64,000 nt of DNA from Actinobacteria bacterium HGW-Actinobacteria-5 (GTDB lineage: Bacteria > Actinomycetota > Actinomycetes > Propionibacteriales > Propionibacteriaceae). Positions 1 through 64,000 of this stretch are shown one piece after another. Every line of letters starts with the position of its first letter. The stretch's first letter is position 1. The notes under the pieces are model-generated. The model had not been told where the DNA came from. It worked only from the letters and a program-made list of their open reading frames with translations, and did not search any database. The position numbers and the translations under genes were made by a program. Where the stretch lies: the NCBI GenBank assembly GCA_002843035.1, contig PHEV01000008.1:1-64000 (forward strand), read 5' to 3'.

Positions 1-1050
1 CGACGTGATCCAGCCCGCCATCGCCACCCGGCCGTAGCCCTCGCCCGCCGGGATTCGCCCCAGCAGCCGCAGCGCGTCCGACACCAGCGCAGCCTCGCCC
101 AGGCTGCGTCCCCGCGCCAGTCCGAACGCCGCCCCCAACACCGACTCCTCCGCCGCCCAGTCCACCCGGTCGAGCAGGTCGTGCGCCGACGGGTCCAGCC
201 ACAGCGCCCGTCGATCCGCAGCGAACTGGACGCACAGCGCCTCCGCGACATCCAGCTCGTCGCCGCGCCCGACGGCGTCGGCCGCGACCTCGTGCAGCAC
301 ACTCTCCGGGGACGGCACCCACTCCAGCGGAATCCGGCTCAGCCCGCGCGGGGTCTGCACGTCCAGGATCCGGCGACCCACCTCCGCCGTCACCGAGACC
401 ATCCCGTCGGTGAAGTCGACCACCACGTCCTCGGGCGCGCTCAGGCCGTAGTCGGCGACGTCACCCCACCACGACTCCTCCGCGTCCAGCTGGGTGTCGT
501 TCAGCCACGGCGGCAACCGCCCGGCCAGGTCGTCCAGCATCGGGTACCAGTCCGAGACCAGGGAAGTGGTCAGCCGCTCCCCTGCCGCCAGCTCCGCGCC
601 CGCGGGCGCCACCAGATAGTCCACGGACGCGCTGCTCTCAGCCGGATCGCCGAACTCCTCCAGGTAGCCCTGCTCCAGCCGCAGCCCCAGCACCGGGCCG
701 GCAGTGTGGGCGGGAGCCACCGCCAGCAGCGCGTTCACCCCGCTCCCCCAGCTCCACAGCGCGTACTCCGGCCCCGGACGCACCCGCAGCCGGTCCTCGA
801 CCACGTCCGGACGGTGCGCCTCCCGGGTGAGCACCCAGCGGCTGCGCCAGCCCTCCAGCACCGAGTGCCGCTGGAAGACCCGGCCCTCTGGCGTGGCCAG
901 CGTGTGCTCCACCTCGTCCGGCGCCTCGAACTCGGCCGGAGCGCCCTTCACCCCCAGCCACGCCAGCTCCACGACGAGATCCGGCCCGCGCAGCAGCCGG
1001 ACGGAGGTGCCGTCCGCGGCGACCCGCACCTCGGCCTCGCCCCAGTGCAT
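1..1050 (-). CDS. hypothetical protein, truncated at left window edge
   Basis: Open minus-strand frame starting at ATG (cat 1048-1050), MHWGEAEVRVAADGTSVRLLRGPDLVVELAWLGVKG..., running off the window; not in the ORF track because it has no stop in the window. Start overlaps the upstream gene's stop (ATGA). Confidence 0.7.
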   Translation of the reverse strand, partial: MHWGEAEVRVAADGTSVRLLRGPDLVVELAWLGVKGAPAEFEAPDEVEHTLATPEGRVFQRHSVLEGWRSRWVLTREAHRPDVVEDRLRVRPGPEYALWSWGSGVNALLAVAPAHTAGPVLGLRLEQGYLEEFGDPAESSASVDYLVAPAGAELAAGERLTTSLVSDWYPMLDDLAGRLPPWLNDTQLDAEESWWGDVADYGLSAPEDVVVDFTDGMVSVTAEVGRRILDVQTPRGLSRIPLEWVPSPESVLHEVAADAVGRGDELDVAEALCVQFAADRRALWLDPSAHDLLDRVDWAAEESVLGAAFGLARGRSLGEAALVSDALRLLGRIPAGEGYGRVAMAGWITS

Positions 1051-1904
1051 CACCGCCGGCGTTGGCATCTCGCGCACCAGTAGAGGTTACGACCCTCGAA
1101 GGCGCGGACGCTGACCTCGCGCCCGCAGACCAGGCAGGGCTGGCCGGCCCGGCGGTACACGTACACCTCGCCGCCATGCCGGTCCACCCGCGGCTCGCGG
1201 CCCATCGCCTCCGGCGTGTGCTCGGGACGCACCGTGTCGATCCGGCCGTGCCGAACCCCCAGCGGCATCAGCTCGACCAGGTCAGCCCAGATCCGCTGCC
1301 ACGCCCGGGCGGAGAGGGTGTTCCCCGGCGTGTCGGGATGGATCCGCTGCCGGTACAGCACCTCCGCCCGGTAGATGTTGCCGACCCCGGCCGCCACCCG
1401 CTGGTCCATCAGCAGCGACGCGATGCTGCGCCCCGAGCGGTGCACCCGCTGCCAGGCCCGCGCTGGATCGGCGTCCGCGCGCAGGGGGTCGGGGCCGAGC
1501 CCCGCGAGCAGACCCGCCACCTCGTCCGGGCCGATCAGCGCGCACGTCTGCGGGCCACGCAGTTCCGCCGCGTGCTGGTCGGTCTCGATCCGCAGCCGCA
1601 ACGTATCCGCACCCTCCACCGGACCCGGACGCACCCAGCGCAGCTTGCCGATCAGGCCGAGGTGGATGTGGACGAACGGGCCCGGCGAAGGGGGCCCGGC
1701 AGGCTCGAGGGGCGACACCGGGGTGGATCCGAAGTCGATCAGGAGGTGCTTGCCGTAGGCCTCGGCGGCGCGAAGCGTCGTCCCGTCCAGCAGCTCCGCG
1801 GCCGCGGCGAAGCGTCCCTGCGGGCTCGTGACGCGCACCGGCCGTCCGGCGAACGCGACCGTGAGTTCGTCGGCCAGGCGGTGAATCACGTGGCCTTCAG
1901 GCAT
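1050..1904 (-). CDS. nei: Fpg/Nei family DNA glycosylase (endonuclease VIII-like)
   Basis: N-terminal MPEGHVIHRLA catalytic start and C-terminal zinc finger CLVCGREVSVRAFEGRNLYWCARCQ. Confidence 0.9.
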   Translation of the reverse strand: MPEGHVIHRLADELTVAFAGRPVRVTSPQGRFAAAAELLDGTTLRAAEAYGKHLLIDFGSTPVSPLEPAGPPSPGPFVHIHLGLIGKLRWVRPGPVEGADTLRLRIETDQHAAELRGPQTCALIGPDEVAGLLAGLGPDPLRADADPARAWQRVHRSGRSIASLLMDQRVAAGVGNIYRAEVLYRQRIHPDTPGNTLSARAWQRIWADLVELMPLGVRHGRIDTVRPEHTPEAMGREPRVDRHGGEVYVYRRAGQPCLVCGREVSVRAFEGRNLYWCARCQRRR

Positions 1905-1948
1905 GTCACCTCCGGGTGGAGAAGGGTCTCGGAGTCTACGCTGCACTC

Positions 1949-2134
1949 ATGAGCTCGACGCAGCGCCATCCCGAGCCCGAACGGGTCTTCGGCAGGGACG
2001 GCATCTCGGGCCTGGTCGACGCCCACCGGGCGCAGCGGGCCCGCGACGTGTCGCGTCCCACACCGTCTGACGAGGCCGCGGCGGAGGCCGCAGCGGACGC
2101 TGCGCTGGCGCGCCTGGACCGCGGACGTCATTGA
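1949..2134 (+). CDS. small hypothetical protein
   Basis: ORF MSSTQRHPEPERVFGRDGISGLVDAHRAQRARDVSRPTPSDEAAAEAAADAALARLDRGRH; start preceded by TACGCT-N6, a leaderless-promoter pattern. Confidence 0.6.
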   Translation: MSSTQRHPEPERVFGRDGISGLVDAHRAQRARDVSRPTPSDEAAAEAAADAALARLDRGRH

Positions 2135-2243
2135 ACCGGTGCCCACAGGGGTATGTTGTGTGCGCGCGTGCCGCCAGCGGCAGGCCCGCGCGTCCGTGAC
2201 AGCGAAGTACCCACCGTCCATCACCCCTACTCAGTGAGGTTGC

Positions 2244-4841
2244 ATGTACCCGGCAAACATCACCCGTGCTGAAGCCGCCACCCGCTCGGGCCAGATCGCC
2301 ACGCACAGCTACGACGTCACCGTGGACCTCTCCGGACGCGTCCCCGACGCCGGCGAGTACGACCCGACCGCGACCTTCGTGTCGTCCTCCACCGTGAGGT
2401 TCACCGGCAGCGGCGGCCCCAGCTGGATCAACCTGATCGCCGACCGCCTGCTCGCCGTCACCCTCGACGGCCGTCCGCTGCTGGAGGCGGAGCTCACCGA
2501 GCACAAGCTGCACTTCACCGCCGAGGCCGGCGAGCACGAGCTCACCGTCTCCGCCCTGTGCCGGTACAGCCGCACCGGCGAAGGCCTGCACCGCTTCGTC
2601 GACCCCGTCGACGACCAGGTGTACTGCTACACCCAGTTCGAGACCGCGGACGCCCGCCGCATGTATGCCTGCTTCGAGCAGCCCGACCTGAAGGCGACCT
2701 TCGCCCTCACCGTGATCGCGCCCGCCACCTGGACCGTGCTGTCCAACTCCCCGGAGGTCGAACCCACCCCGCTCGAGGACGGCCTGGCCCGCTGGGCCTT
2801 CGCCGCCACTCCCCCGATCTCCACCTACATCACCGCCCTGATCGCCGGGAACTTCCACACCGTCCGCGACAGCTACACCGGCCAGGGCGCGGAGATCCCG
2901 CTGTCGGTGTCGTGCCGGGCTTCCGTGGCACCGCACCTCGACGCCGAGCGCATCCTCGCCACCACCAAGGCCGGCTTCGAGGTCTTCGAGGAGCACTTCG
3001 GCAGGCCCTACCCCTTCGCCGACTACGCGCAGGTCTTCGTGCCGGAGTTCAACGCCGGCGCCATGGAGAACGCCGGGTGCGTGACCATCCGCGACGAGTA
3101 CCTGTACCGCTCCCGGGTCACCAACGCGTCCTACGAAGCGCGCGACAACACGATCCTGCACGAGCTCGCCCACATGTGGTTCGGCGACCTGGTCACGATG
3201 ACCTGGTGGGACGACCTGTGGCTGAACGAGTCGTTCGCCGAATGGGCGTCCCACTTCTGCCAGGCCGAGATCCGGGCGAAGGGCGCCGAGCGGGACGACC
3301 CGTGGGCGACCTTCGCCAACAGCCGCAAGAACTGGGCCTACCGGCAGGACCAGCTGCCGTCCACCCATCCGGTGGCCGCCGACATGGTCGACCTCGCCGC
3401 GGTGGAACTGAACTTCGACGGCATCACCTACGCCAAGGGCGCCTCCGTACTGCGGCAGCTGGTCGCGTTCGTCGGCCAGGACGCGTTCCTCGCCGGCGTG
3501 CGGGCCTACTTCGCGAAGCACGCGTGGGGCAACACCCAGCTGTCCGACCTGCTCGCAGCACTCACCGAGGCGTCCGGACGCGACCTGTCCCACTTCGCCG
3601 CCGAGTGGCTGCAGACCGCGGGGGTGAACACGATCTGGGCCGAATTCGCCCTCGACGAGGCAGGCAACTTCTCCCGGTTCGCGATCCGCCAGATCGCCCC
3701 CGCCGCGTGGCCCACCCTGCGGCACCACCGGCTCGCCGTCGGCCTGTACGCCGAGCAGGACGGACGGCTCGTCCGCGTCCATCGCGCCGAGGTGGACATC
3801 TCCGGAGAACTGACCGAGCTGCCCGAGCTGGTCGGCCAGCCGCGTGCGGCGCTGATCCTGCTCAACGACGACGACCTCAGCTACACCAAGATCCGGCTCG
3901 ACCCGCTGTCACTCACCACGGTGGTGAACGGCATCGGCAGGCTCGAGGACCCGCTCAGCCGCGCGCTGTGCTGGGGAGCCAGCTGGGACATGTGCCGCGA
4001 CGGTGAGCTGCCGGCGTCCGACTTCGTCTCGCTGGCGCTGTCCGGTGTCGGGGTGGAGACCGACCTCACCGCCGTGCAGGGCGTGCTGGCCCAGGCCCGC
4101 ACCGCGATCGACCTGTACGCGCCGCGCGAGAACCGGGTCGAGCTCAACGAACGGTTCGTGACCGGGCTCGCCCGGCTGCTCAAGGAGGCCGAGCCGGGCT
4201 CGGACCACCAGCTGGCCTTCGCAAGGGCGCTCGCCAACGCGGCCCGCTCCGATGCCGTCGTGCAACTCCTGCAGGCCTGGCTGGCCGGGAACGAGGCGCC
4301 GGCAGGACTCGCCGTCGACACCGACCTGCGCTGGCTGATCCTGACCAACCTCGCCCGCCTCGGCGTGGTCGGCGACGACACGATCGACGCCGAACTGGCG
4401 CGGGACGCGACCGCGCGGGGCGCCGAACAGGCCGCCGGCGCCAGGGCCGCCCAGCCCACACCCGCGGCGAAGGCGGCCGCGTGGCTGCTGGCCACCGAGG
4501 ACGACGACGTGCCCAACGAGACCCACTTCCAGGTCTGCATGCGCTTCTGGCAGTTCGAGCAGGACGAGGTACTGCGTCCCTACGTGCAGCGCTACCTCGC
4601 CGTCGCGAAGGCGATCTCGGAGGGCACCGACGGCTGGGCCGACCGGAGCTCGGCGATCAAGCAGCACGTGCTCGGCCGGCTCTTCCCGAGCCCGCTCGCC
4701 GACCGGGCGACGCTGCAGCTGGTCGACCAGTGGCTGCAGGCCACCCCGCTCAGCGACTCTGTGCTGCGCCAGGTGACCGAGCACCGCGACGACGCCGAGC
4801 GTGCCCTGCGCTGCCAGGAGGCTGCCCGGGCGCGGTCGTGA
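2244..4841 (+). CDS. pepN: aminopeptidase N (M1 family zinc metallopeptidase)
   Basis: GAMENAGCVTIRDEYL and HELAHMWFGDLVTM motifs, 865 aa. Confidence 0.97.
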   Translation: MYPANITRAEAATRSGQIATHSYDVTVDLSGRVPDAGEYDPTATFVSSSTVRFTGSGGPSWINLIADRLLAVTLDGRPLLEAELTEHKLHFTAEAGEHELTVSALCRYSRTGEGLHRFVDPVDDQVYCYTQFETADARRMYACFEQPDLKATFALTVIAPATWTVLSNSPEVEPTPLEDGLARWAFAATPPISTYITALIAGNFHTVRDSYTGQGAEIPLSVSCRASVAPHLDAERILATTKAGFEVFEEHFGRPYPFADYAQVFVPEFNAGAMENAGCVTIRDEYLYRSRVTNASYEARDNTILHELAHMWFGDLVTMTWWDDLWLNESFAEWASHFCQAEIRAKGAERDDPWATFANSRKNWAYRQDQLPSTHPVAADMVDLAAVELNFDGITYAKGASVLRQLVAFVGQDAFLAGVRAYFAKHAWGNTQLSDLLAALTEASGRDLSHFAAEWLQTAGVNTIWAEFALDEAGNFSRFAIRQIAPAAWPTLRHHRLAVGLYAEQDGRLVRVHRAEVDISGELTELPELVGQPRAALILLNDDDLSYTKIRLDPLSLTTVVNGIGRLEDPLSRALCWGASWDMCRDGELPASDFVSLALSGVGVETDLTAVQGVLAQARTAIDLYAPRENRVELNERFVTGLARLLKEAEPGSDHQLAFARALANAARSDAVVQLLQAWLAGNEAPAGLAVDTDLRWLILTNLARLGVVGDDTIDAELARDATARGAEQAAGARAAQPTPAAKAAAWLLATEDDDVPNETHFQVCMRFWQFEQDEVLRPYVQRYLAVAKAISEGTDGWADRSSAIKQHVLGRLFPSPLADRATLQLVDQWLQATPLSDSVLRQVTEHRDDAERALRCQEAARARS

Positions 4842-4909
4842 ACTGAGCTCTCGGGCCCTGCACTGTGATGCCGGGACCGTGCGGCTGCCGGCTCACGATC
4901 CGGCGGCGG

Positions 4910-5080
4910 CTACTCGCCTCGCTGCCGCCACGCCGGGCCCATGATCAGGGCCGTGAGCACGGCGCCGACGCCGAACGGGATGAAGATCGTCAGCGTGAGC
5001 ATCTCCAGAACCGTCGGATCCGTCACGGCAGGCCAACTGGGCAGGGTCTCCAGCGGGAGGAACGCGGGAACTGGAAGCAT
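4910..5080 (-). CDS. small membrane protein (56 aa)
   Basis: MLPVPAFLPLETLPSWPAVTDPTVLEMLTLTIFIPFGVGAVLTALIMGPAWRQRGE with one hydrophobic segment; start preceded by TACGGT-N6. Confidence 0.65.
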   Translation of the reverse strand: MLPVPAFLPLETLPSWPAVTDPTVLEMLTLTIFIPFGVGAVLTALIMGPAWRQRGE

Positions 5081-5177
5081 GACCAAACCGTAGCCGACCT
5101 CGGATAGTCTGGCCGCTCGAAGACCGGTGGCACCTGTGCTGATGACCACCGATCCGAGAGCACACGAGGAGCGCTGC

Positions 5178-5789
5178 GTGGTTGACCCTGCACCCCGGGA
5201 GGTCTCGACAAGCTCGACCGACGGTTCGGGCCCGACCAGCGGTTCGGAGGAGAGTTCCCGCACCGTTGTCGATGCATCCGAACTGGCCCGATCACTGTCC
5301 AGGATCGCGCACGAGATCCTCGAGGCGAACCGTGGCGCGTCCGACCTGGTGCTGCTCGGCATCCCGACCCGCGGCGTCCACCTGGCCCGGCGGCTGGCGA
5401 GACTGATCGAGGGCATCGAGGGCAGCCCCGTCCGGGTGGGCGACCTCGACATCACGATGTACCGCGACGACCTGCGCAGCAACCCCACCCGCAACCCGGC
5501 CCGGACCTCGATCCCCGGCCGGATCGACGACGCCGTGGTGGTCCTGGTCGACGACGTGCTCTACTCCGGACGCACGATCGGCGCGGCGATCGACGCCCTG
5601 CGCGACCTCGGCCGGCCACGGGCCGTCCGGCTGGCCGTCCTGGTCGATCGGGGCCACCGCGAGTTGCCGGTGGCCGCCGACCACGTCGGACGGACCATCC
5701 AGACCGCGGCCGACGAACGCGTCCAGGTGCTCCTGACCGAGAAGGACGGGCACGACGCGGTCACCATCTCCCGGGGAGGCAACCGATGA
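5178..5789 (+). CDS. pyrR: bifunctional pyrimidine regulatory protein / uracil phosphoribosyltransferase PyrR
   Basis: PRPP motif [21 protein letters not shown]; followed by pyrB with ATGA overlap. GTG start at 5178 preferred (GAGGA 7 nt upstream); the ORF extends to 5127. Confidence 0.93.
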
Positions 5790-6724
5790 GGCACCTGCTC
5801 AGCTGCGCCGATCTCGACCTGGCCACCGCCACCGGCATCCTCGACCTCGCCGAGGAGATGCAGCAGGTGCAGTCGCGTCCGGTGAAGAAGCTGCCCGCCC
5901 TGCGCGGACGCACCATCGTCAACATCTTCTTCGAGGACTCGACCCGCACCCGCACGTCCTTCGAGATCGCCGGCAAGTGGCTGAGCGCCGACACCATCAA
6001 CGTCTCCGCCAAGGGGTCGTCGGTGAGCAAGGGCGAGTCGCTGCGAGACACCATGCTCACCCTCGACGCGATGGGGGTGGACTGCTTCGTGATCCGGCAC
6101 TCGTCCTCGGGCGCGGCCGCCCAGGTGGCCAGCTGGGTGCGCGCCCAGGTGGTCAACGCCGGCGACGGGCAGCACGAGCACCCCACCCAGGCGCTGCTGG
6201 ACGCCTACGCGATGCGCCAGCACTTCCGGACGGTCGGCGCCGAGGGCTTCGCCGGCAAGAAGATCGCCATCGTCGGCGACCTGCTGCACTCGCGGGTCGT
6301 GCGCAGCAACGTGCTGCTGCAGCACACCCTCGGGGGTGAGGTCGTGCTGGTCGCGCCCCCGACCCTGCTGCCCACCGGGGTGGAGAACTGGGGCTGCCAG
6401 ATCAGCGACGACCTGGACCCGGTGCTCGGCGAGGCCGACATCGTGATGATGCTGCGGGTGCAGCGCGAGCGGATGGCCGGCGGCTTCTTCCCCACCGAAC
6501 GCGAGTACACCGCGCGGTTCGGACTCACCGAGGAACGGCTCGCCGCGATGAAGCCCGACGCGGCGATCTGCCACCCCGGCCCGATGAACCGGGGCGTGGA
6601 GATCTCCAGCGCCGCCGCGGACGCCGCCAACTCGCTGGTTCTCGACCAGGTCGCCGCCGGCGTGGCGATCCGGATGAGCGTGTTGTACCACCTGCTGGGC
6701 TCGGACGAAGGAGCAGTGCATTGA
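5786..6724 (+). CDS. pyrB: aspartate carbamoyltransferase catalytic subunit
   Basis: [21 protein letters not shown] and [14 protein letters not shown]. Confidence 0.97.
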
Positions 6725-8004
6725 CCACCACGCCCACCGACCTCCTGATCACGGGCGCGACGCTCGCCGACGGGAGCCGGAGCGACCTGTACCTGTCCGG
6801 TGGGCTGATCGCCGACCCCGCGTCCGCGCCGGCCGGAGTGGAGCGGTTCGACGCGGACGGCCTGCTCGCCCTCCCCGGGCTGGTCGACCTGCACACCCAC
6901 CTGCGCGAGCCCGGACGTGAAGACGCAGAGACCGTCGACTCCGGCACCGCCGCGGCCGCGCGTGGCGGCTTCACCTGCGTCCACGCGATGGCCAACACCA
7001 ACCCGGTCACCGACACCGCCGAGGCCGCCGAGTACGTGGCCGGACTGGGCCAGCGGGAGGGCCACTGCGAGGTGCGCGTGGTCGGCGCGATCACCAAGGG
7101 GCTGGCCGGGGAAGAACTGGCCGAACTCGGCCTGATGGCCAACTCGGGCGCCCGGGTGCGGGTCTTCTCCGACGACGGCCGGTGCGTGGGCGACTCCCAG
7201 CTGATGCGCCGCGCGCTCAGCTACGTCCGCTCCTTCGACGGCGTGGTCGCCCAGCACTCCCAGGACACCCAGCTGGCCGGGCCCGGCGCCTGCTGCCACG
7301 AGTCGGAGTGGTCCGGACGCCTCGGCCTGCCCGGCTGGCCATCCCAGGCGGAGAGCATCATCGTTGCCCGCGACGTGCAGCTCGCCGAGCTCACCGACTC
7401 CCGCGTCCACGTCTGCCATGTGTCCACCGCGGAGAGCGTCGACATCGTGCGCTGGGCCAAGAAGCGCGGCATCAAGGTGACCGCGGAGGCCACCCCGCAC
7501 CACCTGCTGCTCGACACCCCACTGGTCGCCGGCTACGACACCACGTTCAAGGTCAACCCGCCGCTGCGCACCTCCGAGCACCTCGAGGCGGTGCGCGAGG
7601 CGCTGGCCGACGGCACGATCGACATCGTCGGCACCGACCACGCCCCGCACGCCCGCCAGGACAAGGACCACCCCTTCGACGTGGCGCTGCCCGGCATGAT
7701 CGGCCTGGAGCAGGCACTGTCGGTGGTGATGGAGGTCATGGTCAACACCGGGCGGATGGACTGGCCCACCGTCGTGGAGCGGATGTCGTCCGCGCCGGCC
7801 CGAATCGGGCAGGTGGCCGGCCAGGGCCGTCCGCTGGCCGTCGGGGAACCGGCGAACCTCGTGCTCGTGGACCCGTCCGCGCGGGCCGTCGTCGACCGGG
7901 ACGCGTCCCGCTCCCGCTCGCGGAACAACCCGTACCACGGACGCGAGCTGCCCGACCCCGTCGTGATGACGATCTGGAAGGGCGCAGCCACCTACCGCCG
8001 CTGA
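6721..8004 (+). CDS. pyrC: dihydroorotase
   Basis: [33 protein letters not shown] start overlapping the pyrB stop. Confidence 0.96.
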
Positions 8005-8028
8005 TTCCGCGGCCGAGCCCGTCCCGCA

Positions 8029-8040
8029 TGAATCGATTCA
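8029..8040. promoter_or_regulatory. putative LacI-family operator TGAATCGATTCA
   Basis: Perfect 12-bp palindrome with central CG between pyrC and the lacI-type gene. Confidence 0.45.
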
Positions 8041-8113
8041 GCAGTTTGGGCGATTCTCCGGCATTCCGGCAGGCCCTGTGGTTATGCTCGGGCCAATTGC
8101 AGGAAGGACTCCG

Positions 8114-9112
8114 ATGACCGCACAACGGGCGAGCGTGAAGGACGTCGCGCAGCTGGCGGGGGTCTCGGTCGGCACCGTCTCGAACGTGCTGAACCGGCCC
8201 GAGTCGGTCACAGAGAAGACCCGCGTCAGGGTCGAGCAGGCGATGGCGCAGCTCAACTTCCACCGCAACGCGTCCGCACGGCAGTTGCGGGCGGGGGTGT
8301 CCCGCACCGTCGGCGTGATCGTGATGGACGTGGGCAACCCGTACTACACCGAACTCGCCCGCGGCATCGAGGACCGCCTCGCCGATGACGACCACACCCT
8401 GATCCTGTGCTCCTCCGACGAGGATCCGCAGCGGGAGGCGCAGTTCCTCCGGTTGCTCGCCGAGCAGGGCGTCCGCGGTGTGCTGGTCACGCCGACAGCC
8501 TCGACCACGCAGCGGCTCGGCGACCTGCGCCGGCTCGGCATCCCTTCGGTGCTGATGGACTCCCACAGCACCCAGCACACCTCCGTGGGCGTCGACCACG
8601 TCTCCGGCGGACGCCAGGCGATCAGCCACCTTCTCGACCAGGGCCACCGACGGATCCTCTACCTCGCCGGCCCGACCGACCTCCAGCAGACCCGGCACCG
8701 GCTGCGCGGCGCCATCGAGGCCGTCCAGGCCGCCGGGCTCGACCCGACCGACGTGCTGCGCGTCGTGAACCTGCCGAACCTGACGGCGAACGAGGGCCAG
8801 CGTGGCCTGATCGAGGCGCTGGACGACCCCGGCCCCGCACCGACGGCCGTTTTCGCCATGAACGACATTGTCGCCCTCGGCGCGATGCGGGAACTGCGGG
8901 TGCGCGGCCTGTCGATCCCCCGCGACATGGCCGTGGTCGGCTACGACGACCTGTACTTCGCCGCGGAACTGATGACCCCGCTGAGCTCGGTGCGCCAGCC
9001 GATGCGTCAGCTCGGCTGGGCCGCGGCCGACCTGCTGCTCACCGAGCACCCGCACACGGTCTTCCAGCCGGAGTTGATCGTCCGCGCGTCCTCGGACTTC
9101 CGTCGACCCTGA
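8114..9112 (+). CDS. LacI family transcriptional regulator
   Basis: SVKDVAQLAGVSVGTVSNVLNRPESVTEKTRVRVEQAM HTH plus periplasmic-binding-like domain; SD GGAAGG before the ATG. Confidence 0.95.
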   Translation: MTAQRASVKDVAQLAGVSVGTVSNVLNRPESVTEKTRVRVEQAMAQLNFHRNASARQLRAGVSRTVGVIVMDVGNPYYTELARGIEDRLADDDHTLILCSSDEDPQREAQFLRLLAEQGVRGVLVTPTASTTQRLGDLRRLGIPSVLMDSHSTQHTSVGVDHVSGGRQAISHLLDQGHRRILYLAGPTDLQQTRHRLRGAIEAVQAAGLDPTDVLRVVNLPNLTANEGQRGLIEALDDPGPAPTAVFAMNDIVALGAMRELRVRGLSIPRDMAVVGYDDLYFAAELMTPLSSVRQPMRQLGWAAADLLLTEHPHTVFQPELIVRASSDFRRP

Positions 9113-9217
9113 CGCGATCTGACCGCTGAAGCGCCCGAATGGGACGGGTGGGGCATCCGGGATGCGGAGAGCGGCGGGATCGCGACATCGTTCTTGCGTG
9201 CCCTAGGCTGCGGAACC

Positions 9218-10915
9218 GTGACCAGCACTGACCGCCCGTGGTGGCGCGACGCCGTCGTCTACCAGATCTACCCGCGCTCGTTCGCGGATGCGAACAACGA
9301 CGGCACCGGTGACGTACAGGGGATGGTCGAGCGGCTGGACTACCTGCAGTCCCTCGGCGTGAACGCGGTCTGGGTGAGCCCGTGGTACCCGTCCCCGATG
9401 GCGGACGGCGGCTACGACGTCGCCGACTACTGCGACATCTCGCCGATGTTCGGCACCCTCGACGATGCGGACGCCTTCCTCGCCTGCGCCCACGAGCGCG
9501 GTATCCGGGTGCTGATCGACCTCGTCCCGAACCACTGTGCCAACACGCACCCGGCCTTTCGGGCGGCGCTGTCGGCCGGCCCCGGCTCGCCGGAGCGCTC
9601 ACTGTTCCACTTCCGCGACGGCAGCGGGCCCGACGGCGCCGAGCCCCCCACCAACTGGGGCTCGCTGTTCGGCGGCTCGGCCTGGGAGCGGGTGGTCGGC
9701 CCGGACGGCCCCGAACAGTGGTACCTGCACATGTTCGCCCCCGAGCAGCCGGACTGGAACTGGGCCAACCCTGCGGTCGCGGAGTTCTTCGACGACGTGA
9801 TCCGGTTCTGGTTCGACCGGGGCGTGGACGGCCTGCGGGTCGACGTCGCCGACGGCCTCGCGAAGGACATGGACTACCCCGACACCCCGATCGACCCGGA
9901 GACCGGCCTCGGCCAGGCCACCTTCTACCCGGGCCACCCGTGGTGGAACCGTCCCGAACTGGACGCCATCCAGCGGCACTGGCGCGACATCGCCGACAGC
10001 TACGCCGAACGGGGCCTGGGCGAACGGATCTTCGTCTGCGAGTCCAACGTGAAGCCGCTGGACGCCCTGATGCGGTTCGTCGAACCCGGACGCATGCACA
10101 CCACCTTCAACTTCGACATGCTCTGGTGCGAGTGGGAGGCCGGTTCGCTGCGCGCGATGATCGACCGCAACCTGGTCGCCCACGCCGCCATCGGCGCCCC
10201 GACCACCTGGGTTCTCGGCAACCACGACTGCACCCGCGTGGTCACCCGCTACGGCAAGCCCGAGACCGGCAAGCCGTTCACCCTCGCGGGAACACCGCCG
10301 GAATGGCTGCACCGGTTCGCCGAGTACTTCTATCCGCTGCCCACCGACGCCGCACTCGGCCGGCGCCGCGCCCGGGCGGCAGCCCTGCTGGAGTTCGCGC
10401 TGCCCGGCCCGGCCTACATCTACCAGGGCGAGGAGCTGGGTCTGCCCGAGGTGGAGGACCTCCCCGACGAGGTGCGGGACGACCCCAGCTTCTTCCGCAC
10501 CAACGGCCGGATCGCCGGCAGGGATGGCTGCCGCGTACCCCTGCCGTGGTCGGGCACGAGGTCGCCCTACGGGTTCGGCGTGGACGCGGAGCCGTGGCTC
10601 CCCCAGCCCGCCGCGTGGGCGGACCTCAGCGTGGCCGCGCAGGACGGTGATCCGGACTCCACCCTTTCGCTGTACCGGCACGCGTTGGCGATCCGATCGG
10701 CGCACCCCGCGCTCGGCGACGGCACGCTGGCCTGGAGCGACGAGGTCCCCGGCCACGTCCTGTACTTCACCCGCGAGCCGGGCTTCGGGTGCCTGGTGAA
10801 CCTGTCGGCCGAGCCCGTCCCGCTGCCGGGCGGCGCACAGGTGCTGATCGCGTCCGGCCCTCTTGAGGACGGGCTGGTGCCCACCGACACCGCCGTCTGG
10901 CTCGACCTGCCCTAG
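9218..10915 (+). CDS. GH13 alpha-glucosidase / oligo-1,6-glucosidase-like
   Basis: WWRDAVVYQIYPRSFADANNDGTGDVQGM, LIDLVPNHCANTHPAF, GLRVDVADG, WVLGNHDCTR; GTG start. Confidence 0.93.
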   Translation: MTSTDRPWWRDAVVYQIYPRSFADANNDGTGDVQGMVERLDYLQSLGVNAVWVSPWYPSPMADGGYDVADYCDISPMFGTLDDADAFLACAHERGIRVLIDLVPNHCANTHPAFRAALSAGPGSPERSLFHFRDGSGPDGAEPPTNWGSLFGGSAWERVVGPDGPEQWYLHMFAPEQPDWNWANPAVAEFFDDVIRFWFDRGVDGLRVDVADGLAKDMDYPDTPIDPETGLGQATFYPGHPWWNRPELDAIQRHWRDIADSYAERGLGERIFVCESNVKPLDALMRFVEPGRMHTTFNFDMLWCEWEAGSLRAMIDRNLVAHAAIGAPTTWVLGNHDCTRVVTRYGKPETGKPFTLAGTPPEWLHRFAEYFYPLPTDAALGRRRARAAALLEFALPGPAYIYQGEELGLPEVEDLPDEVRDDPSFFRTNGRIAGRDGCRVPLPWSGTRSPYGFGVDAEPWLPQPAAWADLSVAAQDGDPDSTLSLYRHALAIRSAHPALGDGTLAWSDEVPGHVLYFTREPGFGCLVNLSAEPVPLPGGAQVLIASGPLEDGLVPTDTAVWLDLP

Positions 10916-10923
10916 GCATCGGA

Positions 10924-10994
10924 TGGCCGAAAAGGAGAACCGTCCCCTTTTCGGCCAGGGTGGACGGAAAGGGGACGGTTCTCCTTTTCGGCCA
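10924..10994. repeat. two opposed 34-bp palindromic repeat units (GGGGACGGTTC family)
   Basis: TGGCCGAAAAGGAGAACCGTCCCCTTTTCGGCCA (10924-10957) and TGGACGGAAAGGGGACGGTTCTCCTTTTCGGCCA (10961-10994) between convergent genes. Confidence 0.9.
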
Positions 10995-10999
10995 CCCGC

Positions 11000-11860
11000 T
11001 CAGACCGGATCAGCCGGCCAGCGCTCGGCGGCGGCAATCATCGACGCCGGCAGGGGCACCGGGCGTCCGGCGGAGTCACCGCAGACCAGGACGGTGCGGG
11101 TGCGGGTGAGCACGGCGTCCTCGAGCGGGTCCTCGACCTGGGCAACGATGGTCACCGACGTGCGGCCCACCCGCGCGATCGCGGAACGCACCCGGTACGG
11201 CTCGGAGCGGTGCGCGATCTGGCCCAGGTAGTCGACGTCCTGCCGCGCGACCATCCACAACTGGCCCTGCTCGGCCGCGGCGTGCATCCGGGTGGACGTG
11301 TCGTCGTCCGGGTTCATCCGGATTCGGGCCTCCGCGACGAAGTCGAACACCCGGACGTTGTTCACGTGGCCGTACGGGTCCAGGTCAGACCAGCGGACGC
11401 CGAAGTCGTAGGCGTGCGCACGCTCACCGACCTGCCAGCGGCCGAGCGAGGGCAGCGGCTCCAGGTCGACCGTCTGGGCGTTGAACCAGGACCGCTCCGC
11501 TCCGGTCATCCGCCGCGGTCGGCTCGCCGTGTAGTCATACAGGCAGAGGACGGAGCGGGCCCTCGCGAGCTGGCGCCCGTCCTGGAAGACCGCGTAGCCG
11601 AGCGTGAACCGGGCGGCACCGACCGTGCCGACGCTGAGGACCACCTCGACCGGCTCGACCGCGAAGGCGACCGGGCCGAGGTACTCGACCTGGTGGGAGA
11701 CCACCATCGTGGACGTGCCGAGCAGGTGCGCGTTCGGTCCCGACAGCAGCCAGCCGACCCGGGCCTCCTGCAGGTAGTCGGCGATGACAGCGTTGTTGAC
11801 GTGTCCCTGGGCGTCCAGGTCCACCCAGCGCAGCGGGACGCGGCTGACGTACCCGCTCAC
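11000..11860 (-). CDS. double-hotdog acyl-CoA thioesterase
   Basis: Two tandem hotdog signatures: VPLRWVDLDAQGHVNNAVIADYLQEAR and VRWSDLDPYGHVNNVRVFDFVAEAR; GTG start overlapping the upstream stop. Confidence 0.85.
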   Translation of the reverse strand: MSGYVSRVPLRWVDLDAQGHVNNAVIADYLQEARVGWLLSGPNAHLLGTSTMVVSHQVEYLGPVAFAVEPVEVVLSVGTVGAARFTLGYAVFQDGRQLARARSVLCLYDYTASRPRRMTGAERSWFNAQTVDLEPLPSLGRWQVGERAHAYDFGVRWSDLDPYGHVNNVRVFDFVAEARIRMNPDDDTSTRMHAAAEQGQLWMVARQDVDYLGQIAHRSEPYRVRSAIARVGRTSVTIVAQVEDPLEDAVLTRTRTVLVCGDSAGRPVPLPASMIAAAERWPADPV

Positions 11861-13701
11861 TCGACCTCGACCGGGTCTTCCTCGTACAGCGACTCGACGA
11901 TCTCCGCGTAGCGCTCGGTGACCACCTTGCGGCGGATCTTCATGTTCGGCGTCACCCCGCCGTCGTCCACGCTGAACTCGCTCGGCAGGATGGCGAACCT
12001 CTTCACCGTCTCCCAGCGCTCCAGCTTGCCGTTGGCCGCACCCATGAACCGCTCGATCGTCTTGCGGAGCTCGGGGCTCTGGGTGAGTTCGGCATGGTCC
12101 AGGTCGGCGAGCTTGTGTCGGGCCGCCCACTTCGCGAGGTTGTCGCGGTCCAGGGTGAGCAGCGCGGAGATGTACTTGCGCCCGTCGCCGACGGCGACCA
12201 CCTGGGAGACGTACGGGATGGTCGCGGCGATCACACCCTCCACCTTCGCCGGCGCCACGTACTTCCCGCCGGAGGTCTTCATCAGGTCCTTCTTGCGGTC
12301 GGTGATGGTGAGGAAGCCGTCCGCGTCCAGCTTCCCGATGTCGCCGGTGTGGAACCAACCGTCCACCAGCGCCTCCGCGGTGCGCTCAGGGTCGTTGTGA
12401 TAGCCCTGCATCACCGCGGGTCCCTTGATCAGGATCTCGCCGTCGGCGGCGATCTTCAGCTCGGTTCCTGGCAGCACCGGCCCGACCGTCCCGATCCGCA
12501 CCGGCAGCGGCAGGTTCACGCAGCTCACCGCGCCGGTCTCGGTGAGCCCGTAGCCCTCCACGACCACGAGGCCGGCCGAGTAGAACCACGCCTGCACCTG
12601 CGAGCTCAGCTTCGCCGACCCGGAGACGAAGAAGTCGACGTTGCCGCCGACCCGGTCCTTCAGCTTGCTGAACACCAGGCGGTCGGCGACCGTGTACGCC
12701 AGGCTCATCGCCGGCGGCAGCGACTTCCCGGCGAGCCGGTACTCGCGGGACGCGCGCCCGACCGCGAACGCCCAGCGGGCGATCCGGCCCTTGACGCCGC
12801 GCCGGGGCGAGGACAGCATCACCGCGGCGCGCACCTTCTCGAAGATTCGCGGCGCGCCACACATGAAGTTCGGGTGCGTCTCGCCGAGACCGCTCACGAT
12901 GCGGTCGATCCTGCCGTCCACGGCAGTGCTGAAGCCGATGCCCAGCTGGATGGTCAGCAGGTCCTTGCCGAATACGTGTGACAGCGGAAGCCACAGGTAC
13001 TGCAGGGCGCTGGGGCTGATCAGCTCCAACTCGTTGAGCACGACCGCCTGGTAGACCCAGCAGCGGTGGGTGAGCTCGACGCCCTTGGGCATGCCGGTCG
13101 TGCCGGAGGTGTAGATCAGCGTGGCCAGATCGTCGATCCCGATGGACGCGATCGCCCGGTCGACCACTCCGGGGTCGGACGCCAGCAGCTCACGGCCCCG
13201 TTCAGCCAGCTGGTCGAGGGTGAGCACCCGCTCACCGTCGCCCTCGCCGTCGAAGAGGATGACGTGGCGGACCTGCGCCTCGGCCTCCGCCGAGGAGTCC
13301 AGCTTGGCGAGTTGCTCTTCGTTCTCCGCCACCAGGATCACCGAGCCGGAGTCGGTGACGATGTGCGCGAAGTCCCTGCCCTGGGTGTTCGGGTAGATCG
13401 TCGTGGTCGCACCGCCCGCGCAGTTGATGGCGTAGTCGGTGAGGATCCACTCGATCCGGGTGTTGGAGACGATCGCGACCCGTTGCTCACGCTGCAGGCC
13501 GAGGGCGAGCAGGCCGGCGGCGTAGGCGTCCACCCGGCTCCGGGTCTCGGTCCAGTCGATCGAAACCCACTGGTCATGGGCGTCCGGGTAGCGGAACGCC
13601 TCCTTCGCAGGGGTCTGCTCGACGCGCCAGCGGAACAGTGCCCCCGCGGACGGCGGTGCCGCCCCAACCAGTGCGTCGACGTCGATGCTCGAAGGTGCCA
13701 T
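11857..13701 (-). CDS. fadD: long-chain fatty acid--CoA ligase (AMP-binding)
   Basis: TLIYTSGTTGMPKGVELTHR, GYGLTETGAVS, HTGDIGKLDADGFLTITDRKKD. Confidence 0.93.
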   Translation of the reverse strand: MAPSSIDVDALVGAAPPSAGALFRWRVEQTPAKEAFRYPDAHDQWVSIDWTETRSRVDAYAAGLLALGLQREQRVAIVSNTRIEWILTDYAINCAGGATTTIYPNTQGRDFAHIVTDSGSVILVAENEEQLAKLDSSAEAEAQVRHVILFDGEGDGERVLTLDQLAERGRELLASDPGVVDRAIASIGIDDLATLIYTSGTTGMPKGVELTHRCWVYQAVVLNELELISPSALQYLWLPLSHVFGKDLLTIQLGIGFSTAVDGRIDRIVSGLGETHPNFMCGAPRIFEKVRAAVMLSSPRRGVKGRIARWAFAVGRASREYRLAGKSLPPAMSLAYTVADRLVFSKLKDRVGGNVDFFVSGSAKLSSQVQAWFYSAGLVVVEGYGLTETGAVSCVNLPLPVRIGTVGPVLPGTELKIAADGEILIKGPAVMQGYHNDPERTAEALVDGWFHTGDIGKLDADGFLTITDRKKDLMKTSGGKYVAPAKVEGVIAATIPYVSQVVAVGDGRKYISALLTLDRDNLAKWAARHKLADLDHAELTQSPELRKTIERFMGAANGKLERWETVKRFAILPSEFSVDDGGVTPNMKIRRKVVTERYAEIVESLYEEDPVEVE

Positions 13702-13881
13702 TTCCCTCACATCCCCCGCTGGACTGTCTCCGCAGTCTATTGCGTAGGAACCGTGCCGCCGGGGATCCCGCTACGTACTCTCCGCAGTCGTTCGCGAGCA
13801 TTCGCCGGGTTCAGACCGGATCCGCCGTGCGCATCGCCGCAGCGCGCGAGCCCGGAGCCCGTGGTCGTCCGGGAGGTCGAA

Positions 13882-14652
13882 TCAGGAATGGGGGGTCAGG
13901 ATCTCCACCCCGCGGTCGGTGATCGCGACGGTGTGCTCCGAGTGGGCCGTGCGGCACCCGGTGGCGCTGCGCAGCGTCCAGCCGTCGTCGTCGGTGACCA
14001 GTCGGTCGGTGTCGCGCATCACCCACGGCTCGATCGCGAGCAGCAGCCCCGGCTGCAGGCGCAGGCCGCGTCCGGCGCGTCCGTCGTTGGGGATGTGCGG
14101 ATCCTGGTGCATGGTGCTGCCCACGCCGTGGCCGCCGAAATCGGTGTTGACCCGGTAGCCCGCCGCGCGCAGCACCGTCCCGATGGCCTCGGAGATGTCG
14201 CCGACCCGGGCTTTCGGCCCGGCTGCCGCGATGCCTGCGGCCAGCGCGGTGCGGGTGGCGTCGATCATCCGCTGGTCGGCCGGGTCGACCGGATCGCCCA
14301 CGATGAAGCTGGTGGCGGCGTCGGCGACACAGCCGTCAATGGACACCGCGAAGTCGAGGCTGAGCAGGTCGCCGTCCTGCAGCGTGTAGTCGTGCGGCAG
14401 GCCGTGCAGCACCGCATCGTTCACCGAAGTGCAGATCACCTTGCCGAACGGCCCGCGTCCGAACGGGGGCGCGTAGTCGACGTAGCACGACACGGCCCCG
14501 GCCGAGGCGATCAGTTCCCGGGCCCACTCGTCGATCTCGAGCAGGTTGGTGCCCACGCGGACCCGTCGACGGAGCTCGTCGAGGGTTCCCCCGACGAACC
14601 GTCCGGCCAACCGTGCGGCCATCAGTCCGCGCGCACTCAGCACTTCGATCAC
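13882..14652 (-). CDS. map: methionine aminopeptidase type I
   Basis: VICTSVNDAVLHGLPHDYTLQDGDLLSLDFAVSIDGCVADAATSF, GHGVGSTMHQDPHIPN, AIEPWV. Confidence 0.95.
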   Translation of the reverse strand: MIEVLSARGLMAARLAGRFVGGTLDELRRRVRVGTNLLEIDEWARELIASAGAVSCYVDYAPPFGRGPFGKVICTSVNDAVLHGLPHDYTLQDGDLLSLDFAVSIDGCVADAATSFIVGDPVDPADQRMIDATRTALAAGIAAAGPKARVGDISEAIGTVLRAAGYRVNTDFGGHGVGSTMHQDPHIPNDGRAGRGLRLQPGLLLAIEPWVMRDTDRLVTDDDGWTLRSATGCRTAHSEHTVAITDRGVEILTPHS

Positions 14653-14756
14653 GTAGTTCCCCTATCGGAGTTCCATCGGAGGGGGCGATCACGAGCCTAT
14701 CCCCACACCCGACCCGCGCGTCCACGAACGCCCGTGCGCAATCTGGACGAAAGGTG

Positions 14757-14790
14757 TGGACGGAAAGGGGACGGTTCTCCTTTCCGTCCA
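14757..14790. repeat. 34-bp palindromic repeat (GGGGACGGTTC family)
   Basis: TGGACGGAAAGGGGACGGTTCTCCTTTCCGTCCA. Confidence 0.9.
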
Positions 14791-14819
14791 GCGCCGGCGA
14801 ATGGCCTGGTCGGAGGGTA

Positions 14820-14853
14820 TGGACGGAAAGGAGAACCGTCCCCTTTTCGTCCA
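14820..14853. repeat. 34-bp palindromic repeat (GGGGACGGTTC family), opposite orientation
   Basis: TGGACGGAAAGGAGAACCGTCCCCTTTTCGTCCA. Confidence 0.9.
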
Positions 14854-14890
14854 GTTGTTGAAATGTGAACTGAATTGATATCCTCTGCGG

Positions 14891-15349
14891 ATGACTACGC
14901 AGGTGGAGCCCCGCTGGTTGAGCGCCGAGCAGCAGCGGATCTGGCGGTCATTCCTGAACGGCGTCGCCCGGATCAACGACCGGCTGGACGCGGAGCTGCG
15001 TCCGTTCGGCCTCGACCTCGGCGAGTACGAGATCCTGGTGCACCTGTCCGAGTGCGAGCGGCACATGCTGCGCATGTCCGACCTCGCCGAACGGGTACGG
15101 CAGTCCCGGTCCCGGCTCACCCACACGATCTCGCGGATGGAGTCGAAGGGCCTGGTGCAGCGGGTCGCGTGCCCGTCCGACCGGCGCGGCGTGAACGCAA
15201 TCATGACTCCCGCGGGCTACCGGCTGCTGGTGGACGCCGCCCCCAGCCACGTCGAGTCGGTGCGCCGCGCGCTGGTGGATCGGGTCGACCCCGACGACTT
15301 CGAAGCGCTGGGCCGGGCCATGGAGGCGGTCTCCCGCGTGACAGACTGA
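14891..15349 (+). CDS. MarR family transcriptional regulator
   Basis: Winged-HTH: LGEYEILVHLSECERHMLRMSDLAERVRQSRSRLTHTISRMESKGLVQRVACPSDRRGVNAIMTPAG. Confidence 0.92.
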   Translation: MTTQVEPRWLSAEQQRIWRSFLNGVARINDRLDAELRPFGLDLGEYEILVHLSECERHMLRMSDLAERVRQSRSRLTHTISRMESKGLVQRVACPSDRRGVNAIMTPAGYRLLVDAAPSHVESVRRALVDRVDPDDFEALGRAMEAVSRVTD

Positions 15350-15353
15350 GGCC

Positions 15354-18176
15354 GTGGCGGCCGCAGCGTTCACCGGGAAGGTGGCCGCGCTGGCGGCGGC
15401 CGGATTCGACCTGGACACGACGACGCTCACGCGAGCGCTCTACAGCAGCGACGCCTCGCTCTACCGGATAGCGCCGGCCGCCGTCGCGCGGCCGGGTTCC
15501 GTCGCCGAGCTGCGCGACCTCGTGGACGCGGCGCGCGACGCCCGCCTGCCCCTGACCAGCCGCGGCGCCGGCACGTCGATCGCCGGCAACGCGATCGGCG
15601 GCGGGCTGGTCGTCGACTGCTCCCGGCTGGACCGGATCACCGACATCGACCCCTCCGCACCGGCGGCGATCGTCGAACCCGGGGTGGTGCCCGCCCGACT
15701 GACCGCCGCAGCGTCCGGGCACGGGCTGCGCTTCGGACCCGACCCGTCGACGGCCGACCGGTGCACCGTCGGCGGCATGATCGGCAACAACGCCTGTGGC
15801 GCCCGGGCGCTGGGCTATGGCCGCACCGCCGACAACGTGCTCGGCCTCGATGTGATCACCGGCAGCGGCGAGCGTCTCGCTCTCGCGTCCGGCAGCGGCC
15901 CCGGCGACTCCCCCTCCCTGGCCGCCCTGCACGACCTCGTGCAGGCCAACCTCGGCGTGATCCGCACCGAGTTCGGCCGGTTCCCGCGCCAGGTCTCCGG
16001 CTACAGCCTCGAGCACCTGCTCCCCGAACACGGGTTCGACGTGGCCCGCTTCCTGGCCGGCTCGGAAGGGACGCTCGCCGTCGTCACCGGCGCCCGGCTG
16101 CGGCTCGTCGCCGACCTCCCGCACGCCGCGCTCGTCGTGATCGGCTACCCGGACATGGCGTCCGCCGCCGACGCCACGCCCCGGGTGCTGCCGTTCCGCC
16201 CCACCGCCGTCGAGGGCCTCGACCGGCGGATCGTGGAGGTGGTCCGGCGCCGGCTCGGAGCCTCCGCCGTGCCGCCGCTGCCCGCCGGCGAGGGCTGGCT
16301 GTTCATCGAGCTCACCGATGCCGATCCCGACGACCTCGCCGGGCGGGCGGCGGCGGTGCTGGCGGCCGCGGGAGGGCTCGACGCGGAGGTGGTCACCGAC
16401 CGGGCGCTGGCGTCGAGGCTGTGGCGGATCCGCGCGGACGGGGCCGGGCTGGCCGCGGTCGGCCTCGCGAAACCCGCTCACGCCGGGTGGGAGGACGCCG
16501 CAGTCCCGCCCGAAGCACTGGGGGCCTACCTGCGCGACTTCGACGCCCTGCTCGCCGCCCACGGCCTGCACGGACTGCCGTACGGCCACTTCGGCGAGGG
16601 CTGCGTGCATGTCCGGATCGACTTCGAGCTGTCCTCTCCGAATGGCGTCGCAGGCTACCGGTCGTTCGTGGAGGCGGCCGCCCAACTGGCCGCCGGCTAT
16701 GGCGGATCGTGCTCGGGCGAACACGGGGACGGCCGCGCCCGCTCGGAGCTGCTGGGCCGGATGTACTCCTCCCAGGCGCTGGCACTGTTCGCGGCGGTGA
16801 AGCACATCTTCGACCCCGACAACCTGCTCAACCCGGGGGTGCTGGTCGATCCGCGTCCCCTGGACGCCGACCTGCGGCTCCCTGCGGCGGTCGGCTCGCG
16901 GCTGCCCCGGCTCGACGTCGGCTTCACCGCGGCCGCGCACCGGTGCACCGGGGTGGGCAAGTGCCTGGCCGACACGGGCGGGGTGATGTGCCCGTCCTAC
17001 CAGGCCACCGGACGCGAGCAGGACTCCACCCGGGGCCGCGCCCGCGTGCTGCAGGAGATGGTGAACGGCACCCTCGTCACCGGCGGCTGGCGGGCACCGC
17101 AGGTGCAGGAGGCGCTCGACCTGTGCCTGTCCTGCAAGGCCTGTGCCAGCGAGTGCCCGACCGGCACCGACGTGGCCGCACTGAAGTCGCGCGTGCTGGC
17201 CGAGGCGTACCGGTTCCGGCCCCGGCCCCGCAGCCACTACACGCTCGGCTGGCTGCCCACCTGGGGACGCCTGGCCACCGGCGTGCCGGGGCTCGCCGCC
17301 GTCGTGAACGGCCTGCTCGCCGCTCCGGGCATCGGGCGGGCCGCCACCTGGCTCGCCGGGGTGGATGAACGTCGGGCGCTGCCGCGGTTCAACCGGAGGG
17401 CAGCCCGATTCGGTGAGGGGCGCGCGGCCCGCTCACCCGAAGGGCGAGCCCTGGTGGTCTGGGTGGACTCGTTCACCGACACGCTCGACGCCACCCGGCT
17501 GGACGCCGTGCTGCGCGTGCTGGTCGAGGCAGGGTTCGCCCCCACGGTGCTGCGCCGCACGGCCTGTTGCGGGCTGCCCTGGATCACCACCGGGCAGCGC
17601 GCTCACGCCGCCCGCCTGATCCGGGGATCGCTGGACGTGTTGCATCCGATCGTCGCTGCCGGGACGCCGGTGCTGGGGCTGGAACCGTCCTGTACGGCGG
17701 TGTGGCGCAGCGACGCGTCCGACCTGGTGGACGACCCGCGAGTGGCCGAGGTTGCGGCCGGCGTCCGCACGCTCGCCGAATTGCTGACCGAAAGCGACTG
17801 GACGCCTCCGGACCTCACCGGCACCACCGTGGTCGCCCAGCCACACTGCCACCACTCGGCGGTGCTGGGTTGGGCGGCCGATGAGCGCCTGCTCGCCCGC
17901 ACCGGCGCCCGGGTCGTGACGGTCTCCGGCTGTTGCGGCCTGGCCGGCAACTTCGGTGTCGAGCGTGGCCACTACGAGACGTCCGTGGCGGTCGCGAACA
18001 CGCACCTGCTGCCGGCGGTGGAGGCTGCCGGTCCCGACGCCGTCCTGCTCGCCGACGGATTCTCCTGCCGCCTCCAGCTCGCCGACCTGGCGGGACGCCG
18101 GGCCCTGACGCTCGCCGAACTCCTCAGCTCCCGCAGAGCCGACGTGTCACAGTCTCCGCACGCCGCCGCCCGCTGA
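15354..18176 (+). CDS. FAD-binding and (Fe-S)-binding oxidoreductase, D-lactate dehydrogenase-like
   Basis: FAD domain GGMIGNNACGARALGYGRTADNV; Fe-S ligands CTGVGKCLADTGGVMCPSY and CLSCKACASECPTGTDVAALKS; C-terminal CCG motifs. Confidence 0.9.
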   Translation: MAAAAFTGKVAALAAAGFDLDTTTLTRALYSSDASLYRIAPAAVARPGSVAELRDLVDAARDARLPLTSRGAGTSIAGNAIGGGLVVDCSRLDRITDIDPSAPAAIVEPGVVPARLTAAASGHGLRFGPDPSTADRCTVGGMIGNNACGARALGYGRTADNVLGLDVITGSGERLALASGSGPGDSPSLAALHDLVQANLGVIRTEFGRFPRQVSGYSLEHLLPEHGFDVARFLAGSEGTLAVVTGARLRLVADLPHAALVVIGYPDMASAADATPRVLPFRPTAVEGLDRRIVEVVRRRLGASAVPPLPAGEGWLFIELTDADPDDLAGRAAAVLAAAGGLDAEVVTDRALASRLWRIRADGAGLAAVGLAKPAHAGWEDAAVPPEALGAYLRDFDALLAAHGLHGLPYGHFGEGCVHVRIDFELSSPNGVAGYRSFVEAAAQLAAGYGGSCSGEHGDGRARSELLGRMYSSQALALFAAVKHIFDPDNLLNPGVLVDPRPLDADLRLPAAVGSRLPRLDVGFTAAAHRCTGVGKCLADTGGVMCPSYQATGREQDSTRGRARVLQEMVNGTLVTGGWRAPQVQEALDLCLSCKACASECPTGTDVAALKSRVLAEAYRFRPRPRSHYTLGWLPTWGRLATGVPGLAAVVNGLLAAPGIGRAATWLAGVDERRALPRFNRRAARFGEGRAARSPEGRALVVWVDSFTDTLDATRLDAVLRVLVEAGFAPTVLRRTACCGLPWITTGQRAHAARLIRGSLDVLHPIVAAGTPVLGLEPSCTAVWRSDASDLVDDPRVAEVAAGVRTLAELLTESDWTPPDLTGTTVVAQPHCHHSAVLGWAADERLLARTGARVVTVSGCCGLAGNFGVERGHYETSVAVANTHLLPAVEAAGPDAVLLADGFSCRLQLADLAGRRALTLAELLSSRRADVSQSPHAAAR

Positions 18177-18251
18177 GAGTCTGACGACTCGGCGGTGCGG
18201 CGCGGCTGTCATAGACTGGGCGCCGCTCCACACTCCTCGAGGAAGATCCGC

Positions 18252-19934
<1,683 letters not shown>

Positions 19935-20003
19935 TCCTCGCCGTCGGATCCCGATCGCCGGTCGGGGCGCTGGTGCACTCCGGCCGGTCGGGGGGACACC
20001 TGG

Positions 20004-20687
20004 CTACAGCTCGACGCCCTCGACGAGCGGGGCGCCGTTGAGCGCCACGATCCGCTGGGCGGCGATGATGGCGACGTCGAAGCCCTCGTCGGGATTCCTG
20101 ATCAGCCGTTCGGTGGCGATGGCATGCGTGCGGATCGCAGGATTCCTGTGCAGCCGTCCCCGCTCGATGACCGTCGTCGCGCCGTCGCCGAGCATGGCCA
20201 GGGCGCGGCTCAGACTCCGCTGCGTCACGCGGTCGCCCCGCCCGAACTGCGTCGAGAGGAACTCGGCGAGCCCTGCGGCCTCGTCCGGCGGCACCAGCGT
20301 GGCCGCCGCGCGCCACGCGGTCCGGGCCACCTCGTCCTCGGCGTCAGCGAGGAGTTCGGTGGTGATCGCGGGCCACGCGCGTCGATCACCCAGCTTGGAC
20401 AGCGTGTGCAACGCCTGGCTCCGAGCCTGGGGAAAGGCCGAGTGCAGCTCCGGCAGGACCCGCTCCAGCGTGCGCGACCGGTCGTGCTGGACCAGTGCCC
20501 AGGTGAGCATGTCGCGCACGAAGAAGTCCGGTTCCACCGCGAACCGGGTCACGATCGGATCGATGTAGGCATCGTGGGGACGCAGGCCCGCAGCCATCGC
20601 GGTCTGCAACCTGGCGGACGCCGAGTCCGCCGCCAGGGCCAGCCTCAGCCTGTCCACCACCAGCGGATCGATGTCTTGATGGGTCAT
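20004..20687 (-). CDS. HEAT-repeat-like protein
   Basis: Repeated helical pattern ...DMLTWALVQHDRSRTLERVLPELHSAFPQARSQALHTLSKLGDRRAWPAI... Confidence 0.75.
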   Translation of the reverse strand: MTHQDIDPLVVDRLRLALAADSASARLQTAMAAGLRPHDAYIDPIVTRFAVEPDFFVRDMLTWALVQHDRSRTLERVLPELHSAFPQARSQALHTLSKLGDRRAWPAITTELLADAEDEVARTAWRAAATLVPPDEAAGLAEFLSTQFGRGDRVTQRSLSRALAMLGDGATTVIERGRLHRNPAIRTHAIATERLIRNPDEGFDVAIIAAQRIVALNGAPLVEGVEL

Positions 20688-20785
20688 CACGACCACCTCC
20701 GCGTCCAGTGGAAACCCTGCCGTAGCGTCAAGGTCAAGCGACGCGCTGATCAGGAGCCGATCGCCCGGGGGCGAGGTGGCCTTGC

Positions 20786-21250
20786 TCAGGCTGCATCCTC
20801 CCCCGGCTTCGGCTCGCCGTCGTCGACGGCGTCCTGCTCCTCGGTGGCCAGGATGAGCTCGCCGATGTTCACCTCCTGGTCGTCCGCCGCCGCCGCCCTG
20901 GTCGACTTCCGGAACACCGAGGTGCCCCGGGACAGGTCGTGGCCGACCGACTGCGCGTCCAGCCGGAGCCGCTCGTGCCGCACCCCCTGCGGGTCTGTCC
21001 ACCGCTCGGTGCGCAGCCTGCCTACGACCACCACCGGATCGCCCTTGCCGAGGCTCGACTTCACGTTCAGCGCCAACGCCTTGGTGCAGACGACCCCCAG
21101 CCAGGTGGTCTCGTCGTCGCCCCACTGCCCGCCCCGCCACAACCGCGGCGTGCAGGCGAGCCGGAAGCTGGCGTACGTGACCCCTTCCCGGAACTCCTTC
21201 ACCTCCACCTCGCTGCCCACGTTGCCGGTGATCCAGACCGCTGCCTCCAT
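20786..21250 (-). CDS. ssb: single-stranded DNA-binding protein (paralog type)
   Basis: OB fold: MEAAVWITGNVGSEVEVKEFREGVTYASFRLACTPRLW...DDETTWLGVVCTKALALNVKSSLGKGDPVVVVGRLRTERW. Confidence 0.9.
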   Translation of the reverse strand: MEAAVWITGNVGSEVEVKEFREGVTYASFRLACTPRLWRGGQWGDDETTWLGVVCTKALALNVKSSLGKGDPVVVVGRLRTERWTDPQGVRHERLRLDAQSVGHDLSRGTSVFRKSTRAAAADDQEVNIGELILATEEQDAVDDGEPKPGEDAA

Positions 21251-21548
21251 GCCGATTCCCTCCGTCGATGTCGGTGGTGAGTATCGGCACCCGGCCCCGG
21301 TACGGTTCAGGCAACATCGCGTCCTGTGGATGACCGACCGCCTGTGGACAGGGCTGGACGGGATCACCCCACGAGGGCTATGTGCGGGGACGCGGAGCAC
21401 GTCGGCATCGCCGCGTCGCTCACCCTCGGCATCCTCGAGGTCGGCTTCCGACAACTCGACCGTGGCGCCCCCGCTGGCGACGGTCTCCGAACTCGCCGAG
21501 CGCGCCTCGGCGAGCCTCGCCGCCGGCCTCACCTGACCAGGCGCGCTC

Positions 21549-22481
21549 CTACACCTTCGGGTGATCGGCGAAGAACGCCCAGATCGTCGCGGTGGCGGAC
21601 AGCGCCCGGGACGGCGGATCGGCTCCCGGATAGCCCTTGCTGGACGAGCCCGGCCACTGGTGCCCGGCGCCGGCGATGACGACCAGCTCGACGACGCGAC
21701 CGTGCGGGCAGGTCGCCACCGACGTGCTGACCTCACCCCCCGCTGAACTCCGGAACGCGCCGCAGGAGTCCCGCAGGCGCCAGGCGTCCACCACGTCCGC
21801 GACCGGTGGCCCAGTGATCCGGGCGACACCGACGCCCGGCGTGCCGTCCAGCCGCACATGGGTGTCGGCAGCCCCGTGTATGTGCAGCAGCGAGACCGGC
21901 TTCGCGTCCGCGCAGTCGACCAGCTGGTTTCCCGCGACCGGGGCGACAGCCGCGAACAGGTCGCTCTCGCAGGCCAGCCGGTAGACCATGATCGCGCCGT
22001 TCGACATTCCCGTGGCGTAGATCCGGGCCGGGTCGATTGCGACCTCCGCGCCGATCCGGGCGACCATTGCCTCGATGAAGGCCACGTCGTCGACACCCTG
22101 CCGCCCGGGCTGTCCGCAGCAGTCACCCCCGCCATTCCAGGCCCGGTTGACCCCGTCGGGGTAGGCGACCAGGAAGCCGGCGTTGTCGGCCTGCGCGTCC
22201 CAGCCGTAGGCGGCCTCGGCCTGCGCCCCACTCCCGAATCCTCCGTGCAGCATCACCACCAGCGGGTAGCCCGAAGCCGGGGCGGCGACGTCCGGACGGT
22301 GCAGCGCGAAGGTGCGCTGGCGTCCGCCGGACTCCAGCTGTTCGTGCGTCGTGCCGACCGCCGGGCTGGACGGACCGGACGTCGGCGTCCCACTCGACGA
22401 GGAACTGGGACGCAGCGTCCCGCACCCGCTCACCATCAACACGATGAGCAGGGCGACGGCGGGGATCACTCTGGCTGGCAT
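21549..22481 (-). CDS. lipoprotein with PHB depolymerase/LpqC-like alpha/beta hydrolase domain
   Basis: Lipobox LMVSGC; PLVVMLHGGFGSG, YATGMSNGAIMVYRLAC, HIHGAADTHV. Confidence 0.88.
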   Translation of the reverse strand: MPARVIPAVALLIVLMVSGCGTLRPSSSSSGTPTSGPSSPAVGTTHEQLESGGRQRTFALHRPDVAAPASGYPLVVMLHGGFGSGAQAEAAYGWDAQADNAGFLVAYPDGVNRAWNGGGDCCGQPGRQGVDDVAFIEAMVARIGAEVAIDPARIYATGMSNGAIMVYRLACESDLFAAVAPVAGNQLVDCADAKPVSLLHIHGAADTHVRLDGTPGVGVARITGPPVADVVDAWRLRDSCGAFRSSAGGEVSTSVATCPHGRVVELVVIAGAGHQWPGSSSKGYPGADPPSRALSATATIWAFFADHPKV

Positions 22482-22601
22482 GATCCCGACGATAGGGATC
22501 CGGCTCCGCGTGGCGAAGTGTTCGGCCCGGACCTCCAGCAACCTGCCAGCCAACCCGGGCGAACCTGCAGGGTGCCCCCGCGGGGCGTCCGCCCGGGAAG
22601 A

Positions 22602-22630
22602 TGGACCGAGTTCGGAACCGTCCCCGTTCG
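22602..22630. repeat. partial repeat unit of GGGGACGGTTC family
   Basis: TGGACCGAGTTCGGAACCGTCCCCGTTCG; its first 22 nt match arm 2 of the hairpin at 43211-43242. Confidence 0.75.
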
Positions 22631-22635
22631 TTGTT

Positions 22636-24210
22636 CTACGCTGCGGCGGCCTTCCGGACGGCGTCCCTGGCCCTGGCATAGCGGTCGAGTTCGGCCTGGA
22701 CGGGGTCGAGCACCGCCTCGGCCACCACCGCGCCGACCGCGGCGTCGAGGCTCTTCCGGGCCACCCGGGCGTGCCCGTTCGCCCCGATCTCGACCAGGGC
22801 CCGCCCGAGTACGCCGAGCAACACCCCGCCGAGCACGCCGCCGACCAGCAGCCAGGTGGGCACCGGCACGTGGTACCAGAGCACCTGCGGCAACGGCGGG
22901 AACCCGAGCCAGGCCAGCACCGGTCCCGAGAACAACCAGACCACCCCGACCACGCCGAACAGCGCCCACCACCAGGTTCCCCGCCGCACGGACAGGTCGG
23001 TGCCGGCGATCGCGGCATCCAGCCGGTCGAACAGCAAGGACTCGCGCCCGTGGGCGGCCAGCCGCACCGCGTCGGCCCAGCCGCGCGGCAGCCCGTCCGA
23101 GGCGCCGTCGGCCAGCTCGCGCAGCCCCTGTTCGGCCCGCGCCCGCTGCACCGAGGTCGCCTTCGGCAGCGAGGTGCGGTTCACCTCGGTGGGGCTGTGC
23201 TCTCCCGGCTTCAGGTCGAGTCGCAGCTTCTTCAGCGGGTCCGGACGCAGCCGCGCGAACCAGGTCACGAACGGCCAGCCGGTCGCCACCGAACCCCGGC
23301 GCCGCCACGCCCTGCGCACCCCGTCCACCACCACGGGGACGCCGGCAGCTTCGCCCAGGCCCCGGATCGCCCGCTCCCTCAGCTTCGTGTCGAGCACCGG
23401 CACCGCTCCGCCGCCCAGGTCGTCGCCGAGCGTCCGCGCCGCCACGCCCACGTCCGCGGACAACCGGCGGACCATCGCCTGCTTCGCTGCCACGGTACGA
23501 GCCAGCGCCTCCCGCAGTTCCTTGACGCCGGTCTCGCGCAGAGCGGACGTGGCCATGATCGGAGTGGCCCGCAAGCCCTCCGAGTCGAGCAGCCGACGCA
23601 GGTCGCTCAGGCACCTGTCCAGTTCCTCCGGCGCAAGCCGATCGGACTGGTTCAGCACGACCATCATCACCTCCGCATACGGCGCCAGCCGCTTGAGGTA
23701 GCCGTCGTGCAACGCGGCGTCCGCGTACTTCTCCGGGTCGACCACCCAGATCAGCGCGTCGACGAGGTCGACCAGGCGGTCCACCGCGAGCCGGTGGGAG
23801 ACCTCGGTGGAGTCGTGGTCGGGAAGGTCCAGCAGCACCAGGTCGGACAGTTCGTGCGGGCCGGACGGCACCAGGTGGCGGCCGGTCACGTCGAGCCAGT
23901 CCAGCAACTCGTGCGGCAACTCGCTCCCCCAGCTCACTGCCATCGCCTTCGAGGTGGTCGGACGCCGCACCGCCACCCGTGCGAGGTCGGTGCGGGTGAG
24001 CGCGTTGAAAAGGCTCGACTTGCCCGAGCCGGTGGCTCCCGCGAGTGCGACCACGGTGTAGCTGCCGCTGAACGCGACCCGGGCTCCGGCCCGGTCCAGC
24101 ACGGCCCGCGCCTTCTCCAGCACCGCGGCGTCCGCCCGCCCTTCGGCCGCCGCGACGGCCTCACCGAGCGCCCGCACGCGCGGAGCGAGCCGGTCCTCCG
24201 CCGCGCTCAC
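22636..24210 (-). CDS. dynamin-like / YfjP-type GTPase with C-terminal TM segments
   Basis: P-loop GATGSGKSSLFNAL, LLDLPDHDS, NQSD; hydrophobic hairpin near the C-terminus. Confidence 0.85.
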   Translation of the reverse strand: MSAAEDRLAPRVRALGEAVAAAEGRADAAVLEKARAVLDRAGARVAFSGSYTVVALAGATGSGKSSLFNALTRTDLARVAVRRPTTSKAMAVSWGSELPHELLDWLDVTGRHLVPSGPHELSDLVLLDLPDHDSTEVSHRLAVDRLVDLVDALIWVVDPEKYADAALHDGYLKRLAPYAEVMMVVLNQSDRLAPEELDRCLSDLRRLLDSEGLRATPIMATSALRETGVKELREALARTVAAKQAMVRRLSADVGVAARTLGDDLGGGAVPVLDTKLRERAIRGLGEAAGVPVVVDGVRRAWRRRGSVATGWPFVTWFARLRPDPLKKLRLDLKPGEHSPTEVNRTSLPKATSVQRARAEQGLRELADGASDGLPRGWADAVRLAAHGRESLLFDRLDAAIAGTDLSVRRGTWWWALFGVVGVVWLFSGPVLAWLGFPPLPQVLWYHVPVPTWLLVGGVLGGVLLGVLGRALVEIGANGHARVARKSLDAAVGAVVAEAVLDPVQAELDRYARARDAVRKAAAA

Positions 24211-26117
24211 GAGTGCTCCCCGGGGTCGAGGATCTCGCCCTCGACGGTGGCCGACGGCTCGGCGGCCACGGTCTCGGCGGCCACGGTCTCGGCGGCCACG
24301 GACTCTGCGGCCACGGACTCGGCCAGCTCGGCCGGACCCTGCGGCCGCCCGGTCGGGAGCAACGGCCTGCCGGTTCCGGCCGGAAGCACCCGGGCCTGCG
24401 GCACCGGGGCACCAGAGGACCGCAGCCCGTGGCGCGCTGCGTCGACCTCGGCGGCGGCGGCAAGCACCTCGCCGGCCTGCTCGGGTCGCACGTCCACGGC
24501 GTCCAGGGCCGCCAGGTAGCGGGAGAGTTCGATGGCGAGCAGCGCCTCCACCCGGGCGTCCAGATCGGCCTTGGCCTTCTTCGCGAGCCGCCGGACGGCG
24601 TCCTCACCGAAGATCGCCTCCAGCACGCGCTGGGCGAGGATCGCGGTACCGCCGGCCACCCCGAGCTCGGCCCCGACCAGTCCGCCGGTCTGGCTGAACA
24701 CGAGGATCATCAGCGCCACGCCGACACCGTTGACGCCCAGCGCCCAGAAGCGGGCCGTCGACTTCTTCGCAGCCCCCTCGGTGGAGACCAGGTCGAGCAC
24801 GTCGCCCTGCCAGTCGCGGATCGCCCGCGCCGCCGCGCCCGGGTAGTCGTCGGACGCACGCCCCAGGTCACCCGCCCCGGACGCGAGCACCTGGCGTCCG
24901 GCGGGATGGGCCTGCCAGGCGGACTCGACCCGCCGGGCCGCGGCCTCACCCTCCTCGCGGATCAGCACCTCGAGCCCGGACTCGACGGCAGCCTTCACCT
25001 CGATCGCCTGCTTCGGCTCCCCCTTCACCGCGGCCACGACCCGGTCACGGAGCCAGCCGATCTTCTGCTCGACCGCACGGAAGAACTCGCCGGTGCCGAC
25101 GAAGTCGTGCCAGCGGGCAAGCACCTCGCCGCGCAGCAGCGTGCCGTCCGCGGTCTGCACGCCCACGCTGCGGACCGCCTCGGCGAAGGTCGTCTCGGCG
25201 TCGGCCCGCAGTGTCTCCAGGCTGACCACCTGCTCCTCGATCGCCGTGGCCACTGCCGGCGCCCCGGAGGCCAGCGCGCCGATCGCCCCGTCGAGGGTCT
25301 GCAGCACGACCTCGCTGCGGCTGACCGCGTCGGCGGCGAGCCCGGCCAGCCAGTCCCGGATCGGCGCGACCGCGGCGTCGGGCAGCAGGCCGTCCGCGTC
25401 CACCTCGGTCTCGGGGACGGCGAAGAGCGGCGATCGGCCCAGACCACGCTGCCCCATCATCTGGCCGAGGTGGGCGGGCACCTCGTCCATCGCCGCCGGA
25501 GGTATGCGGTCGAGCACCACGGCCACGACAGCGTGCCGCTCGGCCGCGGAGCGCAGGTAGTCCCACGGCACCGCGTCGGCGTAGCGGGCAGCGCTGGTGA
25601 CGAACAGCCACAGGTCGGCGGCGGCGAGGAGCTGGCCGGCCAGGGCCCGGTTCTCGGCGACGACCGAGTCGATGTCGGGTGCATCGAGAATGGCGAGGCC
25701 CCGGGGCATGGAGCGCTCGGGTACGACCTCCAGCGTGCGGGGGTCGTGGGCGGTGCCGGTGCTGCGGGCCAGGCCGGGCAGGATCGCCTCCGAGGCGAAC
25801 CAGGCGGCGTCGGCGGGGTGGTGCACGAGCACGGGCGAGCGGGTGGTCGGCCGGATCACGCCGGACGCACTCACCTCGCGGCCGAGCAGGGTGTTCACCA
25901 GCGTGGACTTCCCGGCTCCGGTCGAGCCCCCGATCACCGCGAGCAGCGGCGCGTCCAGGCGGGCCAGGCGCGGGAGCACGTAGTCGTCGAGCTGGGCCAC
26001 CCAGCGCCGGGCACGATCTCGGGCATCGGCGGAAGCGGGCAGGTCCAGGGGGAGCCGGACGCCGGACAGCGCGTCCCGCAGGTGTTCCAGGGAAGCGGAC
26101 AGCGTGTCAGCGTCCAT
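24207..26117 (-). CDS. dynamin-like GTPase (partner)
   Basis: P-loop GGSTGAGKSTLVNTLLG, ILDAPDIDSV; ATGA-coupled to the downstream GTPase gene. Confidence 0.85.
   Translation of the reverse strand: MDADTLSASLEHLRDALSGVRLPLDLPASADARDRARRWVAQLDDYVLPRLARLDAPLLAVIGGSTGAGKSTLVNTLLGREVSASGVIRPTTRSPVLVHHPADAAWFASEAILPGLARSTGTAHDPRTLEVVPERSMPRGLAILDAPDIDSVVAENRALAGQLLAAADLWLFVTSAARYADAVPWDYLRSAAERHAVVAVVLDRIPPAAMDEVPAHLGQMMGQRGLGRSPLFAVPETEVDADGLLPDAAVAPIRDWLAGLAADAVSRSEVVLQTLDGAIGALASGAPAVATAIEEQVVSLETLRADAETTFAEAVRSVGVQTADGTLLRGEVLARWHDFVGTGEFFRAVEQKIGWLRDRVVAAVKGEPKQAIEVKAAVESGLEVLIREEGEAAARRVESAWQAHPAGRQVLASGAGDLGRASDDYPGAAARAIRDWQGDVLDLVSTEGAAKKSTARFWALGVNGVGVALMILVFSQTGGLVGAELGVAGGTAILAQRVLEAIFGEDAVRRLAKKAKADLDARVEALLAIELSRYLAALDAVDVRPEQAGEVLAAAAEVDAARHGLRSSGAPVPQARVLPAGTGRPLLPTGRPQGPAELAESVAAESVAAETVAAETVAAEPSATVEGEILDPGEHS
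24258..24322. repeat. 15-bp in-frame tandem repeat, about 4 copies
   Basis: ggcggccacggtctc units encoding AAESV/AAETV pentapeptides in the C-terminal tail of the GTPase. Confidence 0.85.
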
Positions 26118-26135
26118 CGCTCCCTCCCCCACGCC

Positions 26136-27554
26136 CTAGCCCTTCGGCGGCCCCCAGGTGGGGTCGACAGCCGAGTATCCAGGCGATCCTATCGGCGGCT
26201 GGCCGACCGGTGCTGGCCAGTTGCCGCCGATTCCTGCCGGGCCGGGGTAGGACGGGGGCACGTAGGTGACCGGCCTGGGCCGGCGCAGCCGCGGCAGGCT
26301 CAGCTTCAGTCCCCGCGGGTCGTCGATCGCGACACCCCGCAGGCCCTTCGCCTGCTCCACCAGGTACCGGGCGCGCACCGTGGCCGCCTCGTCGTAGATC
26401 CCGCGCACCTGGCCGTCCCGCAGGTAGGCGAGCTCGGTGAGGGTCCGTTCCAGCCGCACGGTCGCGCTGAACACCTTCCAGCCCCGGGTGGCCGCCACCA
26501 TCACCGCCCACCAGCGCAGCCGCTGCCGGGCGAACACCACCGGGTCGCTCGCCGGCAGCCAGCCGAGCTGTGCATAGTCGCCGAGCCGGTTGGCGAGCAC
26601 CTTGCCCTGCGCGAGAACCTGGCGCACGACGTAGATGACCGCTCCGAGCACCATCGGCAGGGCGACCACGATGTAGAGGATCCGCTGACCCAGCCCGTTG
26701 TTGAGGCTGACCTGGGAGTTGAAGACCATGTGCAGCAGCGCGGCCGCGCCGTACCCGACCAGCGGGGCCAGCACCCGCACCACCTTGCTCCGGGTGCGCA
26801 GCGCGACCGCCACGCCGATGCCGGTCATCATCGTGAACAGCGGGTGTCCGAAGCAGGTCCAGAAACCGCGCAGCCAGACCAGGTCGTTGACCGCGGCAGC
26901 GGCGTCCCCGACGCTGATGTTCTGCGAGGAGTACATGATCGCGCGGGCGTAGTAGATGATGTTCTCCGTGAACGCGAAACCGGCCGCTGACAAGCCGGCG
27001 AGCACGATCATCGAGACCTTCGACGTGAGCCGGTAGCGCGCAAGGATCGCGATCAGGAACAACACCGACGCCTTCGCGGCCTCCTCTACGAAGGGAGCCA
27101 CGAAGATCGCAGCCCTGGCGCTGGTGGCCGGGTCACCGTTGCCGGTGACGGCCAGCTGCTGGGCGGCCCAGGTGTTCACGTGCAGTGAGATGAAGGTGGC
27201 GATCGCCGCACCCCAGCCCAGCACCAGGTACCAGACCACCAGCCGCTGCGGACGGTAGCGGTCCGCCCAGATGAACACGATCGTCCAGAAGGCGAGCGTT
27301 GGCAGGGCGTACCACGCAGCCGAGCGGATGGCAGCGGTGTTGATCCCCTGGATCACCCCGCCCTCCACCGGGATGTCGGCGGTGAGCATCAGGTACTGCG
27401 AGAGCAGCGCGACGAGGAACACGACGCTCAGCGCGACCACGGCCCACGTCCACCAGGAGGTGAGCAGTCGTCGCGGCAGCGGGACGGAGGTGTCGGCGTC
27501 CGGCAGCGGCAGGTCGTTGCGTCGCCTGGCGAGGTCGGCCACCGGATCCGTCAT
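26136..27554 (-). CDS. PrsW family intramembrane metalloprotease
   Basis: VAPFVEEAAKASVLF, GFAFTENIIYYARAI, FGHPLFTMMTGIG motifs; multiple TM segments. Confidence 0.88.
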   Translation of the reverse strand: MTDPVADLARRRNDLPLPDADTSVPLPRRLLTSWWTWAVVALSVVFLVALLSQYLMLTADIPVEGGVIQGINTAAIRSAAWYALPTLAFWTIVFIWADRYRPQRLVVWYLVLGWGAAIATFISLHVNTWAAQQLAVTGNGDPATSARAAIFVAPFVEEAAKASVLFLIAILARYRLTSKVSMIVLAGLSAAGFAFTENIIYYARAIMYSSQNISVGDAAAAVNDLVWLRGFWTCFGHPLFTMMTGIGVAVALRTRSKVVRVLAPLVGYGAAALLHMVFNSQVSLNNGLGQRILYIVVALPMVLGAVIYVVRQVLAQGKVLANRLGDYAQLGWLPASDPVVFARQRLRWWAVMVAATRGWKVFSATVRLERTLTELAYLRDGQVRGIYDEAATVRARYLVEQAKGLRGVAIDDPRGLKLSLPRLRRPRPVTYVPPSYPGPAGIGGNWPAPVGQPPIGSPGYSAVDPTWGPPKG

Positions 27555-27754
27555 GGTGCCCAGCGTACAAACTCGGCGAAGCACTCACCGACTGGCGGAC
27601 GGGGCGCGCGAGGCGTACAGTCGGGCCCCTTCCAGAGCCTGCTGTCAGCTGGCCGCCCGTCGGGCGCACCCGCCGGGCAGGGTGCATCGCACCCGCCATT
27701 TCCCTTTGTCGGACGCAGCAGCGCTGCGCGCCGTCCGCAGCCCGAGGAGGAGCC

Positions 27755-29782
27755 GTGCCCGAAGACGCCGTGTTGCACGCCGAGCGAGACCACCTGGAGC
27801 GCTCGCACTCAGCGCTCGCAGCGATGCGGGCTCGCGCCGCCGACTGGACGACCGCGATCGGCGGCGACCACGTGTCCACCCAGTTCCTGCGCCAGCAGCT
27901 GTACCGGCGGCGGGAGTCGCTGGCCGACGACCCGGACGTGCCGCTGTTCTTCGGCCGGATCGACTACGCCACGGCCCTCGGCGCAGAGGCTGACGAGGTC
28001 TTCCACATCGGGCGCCGCCACGTCGAGGCTGCCATCGGCGGCGACCCGCTGGTGATGGACTGGCGGGCCCCGATGGCGCTGCCGTTCTACCGGGCGCGTC
28101 CCGGTGAGCCGATGGGCGTGGAACTGCGCCGCCGGTTCGGCTTCCACCACGGCGCGATCACCGCCTACGAGGACGAACACCTCGCCGACGCCCACTCCAC
28201 CAGCACGTCGGCGCTGCTCGAGGCCGAGATCGAGCGTCCCCGCACCGGCCCGATGCGCGACATCGTCGCCACCATCCAGCCCGATCAGGACGTGCTCGTC
28301 CGCACCGACCTCGACACCTCGCTGGCCATCCAGGGAGCGCCCGGCACCGGCAAGACGGCGGTCGGCCTGCACCGCGCCGCGTACCTGCTCTACGCCTACC
28401 GGGAGCGACTGTCGCGTTCGGGGGTGCTGGTGCTCGGGCCGAACGATTCGTTCCTCGGCTACATCGGCGACGTGCTGCCGGCGCTCGGGGAGATCGACGC
28501 GACCCAGGAGACGATCGCCTCGCTGGTGGCCACCGCGTCCGGGCTGTCCGTGCAGGGCGTCGACGCGGCTGAGGTCGCGGTGCTGAAGGGCGATGCCCGG
28601 CTCGCGGAGGTACTGCGACGATTCGTCTGGGGGCAGCTGAGCGCTCCGTCCGCCGTGCTGGAGGTGCCGTGGGGCCACCGCCGCTGCCGGCTCCAGCCGC
28701 GCACCGTGGCGGAGGTGATGGTGTCGATCGCGAAGCAGGGCGTCCGCTACGAGGCCGGGCGGGCGATGCTGCCACAACGGCTGGCGCACCACGTGCTGCT
28801 GCAACTGGAGGAGGCGGGCGAGGCCACCGACGACCGCGTCCAGGCCGGGGTGGCCCGGTCGCGTCCGGTGGTCGACGCGGCGAAGCAGTTGTGGCCGAAA
28901 CTCTCCGCGCCGCTGGTGGTGCACACGCTGCTGACCGAGCCCGACGCCCTGGCCCGGGCTGCGAACGGCGTGCTCGACGCCGAGGAACAGGCCCTCCTGC
29001 TGAGCCCGGCACGATCGGTGCGTTCGCGCCGCTGGACGCTGGCTGAACTGGTGCTGGTGGACGAGGCGGCCGACCTGATCAGCCGGGTGCCGAGCCTGGG
29101 CCACGTGATCGTGGACGAGGCGCAGGACCTGTCGGCGATGATGCTCCGAGCCGCGGGACGGCGGGCCAGTACCGGTTCGGTGACGCTGCTCGGCGACCTC
29201 GCCCAGGCCACCACGGCGTGGGGCGTCCGCGACTGGCCTGCGGCCCTGGCGCACGTCGGCCACGCGGAGGCCTCGGTCACCGAACTGGTCGAGGGCTTCC
29301 GGGTGCCGGGTGCGGTGATCGACTACGCGGCCCGGCTGCTTCCCCAGATCGCGCCGGGACTCACTCCCCCGCACTCGATCCGGCACGCCCGCGGCGAACT
29401 CGACGTCGTGGCAACCGAACCGCTCGGTGCGGTGGCCGCGACCGTCGCCGGGCTGCTGGACCGGGAGGGCACGCTGGGCGTGATCGTCCCGTCCGGCTGG
29501 GTCGGAGCGGTCGATGCGGCGCTCACAGGGCTCGACCACCGCGTCCTCGGCGACGACGCGGCCGATCCCGACCAGTTCGTCCGGGTCGAGGTCGTGGACG
29601 CCGTGCTCGCCAAGGGACTGGAGTTCGACCACGTCCTGCTACTCGAGCCCGCCCGTCTCGTCGCCGACGAGCCCGACCATCTCACCGGCCTGCGCCGCCT
29701 CTATGTCTGCCTCACCCGCGCAGTGACCAGCCTGACCATCCTGCACGCGGACCCTTTGCCCGAGGAACTGGGCCACCCCTGA
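27755..29782 (+). CDS. HelD/HelR-like UvrD-family helicase (RNA polymerase-associated)
   Basis: SLAIQGAPGTGKTAVGLHRAAYLLYAYRERLSRSGVLVLGPNDSFLGYIGDVLPALGE; VIVDEAQDLSAMML; GTG start. Confidence 0.85.
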   Translation: MPEDAVLHAERDHLERSHSALAAMRARAADWTTAIGGDHVSTQFLRQQLYRRRESLADDPDVPLFFGRIDYATALGAEADEVFHIGRRHVEAAIGGDPLVMDWRAPMALPFYRARPGEPMGVELRRRFGFHHGAITAYEDEHLADAHSTSTSALLEAEIERPRTGPMRDIVATIQPDQDVLVRTDLDTSLAIQGAPGTGKTAVGLHRAAYLLYAYRERLSRSGVLVLGPNDSFLGYIGDVLPALGEIDATQETIASLVATASGLSVQGVDAAEVAVLKGDARLAEVLRRFVWGQLSAPSAVLEVPWGHRRCRLQPRTVAEVMVSIAKQGVRYEAGRAMLPQRLAHHVLLQLEEAGEATDDRVQAGVARSRPVVDAAKQLWPKLSAPLVVHTLLTEPDALARAANGVLDAEEQALLLSPARSVRSRRWTLAELVLVDEAADLISRVPSLGHVIVDEAQDLSAMMLRAAGRRASTGSVTLLGDLAQATTAWGVRDWPAALAHVGHAEASVTELVEGFRVPGAVIDYAARLLPQIAPGLTPPHSIRHARGELDVVATEPLGAVAATVAGLLDREGTLGVIVPSGWVGAVDAALTGLDHRVLGDDAADPDQFVRVEVVDAVLAKGLEFDHVLLLEPARLVADEPDHLTGLRRLYVCLTRAVTSLTILHADPLPEELGHP

Positions 29783-29881
29783 CCCGTGTCGCGATCCGGC
29801 CGCCCGACCCGTCCCACCTGCCACAGGCGCCACACCCGGCAACTCACGCGGCCAGATGCCGTCACCGGTTAGCCTCCTGGT

Positions 29882-30232
29882 GTGGCCGATCGCTGGGAAC
29901 CCACCACCGCCCGGTGCGCCCGACCAGGATGACGGCTGGGGGAATCCCGCCGTCGCCCGGACTGGAGACGTCGCCCGGGTCGTGCTCCACGGCGGCTCCG
30001 AGGCTGTCGGCTGGACGACGTGTTCGAGAGGTCGGCTCCCGGCATCCAGGTGGTCACCGCGGGCCAGGTCGCGCGCGGGAAGCTGTTGGGCGCCTGGTGC
30101 TGGTCGCGCTGGACAGCGTGGCACACCCAGTTCGACCACCACCCGCCACTGGGCCAGCGCCCCGGAGGCCGGCCGGTGAGGCGGTTGGCCTCCGGGCAGG
30201 GCAACGCAGCACTCCCCGGCCCGACGGCCTGA
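29882..30232 (+). pseudogene. possible frameshifted leaderless ORF remnant, no recognised family
   Basis: TAGCCT-N6-GTG at 29882, then high-GC3 coding-like sequence that moves frame 2 to frame 0 to frame 2. Confidence 0.25.
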
Positions 30233-30350
30233 TCTTGGTGACGCCATTCGACCGCTTGAGGCCCTGACTGTGACTCCAGTGGCAGGTGTGACCGCGGCGG
30301 CGGCTGGATCGCGCCACCGGCCGGTCTGTCCCCACCCGGCAGGCGGTCAG

Positions 30351-30935
30351 CTACGGCCTGCGCGCGAAAACCAGCCAGGCGAGCACCGCCAGCGCAGCGC
30401 CGCCGGCCACAACGGCCGGGCCGAGCGGCTGGCCCGCGAGCGGGAGCACGAGTGCACCGACCGCCACCGTGCCACCCACGAAGGCCAGCCCCCGCGGCAG
30501 GCCGCGGGCCAGCGCGGCCCACTCGACGCGGGCGGTCCACGAGACCCGCTGCGCCCACCAACCCAGCCGGACGGACGCGTACCCGAGCGGGATCAGCCCG
30601 AGCACGACGGGGTCGAACGGACCGTGGCCGTCCAGCGCCAGGAACAGTCCGGACGCCACCACCGCGACGAGCGCCATCGACGGGGACGGCCAGACCGCGA
30701 TCACTGCGACGCAGATCCAGACCAGCGTCCAGGCGACCCCGGCGTCCATCGCCAGCCGACCGGTCGCGATCAGGAGCAGCAGCCCCGACGCAAGCGAGGT
30801 CGCTGCACGCAGCACCCAACCCGGGACCGTCCGGCCGAGCACCACACCGATCCGGGGCAGTGGCCGGGCCTCGGGGTCCGGCAGGTCGCGCAGCAGCGGC
30901 AGCTCCGCGCGCAAGGTCAGCAGCCACGTCCTCAT
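30351..30935 (-). CDS. membrane protein of the DUF58/MoxR cluster
   Basis: MRTWLLTLRAELPLLRDLPDPEARPLPRIGVVLGRTV... several TM segments; ATGA overlap with the DUF58 gene. Confidence 0.75.
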   Translation of the reverse strand: MRTWLLTLRAELPLLRDLPDPEARPLPRIGVVLGRTVPGWVLRAATSLASGLLLLIATGRLAMDAGVAWTLVWICVAVIAVWPSPSMALVAVVASGLFLALDGHGPFDPVVLGLIPLGYASVRLGWWAQRVSWTARVEWAALARGLPRGLAFVGGTVAVGALVLPLAGQPLGPAVVAGGAALAVLAWLVFARRP

Positions 30936-32221
30936 CGCCAGTCCCGCTTCCGTGCGGCGACCCGGGCGAGTGCATCGAGGCCTGCCGCGGCCTCTGCCCT
31001 CCCGGAGGCGGCCCAGTGCACGATCGGGACGCCTTCCCGCGCGAGCCGGTCGAGGCGCAGCTCGCGCTCCATTCGCACGATCCGCCACGCGATCGCCAGG
31101 CGCGGGTCGCTGGCCGGGCGCACGTCCGGCAGCGTGTCGACGACCACCACCGGGTGCCCGAGGCCGCGCCAGGTGCGAACGAGTTGCGCCGAGGCGTCGT
31201 CCAGCACCGTGCTGAACAGGTAGATCAGCGCGTCCGCCGACACCTGCGGCGGACGCAGCCGCGCGCTCGGCTCCCCCACCGGGTGCGAGAGCGCGAGCCC
31301 GTGCAGGATCCGGCGCAGGTGGCGCCGTCCGGACGCCGGCGGCAGCGGTCGCGCGTCCAGCGCGAGGTCGACCAGGCCCACCCGGTCGCCGTGCTCGACG
31401 AGCGCACGGGCGATGCTGGCGGCCGCGTGCCGGGCGAGGTCGAGCGAGGTCGCCTCGTCCACCCGCTGCTCGCCGAAGTGGCGCCACGTGCGCGGGTCGG
31501 TGCCGACGTCGTCGCGGGAGTCGAGCACCAGCATCACCGCGGCCTCCGCGTCGGCGAACGTACGCCGAACGTAGAGCGTCTCCAGGTTCGGCGAACGCCG
31601 CGCGGTGGCCCGCCAGTCGATCCGCCGGAGCCGGTCGCCCGGTGCGAACGGGTGGATGTCGCGCAACTCGCCCCCGTCGCCGAACCGGCGTGAGCGCCGC
31701 GGGCCGGTGAGTCCGCGCAGGTTCCGCGGCACGGGCACGTGCGCCAGAGGCATGGAGGACGGCAGGACGAGCCGCCGGGTGCCGCCGACGGTGACGGGAT
31801 CGTGCTCCCACTCCCCCGCGTAGCTGCGCACGTCGGCGATCGCCGTCTCCTGCGGGCCGGTCCGCACCGAGGCGAGCCGGAGGTCGACGGCTCGCGAGCC
31901 GTCCGGCGGCACCCGGGCAACGAACTCGGCCGTCCGGTGCCCGGCTGCGGACACCCGGACGTGCGCGAGGTCACCCCCGCTGATCCTGATCGTGGACGCC
32001 ACACCGGCTTCGGTCTCCGGGTCCGGCGGATCCTCGGCGACGGCGTGCGCGCCGGAAGGAGGCCGGGTGCGGGAGAACACCGTGGCCAGCAGCATCGGCA
32101 CCCCGAGCAGCGCGACGTCAGGACGGCCGAGCGCCAGCCCCGCGATCAGCAGGACGACGCCGGCGACGGCCGCCGCTTCGGGCAGGCCGCCCACCCGCCA
32201 TCCCGGCGCGTCCGGCGGCAT
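30932..32221 (-). CDS. DUF58 domain protein
   Basis: GDGGELRDIHPFAPGDRLRRIDWRATARRSPNLETLYVRRTFADAEAAVMLVLDSRDDVG. Confidence 0.9.
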   Translation of the reverse strand: MPPDAPGWRVGGLPEAAAVAGVVLLIAGLALGRPDVALLGVPMLLATVFSRTRPPSGAHAVAEDPPDPETEAGVASTIRISGGDLAHVRVSAAGHRTAEFVARVPPDGSRAVDLRLASVRTGPQETAIADVRSYAGEWEHDPVTVGGTRRLVLPSSMPLAHVPVPRNLRGLTGPRRSRRFGDGGELRDIHPFAPGDRLRRIDWRATARRSPNLETLYVRRTFADAEAAVMLVLDSRDDVGTDPRTWRHFGEQRVDEATSLDLARHAAASIARALVEHGDRVGLVDLALDARPLPPASGRRHLRRILHGLALSHPVGEPSARLRPPQVSADALIYLFSTVLDDASAQLVRTWRGLGHPVVVVDTLPDVRPASDPRLAIAWRIVRMERELRLDRLAREGVPIVHWAASGRAEAAAGLDALARVAARKRDWR

Positions 32222-33192
32222 CAGGACTGTCGCACGGTCGTGGGGCCCGGCACGGACGCGAGCAGGTCGGCCACGACCGCCTCGGGCCGACGTCCGGACG
32301 CCCACGCCGTCGCGGTCAGCGTGAGCCGGTGGGAGAGCACGGGGACGGCGACCTGCTTCACGTCCTCGGGCAGCACCACGTCGCGCCCGTCGAGCACGGC
32401 GACCGCGCGCGCGAGCAGCACGAGGTTCTGGGATCCCCGCGGCGAGGCGCCCACTTCGAGGGCGGGGTGGCGCCGGGTCGCCGCGGCGAGGTCGACGCAG
32501 TAGGTGATCACGTCCGGGTCGACCGGCATGGCCTCCACCCCGGCCTGCATCGCCAGCACGGTGGCCGAGTCGACGACCCGCGACACCGGCGCCGCCTCCT
32601 GCTGCCGGGCGATCCGCCGGGCGAGCACCTCGCTCTCACCGTCCCGGGTCGGGTAGCCGACCGCCAGGCGCACCATGAACCGGTCCAGCTGTGCCTCGGG
32701 CAGCGGGTAGGTGCCCTCGTACTCGACCGGGTTCGAGGTCGCAACCACGTGGAACGGCAGGGTGAGCGGACGGCTCGCGCCCTCGACCGTGACCTGCCGC
32801 TCGGCCATCGCCTCGAGCAGTGCGGACTGGGTCTTGGGCGCCGTCCGGTTGATCTCGTCAGCCAGGAACAGTCCGGTGAACACCGGGCCGGGCCTGAAGC
32901 TGAAGTCGCCGCGCTGCGGATCCCACACGCTCGAACCGGTGATGTCGCTGGGGAGCAGGTCGGGCGTGCACTGCAGGCGCGCGAAGTCGAGCCCGAGTGC
33001 CGTGGCCAGGCTCCGCGCGGCGAGCGTCTTGCCGGTGCCGGGCACGTCCTCGAACAGCACGTGGCCGCCCGCGAGGATCGTGGCAAGAGCGATCGGAAGC
33101 GTCTCGCGCATCCCCACGACAGCGGTGCCGACCTCGGCGAGGATCGCCTGCCCGAGCCGGGCGACCTCGGCGACCGGCATGGTGTTCGTCAT
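32221..33192 (-). CDS. MoxR family AAA+ ATPase
   Basis: GHVLFEDVPGTGKTLAARSLA, CTPDLLPSDITGSSVWDP, FLADEINRTAPKTQSALLEAMAERQVTVEG. Confidence 0.95.
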   Translation of the reverse strand: MTNTMPVAEVARLGQAILAEVGTAVVGMRETLPIALATILAGGHVLFEDVPGTGKTLAARSLATALGLDFARLQCTPDLLPSDITGSSVWDPQRGDFSFRPGPVFTGLFLADEINRTAPKTQSALLEAMAERQVTVEGASRPLTLPFHVVATSNPVEYEGTYPLPEAQLDRFMVRLAVGYPTRDGESEVLARRIARQQEAAPVSRVVDSATVLAMQAGVEAMPVDPDVITYCVDLAAATRRHPALEVGASPRGSQNLVLLARAVAVLDGRDVVLPEDVKQVAVPVLSHRLTLTATAWASGRRPEAVVADLLASVPGPTTVRQS

Positions 33193-33668
33193 CGGGTGGT
33201 CCTTTCGTCACGAAGCCTGTCGATCGCGTCGAGCCAGGTCTGCAGGGTGCGGGCGGTGGGGCGTTGCCCTGAGGCGAGCCCTGCGACCACGGATGCGCCG
33301 AGCAGCCGCTCCACGTCGCCCCTCCGGGCGGGGTCGGCGGGGTCCACGCCGAGGAGCGCGAGCCGGGCCGCGGCGAGGTCGCGCGCCCGCCGGACGATCC
33401 GGTCGCTGGCCCTCCGATCCTCACCGAACACCTGCCAGGACAGGTCGCTCACCGCGTCCCGCCCGCCGGCGCGGTGGCCGAACGAGTGGCTCGGCCACTC
33501 CGCTTCGAGCGGCGGCGGCCGACGTCCCTGGAGCAGGACGACGGCCAGCAACAGGAACGCGCACAGCGCGGCATGGGTGGGATCGAGGATGCCGCCGAAC
33601 CCGAGCGCAGCACACAGCGCGACCGCGAGCACGCCGCGGATGGCGAGGCCGCGAACCGAGGTGGTCAT
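33189..33668 (-). CDS. hypothetical membrane protein of the MoxR cluster
   Basis: MTTSVRGLAIRGVLAVALCAALGFGGILDPTHAALCAFLLLAVVLL...; ATGA overlaps on both sides. Confidence 0.7.
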   Translation of the reverse strand: MTTSVRGLAIRGVLAVALCAALGFGGILDPTHAALCAFLLLAVVLLQGRRPPPLEAEWPSHSFGHRAGGRDAVSDLSWQVFGEDRRASDRIVRRARDLAAARLALLGVDPADPARRGDVERLLGASVVAGLASGQRPTARTLQTWLDAIDRLRDERTTR

Positions 33669-34333
33669 GACGAAGCCTCTTCCCGGTGGCTGTCCTGGAC
33701 GACGTCGAGCGCCGAAGCGATCCGCGCGAGTGCCCCACGGGCGCTGCCGACGTCCTGCGGCGTGACCGGGCCGGAGGTGAATCTCGCCCGGTGGTAGAGC
33801 CCGCGCAGCACCGCGACGGCGTCCGCGGGGGCGGACGTGCGCGCGAGCAGTTCCGTGGTGAACTCGGTCGCGGTCTGGGCGGGATCGCGTCCGGCGCCCT
33901 GGAGTTCCGCCTCGTCCTCGAGTGCCACCCAGGCAGCGATCACGGCGTCCCGGGGTTGCCGGGTGCCTGCGAGGTGCGCCTCGGCGCGGGCGACCGCTGT
34001 GGCCAGGGAGGTGATGTCGACGCCAACCACCTCGCCGGGCACGTCGGAGCCGTCCAGCCGGTCGGGCTCGGTGAGGTCCTCCTCAGGCCGCCAGGCGGCG
34101 CGCAGCCGCCGGACCAGCCAGCCGATCGCGAGTGCGGCCAGTGCAACCACGATCACCGTGAACAGGGCGAGCATGGCCTTCTCGAGCGTCTCGGCGACCG
34201 GAAGGTCGCGCTGGGGCGGCTCCTGCGGCGGGAGCGTCATCGGCGTGGTCGTCGGGACGGGCCGGTCGCGGTTGCCGATCGTGAACGGGGGGACGGTAAC
34301 GACCCACGGTGTGGCGGATGCGGCCCCGAGCAC
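33665..34333 (-). CDS. DUF4129-like membrane protein (start uncertain)
   Basis: TM segment LFTVIVVALAALAIGWLV plus C-terminal helical domain AVARAEAHLAGTRQPRDAVIAAWVALEDEAELQGAGRDPAQTATEFTTELLAR; 5' end ambiguous. Confidence 0.65.
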   Translation of the reverse strand: MLGAASATPWVVTVPPFTIGNRDRPVPTTTPMTLPPQEPPQRDLPVAETLEKAMLALFTVIVVALAALAIGWLVRRLRAAWRPEEDLTEPDRLDGSDVPGEVVGVDITSLATAVARAEAHLAGTRQPRDAVIAAWVALEDEAELQGAGRDPAQTATEFTTELLARTSAPADAVAVLRGLYHRARFTSGPVTPQDVGSARGALARIASALDVVQDSHREEASS

Positions 34334-34618
34334 GGCCAGGACGATCGCGGCGATGACGCCGCCACGGATTCATCGCTGCACCCGGTTGCACGCCCACATT
34401 CTCGCCCAGACTCCGCACGAGAGGGCGGAAGGCCACCGCGCTTCCCCGGTCATCTGCGTCGATGTCGCGGGCCCGGGCGGCTTCGGGCGGGGTGGAGGCG
34501 AGTGTGCTGCCCGTCGGAGCGGCGTCCAGCCACAGCCTGGCCGTCGCGGTGCCCGGGGGCGAGGCATCGTGCGGTACCGCCACCGCGATCGTCCGCCGGA
34601 CAGCCAGCGGAAGTGCTC

Positions 34619-34666
34619 AAACTGTACGGTTCGGTTTGACAACGATCAAACCAGACCGTACGGTTT
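34619..34666. promoter_or_regulatory. TetR operator pair overlapping a promoter
   Basis: 21-bp inverted repeat AAACTGTACGGTTCGGTTTGA / TCAAACCAGACCGTACGGTTT (18/21 matching), spacer CAACGA; TTGACA at 34636 and TACGGT at 34659 embedded. Confidence 0.75.
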
Positions 34667-34671
34667 GATTC

Positions 34672-35292
34672 ATGCCGACGGCGACGGACAGGCGGCGAGC
34701 CGCGAAACGGGAGCAGATCACCTCTGCGGCCCGCAAGCTGTTCCTCAGCCAGGGCTTCAACGGCACCTCGATGGACGCGGTCACCGCAGAGGCCGGGGTG
34801 AGCAAGCAGACGCTGTACGCCTACTTCCCCACCAAGCTCGACCTGCTCGCCGACGTGCTCTACGCCGGCATGAAGGAGCTCGTCCTGGTGCCACCGACGC
34901 CCAACGAGATCAACAGCCTCGACGACCTCCGCGAGCACCTGATCGCCTTCGCCTCCCGCCTCACCAACAGCCTGCTGCAGCCCGAGACCATCGCGCTGAT
35001 GCGGCTCGTGCTCGGCGAGGTGTTCCACGTCCCCGAACTGCGCAAGACCTTCCGGGAGGCCCTGCCCGGCCAGGTGCTCGCCCGCACCGAGGCCATGCTG
35101 CGCCAGGCGGACGCCCGCGGGATCCTCCGGATCGACGACCCCGAACTGGGTTCGCGGATGTTCGTCGGCCCGGTGATGACCTATGTCGCCCTGGACGGCT
35201 TCCTCAGCGCCAACCCCTCCCCGCCGCCCGAGCACGCACGCCTGGTCCGGCTGGTCGACGCCTTCCTCGCCAGCATGGGAGCCCAGCCGTGA
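34672..35292 (+). CDS. TetR/AcrR family regulator
   Basis: REQITSAARKLFLSQGFNGTSMDAVTAEAGVSKQTLYAYFPTKLDLLADVL. Confidence 0.95.
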   Translation: MPTATDRRRAAKREQITSAARKLFLSQGFNGTSMDAVTAEAGVSKQTLYAYFPTKLDLLADVLYAGMKELVLVPPTPNEINSLDDLREHLIAFASRLTNSLLQPETIALMRLVLGEVFHVPELRKTFREALPGQVLARTEAMLRQADARGILRIDDPELGSRMFVGPVMTYVALDGFLSANPSPPPEHARLVRLVDAFLASMGAQP

Positions 35293-36551
35293 CCGCCCGA
35301 CGCTACGCCGCCCTGGCCACCGGTCTCGTCCTGCTCGCCGGCTGCGCATCCGCCCCGTCCGGGGTGGTCGTCTCCGGCACGGTCGACGACACCCTGACGA
35401 CGGTCACCGTGCCGAACCTCGCCGTCCCCGCGGTGAACCTGGACGCCGGTTTCACCGACGTCACCGGCGCCTACAACCCGGTCACCGGGCGGACGTCGAA
35501 CCAGTACTCCGGGGTGGGCACCACCTACAGCATCGGCACGACCGCGCGACTGGCTGCCGTGAAGGTCAGCCAGGGCGACACCGTGAAGGCGGGCGACGTG
35601 GTCGCCACCATCGACCCCGCACCGCTCCAGGCCCAGCTGGCCGCGGCGAAGGCGGATGCGGCGGTCGCCTCGGCCCAGCCCGACCTGCTCGGCGACGCGA
35701 TCGACACCACCTACGACAACCAGGCCACCATCGCCGACAACCGGGCGAAGGTGGTCGACGCGATCAGCACGTTGACGAAGGCCAAGGCGAAGCTGGTCAA
35801 GGCGCGCAGGACCATCGACAAGAACCTGCCCAAGGCGAAGGCCGGGCTCGCGCAGGTCGAAGCCGCGATCGCGCAGATCCCGGCCGGCGTCCCCGTCCCT
35901 GATGAGTTGCTCGCCCAGAAGCAGGCGCTCACCGCCGCGATCAAGAAGATGACGGCGGGACTGAAGCAGATCAAGGCCGCCCTGCCCAAGCTCGACAAGG
36001 GACTGCGGCAGGCCCGGGCCGGGTTGAAGAAGCTCGACGACGCCAAGGCCAAGATCGTCGACGCCCGCGGCACCCTGGAGGGGCTGCAGGACGTGGCCAC
36101 GATCCAGGCAGGCGCGATGCAGGTGCCAATCGAGCTCGCACGGGTTCAGCTCGGACTGACGAACCTCGTCGCGCCGGTGAACGGCGTGGTCGTCCAGGCC
36201 GCCTCGACCGGAGACGCGCTGGCACCCGGAGCCACCGTGGTGAGCATTCGCGAGTCCGCGCCCAGCACCCTCACCGCCTGGCTTTCGGGCACCCAGCTCG
36301 CCCAGATCTGCGACGGCGACTCCGCGTCCATCGCCGGCGACTGGACGACAACCACCGTTCCGGCCACCGTGACCCGGATCGGCACGAGTTGGCAGTACCC
36401 ACCGACCTCGGTAGCCACGGACGAGGTCCACCTCACCCGCGCGGTCGAGGTCCAGTTCACAGCCACCGGACAGCTGCCCGCAGGTGTTCCGGTGGAGATC
36501 ACCATCGCCGGCTGCCGCCCTGCGGCCGGCACCGACACGACGAACGGTTGA
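35289..36551 (+). CDS. lipoprotein HlyD-like periplasmic adaptor
   Basis: Lipobox LLAGC; biotinyl-lipoyl-like halves VKVSQGDTVKAGDVVATIDPAPLQAQ and LVAPVNGVVVQAASTGDALAPGATVVSI; long coiled coil. Confidence 0.85.
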   Translation: MTARRYAALATGLVLLAGCASAPSGVVVSGTVDDTLTTVTVPNLAVPAVNLDAGFTDVTGAYNPVTGRTSNQYSGVGTTYSIGTTARLAAVKVSQGDTVKAGDVVATIDPAPLQAQLAAAKADAAVASAQPDLLGDAIDTTYDNQATIADNRAKVVDAISTLTKAKAKLVKARRTIDKNLPKAKAGLAQVEAAIAQIPAGVPVPDELLAQKQALTAAIKKMTAGLKQIKAALPKLDKGLRQARAGLKKLDDAKAKIVDARGTLEGLQDVATIQAGAMQVPIELARVQLGLTNLVAPVNGVVVQAASTGDALAPGATVVSIRESAPSTLTAWLSGTQLAQICDGDSASIAGDWTTTTVPATVTRIGTSWQYPPTSVATDEVHLTRAVEVQFTATGQLPAGVPVEITIAGCRPAAGTDTTNG

Positions 36552-36556
36552 CGAAC

Positions 36557-37363
36557 ATGGCAGGCGATACGAAGCGCAAGCACCCGCCGATCCCGGTGAT
36601 CGTGGCGGTCCTGCTCCTGGTGATCGGGGGCGGCGCGTGGTGGTGGTGGAGTTCGACCCAGCCCAGCGCCGCAGCGGACAGCAACCGGCTCACCGGCACG
36701 GTCGAGGCCGGCCAGTACCAGGTCACCCCCGGAATCGCTGGCCGGATCACCTCGGTCAAGGTCAGCGAGGGCGACCAGGTCACGAAGGACGACGTGCTGG
36801 TCACGCTCGACCAGTCCGCGGTGAAGCTACAGATCCAGCAGGCCCAGCAGGGCGTGGACGCGGCGAAGGCTGCCGTGAAGAACGCAAAGGACGACAAGAA
36901 GAAGGGCGACGCGACCGCCGCCGACGTCACCGCAGCGAAGGCCCGGCAGAAGCAGGCCGAGGCGGCCGTCAAGCTGGCGAAGGTGCAGCTCGGCTACACC
37001 ACCGTCACCTCGCCCGCCACCGGCACGGTCGTGTCGGTGACCAGCAATGTCGGCCAGAACGCTGCTCCCGGCAAGGCGCTGCTGACGATCCTCGACCCCA
37101 CCGACCTGTTCATCAGGGTGTTCGTGCCCGAGACCGGGATCGGCGACGTGAAGGTCGGCCAGTCCGCGTCCGTGACCACCGACTCCAGCACCGGGACGTT
37201 CACCGGCACCGTCAGCTTCATCGCCAGCGAGTCCGAGTTCACCCCGAACAACGTGCAGACCAAGGACCAGCGCACCAAGCTCGTCTACGAGGTGCGGGTG
37301 AAGGTCTCCGACTCCTCCGGCACCCTCAAGGCCGGCATGCCGGTGGACGTGGCTCTGGGCTGA
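36557..37363 (+). CDS. HlyD family secretion protein (adaptor)
   Basis: GRITSVKVSEGDQVTKDDVLVTLDQS, VTSPATGTVVSVTSNVGQNAAPGKALLTILD. Confidence 0.88.
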   Translation: MAGDTKRKHPPIPVIVAVLLLVIGGGAWWWWSSTQPSAAADSNRLTGTVEAGQYQVTPGIAGRITSVKVSEGDQVTKDDVLVTLDQSAVKLQIQQAQQGVDAAKAAVKNAKDDKKKGDATAADVTAAKARQKQAEAAVKLAKVQLGYTTVTSPATGTVVSVTSNVGQNAAPGKALLTILDPTDLFIRVFVPETGIGDVKVGQSASVTTDSSTGTFTGTVSFIASESEFTPNNVQTKDQRTKLVYEVRVKVSDSSGTLKAGMPVDVALG

Positions 37364-37366
37364 GCC

Positions 37367-38335
37367 ATGACCGCAACCACCACGCCGCAGGGAGTCGGCG
37401 CGATCCGCGCCCACGCCCTGCGCCGGACCTTCGGTGAGGTCGTCGCCGTCGCGGAGGTCGACCTCGACATCCCCGCCGGCGCCGTGTTCGGCCTGCTCGG
37501 CCCGGACGGGGCCGGCAAGTCCACGCTGATCCGGATGCTCGCGACCGTGCTCCGTCCCGACTCCGGAACCGCGGAGGTGTTCGGCCACTCCGTGACCGCC
37601 GAACGGGACCAGGTCACCCCGCGGATCGGCTACATGTCCCAACGGTTCTCGATGTATCCCGATCTGTCGGTTATGGAAAACCTGGAGTTCTTCGCGACCG
37701 TCCGCGGCGTTGGCCGGGCCGATCGCCGGACCCGAGCCAAGGCCCTGCTGGAGAGCATGGGGCTGGACGAGTTCACCACCCGGCAGGCCCAGTTCCTCTC
37801 CGGCGGGATGAAGCAGAAGCTGATGCTCGCCACCACCTTGATGCACGAACCCGATCTGCTCCTGCTCGACGAGCCCACCACCGGCGTCGACCCCGTCTCC
37901 CGGCGCGAGTTCTGGCGAATCCTCGCCGGGCTGCACCGCGAGGGCAGGACGGTCCTGGTCGCTACCCCCTACATGGACGAGGCCGAGCGTTGCACCCAGG
38001 TCGCGTTCCTCGACCGCGGCCGGATCCAGCGCTCCGGCAGTCCCGACGAGATCAAGGCCCAGGTGCCCGGGCAGCTGCTCGAGGTGTCCCTGCCCGAACC
38101 GCGCGCGGCGATGGCGGTCCTTGCGGACGTGCCCGGAGTCACCTCGGTGCACCTGCTCGGCGATGTCGTCCGCGTGCTCTGGGACGCCGACGCTGACCCC
38201 GAAGCCGCCCTGACCGGCGCCCTGGCCGCCGCAGGGCGGTCCGGTCGCGTCCGCGAGGTCGCCCCCGACATGGAGACGGTGTTCGCCTACCTCGCCGAGG
38301 CGTCCGGGGCTGCCGACGAGGAGCAGGCGTCATGA
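37367..38335 (+). CDS. ABC transporter ATP-binding protein (YbhF N-half-like)
   Basis: GLLGPDGAGKSTLIRML, LSGGMKQKLMLATTL, LLLLDEPTTGVDPVSRREFW. Confidence 0.93.
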   Translation: MTATTTPQGVGAIRAHALRRTFGEVVAVAEVDLDIPAGAVFGLLGPDGAGKSTLIRMLATVLRPDSGTAEVFGHSVTAERDQVTPRIGYMSQRFSMYPDLSVMENLEFFATVRGVGRADRRTRAKALLESMGLDEFTTRQAQFLSGGMKQKLMLATTLMHEPDLLLLDEPTTGVDPVSRREFWRILAGLHREGRTVLVATPYMDEAERCTQVAFLDRGRIQRSGSPDEIKAQVPGQLLEVSLPEPRAAMAVLADVPGVTSVHLLGDVVRVLWDADADPEAALTGALAAAGRSGRVREVAPDMETVFAYLAEASGAADEEQAS

Positions 38336-39477
38336 GGAGCGCACTGGTCCGGATCGGCGCGATCGTGCGCAAGGAGTTCCGCCACCTCGCCCGGGATCCG
38401 CGGATGCTGCTGGCCGTCGTGATCACGCCGGTGATCCAGCTGCTGCTGTTCGCCTACGCGATCAGCTTCGACGTCGAGAACGTCCCGACCATCGTGATCG
38501 ACCTCGACCAGACCCAGACCAGCCGCACCTACGTCGAGCGGTACGAGGCATCCACCTTCTTCGACGTGGTCGCACACGGCGGCACGATGGCCCAGGTCGA
38601 CGCCGCGTTCGACGCGAACTCCGCCCGGGTGGCGGTCGTGATCCCGGCCGGCTTCGCCCGCACCCTGGCCAGCGGAGAGGCGGCCCAGGTGGCCGTGCTG
38701 ATCGACGGCAGCGAGCCGACCGCGGCCAAGGTCTCGCAGGCCTACTCGGTGGCGCTCAACCAGCTCTACAGCCAGCAGCTGACCCGCCAGTGGGCCGACC
38801 AGCAGGGGCTCGACCTGTCCAGCCTGGGCACGCTCGAACCGCGAATCCGCACCTGGTACAACCCCGAGCGCAAGTCGTCGGACTTCCTGATCCCGGGCCT
38901 GATGGTGGTCATCCTCGCCATCGTCACCGTGCAGCAGACCGCGGTGACGCTGGTCCGCGAGCGCGACCAGGGCACCCAGGAGCAGCTCGAGGTGAGCCCG
39001 ATGCGCCAGATCGAACTGATGATCGGCAAGCTGCTGCCCTGGACGCTGATCGCGTTCGCGGACATGGCGCTGATCACGGGGCTGGGGCGCTCCATCTTCG
39101 GCGTCCCGTTGCGGGGTGACTTCTGGACGCTGGCGCTCGGGTCGGCGCTGTTCGTGTTCGCCTCCCTCGGCATGGGGCTGGTGATCTCGGCGATCGCGCC
39201 GAGCCTGGACACGGCGAACATCCTCGCGATGCTGATTGCCTTCCTGCCGGCCTTCCTGCTCTCCGGCTTCGCGTTCGCCCTGGACCAGATCCCGGTGTTC
39301 CTGCAGTGGGTGAGCTATCTGTTCCCCGCGCGGTTCATGGTGACGATCTCGCGCGGAGTCTTCCTGAAGGGCGCGGGCTTCATGGAACTGTGGCCCGAAC
39401 TGGCCGCACTCACCGTGTACGCGCTGGTGATGCTCGTGATCTCTTCAGTCCTCTACGGCAGGAGGTCCGCGCGATGA
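38332..39477 (+). CDS. ABC-2 type permease (YbhS/R-like)
   Basis: IVRKEFRHLARDPRMLLAVVITPVIQLLLFAYAISFDVENV...; TM region with VREREQGTQEQL-like motif (VRERDQGTQEQLEVSPM). Confidence 0.92.
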   Translation: MRSALVRIGAIVRKEFRHLARDPRMLLAVVITPVIQLLLFAYAISFDVENVPTIVIDLDQTQTSRTYVERYEASTFFDVVAHGGTMAQVDAAFDANSARVAVVIPAGFARTLASGEAAQVAVLIDGSEPTAAKVSQAYSVALNQLYSQQLTRQWADQQGLDLSSLGTLEPRIRTWYNPERKSSDFLIPGLMVVILAIVTVQQTAVTLVRERDQGTQEQLEVSPMRQIELMIGKLLPWTLIAFADMALITGLGRSIFGVPLRGDFWTLALGSALFVFASLGMGLVISAIAPSLDTANILAMLIAFLPAFLLSGFAFALDQIPVFLQWVSYLFPARFMVTISRGVFLKGAGFMELWPELAALTVYALVMLVISSVLYGRRSAR

Positions 39478-40595
39478 GTGCCCGGCGAATCCGGCTGCTG
39501 ATCTGGAAGGAATTCACCCAGCTGCGCCGCGATCCACTCCTGATCCGGTTGCTGCTGGTCATGCCCGTCCTGCAGCTGATCCTGTTCGGCTACGTGGTGG
39601 CCGTGGACATCCGCAACCTCGCCACGGCGGTGGTGGACCTCGACCAGACGTCCACCTCGCGCAAGCTCGAGGCCGCCTTCTCCGGCTCGGGCTACTTCAC
39701 GATCACGCAGACCCCCGCGACCGAGGACGACCTGCGTCCGCTGCTCGACCGCGGCACCGTCAAGGTCGCGCTGGTCATCCCGGAGGGCACCCAGGACCGG
39801 CTCGACCGCGGCGAGACCGCGCCGATCGGGATCATCGTCGACGGCTCGGACTCGCAGATCTCCGCCGTCGGTAGCGGGTACGCGTCCCAGATCATCGCGC
39901 AGTTCAACGCCGACCGGATGACCGAGCAGGGCGTGAGCGTCACTGCTCCGGGCATCGACGCGCAGGTACGGGTGATGTTCAACCCGACCCTCGATCCGGT
40001 GAACACGATGATCCCCGGCCTGATCGCGGCGATCATGATGATCTCGCTGATGGCGATCATGAGTCAGGCGGTGGTGAAGGAGCGGGAGTCGGGGACGCTG
40101 GAGCAGATGTTTGTCACGCCGATCCACGCCACCGAGTACCTGATCGGAAAGCTCACCCCGTACGCGGCCCTCGCGACGGCGCAGATGCTGCTGGTCGCCG
40201 CCGGCGGACTGTTCTGGTTCCGGGTGCCCTTCAACGGGAACTTCTGGGTCGTGCTGGTGGGGCTGGCCCTGTTCATGCTCACCTGCATCGGGCTGGGCCT
40301 GCTGGTCTCGCTGGTGTCGAGAACCCGGCACCAGGCACAGCAGGCGGTGATGTTCATCATGATCCCGACGATGGTGCTGTCCGGGTTCATCTTCCCGATC
40401 CAGTCGATGCCGGCGATCATCCAGCCCCTGACGAACCTGATCCCGCTGACCTGGGCGCTGGAAGTGCTGCGTGGCGCCTTCGTGAAGGGCAGCGGGTTCG
40501 AGGCGCTGGCCGTCCCCATGATCGTGCTGGCCGGGTTCGCCGTGGTGATCTTCGGCGCGTCCATCGTCGCCACCCGACGCCGGATCGCCGAGTGA
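39474..40595 (+). CDS. ABC-2 type permease (YbhS/R-like)
   Basis: LIWKEFTQLRRDPLLIRLLLVMPVLQLILFGYVV...VKERESGTLEQMFVTPI. Confidence 0.92.
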   Translation: MSARRIRLLIWKEFTQLRRDPLLIRLLLVMPVLQLILFGYVVAVDIRNLATAVVDLDQTSTSRKLEAAFSGSGYFTITQTPATEDDLRPLLDRGTVKVALVIPEGTQDRLDRGETAPIGIIVDGSDSQISAVGSGYASQIIAQFNADRMTEQGVSVTAPGIDAQVRVMFNPTLDPVNTMIPGLIAAIMMISLMAIMSQAVVKERESGTLEQMFVTPIHATEYLIGKLTPYAALATAQMLLVAAGGLFWFRVPFNGNFWVVLVGLALFMLTCIGLGLLVSLVSRTRHQAQQAVMFIMIPTMVLSGFIFPIQSMPAIIQPLTNLIPLTWALEVLRGAFVKGSGFEALAVPMIVLAGFAVVIFGASIVATRRRIAE

Positions 40596-40605
40596 GGAGG
40601 CACGG

Positions 40606-41610
40606 ATGAGTGAGACGCCCGACAGGGTCCCCGAGGAGCCGCGAGGAACGAGCGGCGCCACCTCGGGCCCTGCACCCGACACCGAACCTGCCATCTCCCT
40701 GCGCGGCCTGACCAAGACCTTCGGCGACTTCACCGCGGTGGACGGCATCGACCTGGACGTGCCGCGCGGCCAGATCTTCGGCTTCCTCGGCCCGAACGGG
40801 TCGGGCAAGACCACGACGATCCGGATGCTGACCGGGACCCTGCGTCCGAAGGCGGGACAGGCTCGCGTCCTCGGCGTCGACGTGGTGCGGCACCCTGACC
40901 GGGTGAAGCGGCGGATCGGCTACATGAGCCAGAAGTTCGCCCTGTTCGAGGACATGACCGTCGAGGAGAACCTGAGGTTCTATGCCGGCGTCTACGACCT
41001 CGACCCGCAGGTGTTCGCCGCCCAGCGGGAGTACGTGCTGCGGATGGCCGATCTGGTCGGACGCGAGGACGAGCTCACCCGCAACCTTTCCGTCGGCTGG
41101 CGCCAGCGGCTGGCGCTGGGGGCGGCCACGATCCACGAGCCCGAACTGCTGTTCCTGGACGAGCCGACCTCCGGCGTCGACCCGGTGGCCCGACGGCAGT
41201 TCTGGGACCTGCTCTACGACCTGGCCAGCCGGGGCGTGACCCTGTTCGTGACCACGCACTACATGGACGAGGCCGCGCACTGCAACCGGCTGGCGTTCAT
41301 CTACCGAGGCCGGATCATCGCCGACGGCAGCCCCGCGGAGATCCGCGCCGACCACATGGAGCAGCGGATCTTCGACATCACCACCCGCTACGCGGACGCG
41401 GTGCTCCCCCAGCTCGAGAACGACCCCGAGATCGAGGAGGCGTACCTGTCCGGGGCGTCCCTGCACGCGGTGGTGTCCGCGTCCTCGACGCTCACCGACG
41501 CGTCCCTCCGGCAGCGCCTGGTCGCCGCCGGATGCCCCGACACCGTGGTGGCCGAGGTCGACCCGTCCATCGAGGACGTGTTCGTCAACCTGGTCGCCCG
41601 GCAGCGCTGA
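40606..41610 (+). CDS. ABC transporter ATP-binding protein (YbhF C-half-like)
   Basis: GFLGPNGSGKTTTIRML, LSVGWRQRLALGAAT, LLFLDEPTSGVDPVARRQFWD. Confidence 0.93.
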   Translation: MSETPDRVPEEPRGTSGATSGPAPDTEPAISLRGLTKTFGDFTAVDGIDLDVPRGQIFGFLGPNGSGKTTTIRMLTGTLRPKAGQARVLGVDVVRHPDRVKRRIGYMSQKFALFEDMTVEENLRFYAGVYDLDPQVFAAQREYVLRMADLVGREDELTRNLSVGWRQRLALGAATIHEPELLFLDEPTSGVDPVARRQFWDLLYDLASRGVTLFVTTHYMDEAAHCNRLAFIYRGRIIADGSPAEIRADHMEQRIFDITTRYADAVLPQLENDPEIEEAYLSGASLHAVVSASSTLTDASLRQRLVAAGCPDTVVAEVDPSIEDVFVNLVARQR

Positions 41611-41665
41611 ACGGAAAGGGAACCGTCCCCTTCCCGTTCACCAGGTCCGTCCCCATTCCCGTTCA
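41608..41665. repeat. GGGGACGGTTC-family repeat between convergent genes
   Basis: TGAACGGAAAGGGAACCGTCCCCTTCCCGTTCA (41608-41640) followed by a partial second unit CCAGGTCCGTCCCCATTCCCGTTCA. Confidence 0.85.
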
Positions 41666-42367
41666 GGGACGGGGCAGCAGTCCGGCCAGCAGCCAGGTCG
41701 CGCCCAGCAGCAGTGCGCCGACGGTGAGCACGAGCCACAGCAGCGTCCACACCACCCGCGGCACGTGCGTGAGGCCCGCGAGCTGGGCGGCATCCGAACC
41801 CGGAGACCGGGAGACCAACAGCTCGACCACCGGCCGCGGTGCTGACAGGAGAAGGAGCCACGCGAGCCCGGTGGCCAGCCAGCCCGCCATGGTCGGCGTC
41901 GCGTACCAGGAGACGAAGCCGACCAGGACGCCGGTGGCGAGCACGACCAGAGCGCCATAGAGATTGCGCAGCTTGATCAGCATGAGCGCGAGCAGCAGGA
42001 CGAGCAGCCACAGCAGCCCGACGGCGTAGCCGGCGCCGGCGAGCCACGCGGCGCCCAGTCCCACGACAGACGCGGCGGGGTAGCCGGCGAAGAGCACGGC
42101 CACCATGCCGGGCCCGGTCGGACGACCGCGGCTGAGGGTGAGCCCGGAGGTGTCGGAATGCAGGCGGATGCCGCTGAGTTTGCGTCCCACCAGCAGCGCG
42201 ACGACGGCGTGGCCGGCTTCGTGGCAGACCGTCACCAGCATTCGCACCGGGGGCCAGACGAGCAGCACGAGTGCCACCGCGATTGCGGCGATCACCGCGG
42301 AGACGGTCGGGGCCGGTGGCGGGTGGGCAGCAAGGGCCCGCGTCCAGAGCTCGCCGAGCACGTCCAT
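41663..42367 (-). CDS. M50B-like membrane metalloprotease
   Basis: VTVCHEAGHAVVALLVGRKLSGIRLHSDTSGLT; multiple TM segments. Confidence 0.85.
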   Translation of the reverse strand: MDVLGELWTRALAAHPPPAPTVSAVIAAIAVALVLLVWPPVRMLVTVCHEAGHAVVALLVGRKLSGIRLHSDTSGLTLSRGRPTGPGMVAVLFAGYPAASVVGLGAAWLAGAGYAVGLLWLLVLLLALMLIKLRNLYGALVVLATGVLVGFVSWYATPTMAGWLATGLAWLLLLSAPRPVVELLVSRSPGSDAAQLAGLTHVPRVVWTLLWLVLTVGALLLGATWLLAGLLPRP

Positions 42368-42494
42368 GCCCTCGTTCCTACCACGGGGACGCGAGTCGAC
42401 CGCCGAACCGCCGGGATGTGGCGGGTGGGGCGATCGGGACGCATCGAGTGGCCAGATCGCGTCATGAGCCTGTCGCGGCAGGCAGGATGGGCCT

Positions 42495-43157
42495 GTGTTG
42501 CGAATGGCGATGTGGTGGGCGCTCGACTATCTGTGGGCAGCGCTGGTCTGGGCCAGCACGCTCTTCGCCCCACCAACTCCCGACCACTACGCCCAGGGCA
42601 CCGGACGGACGGTGGTGGTACTCCCCGGGGTCTACGAGAACTGGGCCTTCCTGCGTCCGCTGATCGTGCCGCTGCACCGTCGCGGATACCGGGTGCACGT
42701 GGTCGCCGAGCTGGGCTACAACCGATCCCCGATCGCGGACGGTGCGGCGGCGGTGCTCGACCTGCTCGCCGTTCGCGACCTGCGTGACGTGGTGCTGGTC
42801 GGCCACAGCAAGGGCGGGCTGATCGGCAAGCTCGCGATGCTGGGTGACACGGACGGACGGATCTCCTCGCTGGTCACGATCTGCACGCCGTTCCACGGCT
42901 CGAGCCGTGCCCGGCTGCTGCCGCTGCCGAGTGTCACTCCGTTGGCGCCGGGTCACCCCGGCCTGGTGGCACTGGGCGACCCCCACCCGGTGAACGCCCG
43001 GATCACTTCCCTGGCCACCACCTTCGACGAGCACGTCCCCGAGGGCAGCGAACTCCCCGGCGCGTGCAACGTGACGCTTGACGTGCCCGGCCACTTCCTC
43101 CCGATCGGTCACCCGAAGGTGCTGGCCGAGGTGCTCGCCGTGCTGGAGCGACCCTGA
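42495..43157 (+). CDS. alpha/beta hydrolase (lipase-like)
   Basis: VVVLPGVYENWAFLRPLIVPL, VVLVGHSKGGLIGKLAML, VPGHFLPIGHPKVL. Confidence 0.85.
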   Translation: MLRMAMWWALDYLWAALVWASTLFAPPTPDHYAQGTGRTVVVLPGVYENWAFLRPLIVPLHRRGYRVHVVAELGYNRSPIADGAAAVLDLLAVRDLRDVVLVGHSKGGLIGKLAMLGDTDGRISSLVTICTPFHGSSRARLLPLPSVTPLAPGHPGLVALGDPHPVNARITSLATTFDEHVPEGSELPGACNVTLDVPGHFLPIGHPKVLAEVLAVLERP

Positions 43158-43168
43158 CGGGCACCCGG

Positions 43169-43242
43169 ACCGGATTGGGGACGGTTCCGAACTCGGTCCA
43201 CTACGCAGAATGGACCGAGTTCGGAACCGTCCCCAATCCGGT
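43169..43242. terminator. perfect 32-bp inverted repeat with 10-nt loop between convergent genes (GGGGACGGTTC family)
   Basis: accggattggggacggttccgaactcggtcca / ctacgcagaa / tggaccgagttcggaaccgtccccaatccggt. Confidence 0.85.
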
Positions 43243-43246
43243 TCGG

Positions 43247-43846
43247 TCAGACGAGGCTGACGGCCTGGTCGAAGCCAAGCCGGGGGTTGCGCGGGAAGGA
43301 GCCGTCATCGGCGACGTGGCCGATGTTCACGACCATGATCGTGTGCAGGGACGTGCCGGCGAAGAACTCCGCGTCGATCCCGGCGGCGTTGATGCCGCCC
43401 ATCGGGCCGGCGTCCAGGCCGGTAGCCCGGACCGCGAGGATGAAGCCGCCGGCGGCGAGCCACGCATTGTTGGTGGCCATCGCACGCCGAAGCTCGTCGT
43501 TCGCGGCGAACCGCTCACGCGCACCCTGGGACTGCGGGTTGACCACCGGCAGATGCACGTGGAAGTCGGTGTCCGCAGCGAGGATGGCCACGACGGGAGC
43601 GGACGCCGACTTCGCCCGGTTGCCCTCGGCGAGCAGCGGCAGCAGCCGGGCCCTGGCGGCCTCGGAGCGGACGAAGGTGATCCGCAGCGGCTGGCTGTTC
43701 AGCGCGGTGGGCGTGTACTTGGCAAGTTCGTAGATGCGGGCGAGCTGTTCATCGGAGACCTCTTCCGGGGTGAACCGGTAGGCGGTGTGCATGTCGGTGA
43801 AGATGCTCTCCGCGGTCTGCGATGGGGCGGTGGTCTCGGTGGTCAC
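43247..43846 (-). CDS. nitroreductase family protein (RutE/HadB-like)
   Basis: HTAYRFTPEEVSDEQLARIYELAKYTPTALNSQPLRITFVRS...GLDAGPMGGINAAGIDAEFF. Confidence 0.88.
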   Translation of the reverse strand: MTTETTAPSQTAESIFTDMHTAYRFTPEEVSDEQLARIYELAKYTPTALNSQPLRITFVRSEAARARLLPLLAEGNRAKSASAPVVAILAADTDFHVHLPVVNPQSQGARERFAANDELRRAMATNNAWLAAGGFILAVRATGLDAGPMGGINAAGIDAEFFAGTSLHTIMVVNIGHVADDGSFPRNPRLGFDQAVSLV

Positions 43847-43864
43847 GTACGTCGCTTCCAGAAG

Positions 43865-43882
43865 TAGTTGAGAGCTGAACTA
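43865..43882. promoter_or_regulatory. putative regulator-binding palindrome TAGTTGAGAGCTGAACTA
   Basis: 7 of 9 paired positions; overlaps TATAGT upstream of the nitroreductase start. Confidence 0.45.
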
Positions 43883-44075
43883 TATCACCGTGGTAGCGCA
43901 AACCCAATCGCGACTCGGTTTGACGCGAGAGGCCCGGACTGATGGAATTGCTGCATCCCCGACGCCGCGGTCCAGCCTGGCTGGCCGAGGTGGAGGCCTG
44001 CCCTCCAACGTTCGCCCTCCGACGCCTGCGGAACGGGATCTTCCCAACGTCGTTCCTAGCCAGCGGAGTAATCCC

Positions 44076-45244
44076 GTGTACAGGCAATTCCTTGCCCGCC
44101 CGACGCACGAACGTGCGCGCGTCGTTCTGCTGTGCGCCTTCGCGCTCAGCGGAGTGATCTCGTTCTCGTGGCTGGCACGCATCCCGAGCGTCCGGGACGG
44201 GCTGGGACTGGACGCCATCGAACTCGGCGGCATCCTGCTGGTCGGCTCGATCGGCGCACTCGCCACCGTTTTCGCGTCCTCTGCGATCGTGGCCCGGTTC
44301 GGCAGCGCCCGCGTGTTCGGGGTCGGGACCGTCGTGATGAGTGCGGGCTTCACCCTGATGGGGATCGGCCCCGCGCTGGCGTCCCTGTGGGTCTTCGGCG
44401 TGGGCATCGTGATCAACGGCATCGGGGGCGCCCTGCTGAACGTCCCGATGAACGTGGAATCGGCCCGGATCGAGCAGGCCTACCGCAGGGCCGTGATCCC
44501 CCACTTCCACGCTGCGTTCTCCGTGGGAGCGGTCGCGGGATCGGCACTCGGCGCGGCCTGCGCGTCGCTCGGCATCCCCGTGGCGATCCAGTTCGCGGTC
44601 GTCGGGGTGGCCGTCGGCGCCCTCCGCCTCGCCGCGCTCGCAGCGGGCATGGTGATGCCCGGCGCGGCCGTCCACCGCTCCCGGACGCCCAGGCCCTCGA
44701 CCTCCGCGATGTCCGCCTGGACGGAACGCCGCACCCTCCTGATCGGCGTGGTGGCCTTCGCCGCAGCGCTGAGCGAGGGCGCGGCCAACAACTGGCTCTC
44801 GCTGGCCTTCGTCGACGGCTTCCGTTCCACCGAGGCCTTCGGCGGAATCGTGCTCGCGATCTTCATCGGCTGCATGACGATCGTCCGGATCATCGGCACC
44901 CGGGCGATCGACCGGCTTGGACGCGTTGCCAGCCTGCAGCTCTCCGGACTGTTCGGCATCCTCGGGGTCAGCCTGTTCGGGCTGGCCAACCTCCCGCAGG
45001 TCGCCCTGATCGGGGTGGCGCTGTGGGGTGTCGGCGCGGCGCTGTGCTTCCCGATCGCGGTCGCGGCGGAGCCCCACTGATCGGCGTGGTCGCCTCAGCC
45101 CTCGGCGGTACCCAGCACGCGCTGCTCGTGGTGCTGGTGGCGATCCTGGCCAGCCTCCTGGTCTCGCACCAGGTCGGGCCCGTGCTCACCCGGGTGGCCG
45201 ATCCTCGGGAGGCGCTGGACGCGGAGTCGGTGCCCGCGGCCTGA
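44076..45244 (+). pseudogene. MFS transporter disrupted by frameshift/internal deletion near 45070
   Basis: Frame 1: VYRQFLARPTHERARVVLLCAFALSGVISFSWLARIPSVRDGL...GVGAALCFPIAVAAEPH*; the final TM segments GAPLIGVVASALGGTQHALLVVLVAILASLLVSHQVGPVL continue in another frame to a stop at 45244. Confidence 0.8.
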
Positions 45245-45306
45245 GCGTCAGCGGGTCGGCATCACGCCGTAACGTGGCTGTCAGATTCCTCCGCTAATCT
45301 CCCGCC

Positions 45307-46023
45307 ATGCCGAGGGCAGTGCGCGCGACGATCGTTCAGCCGGACCCGCATGTGCCGGTGGACCGATTCGGCCCCTGGCTGGCGAGCAACCGGGTGCTGG
45401 TGCGCGCGGTTCCGCTGTGGCTGCGCGATGTGCCCAAGGTCGGCGACCTGGGCGACGGCCTGCTCGTACTCGGCGGCATCATGAGTGCCCACGACGGTGC
45501 CGAGTACTCGTGGCTGGAGCCGCTCAAGCAGCTGATGGTCGACGCGGTGGACGCCGAAATCCCCACGCTCGCGATCTGCCTGGGCCACCAGTTGCTGGCC
45601 GAGGCCTTCGGTGGCCAGGTGACGGTCTCGCACCCGGGCGGCGGCGAGCACGGTGCCTACCCCGTGACCTGGCACGAGGCGGCCTCCGGCGACCCGTTGC
45701 TGGGTCGGCTCGCGGAGGGCGGACGCACGCTGCTCGCCGAGTCCCACTCCGACGCGGTCACCAGGCTCCCGGACGGGGCGGTGCAGCTGGCCAGCACCGA
45801 GCGGTACCCCAACCAGGCCTTCCGGGTCGGCTCGGCCGTCGGGGTGCAGTTCCATCCCGAGGCGTCCCCCGACCTGATGGGGCGCTGGGCTGAACTCACC
45901 GGTGGCGACGCCCGCACGATGCGACGCTCGATGCACGCTCAGGACACCGAGATCTCCCGCAACGGGCGGCTGCTCGCACAGGCGTTCTGCGGTCAGTTGC
46001 GCGCGAAGGCCCTGGCCGCCTGA
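45307..46023 (+). CDS. class I glutamine amidotransferase domain protein
   Basis: LAICLGHQLLAEAFGG (nucleophile Cys) and AVGVQFHPEASPDLM. Confidence 0.92.
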   Translation: MPRAVRATIVQPDPHVPVDRFGPWLASNRVLVRAVPLWLRDVPKVGDLGDGLLVLGGIMSAHDGAEYSWLEPLKQLMVDAVDAEIPTLAICLGHQLLAEAFGGQVTVSHPGGGEHGAYPVTWHEAASGDPLLGRLAEGGRTLLAESHSDAVTRLPDGAVQLASTERYPNQAFRVGSAVGVQFHPEASPDLMGRWAELTGGDARTMRRSMHAQDTEISRNGRLLAQAFCGQLRAKALAA

Positions 46024-46072
46024 TATCAGGCCCGGATGGCCTATGGTGGTCGCCAGCAACCCGGGAGCCTGA

Positions 46073-46504
46073 ATGATCCGCCTACTGCCCTTCGTCGTCG
46101 AAGCCGTGATCCTCGTGTTCTGCCTGATCGACGCGATCCTTGCCGACGATTCGAGGGTGCGGAACCTGCCCAAGTGGGGCTGGATCCTCCTGATCATCGT
46201 CATCCCGCTGGTCGGCGGCATCGCCTGGCTCGTCGCCGGCCGCCCGGTGAACGCGCCACCAAGACAGGTGCCGTGGCCCTCCCGTACCGCCGGCTACCCG
46301 GAGACGGAGCGTCCGGCCCACCTGCGGCCGAAGGCCCCCGACGACGACCCCGAGTTCCTGGCGAGCCTGAAGAAGTCGAACTCCGACCATGAGCGCATGC
46401 TCAAGCAGTGGGAGGACGACCTGCGCCGCCGCGAGGAGGACCTGCGCAAGCAGTCCGATGCGGGCCCGGACGCCACGCCGGACGCAGGCCCGGACGAACG
46501 CTGA
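46073..46504 (+). CDS. PLDc N-terminal-type small membrane protein
   Basis: AVILVFCLIDAILADDSRVRNLPKWGWILLIIVIPLVGGIAWLVAGRP. Confidence 0.85.
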   Translation: MIRLLPFVVEAVILVFCLIDAILADDSRVRNLPKWGWILLIIVIPLVGGIAWLVAGRPVNAPPRQVPWPSRTAGYPETERPAHLRPKAPDDDPEFLASLKKSNSDHERMLKQWEDDLRRREEDLRKQSDAGPDATPDAGPDER

Positions 46505-46534
46505 CCCGGCCCCGCTACCGAATCGGCGAGTACC

Positions 46535-47476
46535 TCACCCGGTCACGGCCGGCTCGGACTCGGACAGCGCGGAAGGCGGCACGGGTTCGGTCGGGACAGG
46601 TGGACGCCGGGCGCCGACCAGGACGCCGGCGACGACCACGATGCCGCCGAGCAGTTCGAGCCAGGTGGGACGCTCGCCCAGCGCCAGCGCGGCGGTGAGG
46701 ATGCCGACCACGGGCACCAGCATCGAGAACGGCGCCACGACGCCGGCGGGGTGCCGGGCCAGCAGCCACGTCCAGATCCCTGAACCGACCGCGGTCGCGA
46801 TGATGCAGGTGTAGGCCAGCCCCACCCACGCGGGCAGCGCGGACGCGCTCAGCGAACCCGCCAGCGCCGTCCAGATCTGCCCCGGCCCTTCGAAGACCAG
46901 CGACAGCGCGAGCATCGGCACCGGCACGACCACGGACATCCACAAGGTCAGATGCAGCGGGTTCGGCGGCTGGGCCAGCCTGCTGGCGAGGTTGCCGAAC
47001 GCCCAGCCGAGCCCGCCGGCGAGCACGAGCAGGAACGGCACCAGCGCTGCGGCCTGGGCGCGGGAGGCCCCGACGAGGGCCATGCCGAGGATCGCCACCG
47101 CGATCCCCAGCCACTGGCGTCCGCGCACCCGCTCACCGAGCAGCAGCGCGCCGAGGATCAGGGTGAACGGTGCGGACGCCTGCAGCACGAGGGAGGCGAG
47201 GCCGGTAGGCATCCCGGCCGCCATGCCCCAGTAGAGGAACGTGAACTGGGCCACACCGAAGCCGAGGCCGTAGCCCACCAGCCAACGCAGACGAACCTGC
47301 GGCCGGGGCACGAACAGCAGGGTCGGTACGGCGATCAGGGCGAACCGCAGCGCGACCAGGAAGAAAGGCGGGAACTGGCCGAGCGAGGCATGGATCGCCA
47401 GGAAGTTCACGCCCCACAGCGCGGCCACGATGACGGCGAGCAGGCGATGACGAACAGGCACCACACCATCGTCCAC
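46535..47476 (-). CDS. EamA/DMT family transporter
   Basis: LLAVIVAALWGVNFLAIHASLGQFPPFFLVALRF; two EamA-like halves. Confidence 0.9.
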   Translation of the reverse strand: MDDGVVPVRHRLLAVIVAALWGVNFLAIHASLGQFPPFFLVALRFALIAVPTLLFVPRPQVRLRWLVGYGLGFGVAQFTFLYWGMAAGMPTGLASLVLQASAPFTLILGALLLGERVRGRQWLGIAVAILGMALVGASRAQAAALVPFLLVLAGGLGWAFGNLASRLAQPPNPLHLTLWMSVVVPVPMLALSLVFEGPGQIWTALAGSLSASALPAWVGLAYTCIIATAVGSGIWTWLLARHPAGVVAPFSMLVPVVGILTAALALGERPTWLELLGGIVVVAGVLVGARRPPVPTEPVPPSALSESEPAVTG

Positions 47477-47532
47477 GAAGTTTTCTTGAAGTACCAGCGC
47501 ATGATTGTGAATCTTTACTTTAGGCTGGCTTC

Positions 47533-48432
47533 ATGGATGTGCGACACCTCGAGCTGCTCCGCGAACTGGCCGACCGCGGCACGGTCACGGCCGTGGCCGA
47601 GGCGACCTTCCGCTCGCCATCGGCGGTGAGCCAGCAGCTGCGCAGCGCCGAGCGCGCGTTCGGCACGGCGCTGGTCGAGCCGGACGGACGTGGACTGCGG
47701 CTCACCGCGGCCGGACGGCTGCTGGCCGAGGGAGCGGTGGGAGTGGCGACCGAACTCGGACGGCTGCAGCGCGGGCTGGACGACCTGCGCGGCCACCCGT
47801 CCGGCGTGGTGCGGATCGCGGGCCTGCCGAGCGCCGTGGAGTTCCTGGTGCCGGGTCTGGTCTCGCGGCTGGCCGGCACCGACGTCGAGGTGGAGCTCAC
47901 CGACGAGGACGTCGCCGAGGCGGACTTCGCGTCCCGGGCGGCCGACCACGACCTGGTGATCGGGCACAGCCTCGCCGACGTACCCGCCGGCTCCGACCGC
48001 CTGCTTACCCGCGTCCTCGCCCACGAGCCGCTCGACGTGGCCCTGCCGGCGTCCCACCGACTGGCCGGGCTCCCCGCACTCACCGCAGCCGACCTCGCGG
48101 GCGAGCGCTGGATCGGGGTGCCCCTGGGCTTCCCCTTCGACACGGTGCGGATCGCGATCGAGAACCGCGCCGGAGTGGCGCTGCAGATCGTGCAGCGGAT
48201 CCGCGACAACCGGGTCGTCGAGGCACTGGTCGCGGCCGGGGTGGCCTGCGCCCTGCTGCCGCGATTCACCACCCGCCCGCGGGCGGGGGTCGTGCTGGTC
48301 CCCCTGACCGACGTGCGCTCGGTGCGCTCGATCGTCGCGCTGGGTCGTCCGGACCGGCTCGAGCGCGCCGCCGTCCGGCTGGCCCTGGGCGCGCTGGTCG
48401 AGAGCGGCCGGGACGCCGAAACCACGCGCTAG
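47533..48432 (+). CDS. LysR family transcriptional regulator
   Basis: MDVRHLELLRELADRGTVTAVAEATFRSPSAVSQQLRSAERAFGTALVEPDGRGLRLTAAG; divergent from the EamA gene. Confidence 0.94.
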   Translation: MDVRHLELLRELADRGTVTAVAEATFRSPSAVSQQLRSAERAFGTALVEPDGRGLRLTAAGRLLAEGAVGVATELGRLQRGLDDLRGHPSGVVRIAGLPSAVEFLVPGLVSRLAGTDVEVELTDEDVAEADFASRAADHDLVIGHSLADVPAGSDRLLTRVLAHEPLDVALPASHRLAGLPALTAADLAGERWIGVPLGFPFDTVRIAIENRAGVALQIVQRIRDNRVVEALVAAGVACALLPRFTTRPRAGVVLVPLTDVRSVRSIVALGRPDRLERAAVRLALGALVESGRDAETTR

Positions 48433-48461
48433 CCTCGTCCGCGGCAGCGAAGGGAGCCTCC

Positions 48462-49295
48462 ATGGAGCAAAAGACGATCGTGATCACGGGCGCCAGCGAC
48501 GGTGTCGGCGCGGCAGCGGCGCGCGAACTGGCCGGACGCGGAGCGCAGGTGGTCCTGGTCGGCCGGTCGCCGCAGAAGACGACCGCGCTCGCCGAGGAGC
48601 TCGGAGCCCCCCACCACCTGGCCGACTTCGCCTCCCTGGCCCAGGTGCGACGGCTCGCGGCAGAGCTGGACGCCGCCTACCCGCGGATCGACGTGCTCGC
48701 GAACAACGCCGGCGGCATCATGGGGTCGAAGCGGAAGGTCACCGAGGACGGCAACGAACTCACCTTCCAGGTGAACCACCTGGCCGGGTTCCTGCTCACC
48801 ACGCTGCTGATGGACAAGCTCATTGCGAGCCGGGCGTGCGTGATCCAGACCTCCAGCGTCGCCGCCCGGCTGGCCGGACGCGTCGAGCTCGACAACCTGC
48901 AGCTCGAACACGGCTACTCGGCCCAGAGCGCCTACGGGGCGAGCAAGCTGGAGAACATCCTGTTCACCAGGGAGCTGCACCGGCGCTTCCACGACCAGGG
49001 CATCAGCGCGGCGGCCTTCCACCCGGGGGTGGTCGGCACGAACTTCGCCCTGGACACCGACAGCCCGATGCGCTTCTTCTACGCCGCCGGGTTCCTCCGG
49101 AGGCTGTTCACGATCACCCCCGACCGCGGCGCCGACCAGCTCGTCTGGCTGGCCGACGGCACGCCCGGCACCACCTGGCAGTCCGGTGGCTACTACGAGA
49201 AGCGCAAGCCCGGCCACACCGCAGCCCAGGCCGACGACGCCGAGACTGCTCGCCGGCTCTGGGATGCGTCCGCGCGCCTGGTCGGCCCGGCCTGA
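48462..49295 (+). CDS. SDR family oxidoreductase
   Basis: IVITGASDGVGAAAARELAGRGAQVVLVGRS, LANNAGGIMG, YGASKLENILF. Confidence 0.94.
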   Translation: MEQKTIVITGASDGVGAAAARELAGRGAQVVLVGRSPQKTTALAEELGAPHHLADFASLAQVRRLAAELDAAYPRIDVLANNAGGIMGSKRKVTEDGNELTFQVNHLAGFLLTTLLMDKLIASRACVIQTSSVAARLAGRVELDNLQLEHGYSAQSAYGASKLENILFTRELHRRFHDQGISAAAFHPGVVGTNFALDTDSPMRFFYAAGFLRRLFTITPDRGADQLVWLADGTPGTTWQSGGYYEKRKPGHTAAQADDAETARRLWDASARLVGPA

Positions 49296-49298
49296 CGC

Positions 49299-50093
49299 TC
49301 AGCCCTGCTGGGCCTTGGCCAGCGCCGCCTCGAACGGGCCGGCGTGGTAGGGATCACCGTCGAACAGCGTGCCATTGATCTTGATCGTCGGGGTGCCCTG
49401 GATCGTGGGCAGCCGGTTCGCGGTCAGCTCGTCCAGCCACGCAACGTACTTCTGGTCGGCGAAGCTGGAGACCACGTCCGCAGGTACGCCCACGCCGGCG
49501 GCAAGATCGGCGATCTGCTGATCGCTCAGCCCGGTGGAGTTCTCCGCCGGCTGGTTCTGGTACAGCGCCTGGTAGAAGGCCAGCGCCGCCGAAGGGTCGG
49601 CGTTGGCGACCGTCGCAAACGCGTTGGCAGCCCTGGTCGAGTACTTGGTCCCCTGCGAGGCGTCGTCGAGGAAGTTGAGCGGGAAGATCTCCAGCTTCAC
49701 TCCGCCCGAGGCGACGGCCTGGCTGAGCACACTGCCGTTGGCGCGGTCGAATTCGCCGCAGTAGGGGCAGATGAAGTCGGTGTAGATGGTCACCGTGGTG
49801 GGCGCCGAGGCGTTGCCCAACACGATGGCGCCGGAGGCGTCCACCGCGCTGGGCGCACTCGCCGTGGTCTGGGCGACCGGCACGCTCGCGGCGGTCGAGG
49901 CTCGCGAGGAGCCCATCGCGAGGCCGATGGCGGCAACCACCCCAACGATGGCGGCCGCGGCGACGACTGCGATGCCGACGCGGACGGCGACGGTGCGACG
50001 GCGTGCCGCTTGTTGCTCGGCCAGGCGTTGCTGGCGCAGGGAGTCGCGGCGGTTGCCTGCCACGGGAGGCGGGGTCGGGTTCTGTTTGGTCAT
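49299..50093 (-). CDS. membrane-anchored DsbA-like disulfide oxidoreductase (copy 1)
   Basis: N-terminal TM segment; ICPYCGEF active site; PTIKINGTLFDGDPYHAGPFEAAL. Confidence 0.93.
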   Translation of the reverse strand: MTKQNPTPPPVAGNRRDSLRQQRLAEQQAARRRTVAVRVGIAVVAAAAIVGVVAAIGLAMGSSRASTAASVPVAQTTASAPSAVDASGAIVLGNASAPTTVTIYTDFICPYCGEFDRANGSVLSQAVASGGVKLEIFPLNFLDDASQGTKYSTRAANAFATVANADPSAALAFYQALYQNQPAENSTGLSDQQIADLAAGVGVPADVVSSFADQKYVAWLDELTANRLPTIQGTPTIKINGTLFDGDPYHAGPFEAALAKAQQG

Positions 50094-50207
50094 GGGGCTG
50101 TCCTTCACTGAGGCGGGGATCTCCGCCGGTAGACGTCTGTTGGCGGCGAGAGCCGCCCGGGCGCGATGGCGCGCGGTCGCGCTGCGGAGCGCGAGGGTCG
50201 AGTCAGG

Positions 50208-50678
50208 TCAGGAAAGGCAGGACGGAGGGCCGCGGCGCGGGTTCTCCCGCGTCCGGATGACGCCCGGGTACCCGGTCTGGATACGCACCGGCGCCGGCTG
50301 GCGCTGCGGCACCACCAGCCCGGAGAGCTGCACCAGCGCGGCGGCGAGCACCCGGCCGGTAGCGTCGGAGAGCCGACGGGAACCCCGCACCAGGAGCGCG
50401 CCGGCGAGGATCAGCGCAGGGAGCAGCACGAGCTGTACGAGCAGCGTGGCCGCGATCACCAGCGTCCAGCTCACCACCGGGGTGGGCGCGCTCACGCAGG
50501 CCGCACCGGAGGTGTTCGGGATCCACTGGTAGAGCGGGTGGCCGCTGTCGAAGCAGGCCACCACACTGACTCTGGGCAGGCGGAGCAGCAGCGGGACCAG
50601 TGCGAGCACCGTGAGCACACCCGCAGCGAGGCGCGACCGGATCCCCGGACGAGGCAACCACTGCCGAACGCTCTGCAC
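50208..50678 (-). CDS. uncharacterised Cys-containing membrane protein (copy 1)
   Basis: Paralog of 52318-52794: RLPRVSVVACFDSGHPLYQWIPNTSGAACVSAP...TRENPRRGPPSCLS. Confidence 0.8.
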   Translation of the reverse strand: MQSVRQWLPRPGIRSRLAAGVLTVLALVPLLLRLPRVSVVACFDSGHPLYQWIPNTSGAACVSAPTPVVSWTLVIAATLLVQLVLLPALILAGALLVRGSRRLSDATGRVLAAALVQLSGLVVPQRQPAPVRIQTGYPGVIRTRENPRRGPPSCLS

Positions 50679-50757
50679 GGGAGGAACGATACCCGCCCGC
50701 GCCAGCGCGACACCTGTCCCCTTGCGGGTGATACTGCGCCCGGTCGAGGGCGGGCCG

Positions 50758-51411
50758 TCAGGTCATCAGCGGCGCGTATTTCGTGACGATCATCGTCACC
50801 ACCGCCATCAGCCAGACCGCAACCGCGAGCGCATCGAGGTCCGCGGCGACGAACCGTCGCGCCGCCCTGCTGGCCCGCTCGGGCAGGAACAGATTGCCGT
50901 CGCGGATGTTCACGTGGGTGAGCGAGGTGAACACCAGCGTCGTCGACAGGGTGACCAGCAGGCACCAGGGACACAGTGCACCAATCACGAAGTACGCCTG
51001 GAAGAACAACCAGTAGGCGAACACGACCCCGAGGGTGTACACGACCTGCGCGGACAGCATGAACCATCGCGGGAACCGGACTCCGCCCAGGCTCGCCACG
51101 GCGATCGTGATCACGACCGGCTCGGCGACCAGGCCCAGAAACGCGTTCGGGAAGCCGAACAGGCTCGCCTGCCACGACACGCCGACCGTCCCACAGCTGA
51201 TCACCGAGCTGATGTTGCACGACAGTGCGGCCTGCGGATCCGCCGCCAGGAGCACCGCGTCCACGGACAGCACGAAGGACGCGAGCAGGCTCAGGCACGC
51301 CGAGGCCAGCATGGTGGTGAAGATCCAGGCGTTCGACTGCCGCACCCGGCGGAGACCGCCGAGGACGGACCGGTGGGCATCGCCGACGACCCGGTCCTGA
51401 TCAGGAGCCAC
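50758..51411 (-). CDS. vitamin K epoxide reductase (VKOR) family protein
   Basis: LSCNISSVISCGTVGVSWQASLFGFPNAFLGL and ALCPWCLLVTLSTTLVF; TM helices. Confidence 0.93.
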   Translation of the reverse strand: MAPDQDRVVGDAHRSVLGGLRRVRQSNAWIFTTMLASACLSLLASFVLSVDAVLLAADPQAALSCNISSVISCGTVGVSWQASLFGFPNAFLGLVAEPVVITIAVASLGGVRFPRWFMLSAQVVYTLGVVFAYWLFFQAYFVIGALCPWCLLVTLSTTLVFTSLTHVNIRDGNLFLPERASRAARRFVAADLDALAVAVWLMAVVTMIVTKYAPLMT

Positions 51412-51424
51412 AGTGGCCGACCGC

Positions 51425-52198
51425 TCACGCACCGGCGGCCCGACTGATCGCGGCAGCCAGCGCACCCGCGCTGTACAGGTCCCCGCTGAACACCTGACCG
51501 TTGACCTTCACCGTCGGCGTCCCCGTGACGCCGGAGTCGAAGGCCTGGTTGGTGATCTGATCCACCCACGGCACGTACTGCTGCGTGGCGAAGGTCGCCG
51601 AGACGGAGTCGGGCACCCCGGCCTGGCGCGCGAACTCCACCAGCTGTGCGTCGGTGAGTCCTGCCGAGCCCTCCGCGGGCTGGTTCGCGTAGAGCAGCCG
51701 GTCGAAGTTCCAGGCGAGCGTGGGATCGGTGTTCGCGACGGTGACGAACGCGTTCGCGGCGCGGGTGGAGTACTTCGTGCCCGACGACTGCGGATCGAGG
51801 AACGACATCGGGTGGATCTCGAGCTTCGCGATGCCTGCGTCCACGGCGGCGGTGAGGTCGTCGCCGTTCACCCGCTCGAACGTCCCGCAGTAAGGGCACA
51901 TGAAGTCGGCATAGATGGTGACCGTGACGGGCGCGTCAGGGTTGCCGATCACGACGGCTCCGCTGTCAGTGGCACCCATCGGGGTGACGAGCGACCCGGA
52001 GGCGGTCCCTGCGGAGCCCGGCCGGGCGACCGCCCAGACAATGACGCAGAGAAGCACGGCGATGACGGCGAATCCGGTGGCCCAGGCGGCCTTGATGACG
52101 AGGCCGGTGCGTCGCGCTGCGCGCGCGTCGGCCTCCTGTTGCCGGCGAAGGGCCTCGCGCCGGTCAGTGGTGGACGTACTTCTCCTGGTGGATGACAT
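51425..52198 (-). CDS. membrane-anchored DsbA-like disulfide oxidoreductase (copy 2)
   Basis: FMCPYCGTFERVNGDDL; GTPTVKVNGQVFSGDLYSAGALAAA. Confidence 0.93.
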   Translation of the reverse strand: MSSTRRSTSTTDRREALRRQQEADARAARRTGLVIKAAWATGFAVIAVLLCVIVWAVARPGSAGTASGSLVTPMGATDSGAVVIGNPDAPVTVTIYADFMCPYCGTFERVNGDDLTAAVDAGIAKLEIHPMSFLDPQSSGTKYSTRAANAFVTVANTDPTLAWNFDRLLYANQPAEGSAGLTDAQLVEFARQAGVPDSVSATFATQQYVPWVDQITNQAFDSGVTGTPTVKVNGQVFSGDLYSAGALAAAISRAAGA

Positions 52199-52317
52199 GG
52201 TTTCTTCGATTCCGGGCGACGGGCGCCCTGCCAGAGTGGTGAGGGAGGGGACGGCGACCAGGCCGTCCGGCGCGCACAGGCGCAAGGAAGCCGCGCCGGG
52301 TGCGGCGCGGCGCTACA

Positions 52318-52794
52318 TCACAGGCAGGTCGGAGGCCCGCGACGCGGGTTCTCCCGCGTCCGGGTCGCACCGGTGAATCGCGTTCGGACCGGGACGGCCA
52401 CCGGCCGCCGGCCCGGGACCAGGACCGCGCCGAGCTGCACCAGGGCTGCCGCCAAGACGCGATCCACGATCGCGGCGAGACGGCGGACCGCCCGCAGCAG
52501 CATCGCGCCGACCAGAAGCAGTGCCGGCAGCAGAGCGAGCTGGACGATCAGCGTGGCACCGATCATCAGGGTCCAGCCGAGCACCGGCGCGGGGGCGCTG
52601 ACGCAGTGCACCCCGGCGGCGAAATCGCTCGTCGGGATCCACTGGTACAGCGGGTGCGTGCCGTCGAAGCACGCCACCACAATCACCCTGGGCAGGCGCA
52701 GCAGAGGCGGCACCAGCACGAGCACGGTGAGCAGGGCGGCGACGAGCCGCGTCCGGATTCCCGGACGGGGCGACCACCGCCGAAGCCTTTGCAT
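52318..52794 (-). CDS. uncharacterised Cys-containing membrane protein (copy 2)
   Basis: RLPRVIVVACFDGTHPLYQWIPTSDFAAGVHCVSAP...RTRENPRRGPPTCL; aligns along its length to copy 1. Confidence 0.8.
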   Translation of the reverse strand: MQRLRRWSPRPGIRTRLVAALLTVLVLVPPLLRLPRVIVVACFDGTHPLYQWIPTSDFAAGVHCVSAPAPVLGWTLMIGATLIVQLALLPALLLVGAMLLRAVRRLAAIVDRVLAAALVQLGAVLVPGRRPVAVPVRTRFTGATRTRENPRRGPPTCL

Positions 52795-52862
52795 GGGTGA
52801 ACCATACCTGCGGGGTTCCTCATCCGTGGACGCGGGAGTCGTCTGGTCTACCGAGCCCGTGT

Positions 52863-52868
52863 TAGCCT
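52863..52868 (+). promoter_or_regulatory. -10 element TAGCCT for a leaderless transcript
   Basis: TAGCCT, 6-nt spacer, then ATG of the poly-Cys ORF at 52875. Confidence 0.55.
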
Positions 52869-52874
52869 CCTCGC

Positions 52875-52958
52875 ATGCACACCAGCCGCAGGCTCGCCGT
52901 ATCGCTGAGCTACCCGCGCGCCCTTTCGTGCATGTGTTGTTGTCACAGCCTGGCCTGA
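52875..52958 (+). CDS. poly-cysteine leader peptide (27 aa), putative cysteine-responsive attenuator
   Basis: ATG CAC ACC AGC CGC AGG CTC GCC GTA TCG CTG AGC TAC CCG CGC GCC CTT TCG TGC ATG TGT TGT TGT CAC AGC CTG GCC TGA; four Cys in five codons. Confidence 0.65.
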   Translation: MHTSRRLAVSLSYPRALSCMCCCHSLA

Positions 52959-53053
52959 CCGCAGCCGCCTGAACGCCGCGTCCACCAGCGGCGACACCCT
53001 TCTCCTGTGCGCCCGCTGCGCGACCCCGACCGCCCGACACCAGAGGACCAACC

Positions 53054-53527
53054 ATGCCCAGCACGACCACCACACCTCCGCTCGTGACCGCCCGGATCGA
53101 CCCGCGCGGCCCCCGCTTCGCCGCCGCCGTCACCTCCGTGGTGCTGGCGGGCACGCTGCTCGCCGGCCCGCAGCTCGGGCTGCCGCTGCTTGCCGTCCAG
53201 GCGTTTGCCTTCGGCGCCGGCGCCCTGCTCGGCCTGCGCTACCAGCCCTATGGCTGGGTCTTCCGCCACTACATCCGCCCGCGGCTGGAGGAACCGGCCG
53301 ACCTCGAGGACGAGCGTCCGCCACGTTTCGCGCAGGCTGTCGGCTTCGGCTTCGCCCTGCTCGCCATCGCGGGTGCGCTCGCCAGCCTGGACGCCCTGTT
53401 CTATGTCGCGGCGGGCTTCGCGCTGGGCGCCGCCCTGCTGAACGCCGTGTTCGACTTCTGCCTCGGCTGCGAGCTGTACCTGTTCGGTATGCGCCTGCGG
53501 GGCCGCCGGGCAGGGGGCTCCCGGTGA
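53054..53527 (+). CDS. DUF4395 domain membrane protein
   Basis: VTARIDPRGPRFAAAVTSVVLAGTLL...LEDERPPRFAQAVGFGFALLAIAG...LNAVFDFCLGCELYLFGMRL. Confidence 0.88.
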   Translation: MPSTTTTPPLVTARIDPRGPRFAAAVTSVVLAGTLLAGPQLGLPLLAVQAFAFGAGALLGLRYQPYGWVFRHYIRPRLEEPADLEDERPPRFAQAVGFGFALLAIAGALASLDALFYVAAGFALGAALLNAVFDFCLGCELYLFGMRLRGRRAGGSR

Positions 53528-54744
53528 CCGGGCTGTGGGTGGTCGGCGCGACCGTCCTGCTCGCGCTCGGCTTCGGCCTCTTCCGCCGGGCCACGGACGG
53601 ACGGATCGCGTCGGCCGTCCCCGCACGCGAGGGCGACCTCGGCCCGTCCCGGCTCGGCCGTCCCCTGGGTGAGCGGGCCACGTTCGTCCAGTTCTCCTCG
53701 GAGGTCTGCGCTCCGTGCCGGGCCACCAGCCGCCTCCTCGGCGAGCTGGTCGACCAGGAGCCCGGCGTCGCGCACGTCGAGCTCGACGCCGCGGAGCACC
53801 TCGACCTGGCCAGGGAACTGGGAATCTCCCGTACTCCCACGGTGTTGTTGCTCGACAGTGAGGGAGCGGTGCGCCACCGGATCGTCGGCGCCCCCCGCAG
53901 GCCGGACGTGCTGCGGGCCTTGCAGAACATCCTCGAAGGAACGAAGGCACCCGATATGACCACCACCCATCGCGACGACGTGTGGAGCCGCATCCGCACC
54001 GAGGTCCGAGCCGATGCGCAGGCCGAGCCCGCCCTGGCGAGCTTCCTGCACACCAACGTGCTCTCGCACTCCCGGCTCGAGGACGCCCTGAGTTTCATCC
54101 TGGCCAGCAAGCTGGGCAGCGAGACGATCACCTCGCTCAGCCTGCGCGAACTGATCCGGCGCGCCTTCGACGACGACCGGGCGATCAGCGTCGCCGTCCG
54201 CGAGGACCTGCGGGCAGTACTCAGCCGCGACCCGGCGTGCCGGGGCTACTCGATGCCGCTGCTGTATTTCAAGGGCTTCCACGCCCTGCAGGCCTACCGC
54301 GTGGCGCACTACTACTGGACCCACGACCGCCCCGCCCTGGCCCTGTACCTGCAGAGCCGGATCTCGGAGGTGTTCGCCGTCGACATCCACCCCGGCGCCC
54401 GGATCGGGAAGGGGATCATGTTCGACCACGCCACGTCCGTGGTGATCGGCGAGACTGCGGTCGTCGAGGACGACTTCTCGATGCTGCACGAGGTCACCCT
54501 CGGCGGCACCGGCAAGGTCGGCGGCGACCGGCACCCGAAGATCGGCAAGGGTGTGATGATCGGTGCCGGCGCCAAGGTGCTCGGCAACATCCGGGTCGGC
54601 GAGGGCGCCCGGATCGGTGCCGGCTCCGTGGTGCTGGAGGACGTCCCGCCGTACACAACGGTGGCCGGCGTCCCCGCGCGTCCGGTCAGCTACCCGGAGA
54701 ACGCCCACCCGGCCCTGGACGACCTGGACACCATCGAGCGCTGA
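53524..54744 (+). CDS. cysE: thioredoxin-like domain fused in frame to serine O-acetyltransferase (CysE)
   Basis: N-terminal TM plus VQFSSEVCAPCRATSRLLGELVDQEPG...ISRTPTVLLLDSEG; from Met145: SRIRTEVRADAQAEPALASFLHTNVLSHSRLEDALSFILASKLG...IHPGARIGKGIMFDHATSVVIGETAVVEDD... No stop between the domains. Confidence 0.88.
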   Translation: MTGLWVVGATVLLALGFGLFRRATDGRIASAVPAREGDLGPSRLGRPLGERATFVQFSSEVCAPCRATSRLLGELVDQEPGVAHVELDAAEHLDLARELGISRTPTVLLLDSEGAVRHRIVGAPRRPDVLRALQNILEGTKAPDMTTTHRDDVWSRIRTEVRADAQAEPALASFLHTNVLSHSRLEDALSFILASKLGSETITSLSLRELIRRAFDDDRAISVAVREDLRAVLSRDPACRGYSMPLLYFKGFHALQAYRVAHYYWTHDRPALALYLQSRISEVFAVDIHPGARIGKGIMFDHATSVVIGETAVVEDDFSMLHEVTLGGTGKVGGDRHPKIGKGVMIGAGAKVLGNIRVGEGARIGAGSVVLEDVPPYTTVAGVPARPVSYPENAHPALDDLDTIER

Positions 54745-54789
54745 CCCGGTTCCGCCCCGCGCGTGCCCTGCGACCGTTGCGCCGGACGC

Positions 54790-54904
54790 GGGCACTCCGG
54801 GGACGGTTCCCTTCCCGTTCACGTGGTCCGTCCCCATTACCGTTCACGGGCACTCGGGGACGGTTCCCTTCCCGTTCACCTGATCCGTCCCCATTACCAT
54901 TCAC
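54790..54904. repeat. tandem direct repeat, two copies of about 57-58 bp (GGGGACGGTTC family)
   Basis: gggcactc(c)ggggacggttcccttcccgttcac[gtgg/ctga]tccgtccccattacc[g/a]ttcac repeated at 54790 and 54848. Confidence 0.9.
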
Positions 54905-54929
54905 GCAGCTACACCCCTTGTCAGGAAGC

Positions 54930-55000
54930 TGAACGAAAAGGGGACCGTCCCTGTGAACCGAAGGGGACACACCCGGTGAACGGGAGAGGAACCGTCCCCG
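54930..55000. repeat. inverted third copy of the same repeat family
   Basis: gaacgaaaaggggaccgtccctgtgaaccgaaggggacacacccggtgaacgggagaggaaccgtcccc; reverse complement aligns to the tandem units. Confidence 0.8.
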
Positions 55001-55049
55001 CAAGCCCGGGCGATCGTGGGGGACGGAGTCGTCCGGATAGGGTCAGGGC

Positions 55050-56303
55050 ATGGCATCCGGGGACGCCAGCCTGAAGCGCCGCCTCGGCCTGGGCGGCGCT
55101 CTGGTGATCGGGCTCGGCTCGATGATCGGGGCCGGGGTGTTCGTGGTGTTCGCACCCGCCGCCGCCGCGGCAGGGCACACGCTGCTGATCGGCCTGGCGC
55201 TGGCGGCGGTGGTCGCCTACCTCAACGCGATGGCGTCCGCGCAGCTCGCCACCGCCTACCCGACCTCCGGCGGCACCTACGTGTACGGCCGCGAGCGGCT
55301 CGGCGAGTGGTGGGGCTTCACCGCCGGCTGGGGCTTCGTCGTCGGCAAGACCGCCTCCGCCGCCGCAATGGCACTGGCCTTCGCTGCCTACGTGGTGCCC
55401 ACGCCGGGACTGGTGCAACGCCTGGTCGCCGCCCTCGCCGTGCTGGCCCTCGGCGGGGTGAACGTCCTCGGCGTCCACCGCACCGCGTGGGTCACTGCGG
55501 TGCTGGTGACGCTCACCCTGGCCAGCCTCATGCTGGTCATCCTGGTGGGCTGGCCCGGCACGGGCCAGGGGCTGCCGTCGCTGGCATGCCTGGTCTGCGT
55601 GGACAACTGGTACGGGACGATCCAGTCGGCCGGCCTGCTGTTCTTCGCGTTCGCCGGATATGCCCGGATCGCGACCCTCGGCGAGGAGGTCGTCGATCCG
55701 CGCCGGACGATCCCCCGCGCAATCCTGCTGGCACTGGCCATCACGGTGCTGGTCTACGCCGGCATCGGCATCGCGACCTTGTCGGCTCTGGGCCCCGAAC
55801 GGCTCGCCGCGTCCACCGCACCATTGCGGGACGTGATGGTGGCGGCCGGGTTCGGCGCTCTCGCGCCCGTCGTCCAGGTGGGCGCGGCACTCGCCAGCCT
55901 CGGCGCCCTGCTGACCCTGATGGCCGGAATCGCCCGGACGGTCCTGGCGATGGGACGCAACCAAGACCTGCCCGGCTGGCTGGCCACGGTCCACCCCCGC
56001 TTCTCGACCCCGCACCACGCCGAACTGGTACTGGCCGGCGTGATCGCGGTCGTGGCGCTGGCCACGGACCTGCGCAACGCGATCGGCTTCTCCTCGCTGT
56101 GCGTACTGGTCTACTACGCGATCGCCAACGCCGCCGCGTTCACCCAGGTCGGCGCGACCCGGCTGTGGCCCAGGGAGCTCAACGTGGCCGGCATGCTCGG
56201 CTGCCTGCTGCTTGCCGCCACACTGCCCTGGCAGTCGGTGGTGACCGGTGTCGGCGTGCTCGGGCTCGGCCTGCTCGGGCGCCGGCTGGTCCGCGCGGCC
56301 TGA
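55050..56303 (+). CDS. APC superfamily amino acid permease
   Basis: LGLGGALVIGLGSMIGAGVFVVFAPAAAAAGHTLLIGLALAAVVAYLNAMASAQLATAYPTSGGTYVYGRE. Confidence 0.93.
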   Translation: MASGDASLKRRLGLGGALVIGLGSMIGAGVFVVFAPAAAAAGHTLLIGLALAAVVAYLNAMASAQLATAYPTSGGTYVYGRERLGEWWGFTAGWGFVVGKTASAAAMALAFAAYVVPTPGLVQRLVAALAVLALGGVNVLGVHRTAWVTAVLVTLTLASLMLVILVGWPGTGQGLPSLACLVCVDNWYGTIQSAGLLFFAFAGYARIATLGEEVVDPRRTIPRAILLALAITVLVYAGIGIATLSALGPERLAASTAPLRDVMVAAGFGALAPVVQVGAALASLGALLTLMAGIARTVLAMGRNQDLPGWLATVHPRFSTPHHAELVLAGVIAVVALATDLRNAIGFSSLCVLVYYAIANAAAFTQVGATRLWPRELNVAGMLGCLLLAATLPWQSVVTGVGVLGLGLLGRRLVRAA

Positions 56304-56351
56304 CCGCCCGGTGGCGTCCGACGGCTCGTCCGAGGGCTGACCGGGCCGGCG

Positions 56352-56371
56352 CCAACCCTCAACCCAACCCT
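56352..56371 (+). promoter_or_regulatory. direct-repeat box copy 1 upstream of cell-wall hydrolase
   Basis: CCAACCCTCAACCCAACCCT; 18/20 identical to 56443-56462. Confidence 0.4.
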
Positions 56372-56442
56372 GAACGCACACTTGAGGCTTCTCAGGAACA
56401 AATCACCTAGTCAGAGGCCTACTGCTGGCAGAAGGGTAAACA

Positions 56443-56462
56443 CCAACCCTCAAGCGAACCCT
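56443..56462 (+). promoter_or_regulatory. direct-repeat box copy 2 upstream of cell-wall hydrolase
   Basis: CCAACCCTCAAGCGAACCCT. Confidence 0.4.
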
Positions 56463-56497
56463 TGCTTCCCCCGTAGCACCTCGGTACCAAAGCACCT

Positions 56498-58951
56498 GTG
56501 AAGGTTGCGACGAGAGTGCTATCCGTGACGGTTGGGCTTGCCCTTGCGCTGGGTACTGCCCTGGTTCAATCCCCGGCCGCGAGTGCGTCGGTCTCGTCCA
56601 GCACCAAGACCAAATTCATCTCCAGCCTGGTCAGCGTCGCGCAGAAGACGCAGAACAAGTTCGGCGTCCCGGCGTCGGTGCTGATCGCCCAGGCCATCGA
56701 GGCGTCCGACTGGGGGACCTCCTCGGTCGTGTCCAAGGCGAAGAACTACTTCAACACGCCCTGCAGCGCCACCATGACGGCCAGCCAGTTCGCCCAGCTC
56801 GCCGACGACCAGGTGGGCAAGCCGTACGTGCTCGGCGCCGAGACCGCGATCAGCGACCCGAACCCGCCGAAGTTCGACTGCTCCGAGCTGGTCCAGTGGC
56901 TCTTCGGACGCTCCGGCAACCCGATCACCGACCTCGCCGCCTCGCAGTACAACGTGACCAAGAAGGTCTCCGGGTCCCCGAAAGTGGGCGACCTGGTCTT
57001 CCTGCGCAACAACCCGGCCCGGTCCAACGGCATCGGCCATGTCGCGGTGCTGACCAAGAAGCTCAGCAACGGGGACTGGCGGATCATCGAGGCCCGCGGG
57101 CATGCCTACGGCGTCGTCCGCTCCACCCTCAGCTACTGGAAGTCGCGCTCCTACTACGCCGGACTGCGCCGCTACCCCTCGTTCACCCTCGCCAACGGTG
57201 ACAGCGTGACCGCATCCGCCTCCGGCATCTACAAGTCCGGCTGCACCACGATCGGCTCGACGACCTACTCGAAGTTCTCCTCGATGACCAACTCGTTCTA
57301 CGGCAACGCCTCGGCCATCACCAGCGATTCCGCCTACGCCGACGCCCGCAAGGTCATGTCGAGCATCCCCAAGTTCGTCGACGAGCTCGCCAAGGTCGTC
57401 CAGCCGAAGGACGCCAGCGGCTACGCCAAGACCCTCGACGACCTGATCGCCAGCTACAACCTCACCGACTACGACGTCGTCCCGATCGGTCTCGTCCTCG
57501 AGTCCGGTGACAGCGGCTTCCGGGTCTCAGCCCTGCAGAACCTGCTGAAGGCTGCCGGGTACAGCACCAGCATCACGGGCAAGTACGACTCCGCCACCGT
57601 CTCCGCGGTGAAGAAGTTCCAGAAGGCGAAGGGGCTCACCGTGGACGGCCAGTCCGGCCGTTACACCCTGACCGCCCTGTTCTCCAAGCTCAGTTCGGGC
57701 ACCAGCGGCACGCTGACCAGCGCCCTCAACGCACTGCTCGGTGGGCTCGGCTACAGCACAACCAGCGGCAGCTCGTTCGGTTCGGCCACCCTGGCCTCCC
57801 TGAAGTCCTTCCAGGCCACCGCCGGACGCAGCCCGAGCGGGAACGTCGACGCCAACACCTGGGCCGCGCTGTTCATGGCCCTGGACTCCAGCCAGCCCGC
57901 GGTCTCCGGCACGGCCAAGGTCGGCCAGACCCTCACCGTCGACGCCGGCACCTGGGGCCCCGGCACCGTGGCCCTGTCCTACCAGTGGTACCGCGACTCG
58001 TCGGCGATCGGCGGGGCGGACGGCACCAGCTATGCCGTGCAGGCGGACGACGCAGGCTCGAAGCTGTCGGTCGAGGTCAGCGGGCTCAAGACCGGCTACA
58101 CCGTGACCGCACGCACGTCGGCGGCCACCAGCATGGTCGACAACGCGTCCTTCACGGCGACCCCCGATCCCACCGTCAGCGGCACCGCGAAGATCGGTCA
58201 GACCCTCACGGCCAGCGCGGGAACATGGAAGCCGACCCCGGCCAAGCTCACCTACCAGTGGCTGCGCGGCGGCAAGGCGATCTCCGGAGCGACGAAGTCC
58301 AGCTACACGGTGCTGGTGGATGACGCCGGCGCCAAGCTCTCCGTCGCGGTCACCGGCAGCAAGGACGGGTACACCTCGGTCACCACCACATCGGACGCGA
58401 CGAGCGCCGTCAGTGGCGCCGTCTCGGGATCGACCCCGAAGATCAGCGGAACCGCGACGGTCGACAGCACGCTGAAGGCGTCCGCGGGGACGTGGGGGCC
58501 ATCCGGGGTGAAGCTGGCCTACCAGTGGTACCGCGGCGCCGACGCGATCGACGGCGCGACCGCGACCAGCTACAAGGTGACCGCGCAGGATTCGGGCAAC
58601 CAGCTCTCTGTACGGGTCACCGGCTCCCTCGACGGCTACGCCGCGGTCACCAAGGCCTCCGCGCCGCTCGCCGTCGGCAAGCTCACCTTCACCAGCACCT
58701 ACACTCCGAAGATCAGCGGCACCGCGAAGGTGGGCAAGAAGCTCGTGATCGTGCGCGGCGTGTGGAAGCCGGGACCGGTCACCTACCGCTACCAGTGGTA
58801 CCGCGGGTCGTCGAAGATCGCGGGCGCCACCGGCAAGAGCTACACGCTCAAGTCCTCCGACAAGGGCAAGACGATCAAGGTCAAGCTGGTCGTGTCCAAG
58901 TGGTACTACTCGACGGTCACGAAGGTCAGCAAGAGCGTCAAGGTCTCCTGA
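56498..58951 (+). CDS. secreted cell-wall hydrolase: split glucosaminidase with internal NlpC/P60, two peptidoglycan-binding repeats, four Ig-like repeats
   Basis: Signal peptide; FGVPASVLIAQAIEASDWG; KFDCSELVQWLFG...GIGHVAVLT...EARGHAYGVV; SGFRVSALQNLLKAAGYSTSITGKYDSATVSAVKKFQKAKGL; repeated SGTAKVGQTLTxxAGTWxP...YQWYR units. Confidence 0.9.
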   Translation: MKVATRVLSVTVGLALALGTALVQSPAASASVSSSTKTKFISSLVSVAQKTQNKFGVPASVLIAQAIEASDWGTSSVVSKAKNYFNTPCSATMTASQFAQLADDQVGKPYVLGAETAISDPNPPKFDCSELVQWLFGRSGNPITDLAASQYNVTKKVSGSPKVGDLVFLRNNPARSNGIGHVAVLTKKLSNGDWRIIEARGHAYGVVRSTLSYWKSRSYYAGLRRYPSFTLANGDSVTASASGIYKSGCTTIGSTTYSKFSSMTNSFYGNASAITSDSAYADARKVMSSIPKFVDELAKVVQPKDASGYAKTLDDLIASYNLTDYDVVPIGLVLESGDSGFRVSALQNLLKAAGYSTSITGKYDSATVSAVKKFQKAKGLTVDGQSGRYTLTALFSKLSSGTSGTLTSALNALLGGLGYSTTSGSSFGSATLASLKSFQATAGRSPSGNVDANTWAALFMALDSSQPAVSGTAKVGQTLTVDAGTWGPGTVALSYQWYRDSSAIGGADGTSYAVQADDAGSKLSVEVSGLKTGYTVTARTSAATSMVDNASFTATPDPTVSGTAKIGQTLTASAGTWKPTPAKLTYQWLRGGKAISGATKSSYTVLVDDAGAKLSVAVTGSKDGYTSVTTTSDATSAVSGAVSGSTPKISGTATVDSTLKASAGTWGPSGVKLAYQWYRGADAIDGATATSYKVTAQDSGNQLSVRVTGSLDGYAAVTKASAPLAVGKLTFTSTYTPKISGTAKVGKKLVIVRGVWKPGPVTYRYQWYRGSSKIAGATGKSYTLKSSDKGKTIKVKLVVSKWYYSTVTKVSKSVKVS

Positions 58952-58973
58952 CCAACGCCGCCGGCAGGAGCCG

Positions 58974-59606
58974 TCACCAGTTGGTGCCGGCGCACTTCGC
59001 GACGATGGTGAACGGCAGGATCTCCGTGCGCGTCTTGCCCTTCCTGGTCTCCTTCGACTGCAGCTTCCCGGAGGCGGTGTAGGTGCTGCCGGAGGTGCTC
59101 AGCTTGGCCGAGGTGCCCTTGACCGTCTCCGAGGAGGAGTAGGCCAGCTCCCAGGCGAAGCCCTCGGAGTCCTCGGCGAAGCTCGCCGTCACACCGACGA
59201 GGTCCTTCTTCGCCGCGTCGAGCACCAAGGTGGCCTCCACCTTGCCGTAGAAGTCGTTGTTGTTGTCGGCCAGCATGATCGTGGGGCCGGAGTCACCCGT
59301 CGCACAGGTGCCCGTGAGCGCCTTGGAGACCTCCCCGAAGATGGCCATGCTGCCGGTCGCCTTCACGCCCGCGTTGGAGGGAGTCTCGGACGGTGTGGCC
59401 GAGTTCGTCGACCCAGTGGGGGCCGCGGACGTCGGCGGGCTCGACGGCGTGATCGTCTGGATCGGCTTGGGCGTGAAGTCCGAGCCGCCCGCCTGCACGC
59501 ACGCGGCGAGGCTCACCGCCAGACCGGCTCCGAGGACGACGGCGATCGCCCTCCCCCAACGTCCCGCGATACCTCGGCCCGCGGCCCTGCGCTCCTGATC
59601 TGCCAC
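58974..59606 (-). CDS. lipoprotein, possibly LpqH-like
   Basis: Lipobox SLAAC, low-complexity Thr/Pro/Ser linker, domain GTCATGDSGPTIMLADNNNDFYGKVEATLVL...GSTYTASGKLQ...PFTIVAKC; GTG start. Confidence 0.7.
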   Translation of the reverse strand: MADQERRAAGRGIAGRWGRAIAVVLGAGLAVSLAACVQAGGSDFTPKPIQTITPSSPPTSAAPTGSTNSATPSETPSNAGVKATGSMAIFGEVSKALTGTCATGDSGPTIMLADNNNDFYGKVEATLVLDAAKKDLVGVTASFAEDSEGFAWELAYSSSETVKGTSAKLSTSGSTYTASGKLQSKETRKGKTRTEILPFTIVAKCAGTNW

Positions 59607-59679
59607 GGTCTCAATGGTCCAACCTCGACCCAGGCATGCCCGTGGCGACGCGCCACGGGGGATCAAACTCGTACCAGGG

Positions 59680-60720
59680 TCAGTGCGAGGACAGCGCAAC
59701 CACGCCCGCGATGGCGATCACGACCAGCGTGGACAGCGTGGCCAGCAGCACCGGTCGTCCGCCCGTGCGGCGCAGGACCGCGCGGTGCACCGAAGTGCCG
59801 AGGGCGAACATCGCGGCAGCCAGCAGCCAGGACTGGCCGAACTTCGCCACCGCGAGCACGCTCTCCGGCACCACGCCGAGGCTGCGCACCAGGACCATCA
59901 CCAGGAAGGCTGCGACGAACAAGGGCACCAGGGGCGGGCGGGTCCGGCCGGCGTCGACGGCCTCGCTGCGCTGCCGCCAGGAGACCACGCCCAGGACGGG
60001 TGCGAGCATGAGCACCCGGGCCAGCTTCACCACCACTGCCACTTTCAGCGCCGCCGGTCCGATGATCCCGGCCGCGGCGACCACCTGCGCGACCTCGTGG
60101 GTGGAGCCTCCCGTCCAGATGCCCGCGGTGCGGGGGTCAAGGCCGAGCACGGCGCTCAGCGTCGGCATCACCGCGATCATCAGGGTGCCGAACACGACGA
60201 CGAGCGCTACCGCCGCGGCGGCCTCCTCATCCTTGCGCTTGGTGAGCACGCCCTCCATGCCGGCGACGGCTGCCGCTCCGCAGATGGAGAAGCCGGCCGC
60301 GATCAGCAGGGTCTGGGTACGGTCGATCCGCAACAGCCGGCCGAGTCCGAGGGTGACCGCGATAGTGCCGCCAACGATCGCGACAACGCCGACCACCACC
60401 GTCCAGCCGAGGGCGAGGATGTCGCCCAGCACGAGCTGGAGGCCCAGCAGCACGACCCCGAGGCGCAGCAACCGGCGCGACGAGACCGCCAGCCCCGGCG
60501 CGAGCACGTCCGGCACCCCGCCCGGCAGGAGATTCGCCAGCACCGCGCCGATCAGGATCGCGACGAGCATCGGGCTGAGCGCGGGCACGAGCAGATTCAG
60601 GCCCACGGCCAGGGCGGCTCCGAGCAGCGACACCACCAATCCGGGAGTGATCCGCCGCTCGCCGCGCAGTGCGGGTGCGGGTGCGGGTGCGGGTGCGCTG
60701 ACGGTTCCAGAGTCTGGCAT
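59680..60720 (-). CDS. YeiH family (UPF0324) putative sulfate exporter
   Basis: GAVLANLLPGGVPDVLAPGLAVSSRRLLRLGVVLLGLQLVLGDIL; AGIWTGGSTHEVAQVVAAAGIIGPAALKVAVVVKLARVLMLAP. Confidence 0.9.
   Translation of the reverse strand: MPDSGTVSAPAPAPAPALRGERRITPGLVVSLLGAALAVGLNLLVPALSPMLVAILIGAVLANLLPGGVPDVLAPGLAVSSRRLLRLGVVLLGLQLVLGDILALGWTVVVGVVAIVGGTIAVTLGLGRLLRIDRTQTLLIAAGFSICGAAAVAGMEGVLTKRKDEEAAAAVALVVVFGTLMIAVMPTLSAVLGLDPRTAGIWTGGSTHEVAQVVAAAGIIGPAALKVAVVVKLARVLMLAPVLGVVSWRQRSEAVDAGRTRPPLVPLFVAAFLVMVLVRSLGVVPESVLAVAKFGQSWLLAAAMFALGTSVHRAVLRRTGGRPVLLATLSTLVVIAIAGVVALSSH
60671..60697. repeat. hexanucleotide microsatellite (GCGGGT)x4 GCG
   Basis: Encodes APAPAPAPA in the YeiH N-terminus. Confidence 0.9.
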
Positions 60721-60738
60721 GACCTCAGCCTATGAATG

Positions 60739-60755
60739 TTCTGGATATGCCAGAA
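60739..60755. promoter_or_regulatory. putative LysR-type operator TTCTGGATATGCCAGAA
   Basis: Perfect 6-bp arms TTCTGG/CCAGAA around ATATG in the yeiH-lysR divergent spacer; a degenerate copy overlaps the LysR start (TTCTTGATATGGCTGAT). Confidence 0.55.
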
Positions 60756-60791
60756 GACGGCGATTCCGCATCACAGTGATACGTTCTTGAT

Positions 60792-61736
60792 ATGGCTGAT
60801 CTGGCTTCAGGGCTCCAGCACTACCCGGCGGTGGGCGACCTGGTCGTGCTCGTCGCCGTGGCAGAGCAGCGCGGCGTCTCGGCCGCGGCTCGCGTCCTGG
60901 GAATCCCGCAGCCGAATGCGAGCAGGGCGCTGCGGCGGCTGGAGGGCCAGCTCGGGCTGACCCTGGTCGAGCGGACGCCCCGGGGTTCCGCGCTGACCGC
61001 AGACGGCGCCGTCGTGGTCGACTGGGCGCGCCAGGTGGTCGAGGACTACGAACAGCTGGCCAGCGGCGCGGCCGCGCTCGGACACACCCACCGGGCGCAG
61101 CTCCGGATCGCGGCCAGCCAGACGATCGCCGAGGGACTCCTCCCCCGCTGGCTGGCCGCGCTGCGCACCGAGGATCCGCAGGCACAGGTGGCACTGACGG
61201 TGACGAACTCCGCAGAGGTGGGCCGTCTGGTCAGCGGTGGCGACGTGCTCGGCTTCGTGGAGAGCCCCGCGCTCCCCGCCACGATCACCGTTCCGGTCGG
61301 GCACTGCACGATCAGCACCGACCGGCTGATCGTGGTCGTGGATCCGGGCCACGACTGGGCTCGCCGGACCCGCCCGGTCAGCCTCGCCGAGCTCGCGTCC
61401 ACCCCGCTGGTGGTGCGCGAGTCGGGCTCGGGCACCCGGGTGAGCTTCGAGCAGGCGCTGGCCGGGCTCACCCTCGCCGCTCCCGCCCTCGAGCTGGCCA
61501 GCAACGTCGCGGTGCGGATCGCTGTGGCCGCGGGCGCCGGACCAGCCGTTCTCAGCGAGCACGCCGTGCAGGCGGCCGTGGCGTCCGGCGAACCGCGGGC
61601 CGTGATGGTCGAGGGCCTGCTGGTCGAGCGCCCGCTCCAGGCCGTCTGGGCGGAGGGCCAGCCTCCGGGGGCGAGCGCGGCCCGGCTCGTCGAGCTCGCC
61701 ATCGCTGCCGAAGCCGGGCGGATCCCGGGCGACTGA
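60792..61736 (+). CDS. LysR family transcriptional regulator (YeiE-like by context)
   Basis: LVVLVAVAEQRGVSAAARVLGIPQPNASRALRRLEGQLGLTLVERTPRGSALTADG; divergent from yeiH. Confidence 0.93.
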   Translation: MADLASGLQHYPAVGDLVVLVAVAEQRGVSAAARVLGIPQPNASRALRRLEGQLGLTLVERTPRGSALTADGAVVVDWARQVVEDYEQLASGAAALGHTHRAQLRIAASQTIAEGLLPRWLAALRTEDPQAQVALTVTNSAEVGRLVSGGDVLGFVESPALPATITVPVGHCTISTDRLIVVVDPGHDWARRTRPVSLAELASTPLVVRESGSGTRVSFEQALAGLTLAAPALELASNVAVRIAVAAGAGPAVLSEHAVQAAVASGEPRAVMVEGLLVERPLQAVWAEGQPPGASAARLVELAIAAEAGRIPGD

Positions 61737-61788
61737 GGCCGGCTCGCCGCACCCCGCGCAACCCTGGCGGGCGGTCGTGCTCACGCGG

Positions 61789-62973
61789 TCAGTGGGTACG
61801 CGTGTCGGACAGGAACCAGCCCGACGGGCCCAGCGTCGTGTCCAGCCGCGGAACGTACTGGTCGAAGTAGACCCGGGCGATCAGCTCCCTGCGGCTGCGC
61901 ACGCCCGCCTTCTCGAACACCGACTTGAGGTGGTCCTGCACCGTGTACGCGGACAGGAACAGCTGCGCGGCGATGTCCTTGGTGTCGAGACCCTGGAGCA
62001 CCAGCTGGGTGATGTCCCGCTCCCGCGGCGTGAGCCCGAACGCCGCCACCACCAGTGGCACGATCTCGGGTGGACGCGCCTCCTCGATGGTCACGACCAC
62101 GTCCCCGCTGGGTCCGTCCGCGTTGCCCAGCGGCGCGGCGTGCAGCACCAGCCAGGTGCCGTTCGCCGCGCGGATGCGGGTGCGGGGCGGAACGCTCGAG
62201 ACGCCCTTCGCGTAGCGCCGGGCCGCACCGACCAGCGAGCCGACCAGGCCGGTCGTCCCGCCGTCGAGCGGACTGGACGTGGTGAGCTGGTCCAGCCTGT
62301 CGGCCGCGCCCGCGGACGCCTGGGACACCTGGTTCGTGGAGTCGACGATCAGCACGATCGGGCCGGGCAGGCTCATCGGGGCCTCCCCGGCGAGGGTGGC
62401 GAGAAGGCCGCTGCGCATGCCGAGGGCGAGGCTGCCGCTCAGCGAGGCGAGGTAGCCGACCTCGTCGGTGTCGAAGGGCTGGTCGCCCTGCTGGCGGAAC
62501 AGCGCGACACCGGCCCACCACTGGCCGCGGTCGTCGAGGCAGATCGCGCGCAGCTCGTCGGCGTAGCCGAATCGGGGAATCATGAACTCCTGCAGGCGCA
62601 GGGAACGGTCCGGGTCTCCCACCGTGCGAGCCTGCAGGCCGGCCGCCAGCACCCCGTCATCGAGCATGCGGGAGAACGAGGTCGGTTCCGGCTCACCGTA
62701 CTCGAGCAGCCCCCAGTCGCGGTCGTGCTCGTTGACCCCGCGCAGGCTGCCGAGCTTGCGGGTGCCGGTGAGCAGTCCGGTGCTCGGGTCGATCGAGCCG
62801 ATACACACCGCGTCGAACGGGACGGCGCGCTGCAGGGAGGCCATCGACTCCTCCACGAAGGAGTCGAGATCGAGGCCCGCGCGCGCGAGCACCTCCACGT
62901 CCCTGCGGACACGCTCCGCCGCCAGTGCCCTCCCCACGGGACGAGTCTGCCGGGAACGCCCGGACCGGACCAT
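61789..62973 (-). CDS. LuxR family regulator with N-terminal GAF-like domain (start uncertain, 62973 or 62937)
   Basis: C-terminal HTH: FGLTPRERDITQLVLQGLDTKDIAAQLFLSAYTVQDHLKSVFEKAGVRSRRELIARV. Confidence 0.88.
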   Translation of the reverse strand: MVRSGRSRQTRPVGRALAAERVRRDVEVLARAGLDLDSFVEESMASLQRAVPFDAVCIGSIDPSTGLLTGTRKLGSLRGVNEHDRDWGLLEYGEPEPTSFSRMLDDGVLAAGLQARTVGDPDRSLRLQEFMIPRFGYADELRAICLDDRGQWWAGVALFRQQGDQPFDTDEVGYLASLSGSLALGMRSGLLATLAGEAPMSLPGPIVLIVDSTNQVSQASAGAADRLDQLTTSSPLDGGTTGLVGSLVGAARRYAKGVSSVPPRTRIRAANGTWLVLHAAPLGNADGPSGDVVVTIEEARPPEIVPLVVAAFGLTPRERDITQLVLQGLDTKDIAAQLFLSAYTVQDHLKSVFEKAGVRSRRELIARVYFDQYVPRLDTTLGPSGWFLSDTRTH

Positions 62974-63096
62974 CCCACAAAGCTGGGAACTCCTACCACC
63001 CCGACCCGGTGGGAGCCCGGATTCCCCGGCCACGCGGGATCGTGGCGAACCCTCCCCGCACGGCAGATTCGTCCTCACCAAACCAAGGAGAGAACC

Positions 63097-64000
63097 ATGA
63101 TCGAATCCACCATCGCCCCGGCGGAATCGCTGCGGGGATTGTGTGGCGGCCGCGTCTTCCTGCCCGGCGATCCCGGCTACGACGCGGCACGCACCCCCTG
63201 GAACGTGGCCGTGCAGCAACTCCCCGCCGCGGTCGCGGTGCCGACCAGTGCCGAGGAGGTCGCCGAGGTCGTCCGCGCCGCTGCGGCCGCGGGCCTGCGG
63301 GTCGCCCCCCAGAGCACAGGGCACAACCCCGGTCCGCTCGCGGGACGGCTCGAGAACACGGTGCTGCTGCGACTGTCCGACTTCACCGGCGTGAGCGTCG
63401 ACCAGGAACGCAGGGTGGCGCGCGTCCTCGGGGGCACCGTCTGGCAGGACGTCGTCGAGGCCGCCGCCGCACACGGCCTCGCAGTGATGCACGGCAGCTC
63501 GCCCGATGTCGGGGTCGCGGGGTTCACCCTCGGCGGCGGGCTGTCCTGGTACGCGCGCAGCGCCGGCCTCACCTGCAACCACGTGATCGCCGCAGAGGTG
63601 GTGCTCGCCGACGGCACCCTGGTGCGCGCGGACTCCGAGCACAACTCGGCGCTCTTCTGGGCCCTGCGCGGCGGGAGCGGGAACTTCGGCGTGGTCACCG
63701 CGCTGGAACTGCGCCTGCTGCCGATCGCGGACGCCTACGCGGGCATGCTGCTGTGGGACGGCGCCCGGGCGGCTGTCGTCTGCCGGGCCTGGGCGGACTG
63801 GACGCACGGCCTGGCCGAGGAGGTCACCACCTCGCTGCGGTTGCTCAGCCTGCCGCCGCTGCCGGAACTGCCCGAGTTCATCCGGGGCCGGCAACTGGTC
63901 GTGGTGGACGGAGCGGTGCTCGCCTCCGATCAGCGGGCTGCGGAACTGCTCGCCCCGCTGCGGGCGCTGCAGCCGGAGCTGGACACGTTCGCCCGGGTAC
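63097..64000 (+). CDS. FAD-binding oxidoreductase (PCMH/BBE type), truncated at right edge
   Basis: VAVPTSAEEVAEVVRAAAAAGLRVAPQSTGHNPGPLAGRLENTVLLRLSDF, GSSPDVGVAGFTLGGGLSWYARSAGL; SD AAGGAG. Confidence 0.92.
   Translation, partial: MIESTIAPAESLRGLCGGRVFLPGDPGYDAARTPWNVAVQQLPAAVAVPTSAEEVAEVVRAAAAAGLRVAPQSTGHNPGPLAGRLENTVLLRLSDFTGVSVDQERRVARVLGGTVWQDVVEAAAAHGLAVMHGSSPDVGVAGFTLGGGLSWYARSAGLTCNHVIAAEVVLADGTLVRADSEHNSALFWALRGGSGNFGVVTALELRLLPIADAYAGMLLWDGARAAVVCRAWADWTHGLAEEVTTSLRLLSLPPLPELPEFIRGRQLVVVDGAVLASDQRAAELLAPLRALQPELDTFARV

Follow-up and report, generated by a model that had tools for sequence, protein, structure and literature searches.

Predicted RGPP-class arrest peptides upstream of dsbA in Propionibacteriaceae: putative monitors of disulfide-forming capacity

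The window analyzed here, a stretch of 64,000 nucleotides from contig PHEV01000008.1 of Actinobacteria bacterium HGW-Actinobacteria-5, encodes two small membrane proteins, each with a pair of cysteines and each placed upstream of a dsbA gene. What these proteins, termed hyp1 and hyp2, do next to the oxidative folding machinery is the question raised by this locus. An earlier note on this DNA had proposed that they are a dedicated component or substrate of each DsbA. The dedicated link is upheld by gene neighborhoods, but a role as component or substrate is probably wrong. An invariant RGPP motif close to the stop codon, a spacer ahead of dsbA, the position as first cistron and a fixed distance between the cysteines and RGPP instead fit a nascent chain that regulates in cis. 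More specifically, we propose, with a probability of about two in three, that hyp1 and hyp2 are RGPP-class regulatory arrest peptides, encoded by a leaderless first cistron. Their extracytoplasmic cysteines would report on the capacity for disulfide formation, and the peptides would control dsbA, with or without vkor.

Organization of the locus

The genes are read from the minus strand in the order hyp2 (52318..52794, 158 amino acids), dsbA2 (51425..52198, likely ATG at 52198), vkor (~50758..51465), hyp1 (50208..50678, 156 amino acids, GTG start, two TM segments) and dsbA1 (49299..50093, likely ATG at 50093), an arrangement that agrees with the earlier note in order and coordinates. Both DsbA proteins carry a CPYC motif and match Pfam Thioredoxin_4 (DSBA; 1.6e-20 for DsbA1, 3.6e-24 for DsbA2), with an N-terminal anchor in DsbA1, and the vkor product contains the Pfam VKOR domain (4.7e-32). 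The locus holds the two parts expected of a DsbA-VKOR oxidative folding pair, a DsbA thioredoxin fold with CXXC and a VKOR domain. For hyp1 and hyp2, searches of Pfam and NCBIfam gave no credible match.

The two hyp proteins are 66% identical over their whole length, which bears out the suggestion that they are paralogs, and alignment and hydropathy place two cysteines between TM1 and TM2 in both, as had also been described. The notion of a duplicated module holds insofar as paralogous hyp-dsbA pairs flank vkor. However, the copies are unequal, since DsbA1 and DsbA2 share only 46% identity, the former being a fast-evolving paralog on a long branch, whereas DsbA2 is the closer match to the DsbAs of relatives' hyp-dsbA-vkor operons. 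Two hyp copies of this subfamily occur only in this genome among the genomes searched. Because hyp1 has a -10 box of its own, hyp1-dsbA1 is probably a transcription unit apart from hyp2-dsbA2-vkor. The sequence CGCGGGAGAACCCGCG was rejected as a dispersed repeat, as it occurs in only the two hyp genes of this genome and encodes their common C-terminus. An Rfam search of 48000-54500 returned no match at E<=1, and the region thus holds no known RNA element.

On the opposite strand, the divergent cysteine-linked genes and poly-Cys leader of the earlier description were found again. The leader (MCCCHSLA-stop, 52932-52958, +) lies upstream of genes for a DUF4395 protein and a thioredoxin-CysE fusion (53524-54744, +), the latter a serine acetyltransferase with the thioredoxin domain fused at its N-terminus. 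The leader and hyp2 have a divergent region of 137 bp in common, and the leader is similar to known cysteine-responsive attenuators of actinobacteria.

The RGPP motif and its linkage to dsbA and vkor

In both hyp proteins, RGPP is found 3-4 residues from the stop, within the terminus TRENPRRGPP[S/T]CL. This terminus is common to both, as the earlier note had pointed out, but with RGPP inside it is probably an arrest motif and more than a family signature. hyp1 ends in RGPPSCLS-stop, its RGPP codons (50223..50234, -) being followed by four codons and the stop, and hyp2 ends in RGPPTCL-stop (RGPP codons 52330..52341, -); both sites are predicted to arrest the ribosome. The tetrapeptide occurs three times in the called ORFs of the window, and two of these occurrences are the hyp C-termini. 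Together with the two cysteines, it is among the few invariant residues of every homolog alignment (A1, A2 and A3). It lies 2-6 residues before the stop in all homologs aligned, as it does in 38/38 members with two TM segments.

In a 2025 study, no other RAPP-like motif gave as stable an arrest as RGPP; in 10 of the major bacterial groups covered, no tetrapeptide was more depleted, and small secretory and membrane proteins were enriched in RGPP close to their C-terminus (PMC12992588). All seven RAPP/RGPP proteins from Streptomyces lividans tested there arrested translation (7/7), and ORFs with RGPP were statistically over-represented upstream of several gene classes, including DsbA-family genes (PMC12992588). 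Due to this strong avoidance in proteomes, the invariance of RGPP at the very C-terminus calls for an explanation, and we consider it very likely that the motif stalls ribosomes in hyp-type ORFs.

Furthermore, 25 of the 38 tails contain a cysteine among the 2-6 residues that follow RGPP (in the window, 50211-50222 and 52321-52329, -). This excess may reflect an anti-SD sequence at the RNA level, as in ends of the TCC-TGC-TGA style (Ser-Cys-stop).

To survey the linkage, VKOR loci were fetched across Propionibacteriaceae and those with DsbA directly upstream were kept (n=40, the window's own copies lying outside this set). An ORF with RGPP at most 15 residues from its own stop was present in 31 of these 40 dsbA-vkor operons, from nine genera; it stands directly upstream on the same strand, with a spacer of 77-198 nt between its stop and the start of dsbA, and as the loci share descent the counts are not independent. 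Control motifs in the same 40 operons were found 0 times (A[AG]PP), 0-3 times (permuted motifs) and 0 times (RGPP on the antisense strand).

The association with DsbA and VKOR, on which the earlier note had let its proposal depend, is thus present in relatives. dsbA or vkor follows every relative of the window's subfamily (group 1) with flanking sequence and nearly every relative of group 2, which comprises many census ORFs missed by the hyp profile. In all group-1 relatives with flanking sequence, the order is hyp-dsbA-vkor on one strand amid differing surroundings, and this recurrence in other genera (Propionicimonas, Micropruina, Granulicoccus and further Propionibacteriaceae) argues against chance. 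A contig scan with hyp1 alone as query gave no match, and the alignment as query gave 12 loci. The upstream ORF (uORF) keeps the first place in the uORF-vkor-dsbA arrangement of a mobile island and where vkor is absent (uORF-dsbA, L238 and L243, with no VKOR match in the genome of L238); in L244, the RGPP ORF lies between vkor and dsbA. An exception is a second RGPP ORF on the mobile island, beside a multicopper oxidase and with no dsbA or vkor after it.

This apparent island (L241, L247 and L239/L240, with L101, L103, L104, L106 and L107) has near-identical ORFs in several genera and carries a P-type ATPase, a multicopper oxidase, vkor-dsbA and two different RGPP-ending ORFs. An ORF type with another membrane layout lies upstream of dsbA-vkor in L052 and L053, both counted among the 31, and in L197, outside Propionibacteriaceae; these ORFs end in RGPPLLA or RAPPR (RAPP being that of L197) and resemble copper-linked multi-TM arrest-peptide candidates. 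In one genus without an RGPP ORF at this position (L049, L050 and L051), a CopC-like gene is found directly upstream of dsbA-vkor.

Among 22 DsbA-VKOR operons sampled outside Propionibacteriaceae, some with short flanks, none had a two-TM RGPP ORF and one had a multi-TM RAPP ORF. With profile A3, the sampled genomes of the phylum outside this family yielded no convincing full-length member. A general actinobacterial trait is not supported by this sampling, members belonging mostly to Propionibacteriaceae.

Architecture, promoter and spacer

Members are small proteins (~150-170 amino acids, below 300), most with TM1 and TM2 by hydropathy. The RGPP-ending ORFs of the census have drifted apart to as little as ~25-30% identity. 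The aligned group-2 ORFs (n=18) are 24-64% identical to the first row, most of them 24-38%, and have two Cys, two Gly, one Trp and RGPP as invariant residues; groups 1 and 2 share a remote relationship (hhalign 96.2%, E 2.6e-9). In members outside group 1, loop and TM sequences drift, while RGPP and its distance stay constant. The cysteine pair is located between TM1 and TM2 in all 38 two-TM members examined, with 18-23 residues between the two positions, and the second cysteine is 87-89 (group 1) or 92-96 (group 2) residues from RGPP. The tail in between is poorly conserved in sequence and near-fixed in length, as would be expected if the geometry at arrest matters.

The two-cysteine loops, Cys42 to Cys61 in hyp1 (50496..50555, -) and Cys42 to Cys64 in hyp2 (52603..52671, -), are predicted to be extracytoplasmic from alignment and hydropathy. 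The AF2 model of hyp1 is weak (pLDDT 70, pTM 0.31); it has helices at 13-33 and 67-122 and low-confidence short strands at 41-43 and 60-62, each bearing one cysteine. A Foldseek search against the PDB gave no match. About 30-40 residues span the ribosome tunnel, and about 65-70 reach the far side of the membrane, so that both cysteines would be outside while the ribosome is parked on RGPP.

In 14/14 group-1 members, only 6-7 nt separate a TANNNT -10 box from the start codon, and a leaderless mRNA with hyp as its first cistron is therefore predicted. In the window, the putative promoters are TATCGT plus 7 nt before the GTG of hyp1 (50679..50691, -) and TATGGT plus 6 nt before the ATG of hyp2 (52795..52806, -).

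Turning to the spacer, C exceeds G in every case (on average 0.42 vs 0.28). Rho acts in the spacer of CruR (PMC9426467), and the C-rich composition suggests that the spacers here would suit Rho as well. The last codons of the uORF are also complementary to the ribosome-binding region of dsbA in several lineages, with different letters each time. Matched pairs of uORF end and SD were more complementary than mismatched ones (equaled in 21 of 20000 permutations, and in 117 of 5000 when each clade was represented by one member), but the mean z-score relative to shuffled SD regions is only -0.56. In the hyp1-dsbA1 intergenic region (50094..50207, -), the hyp1 stop region is predicted to pair with the dsbA1 SD, and with a ribosome modeled as parked on the hyp1 RGPP, opening of this SD is predicted to cost 3.9 instead of 9.5 kcal/mol (gain 5.7). 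The intergenic region of hyp2-dsbA2 (52199..52317, -) is C-rich and structured; masking of the SD by the hyp2 end is not predicted there, nor is a gain from a parked ribosome.

Across operons, the modeled gain exceeds 1 kcal/mol in 14/33, hyp1-dsbA1 included, and a control block shifted by 24 nt performs nearly as well. SD sequestration as a universal device is thus not supported, given these 14/33 gains and the average z-score. Since the gain is confined to some operons, is lacking at dsbA2 and is similar with the shifted block, unmasking of the SD is a plausible output step in some operons, and Rho control is an equal candidate. hyp1-dsbA1, the best case, resembles SecM-secA in that a stall is predicted to free the downstream ribosome-binding site. 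SecM-secA has a RAGP motif, secA as its target and no cysteine pair.

Proposed mechanism and alternatives

In the proposed mechanism, the ribosome would come to a halt 3-4 codons short of the stop, its P and A sites occupied by the two prolines of RGPP. By then, TM1 and TM2 would have left the tunnel and the two-cysteine loop would be on the extracytoplasmic side. Disulfide bonding of the loop cysteines by DsbA, recharged by VKOR, or another pull on the chain would decide whether the arrest is released. A persistent stall would signal low oxidizing capacity and lead to more dsbA (and vkor) expression, either through unmasking of the dsbA ribosome-binding site or through a block of Rho in the C-rich spacer. 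That the hyp ORF regulates dsbA is likely; that its cysteine pair senses disulfide formation stands at nearly even odds. We infer the redox sensing, the sign of the response and the output step, while RGPP arrest is published for other proteins; what the present analysis documents is the architecture, its conservation, the gene linkage, the spacing and a predicted leaderless start. In one sense, the earlier term "substrate" may still apply, with the nascent loop cysteines oxidized by DsbA as a monitoring substrate, and the hyp proteins may have a further function once made.

Among known systems, SLIV_27375 of S. lividans comes with a C-terminal RGPP/RAPP, a membrane protein and a same-strand thiol-oxidoreductase gene downstream; its conserved Cys88 and Cys109 are predicted to be close together, and it arrests ribosomes in vitro (PMC12992588). 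By its description it is set apart, with four predicted TMs and a thioredoxin-domain gene downstream (PMC12992588), in contrast to the two TMs, the Cys-x(18-23)-Cys between them and the downstream dsbA and vkor of the hyp family. ApdA, ApdP and ApcA, monitoring substrates of Sec and YidC, likewise combine a RAPP-like motif and a localization signal in an ORF directly before the regulated gene. These RAPP-class peptides, as well as SecM, MifM and VemP, are linked to Sec or YidC (PMC10987492), and an arrest peptide that controls dsbA(-vkor) could similarly sense membrane insertion or Sec-YidC capacity, its cysteines only stabilizing the loop. The distance from TM2 to RGPP, ~50-58 residues in most members, is reminiscent of the short fixed spacer of MifM (median 54). 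However, ApdA, ApdP and ApcA lie upstream of secDF2 or yidC2, and the parts of their descriptions consulted mention no conserved cysteine pair. The hyp-type ORFs are followed in nearly all cases by dsbA and/or vkor and not by secA, secDF or yidC, and sensing of insertion would not require an invariant cysteine pair; we regard this explanation as unlikely.

CruR (DUF2946, Bordetella) offers another parallel, having a cysteine pair whose distance to a C-terminal RAPP is conserved, a long spacer and the first position in its operon. By analogy, the hyp cysteines could bind Cu(I), with DsbA and VKOR serving a metal-stress response, and the P-type ATPases and multicopper oxidase on the mobile island and the CopC-like genes before some RGPP-less dsbA-vkor operons would fit. 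This is improbable, as CruR has a CXXC and is proposed to perceive cytoplasmic copper, whereas the hyp family has neither a PF11162 match nor a CXXC, its cysteines being separated by 18-23 residues and predicted to face outward; moreover, no His or Met is invariant across group 2, and most loci have no adjoining metal genes. It is more improbable still that hyp is a working protein, such as a small membrane partner, a chaperone or a dedicated DsbA substrate, in which RGPP is incidental or merely slows synthesis. The constant linkage to dsbA/vkor and the conservation of group-1 loop residues beyond the cysteines (CFDxxHPLY, CVxAP) would suit such a protein, yet RGPP, avoided in proteomes (PMC12992588), is invariant at the extreme C-terminus, and outside group 1 the motif and its distance are kept despite the drift of the loop and TM sequences.

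How actinobacteria match disulfide-forming capacity to demand is the wider question here. The hyp proteins as arrest peptides would provide a self-contained monitor, with the first cistron as sensor, a ribosome stall as readout and, as input, probably the redox state of their own cysteines. Tentatively, at a little under even odds, we view them as nascent-chain sensors that take thiol oxidation as input and feed back on DsbA/VKOR, duplicated here with one sensor per DsbA paralog. The two-TM architecture and the duplication appear to be undescribed, DsbA-linked RGPP ORFs having been flagged statistically before (PMC12992588). If the proposal is true, arrest peptides would cover oxidative folding in addition to protein export and copper, the DsbA-linked RGPP class, so far mainly a statistical signal, would gain a concrete system, and the family would supply a reporter for thiol oxidation in the envelope.
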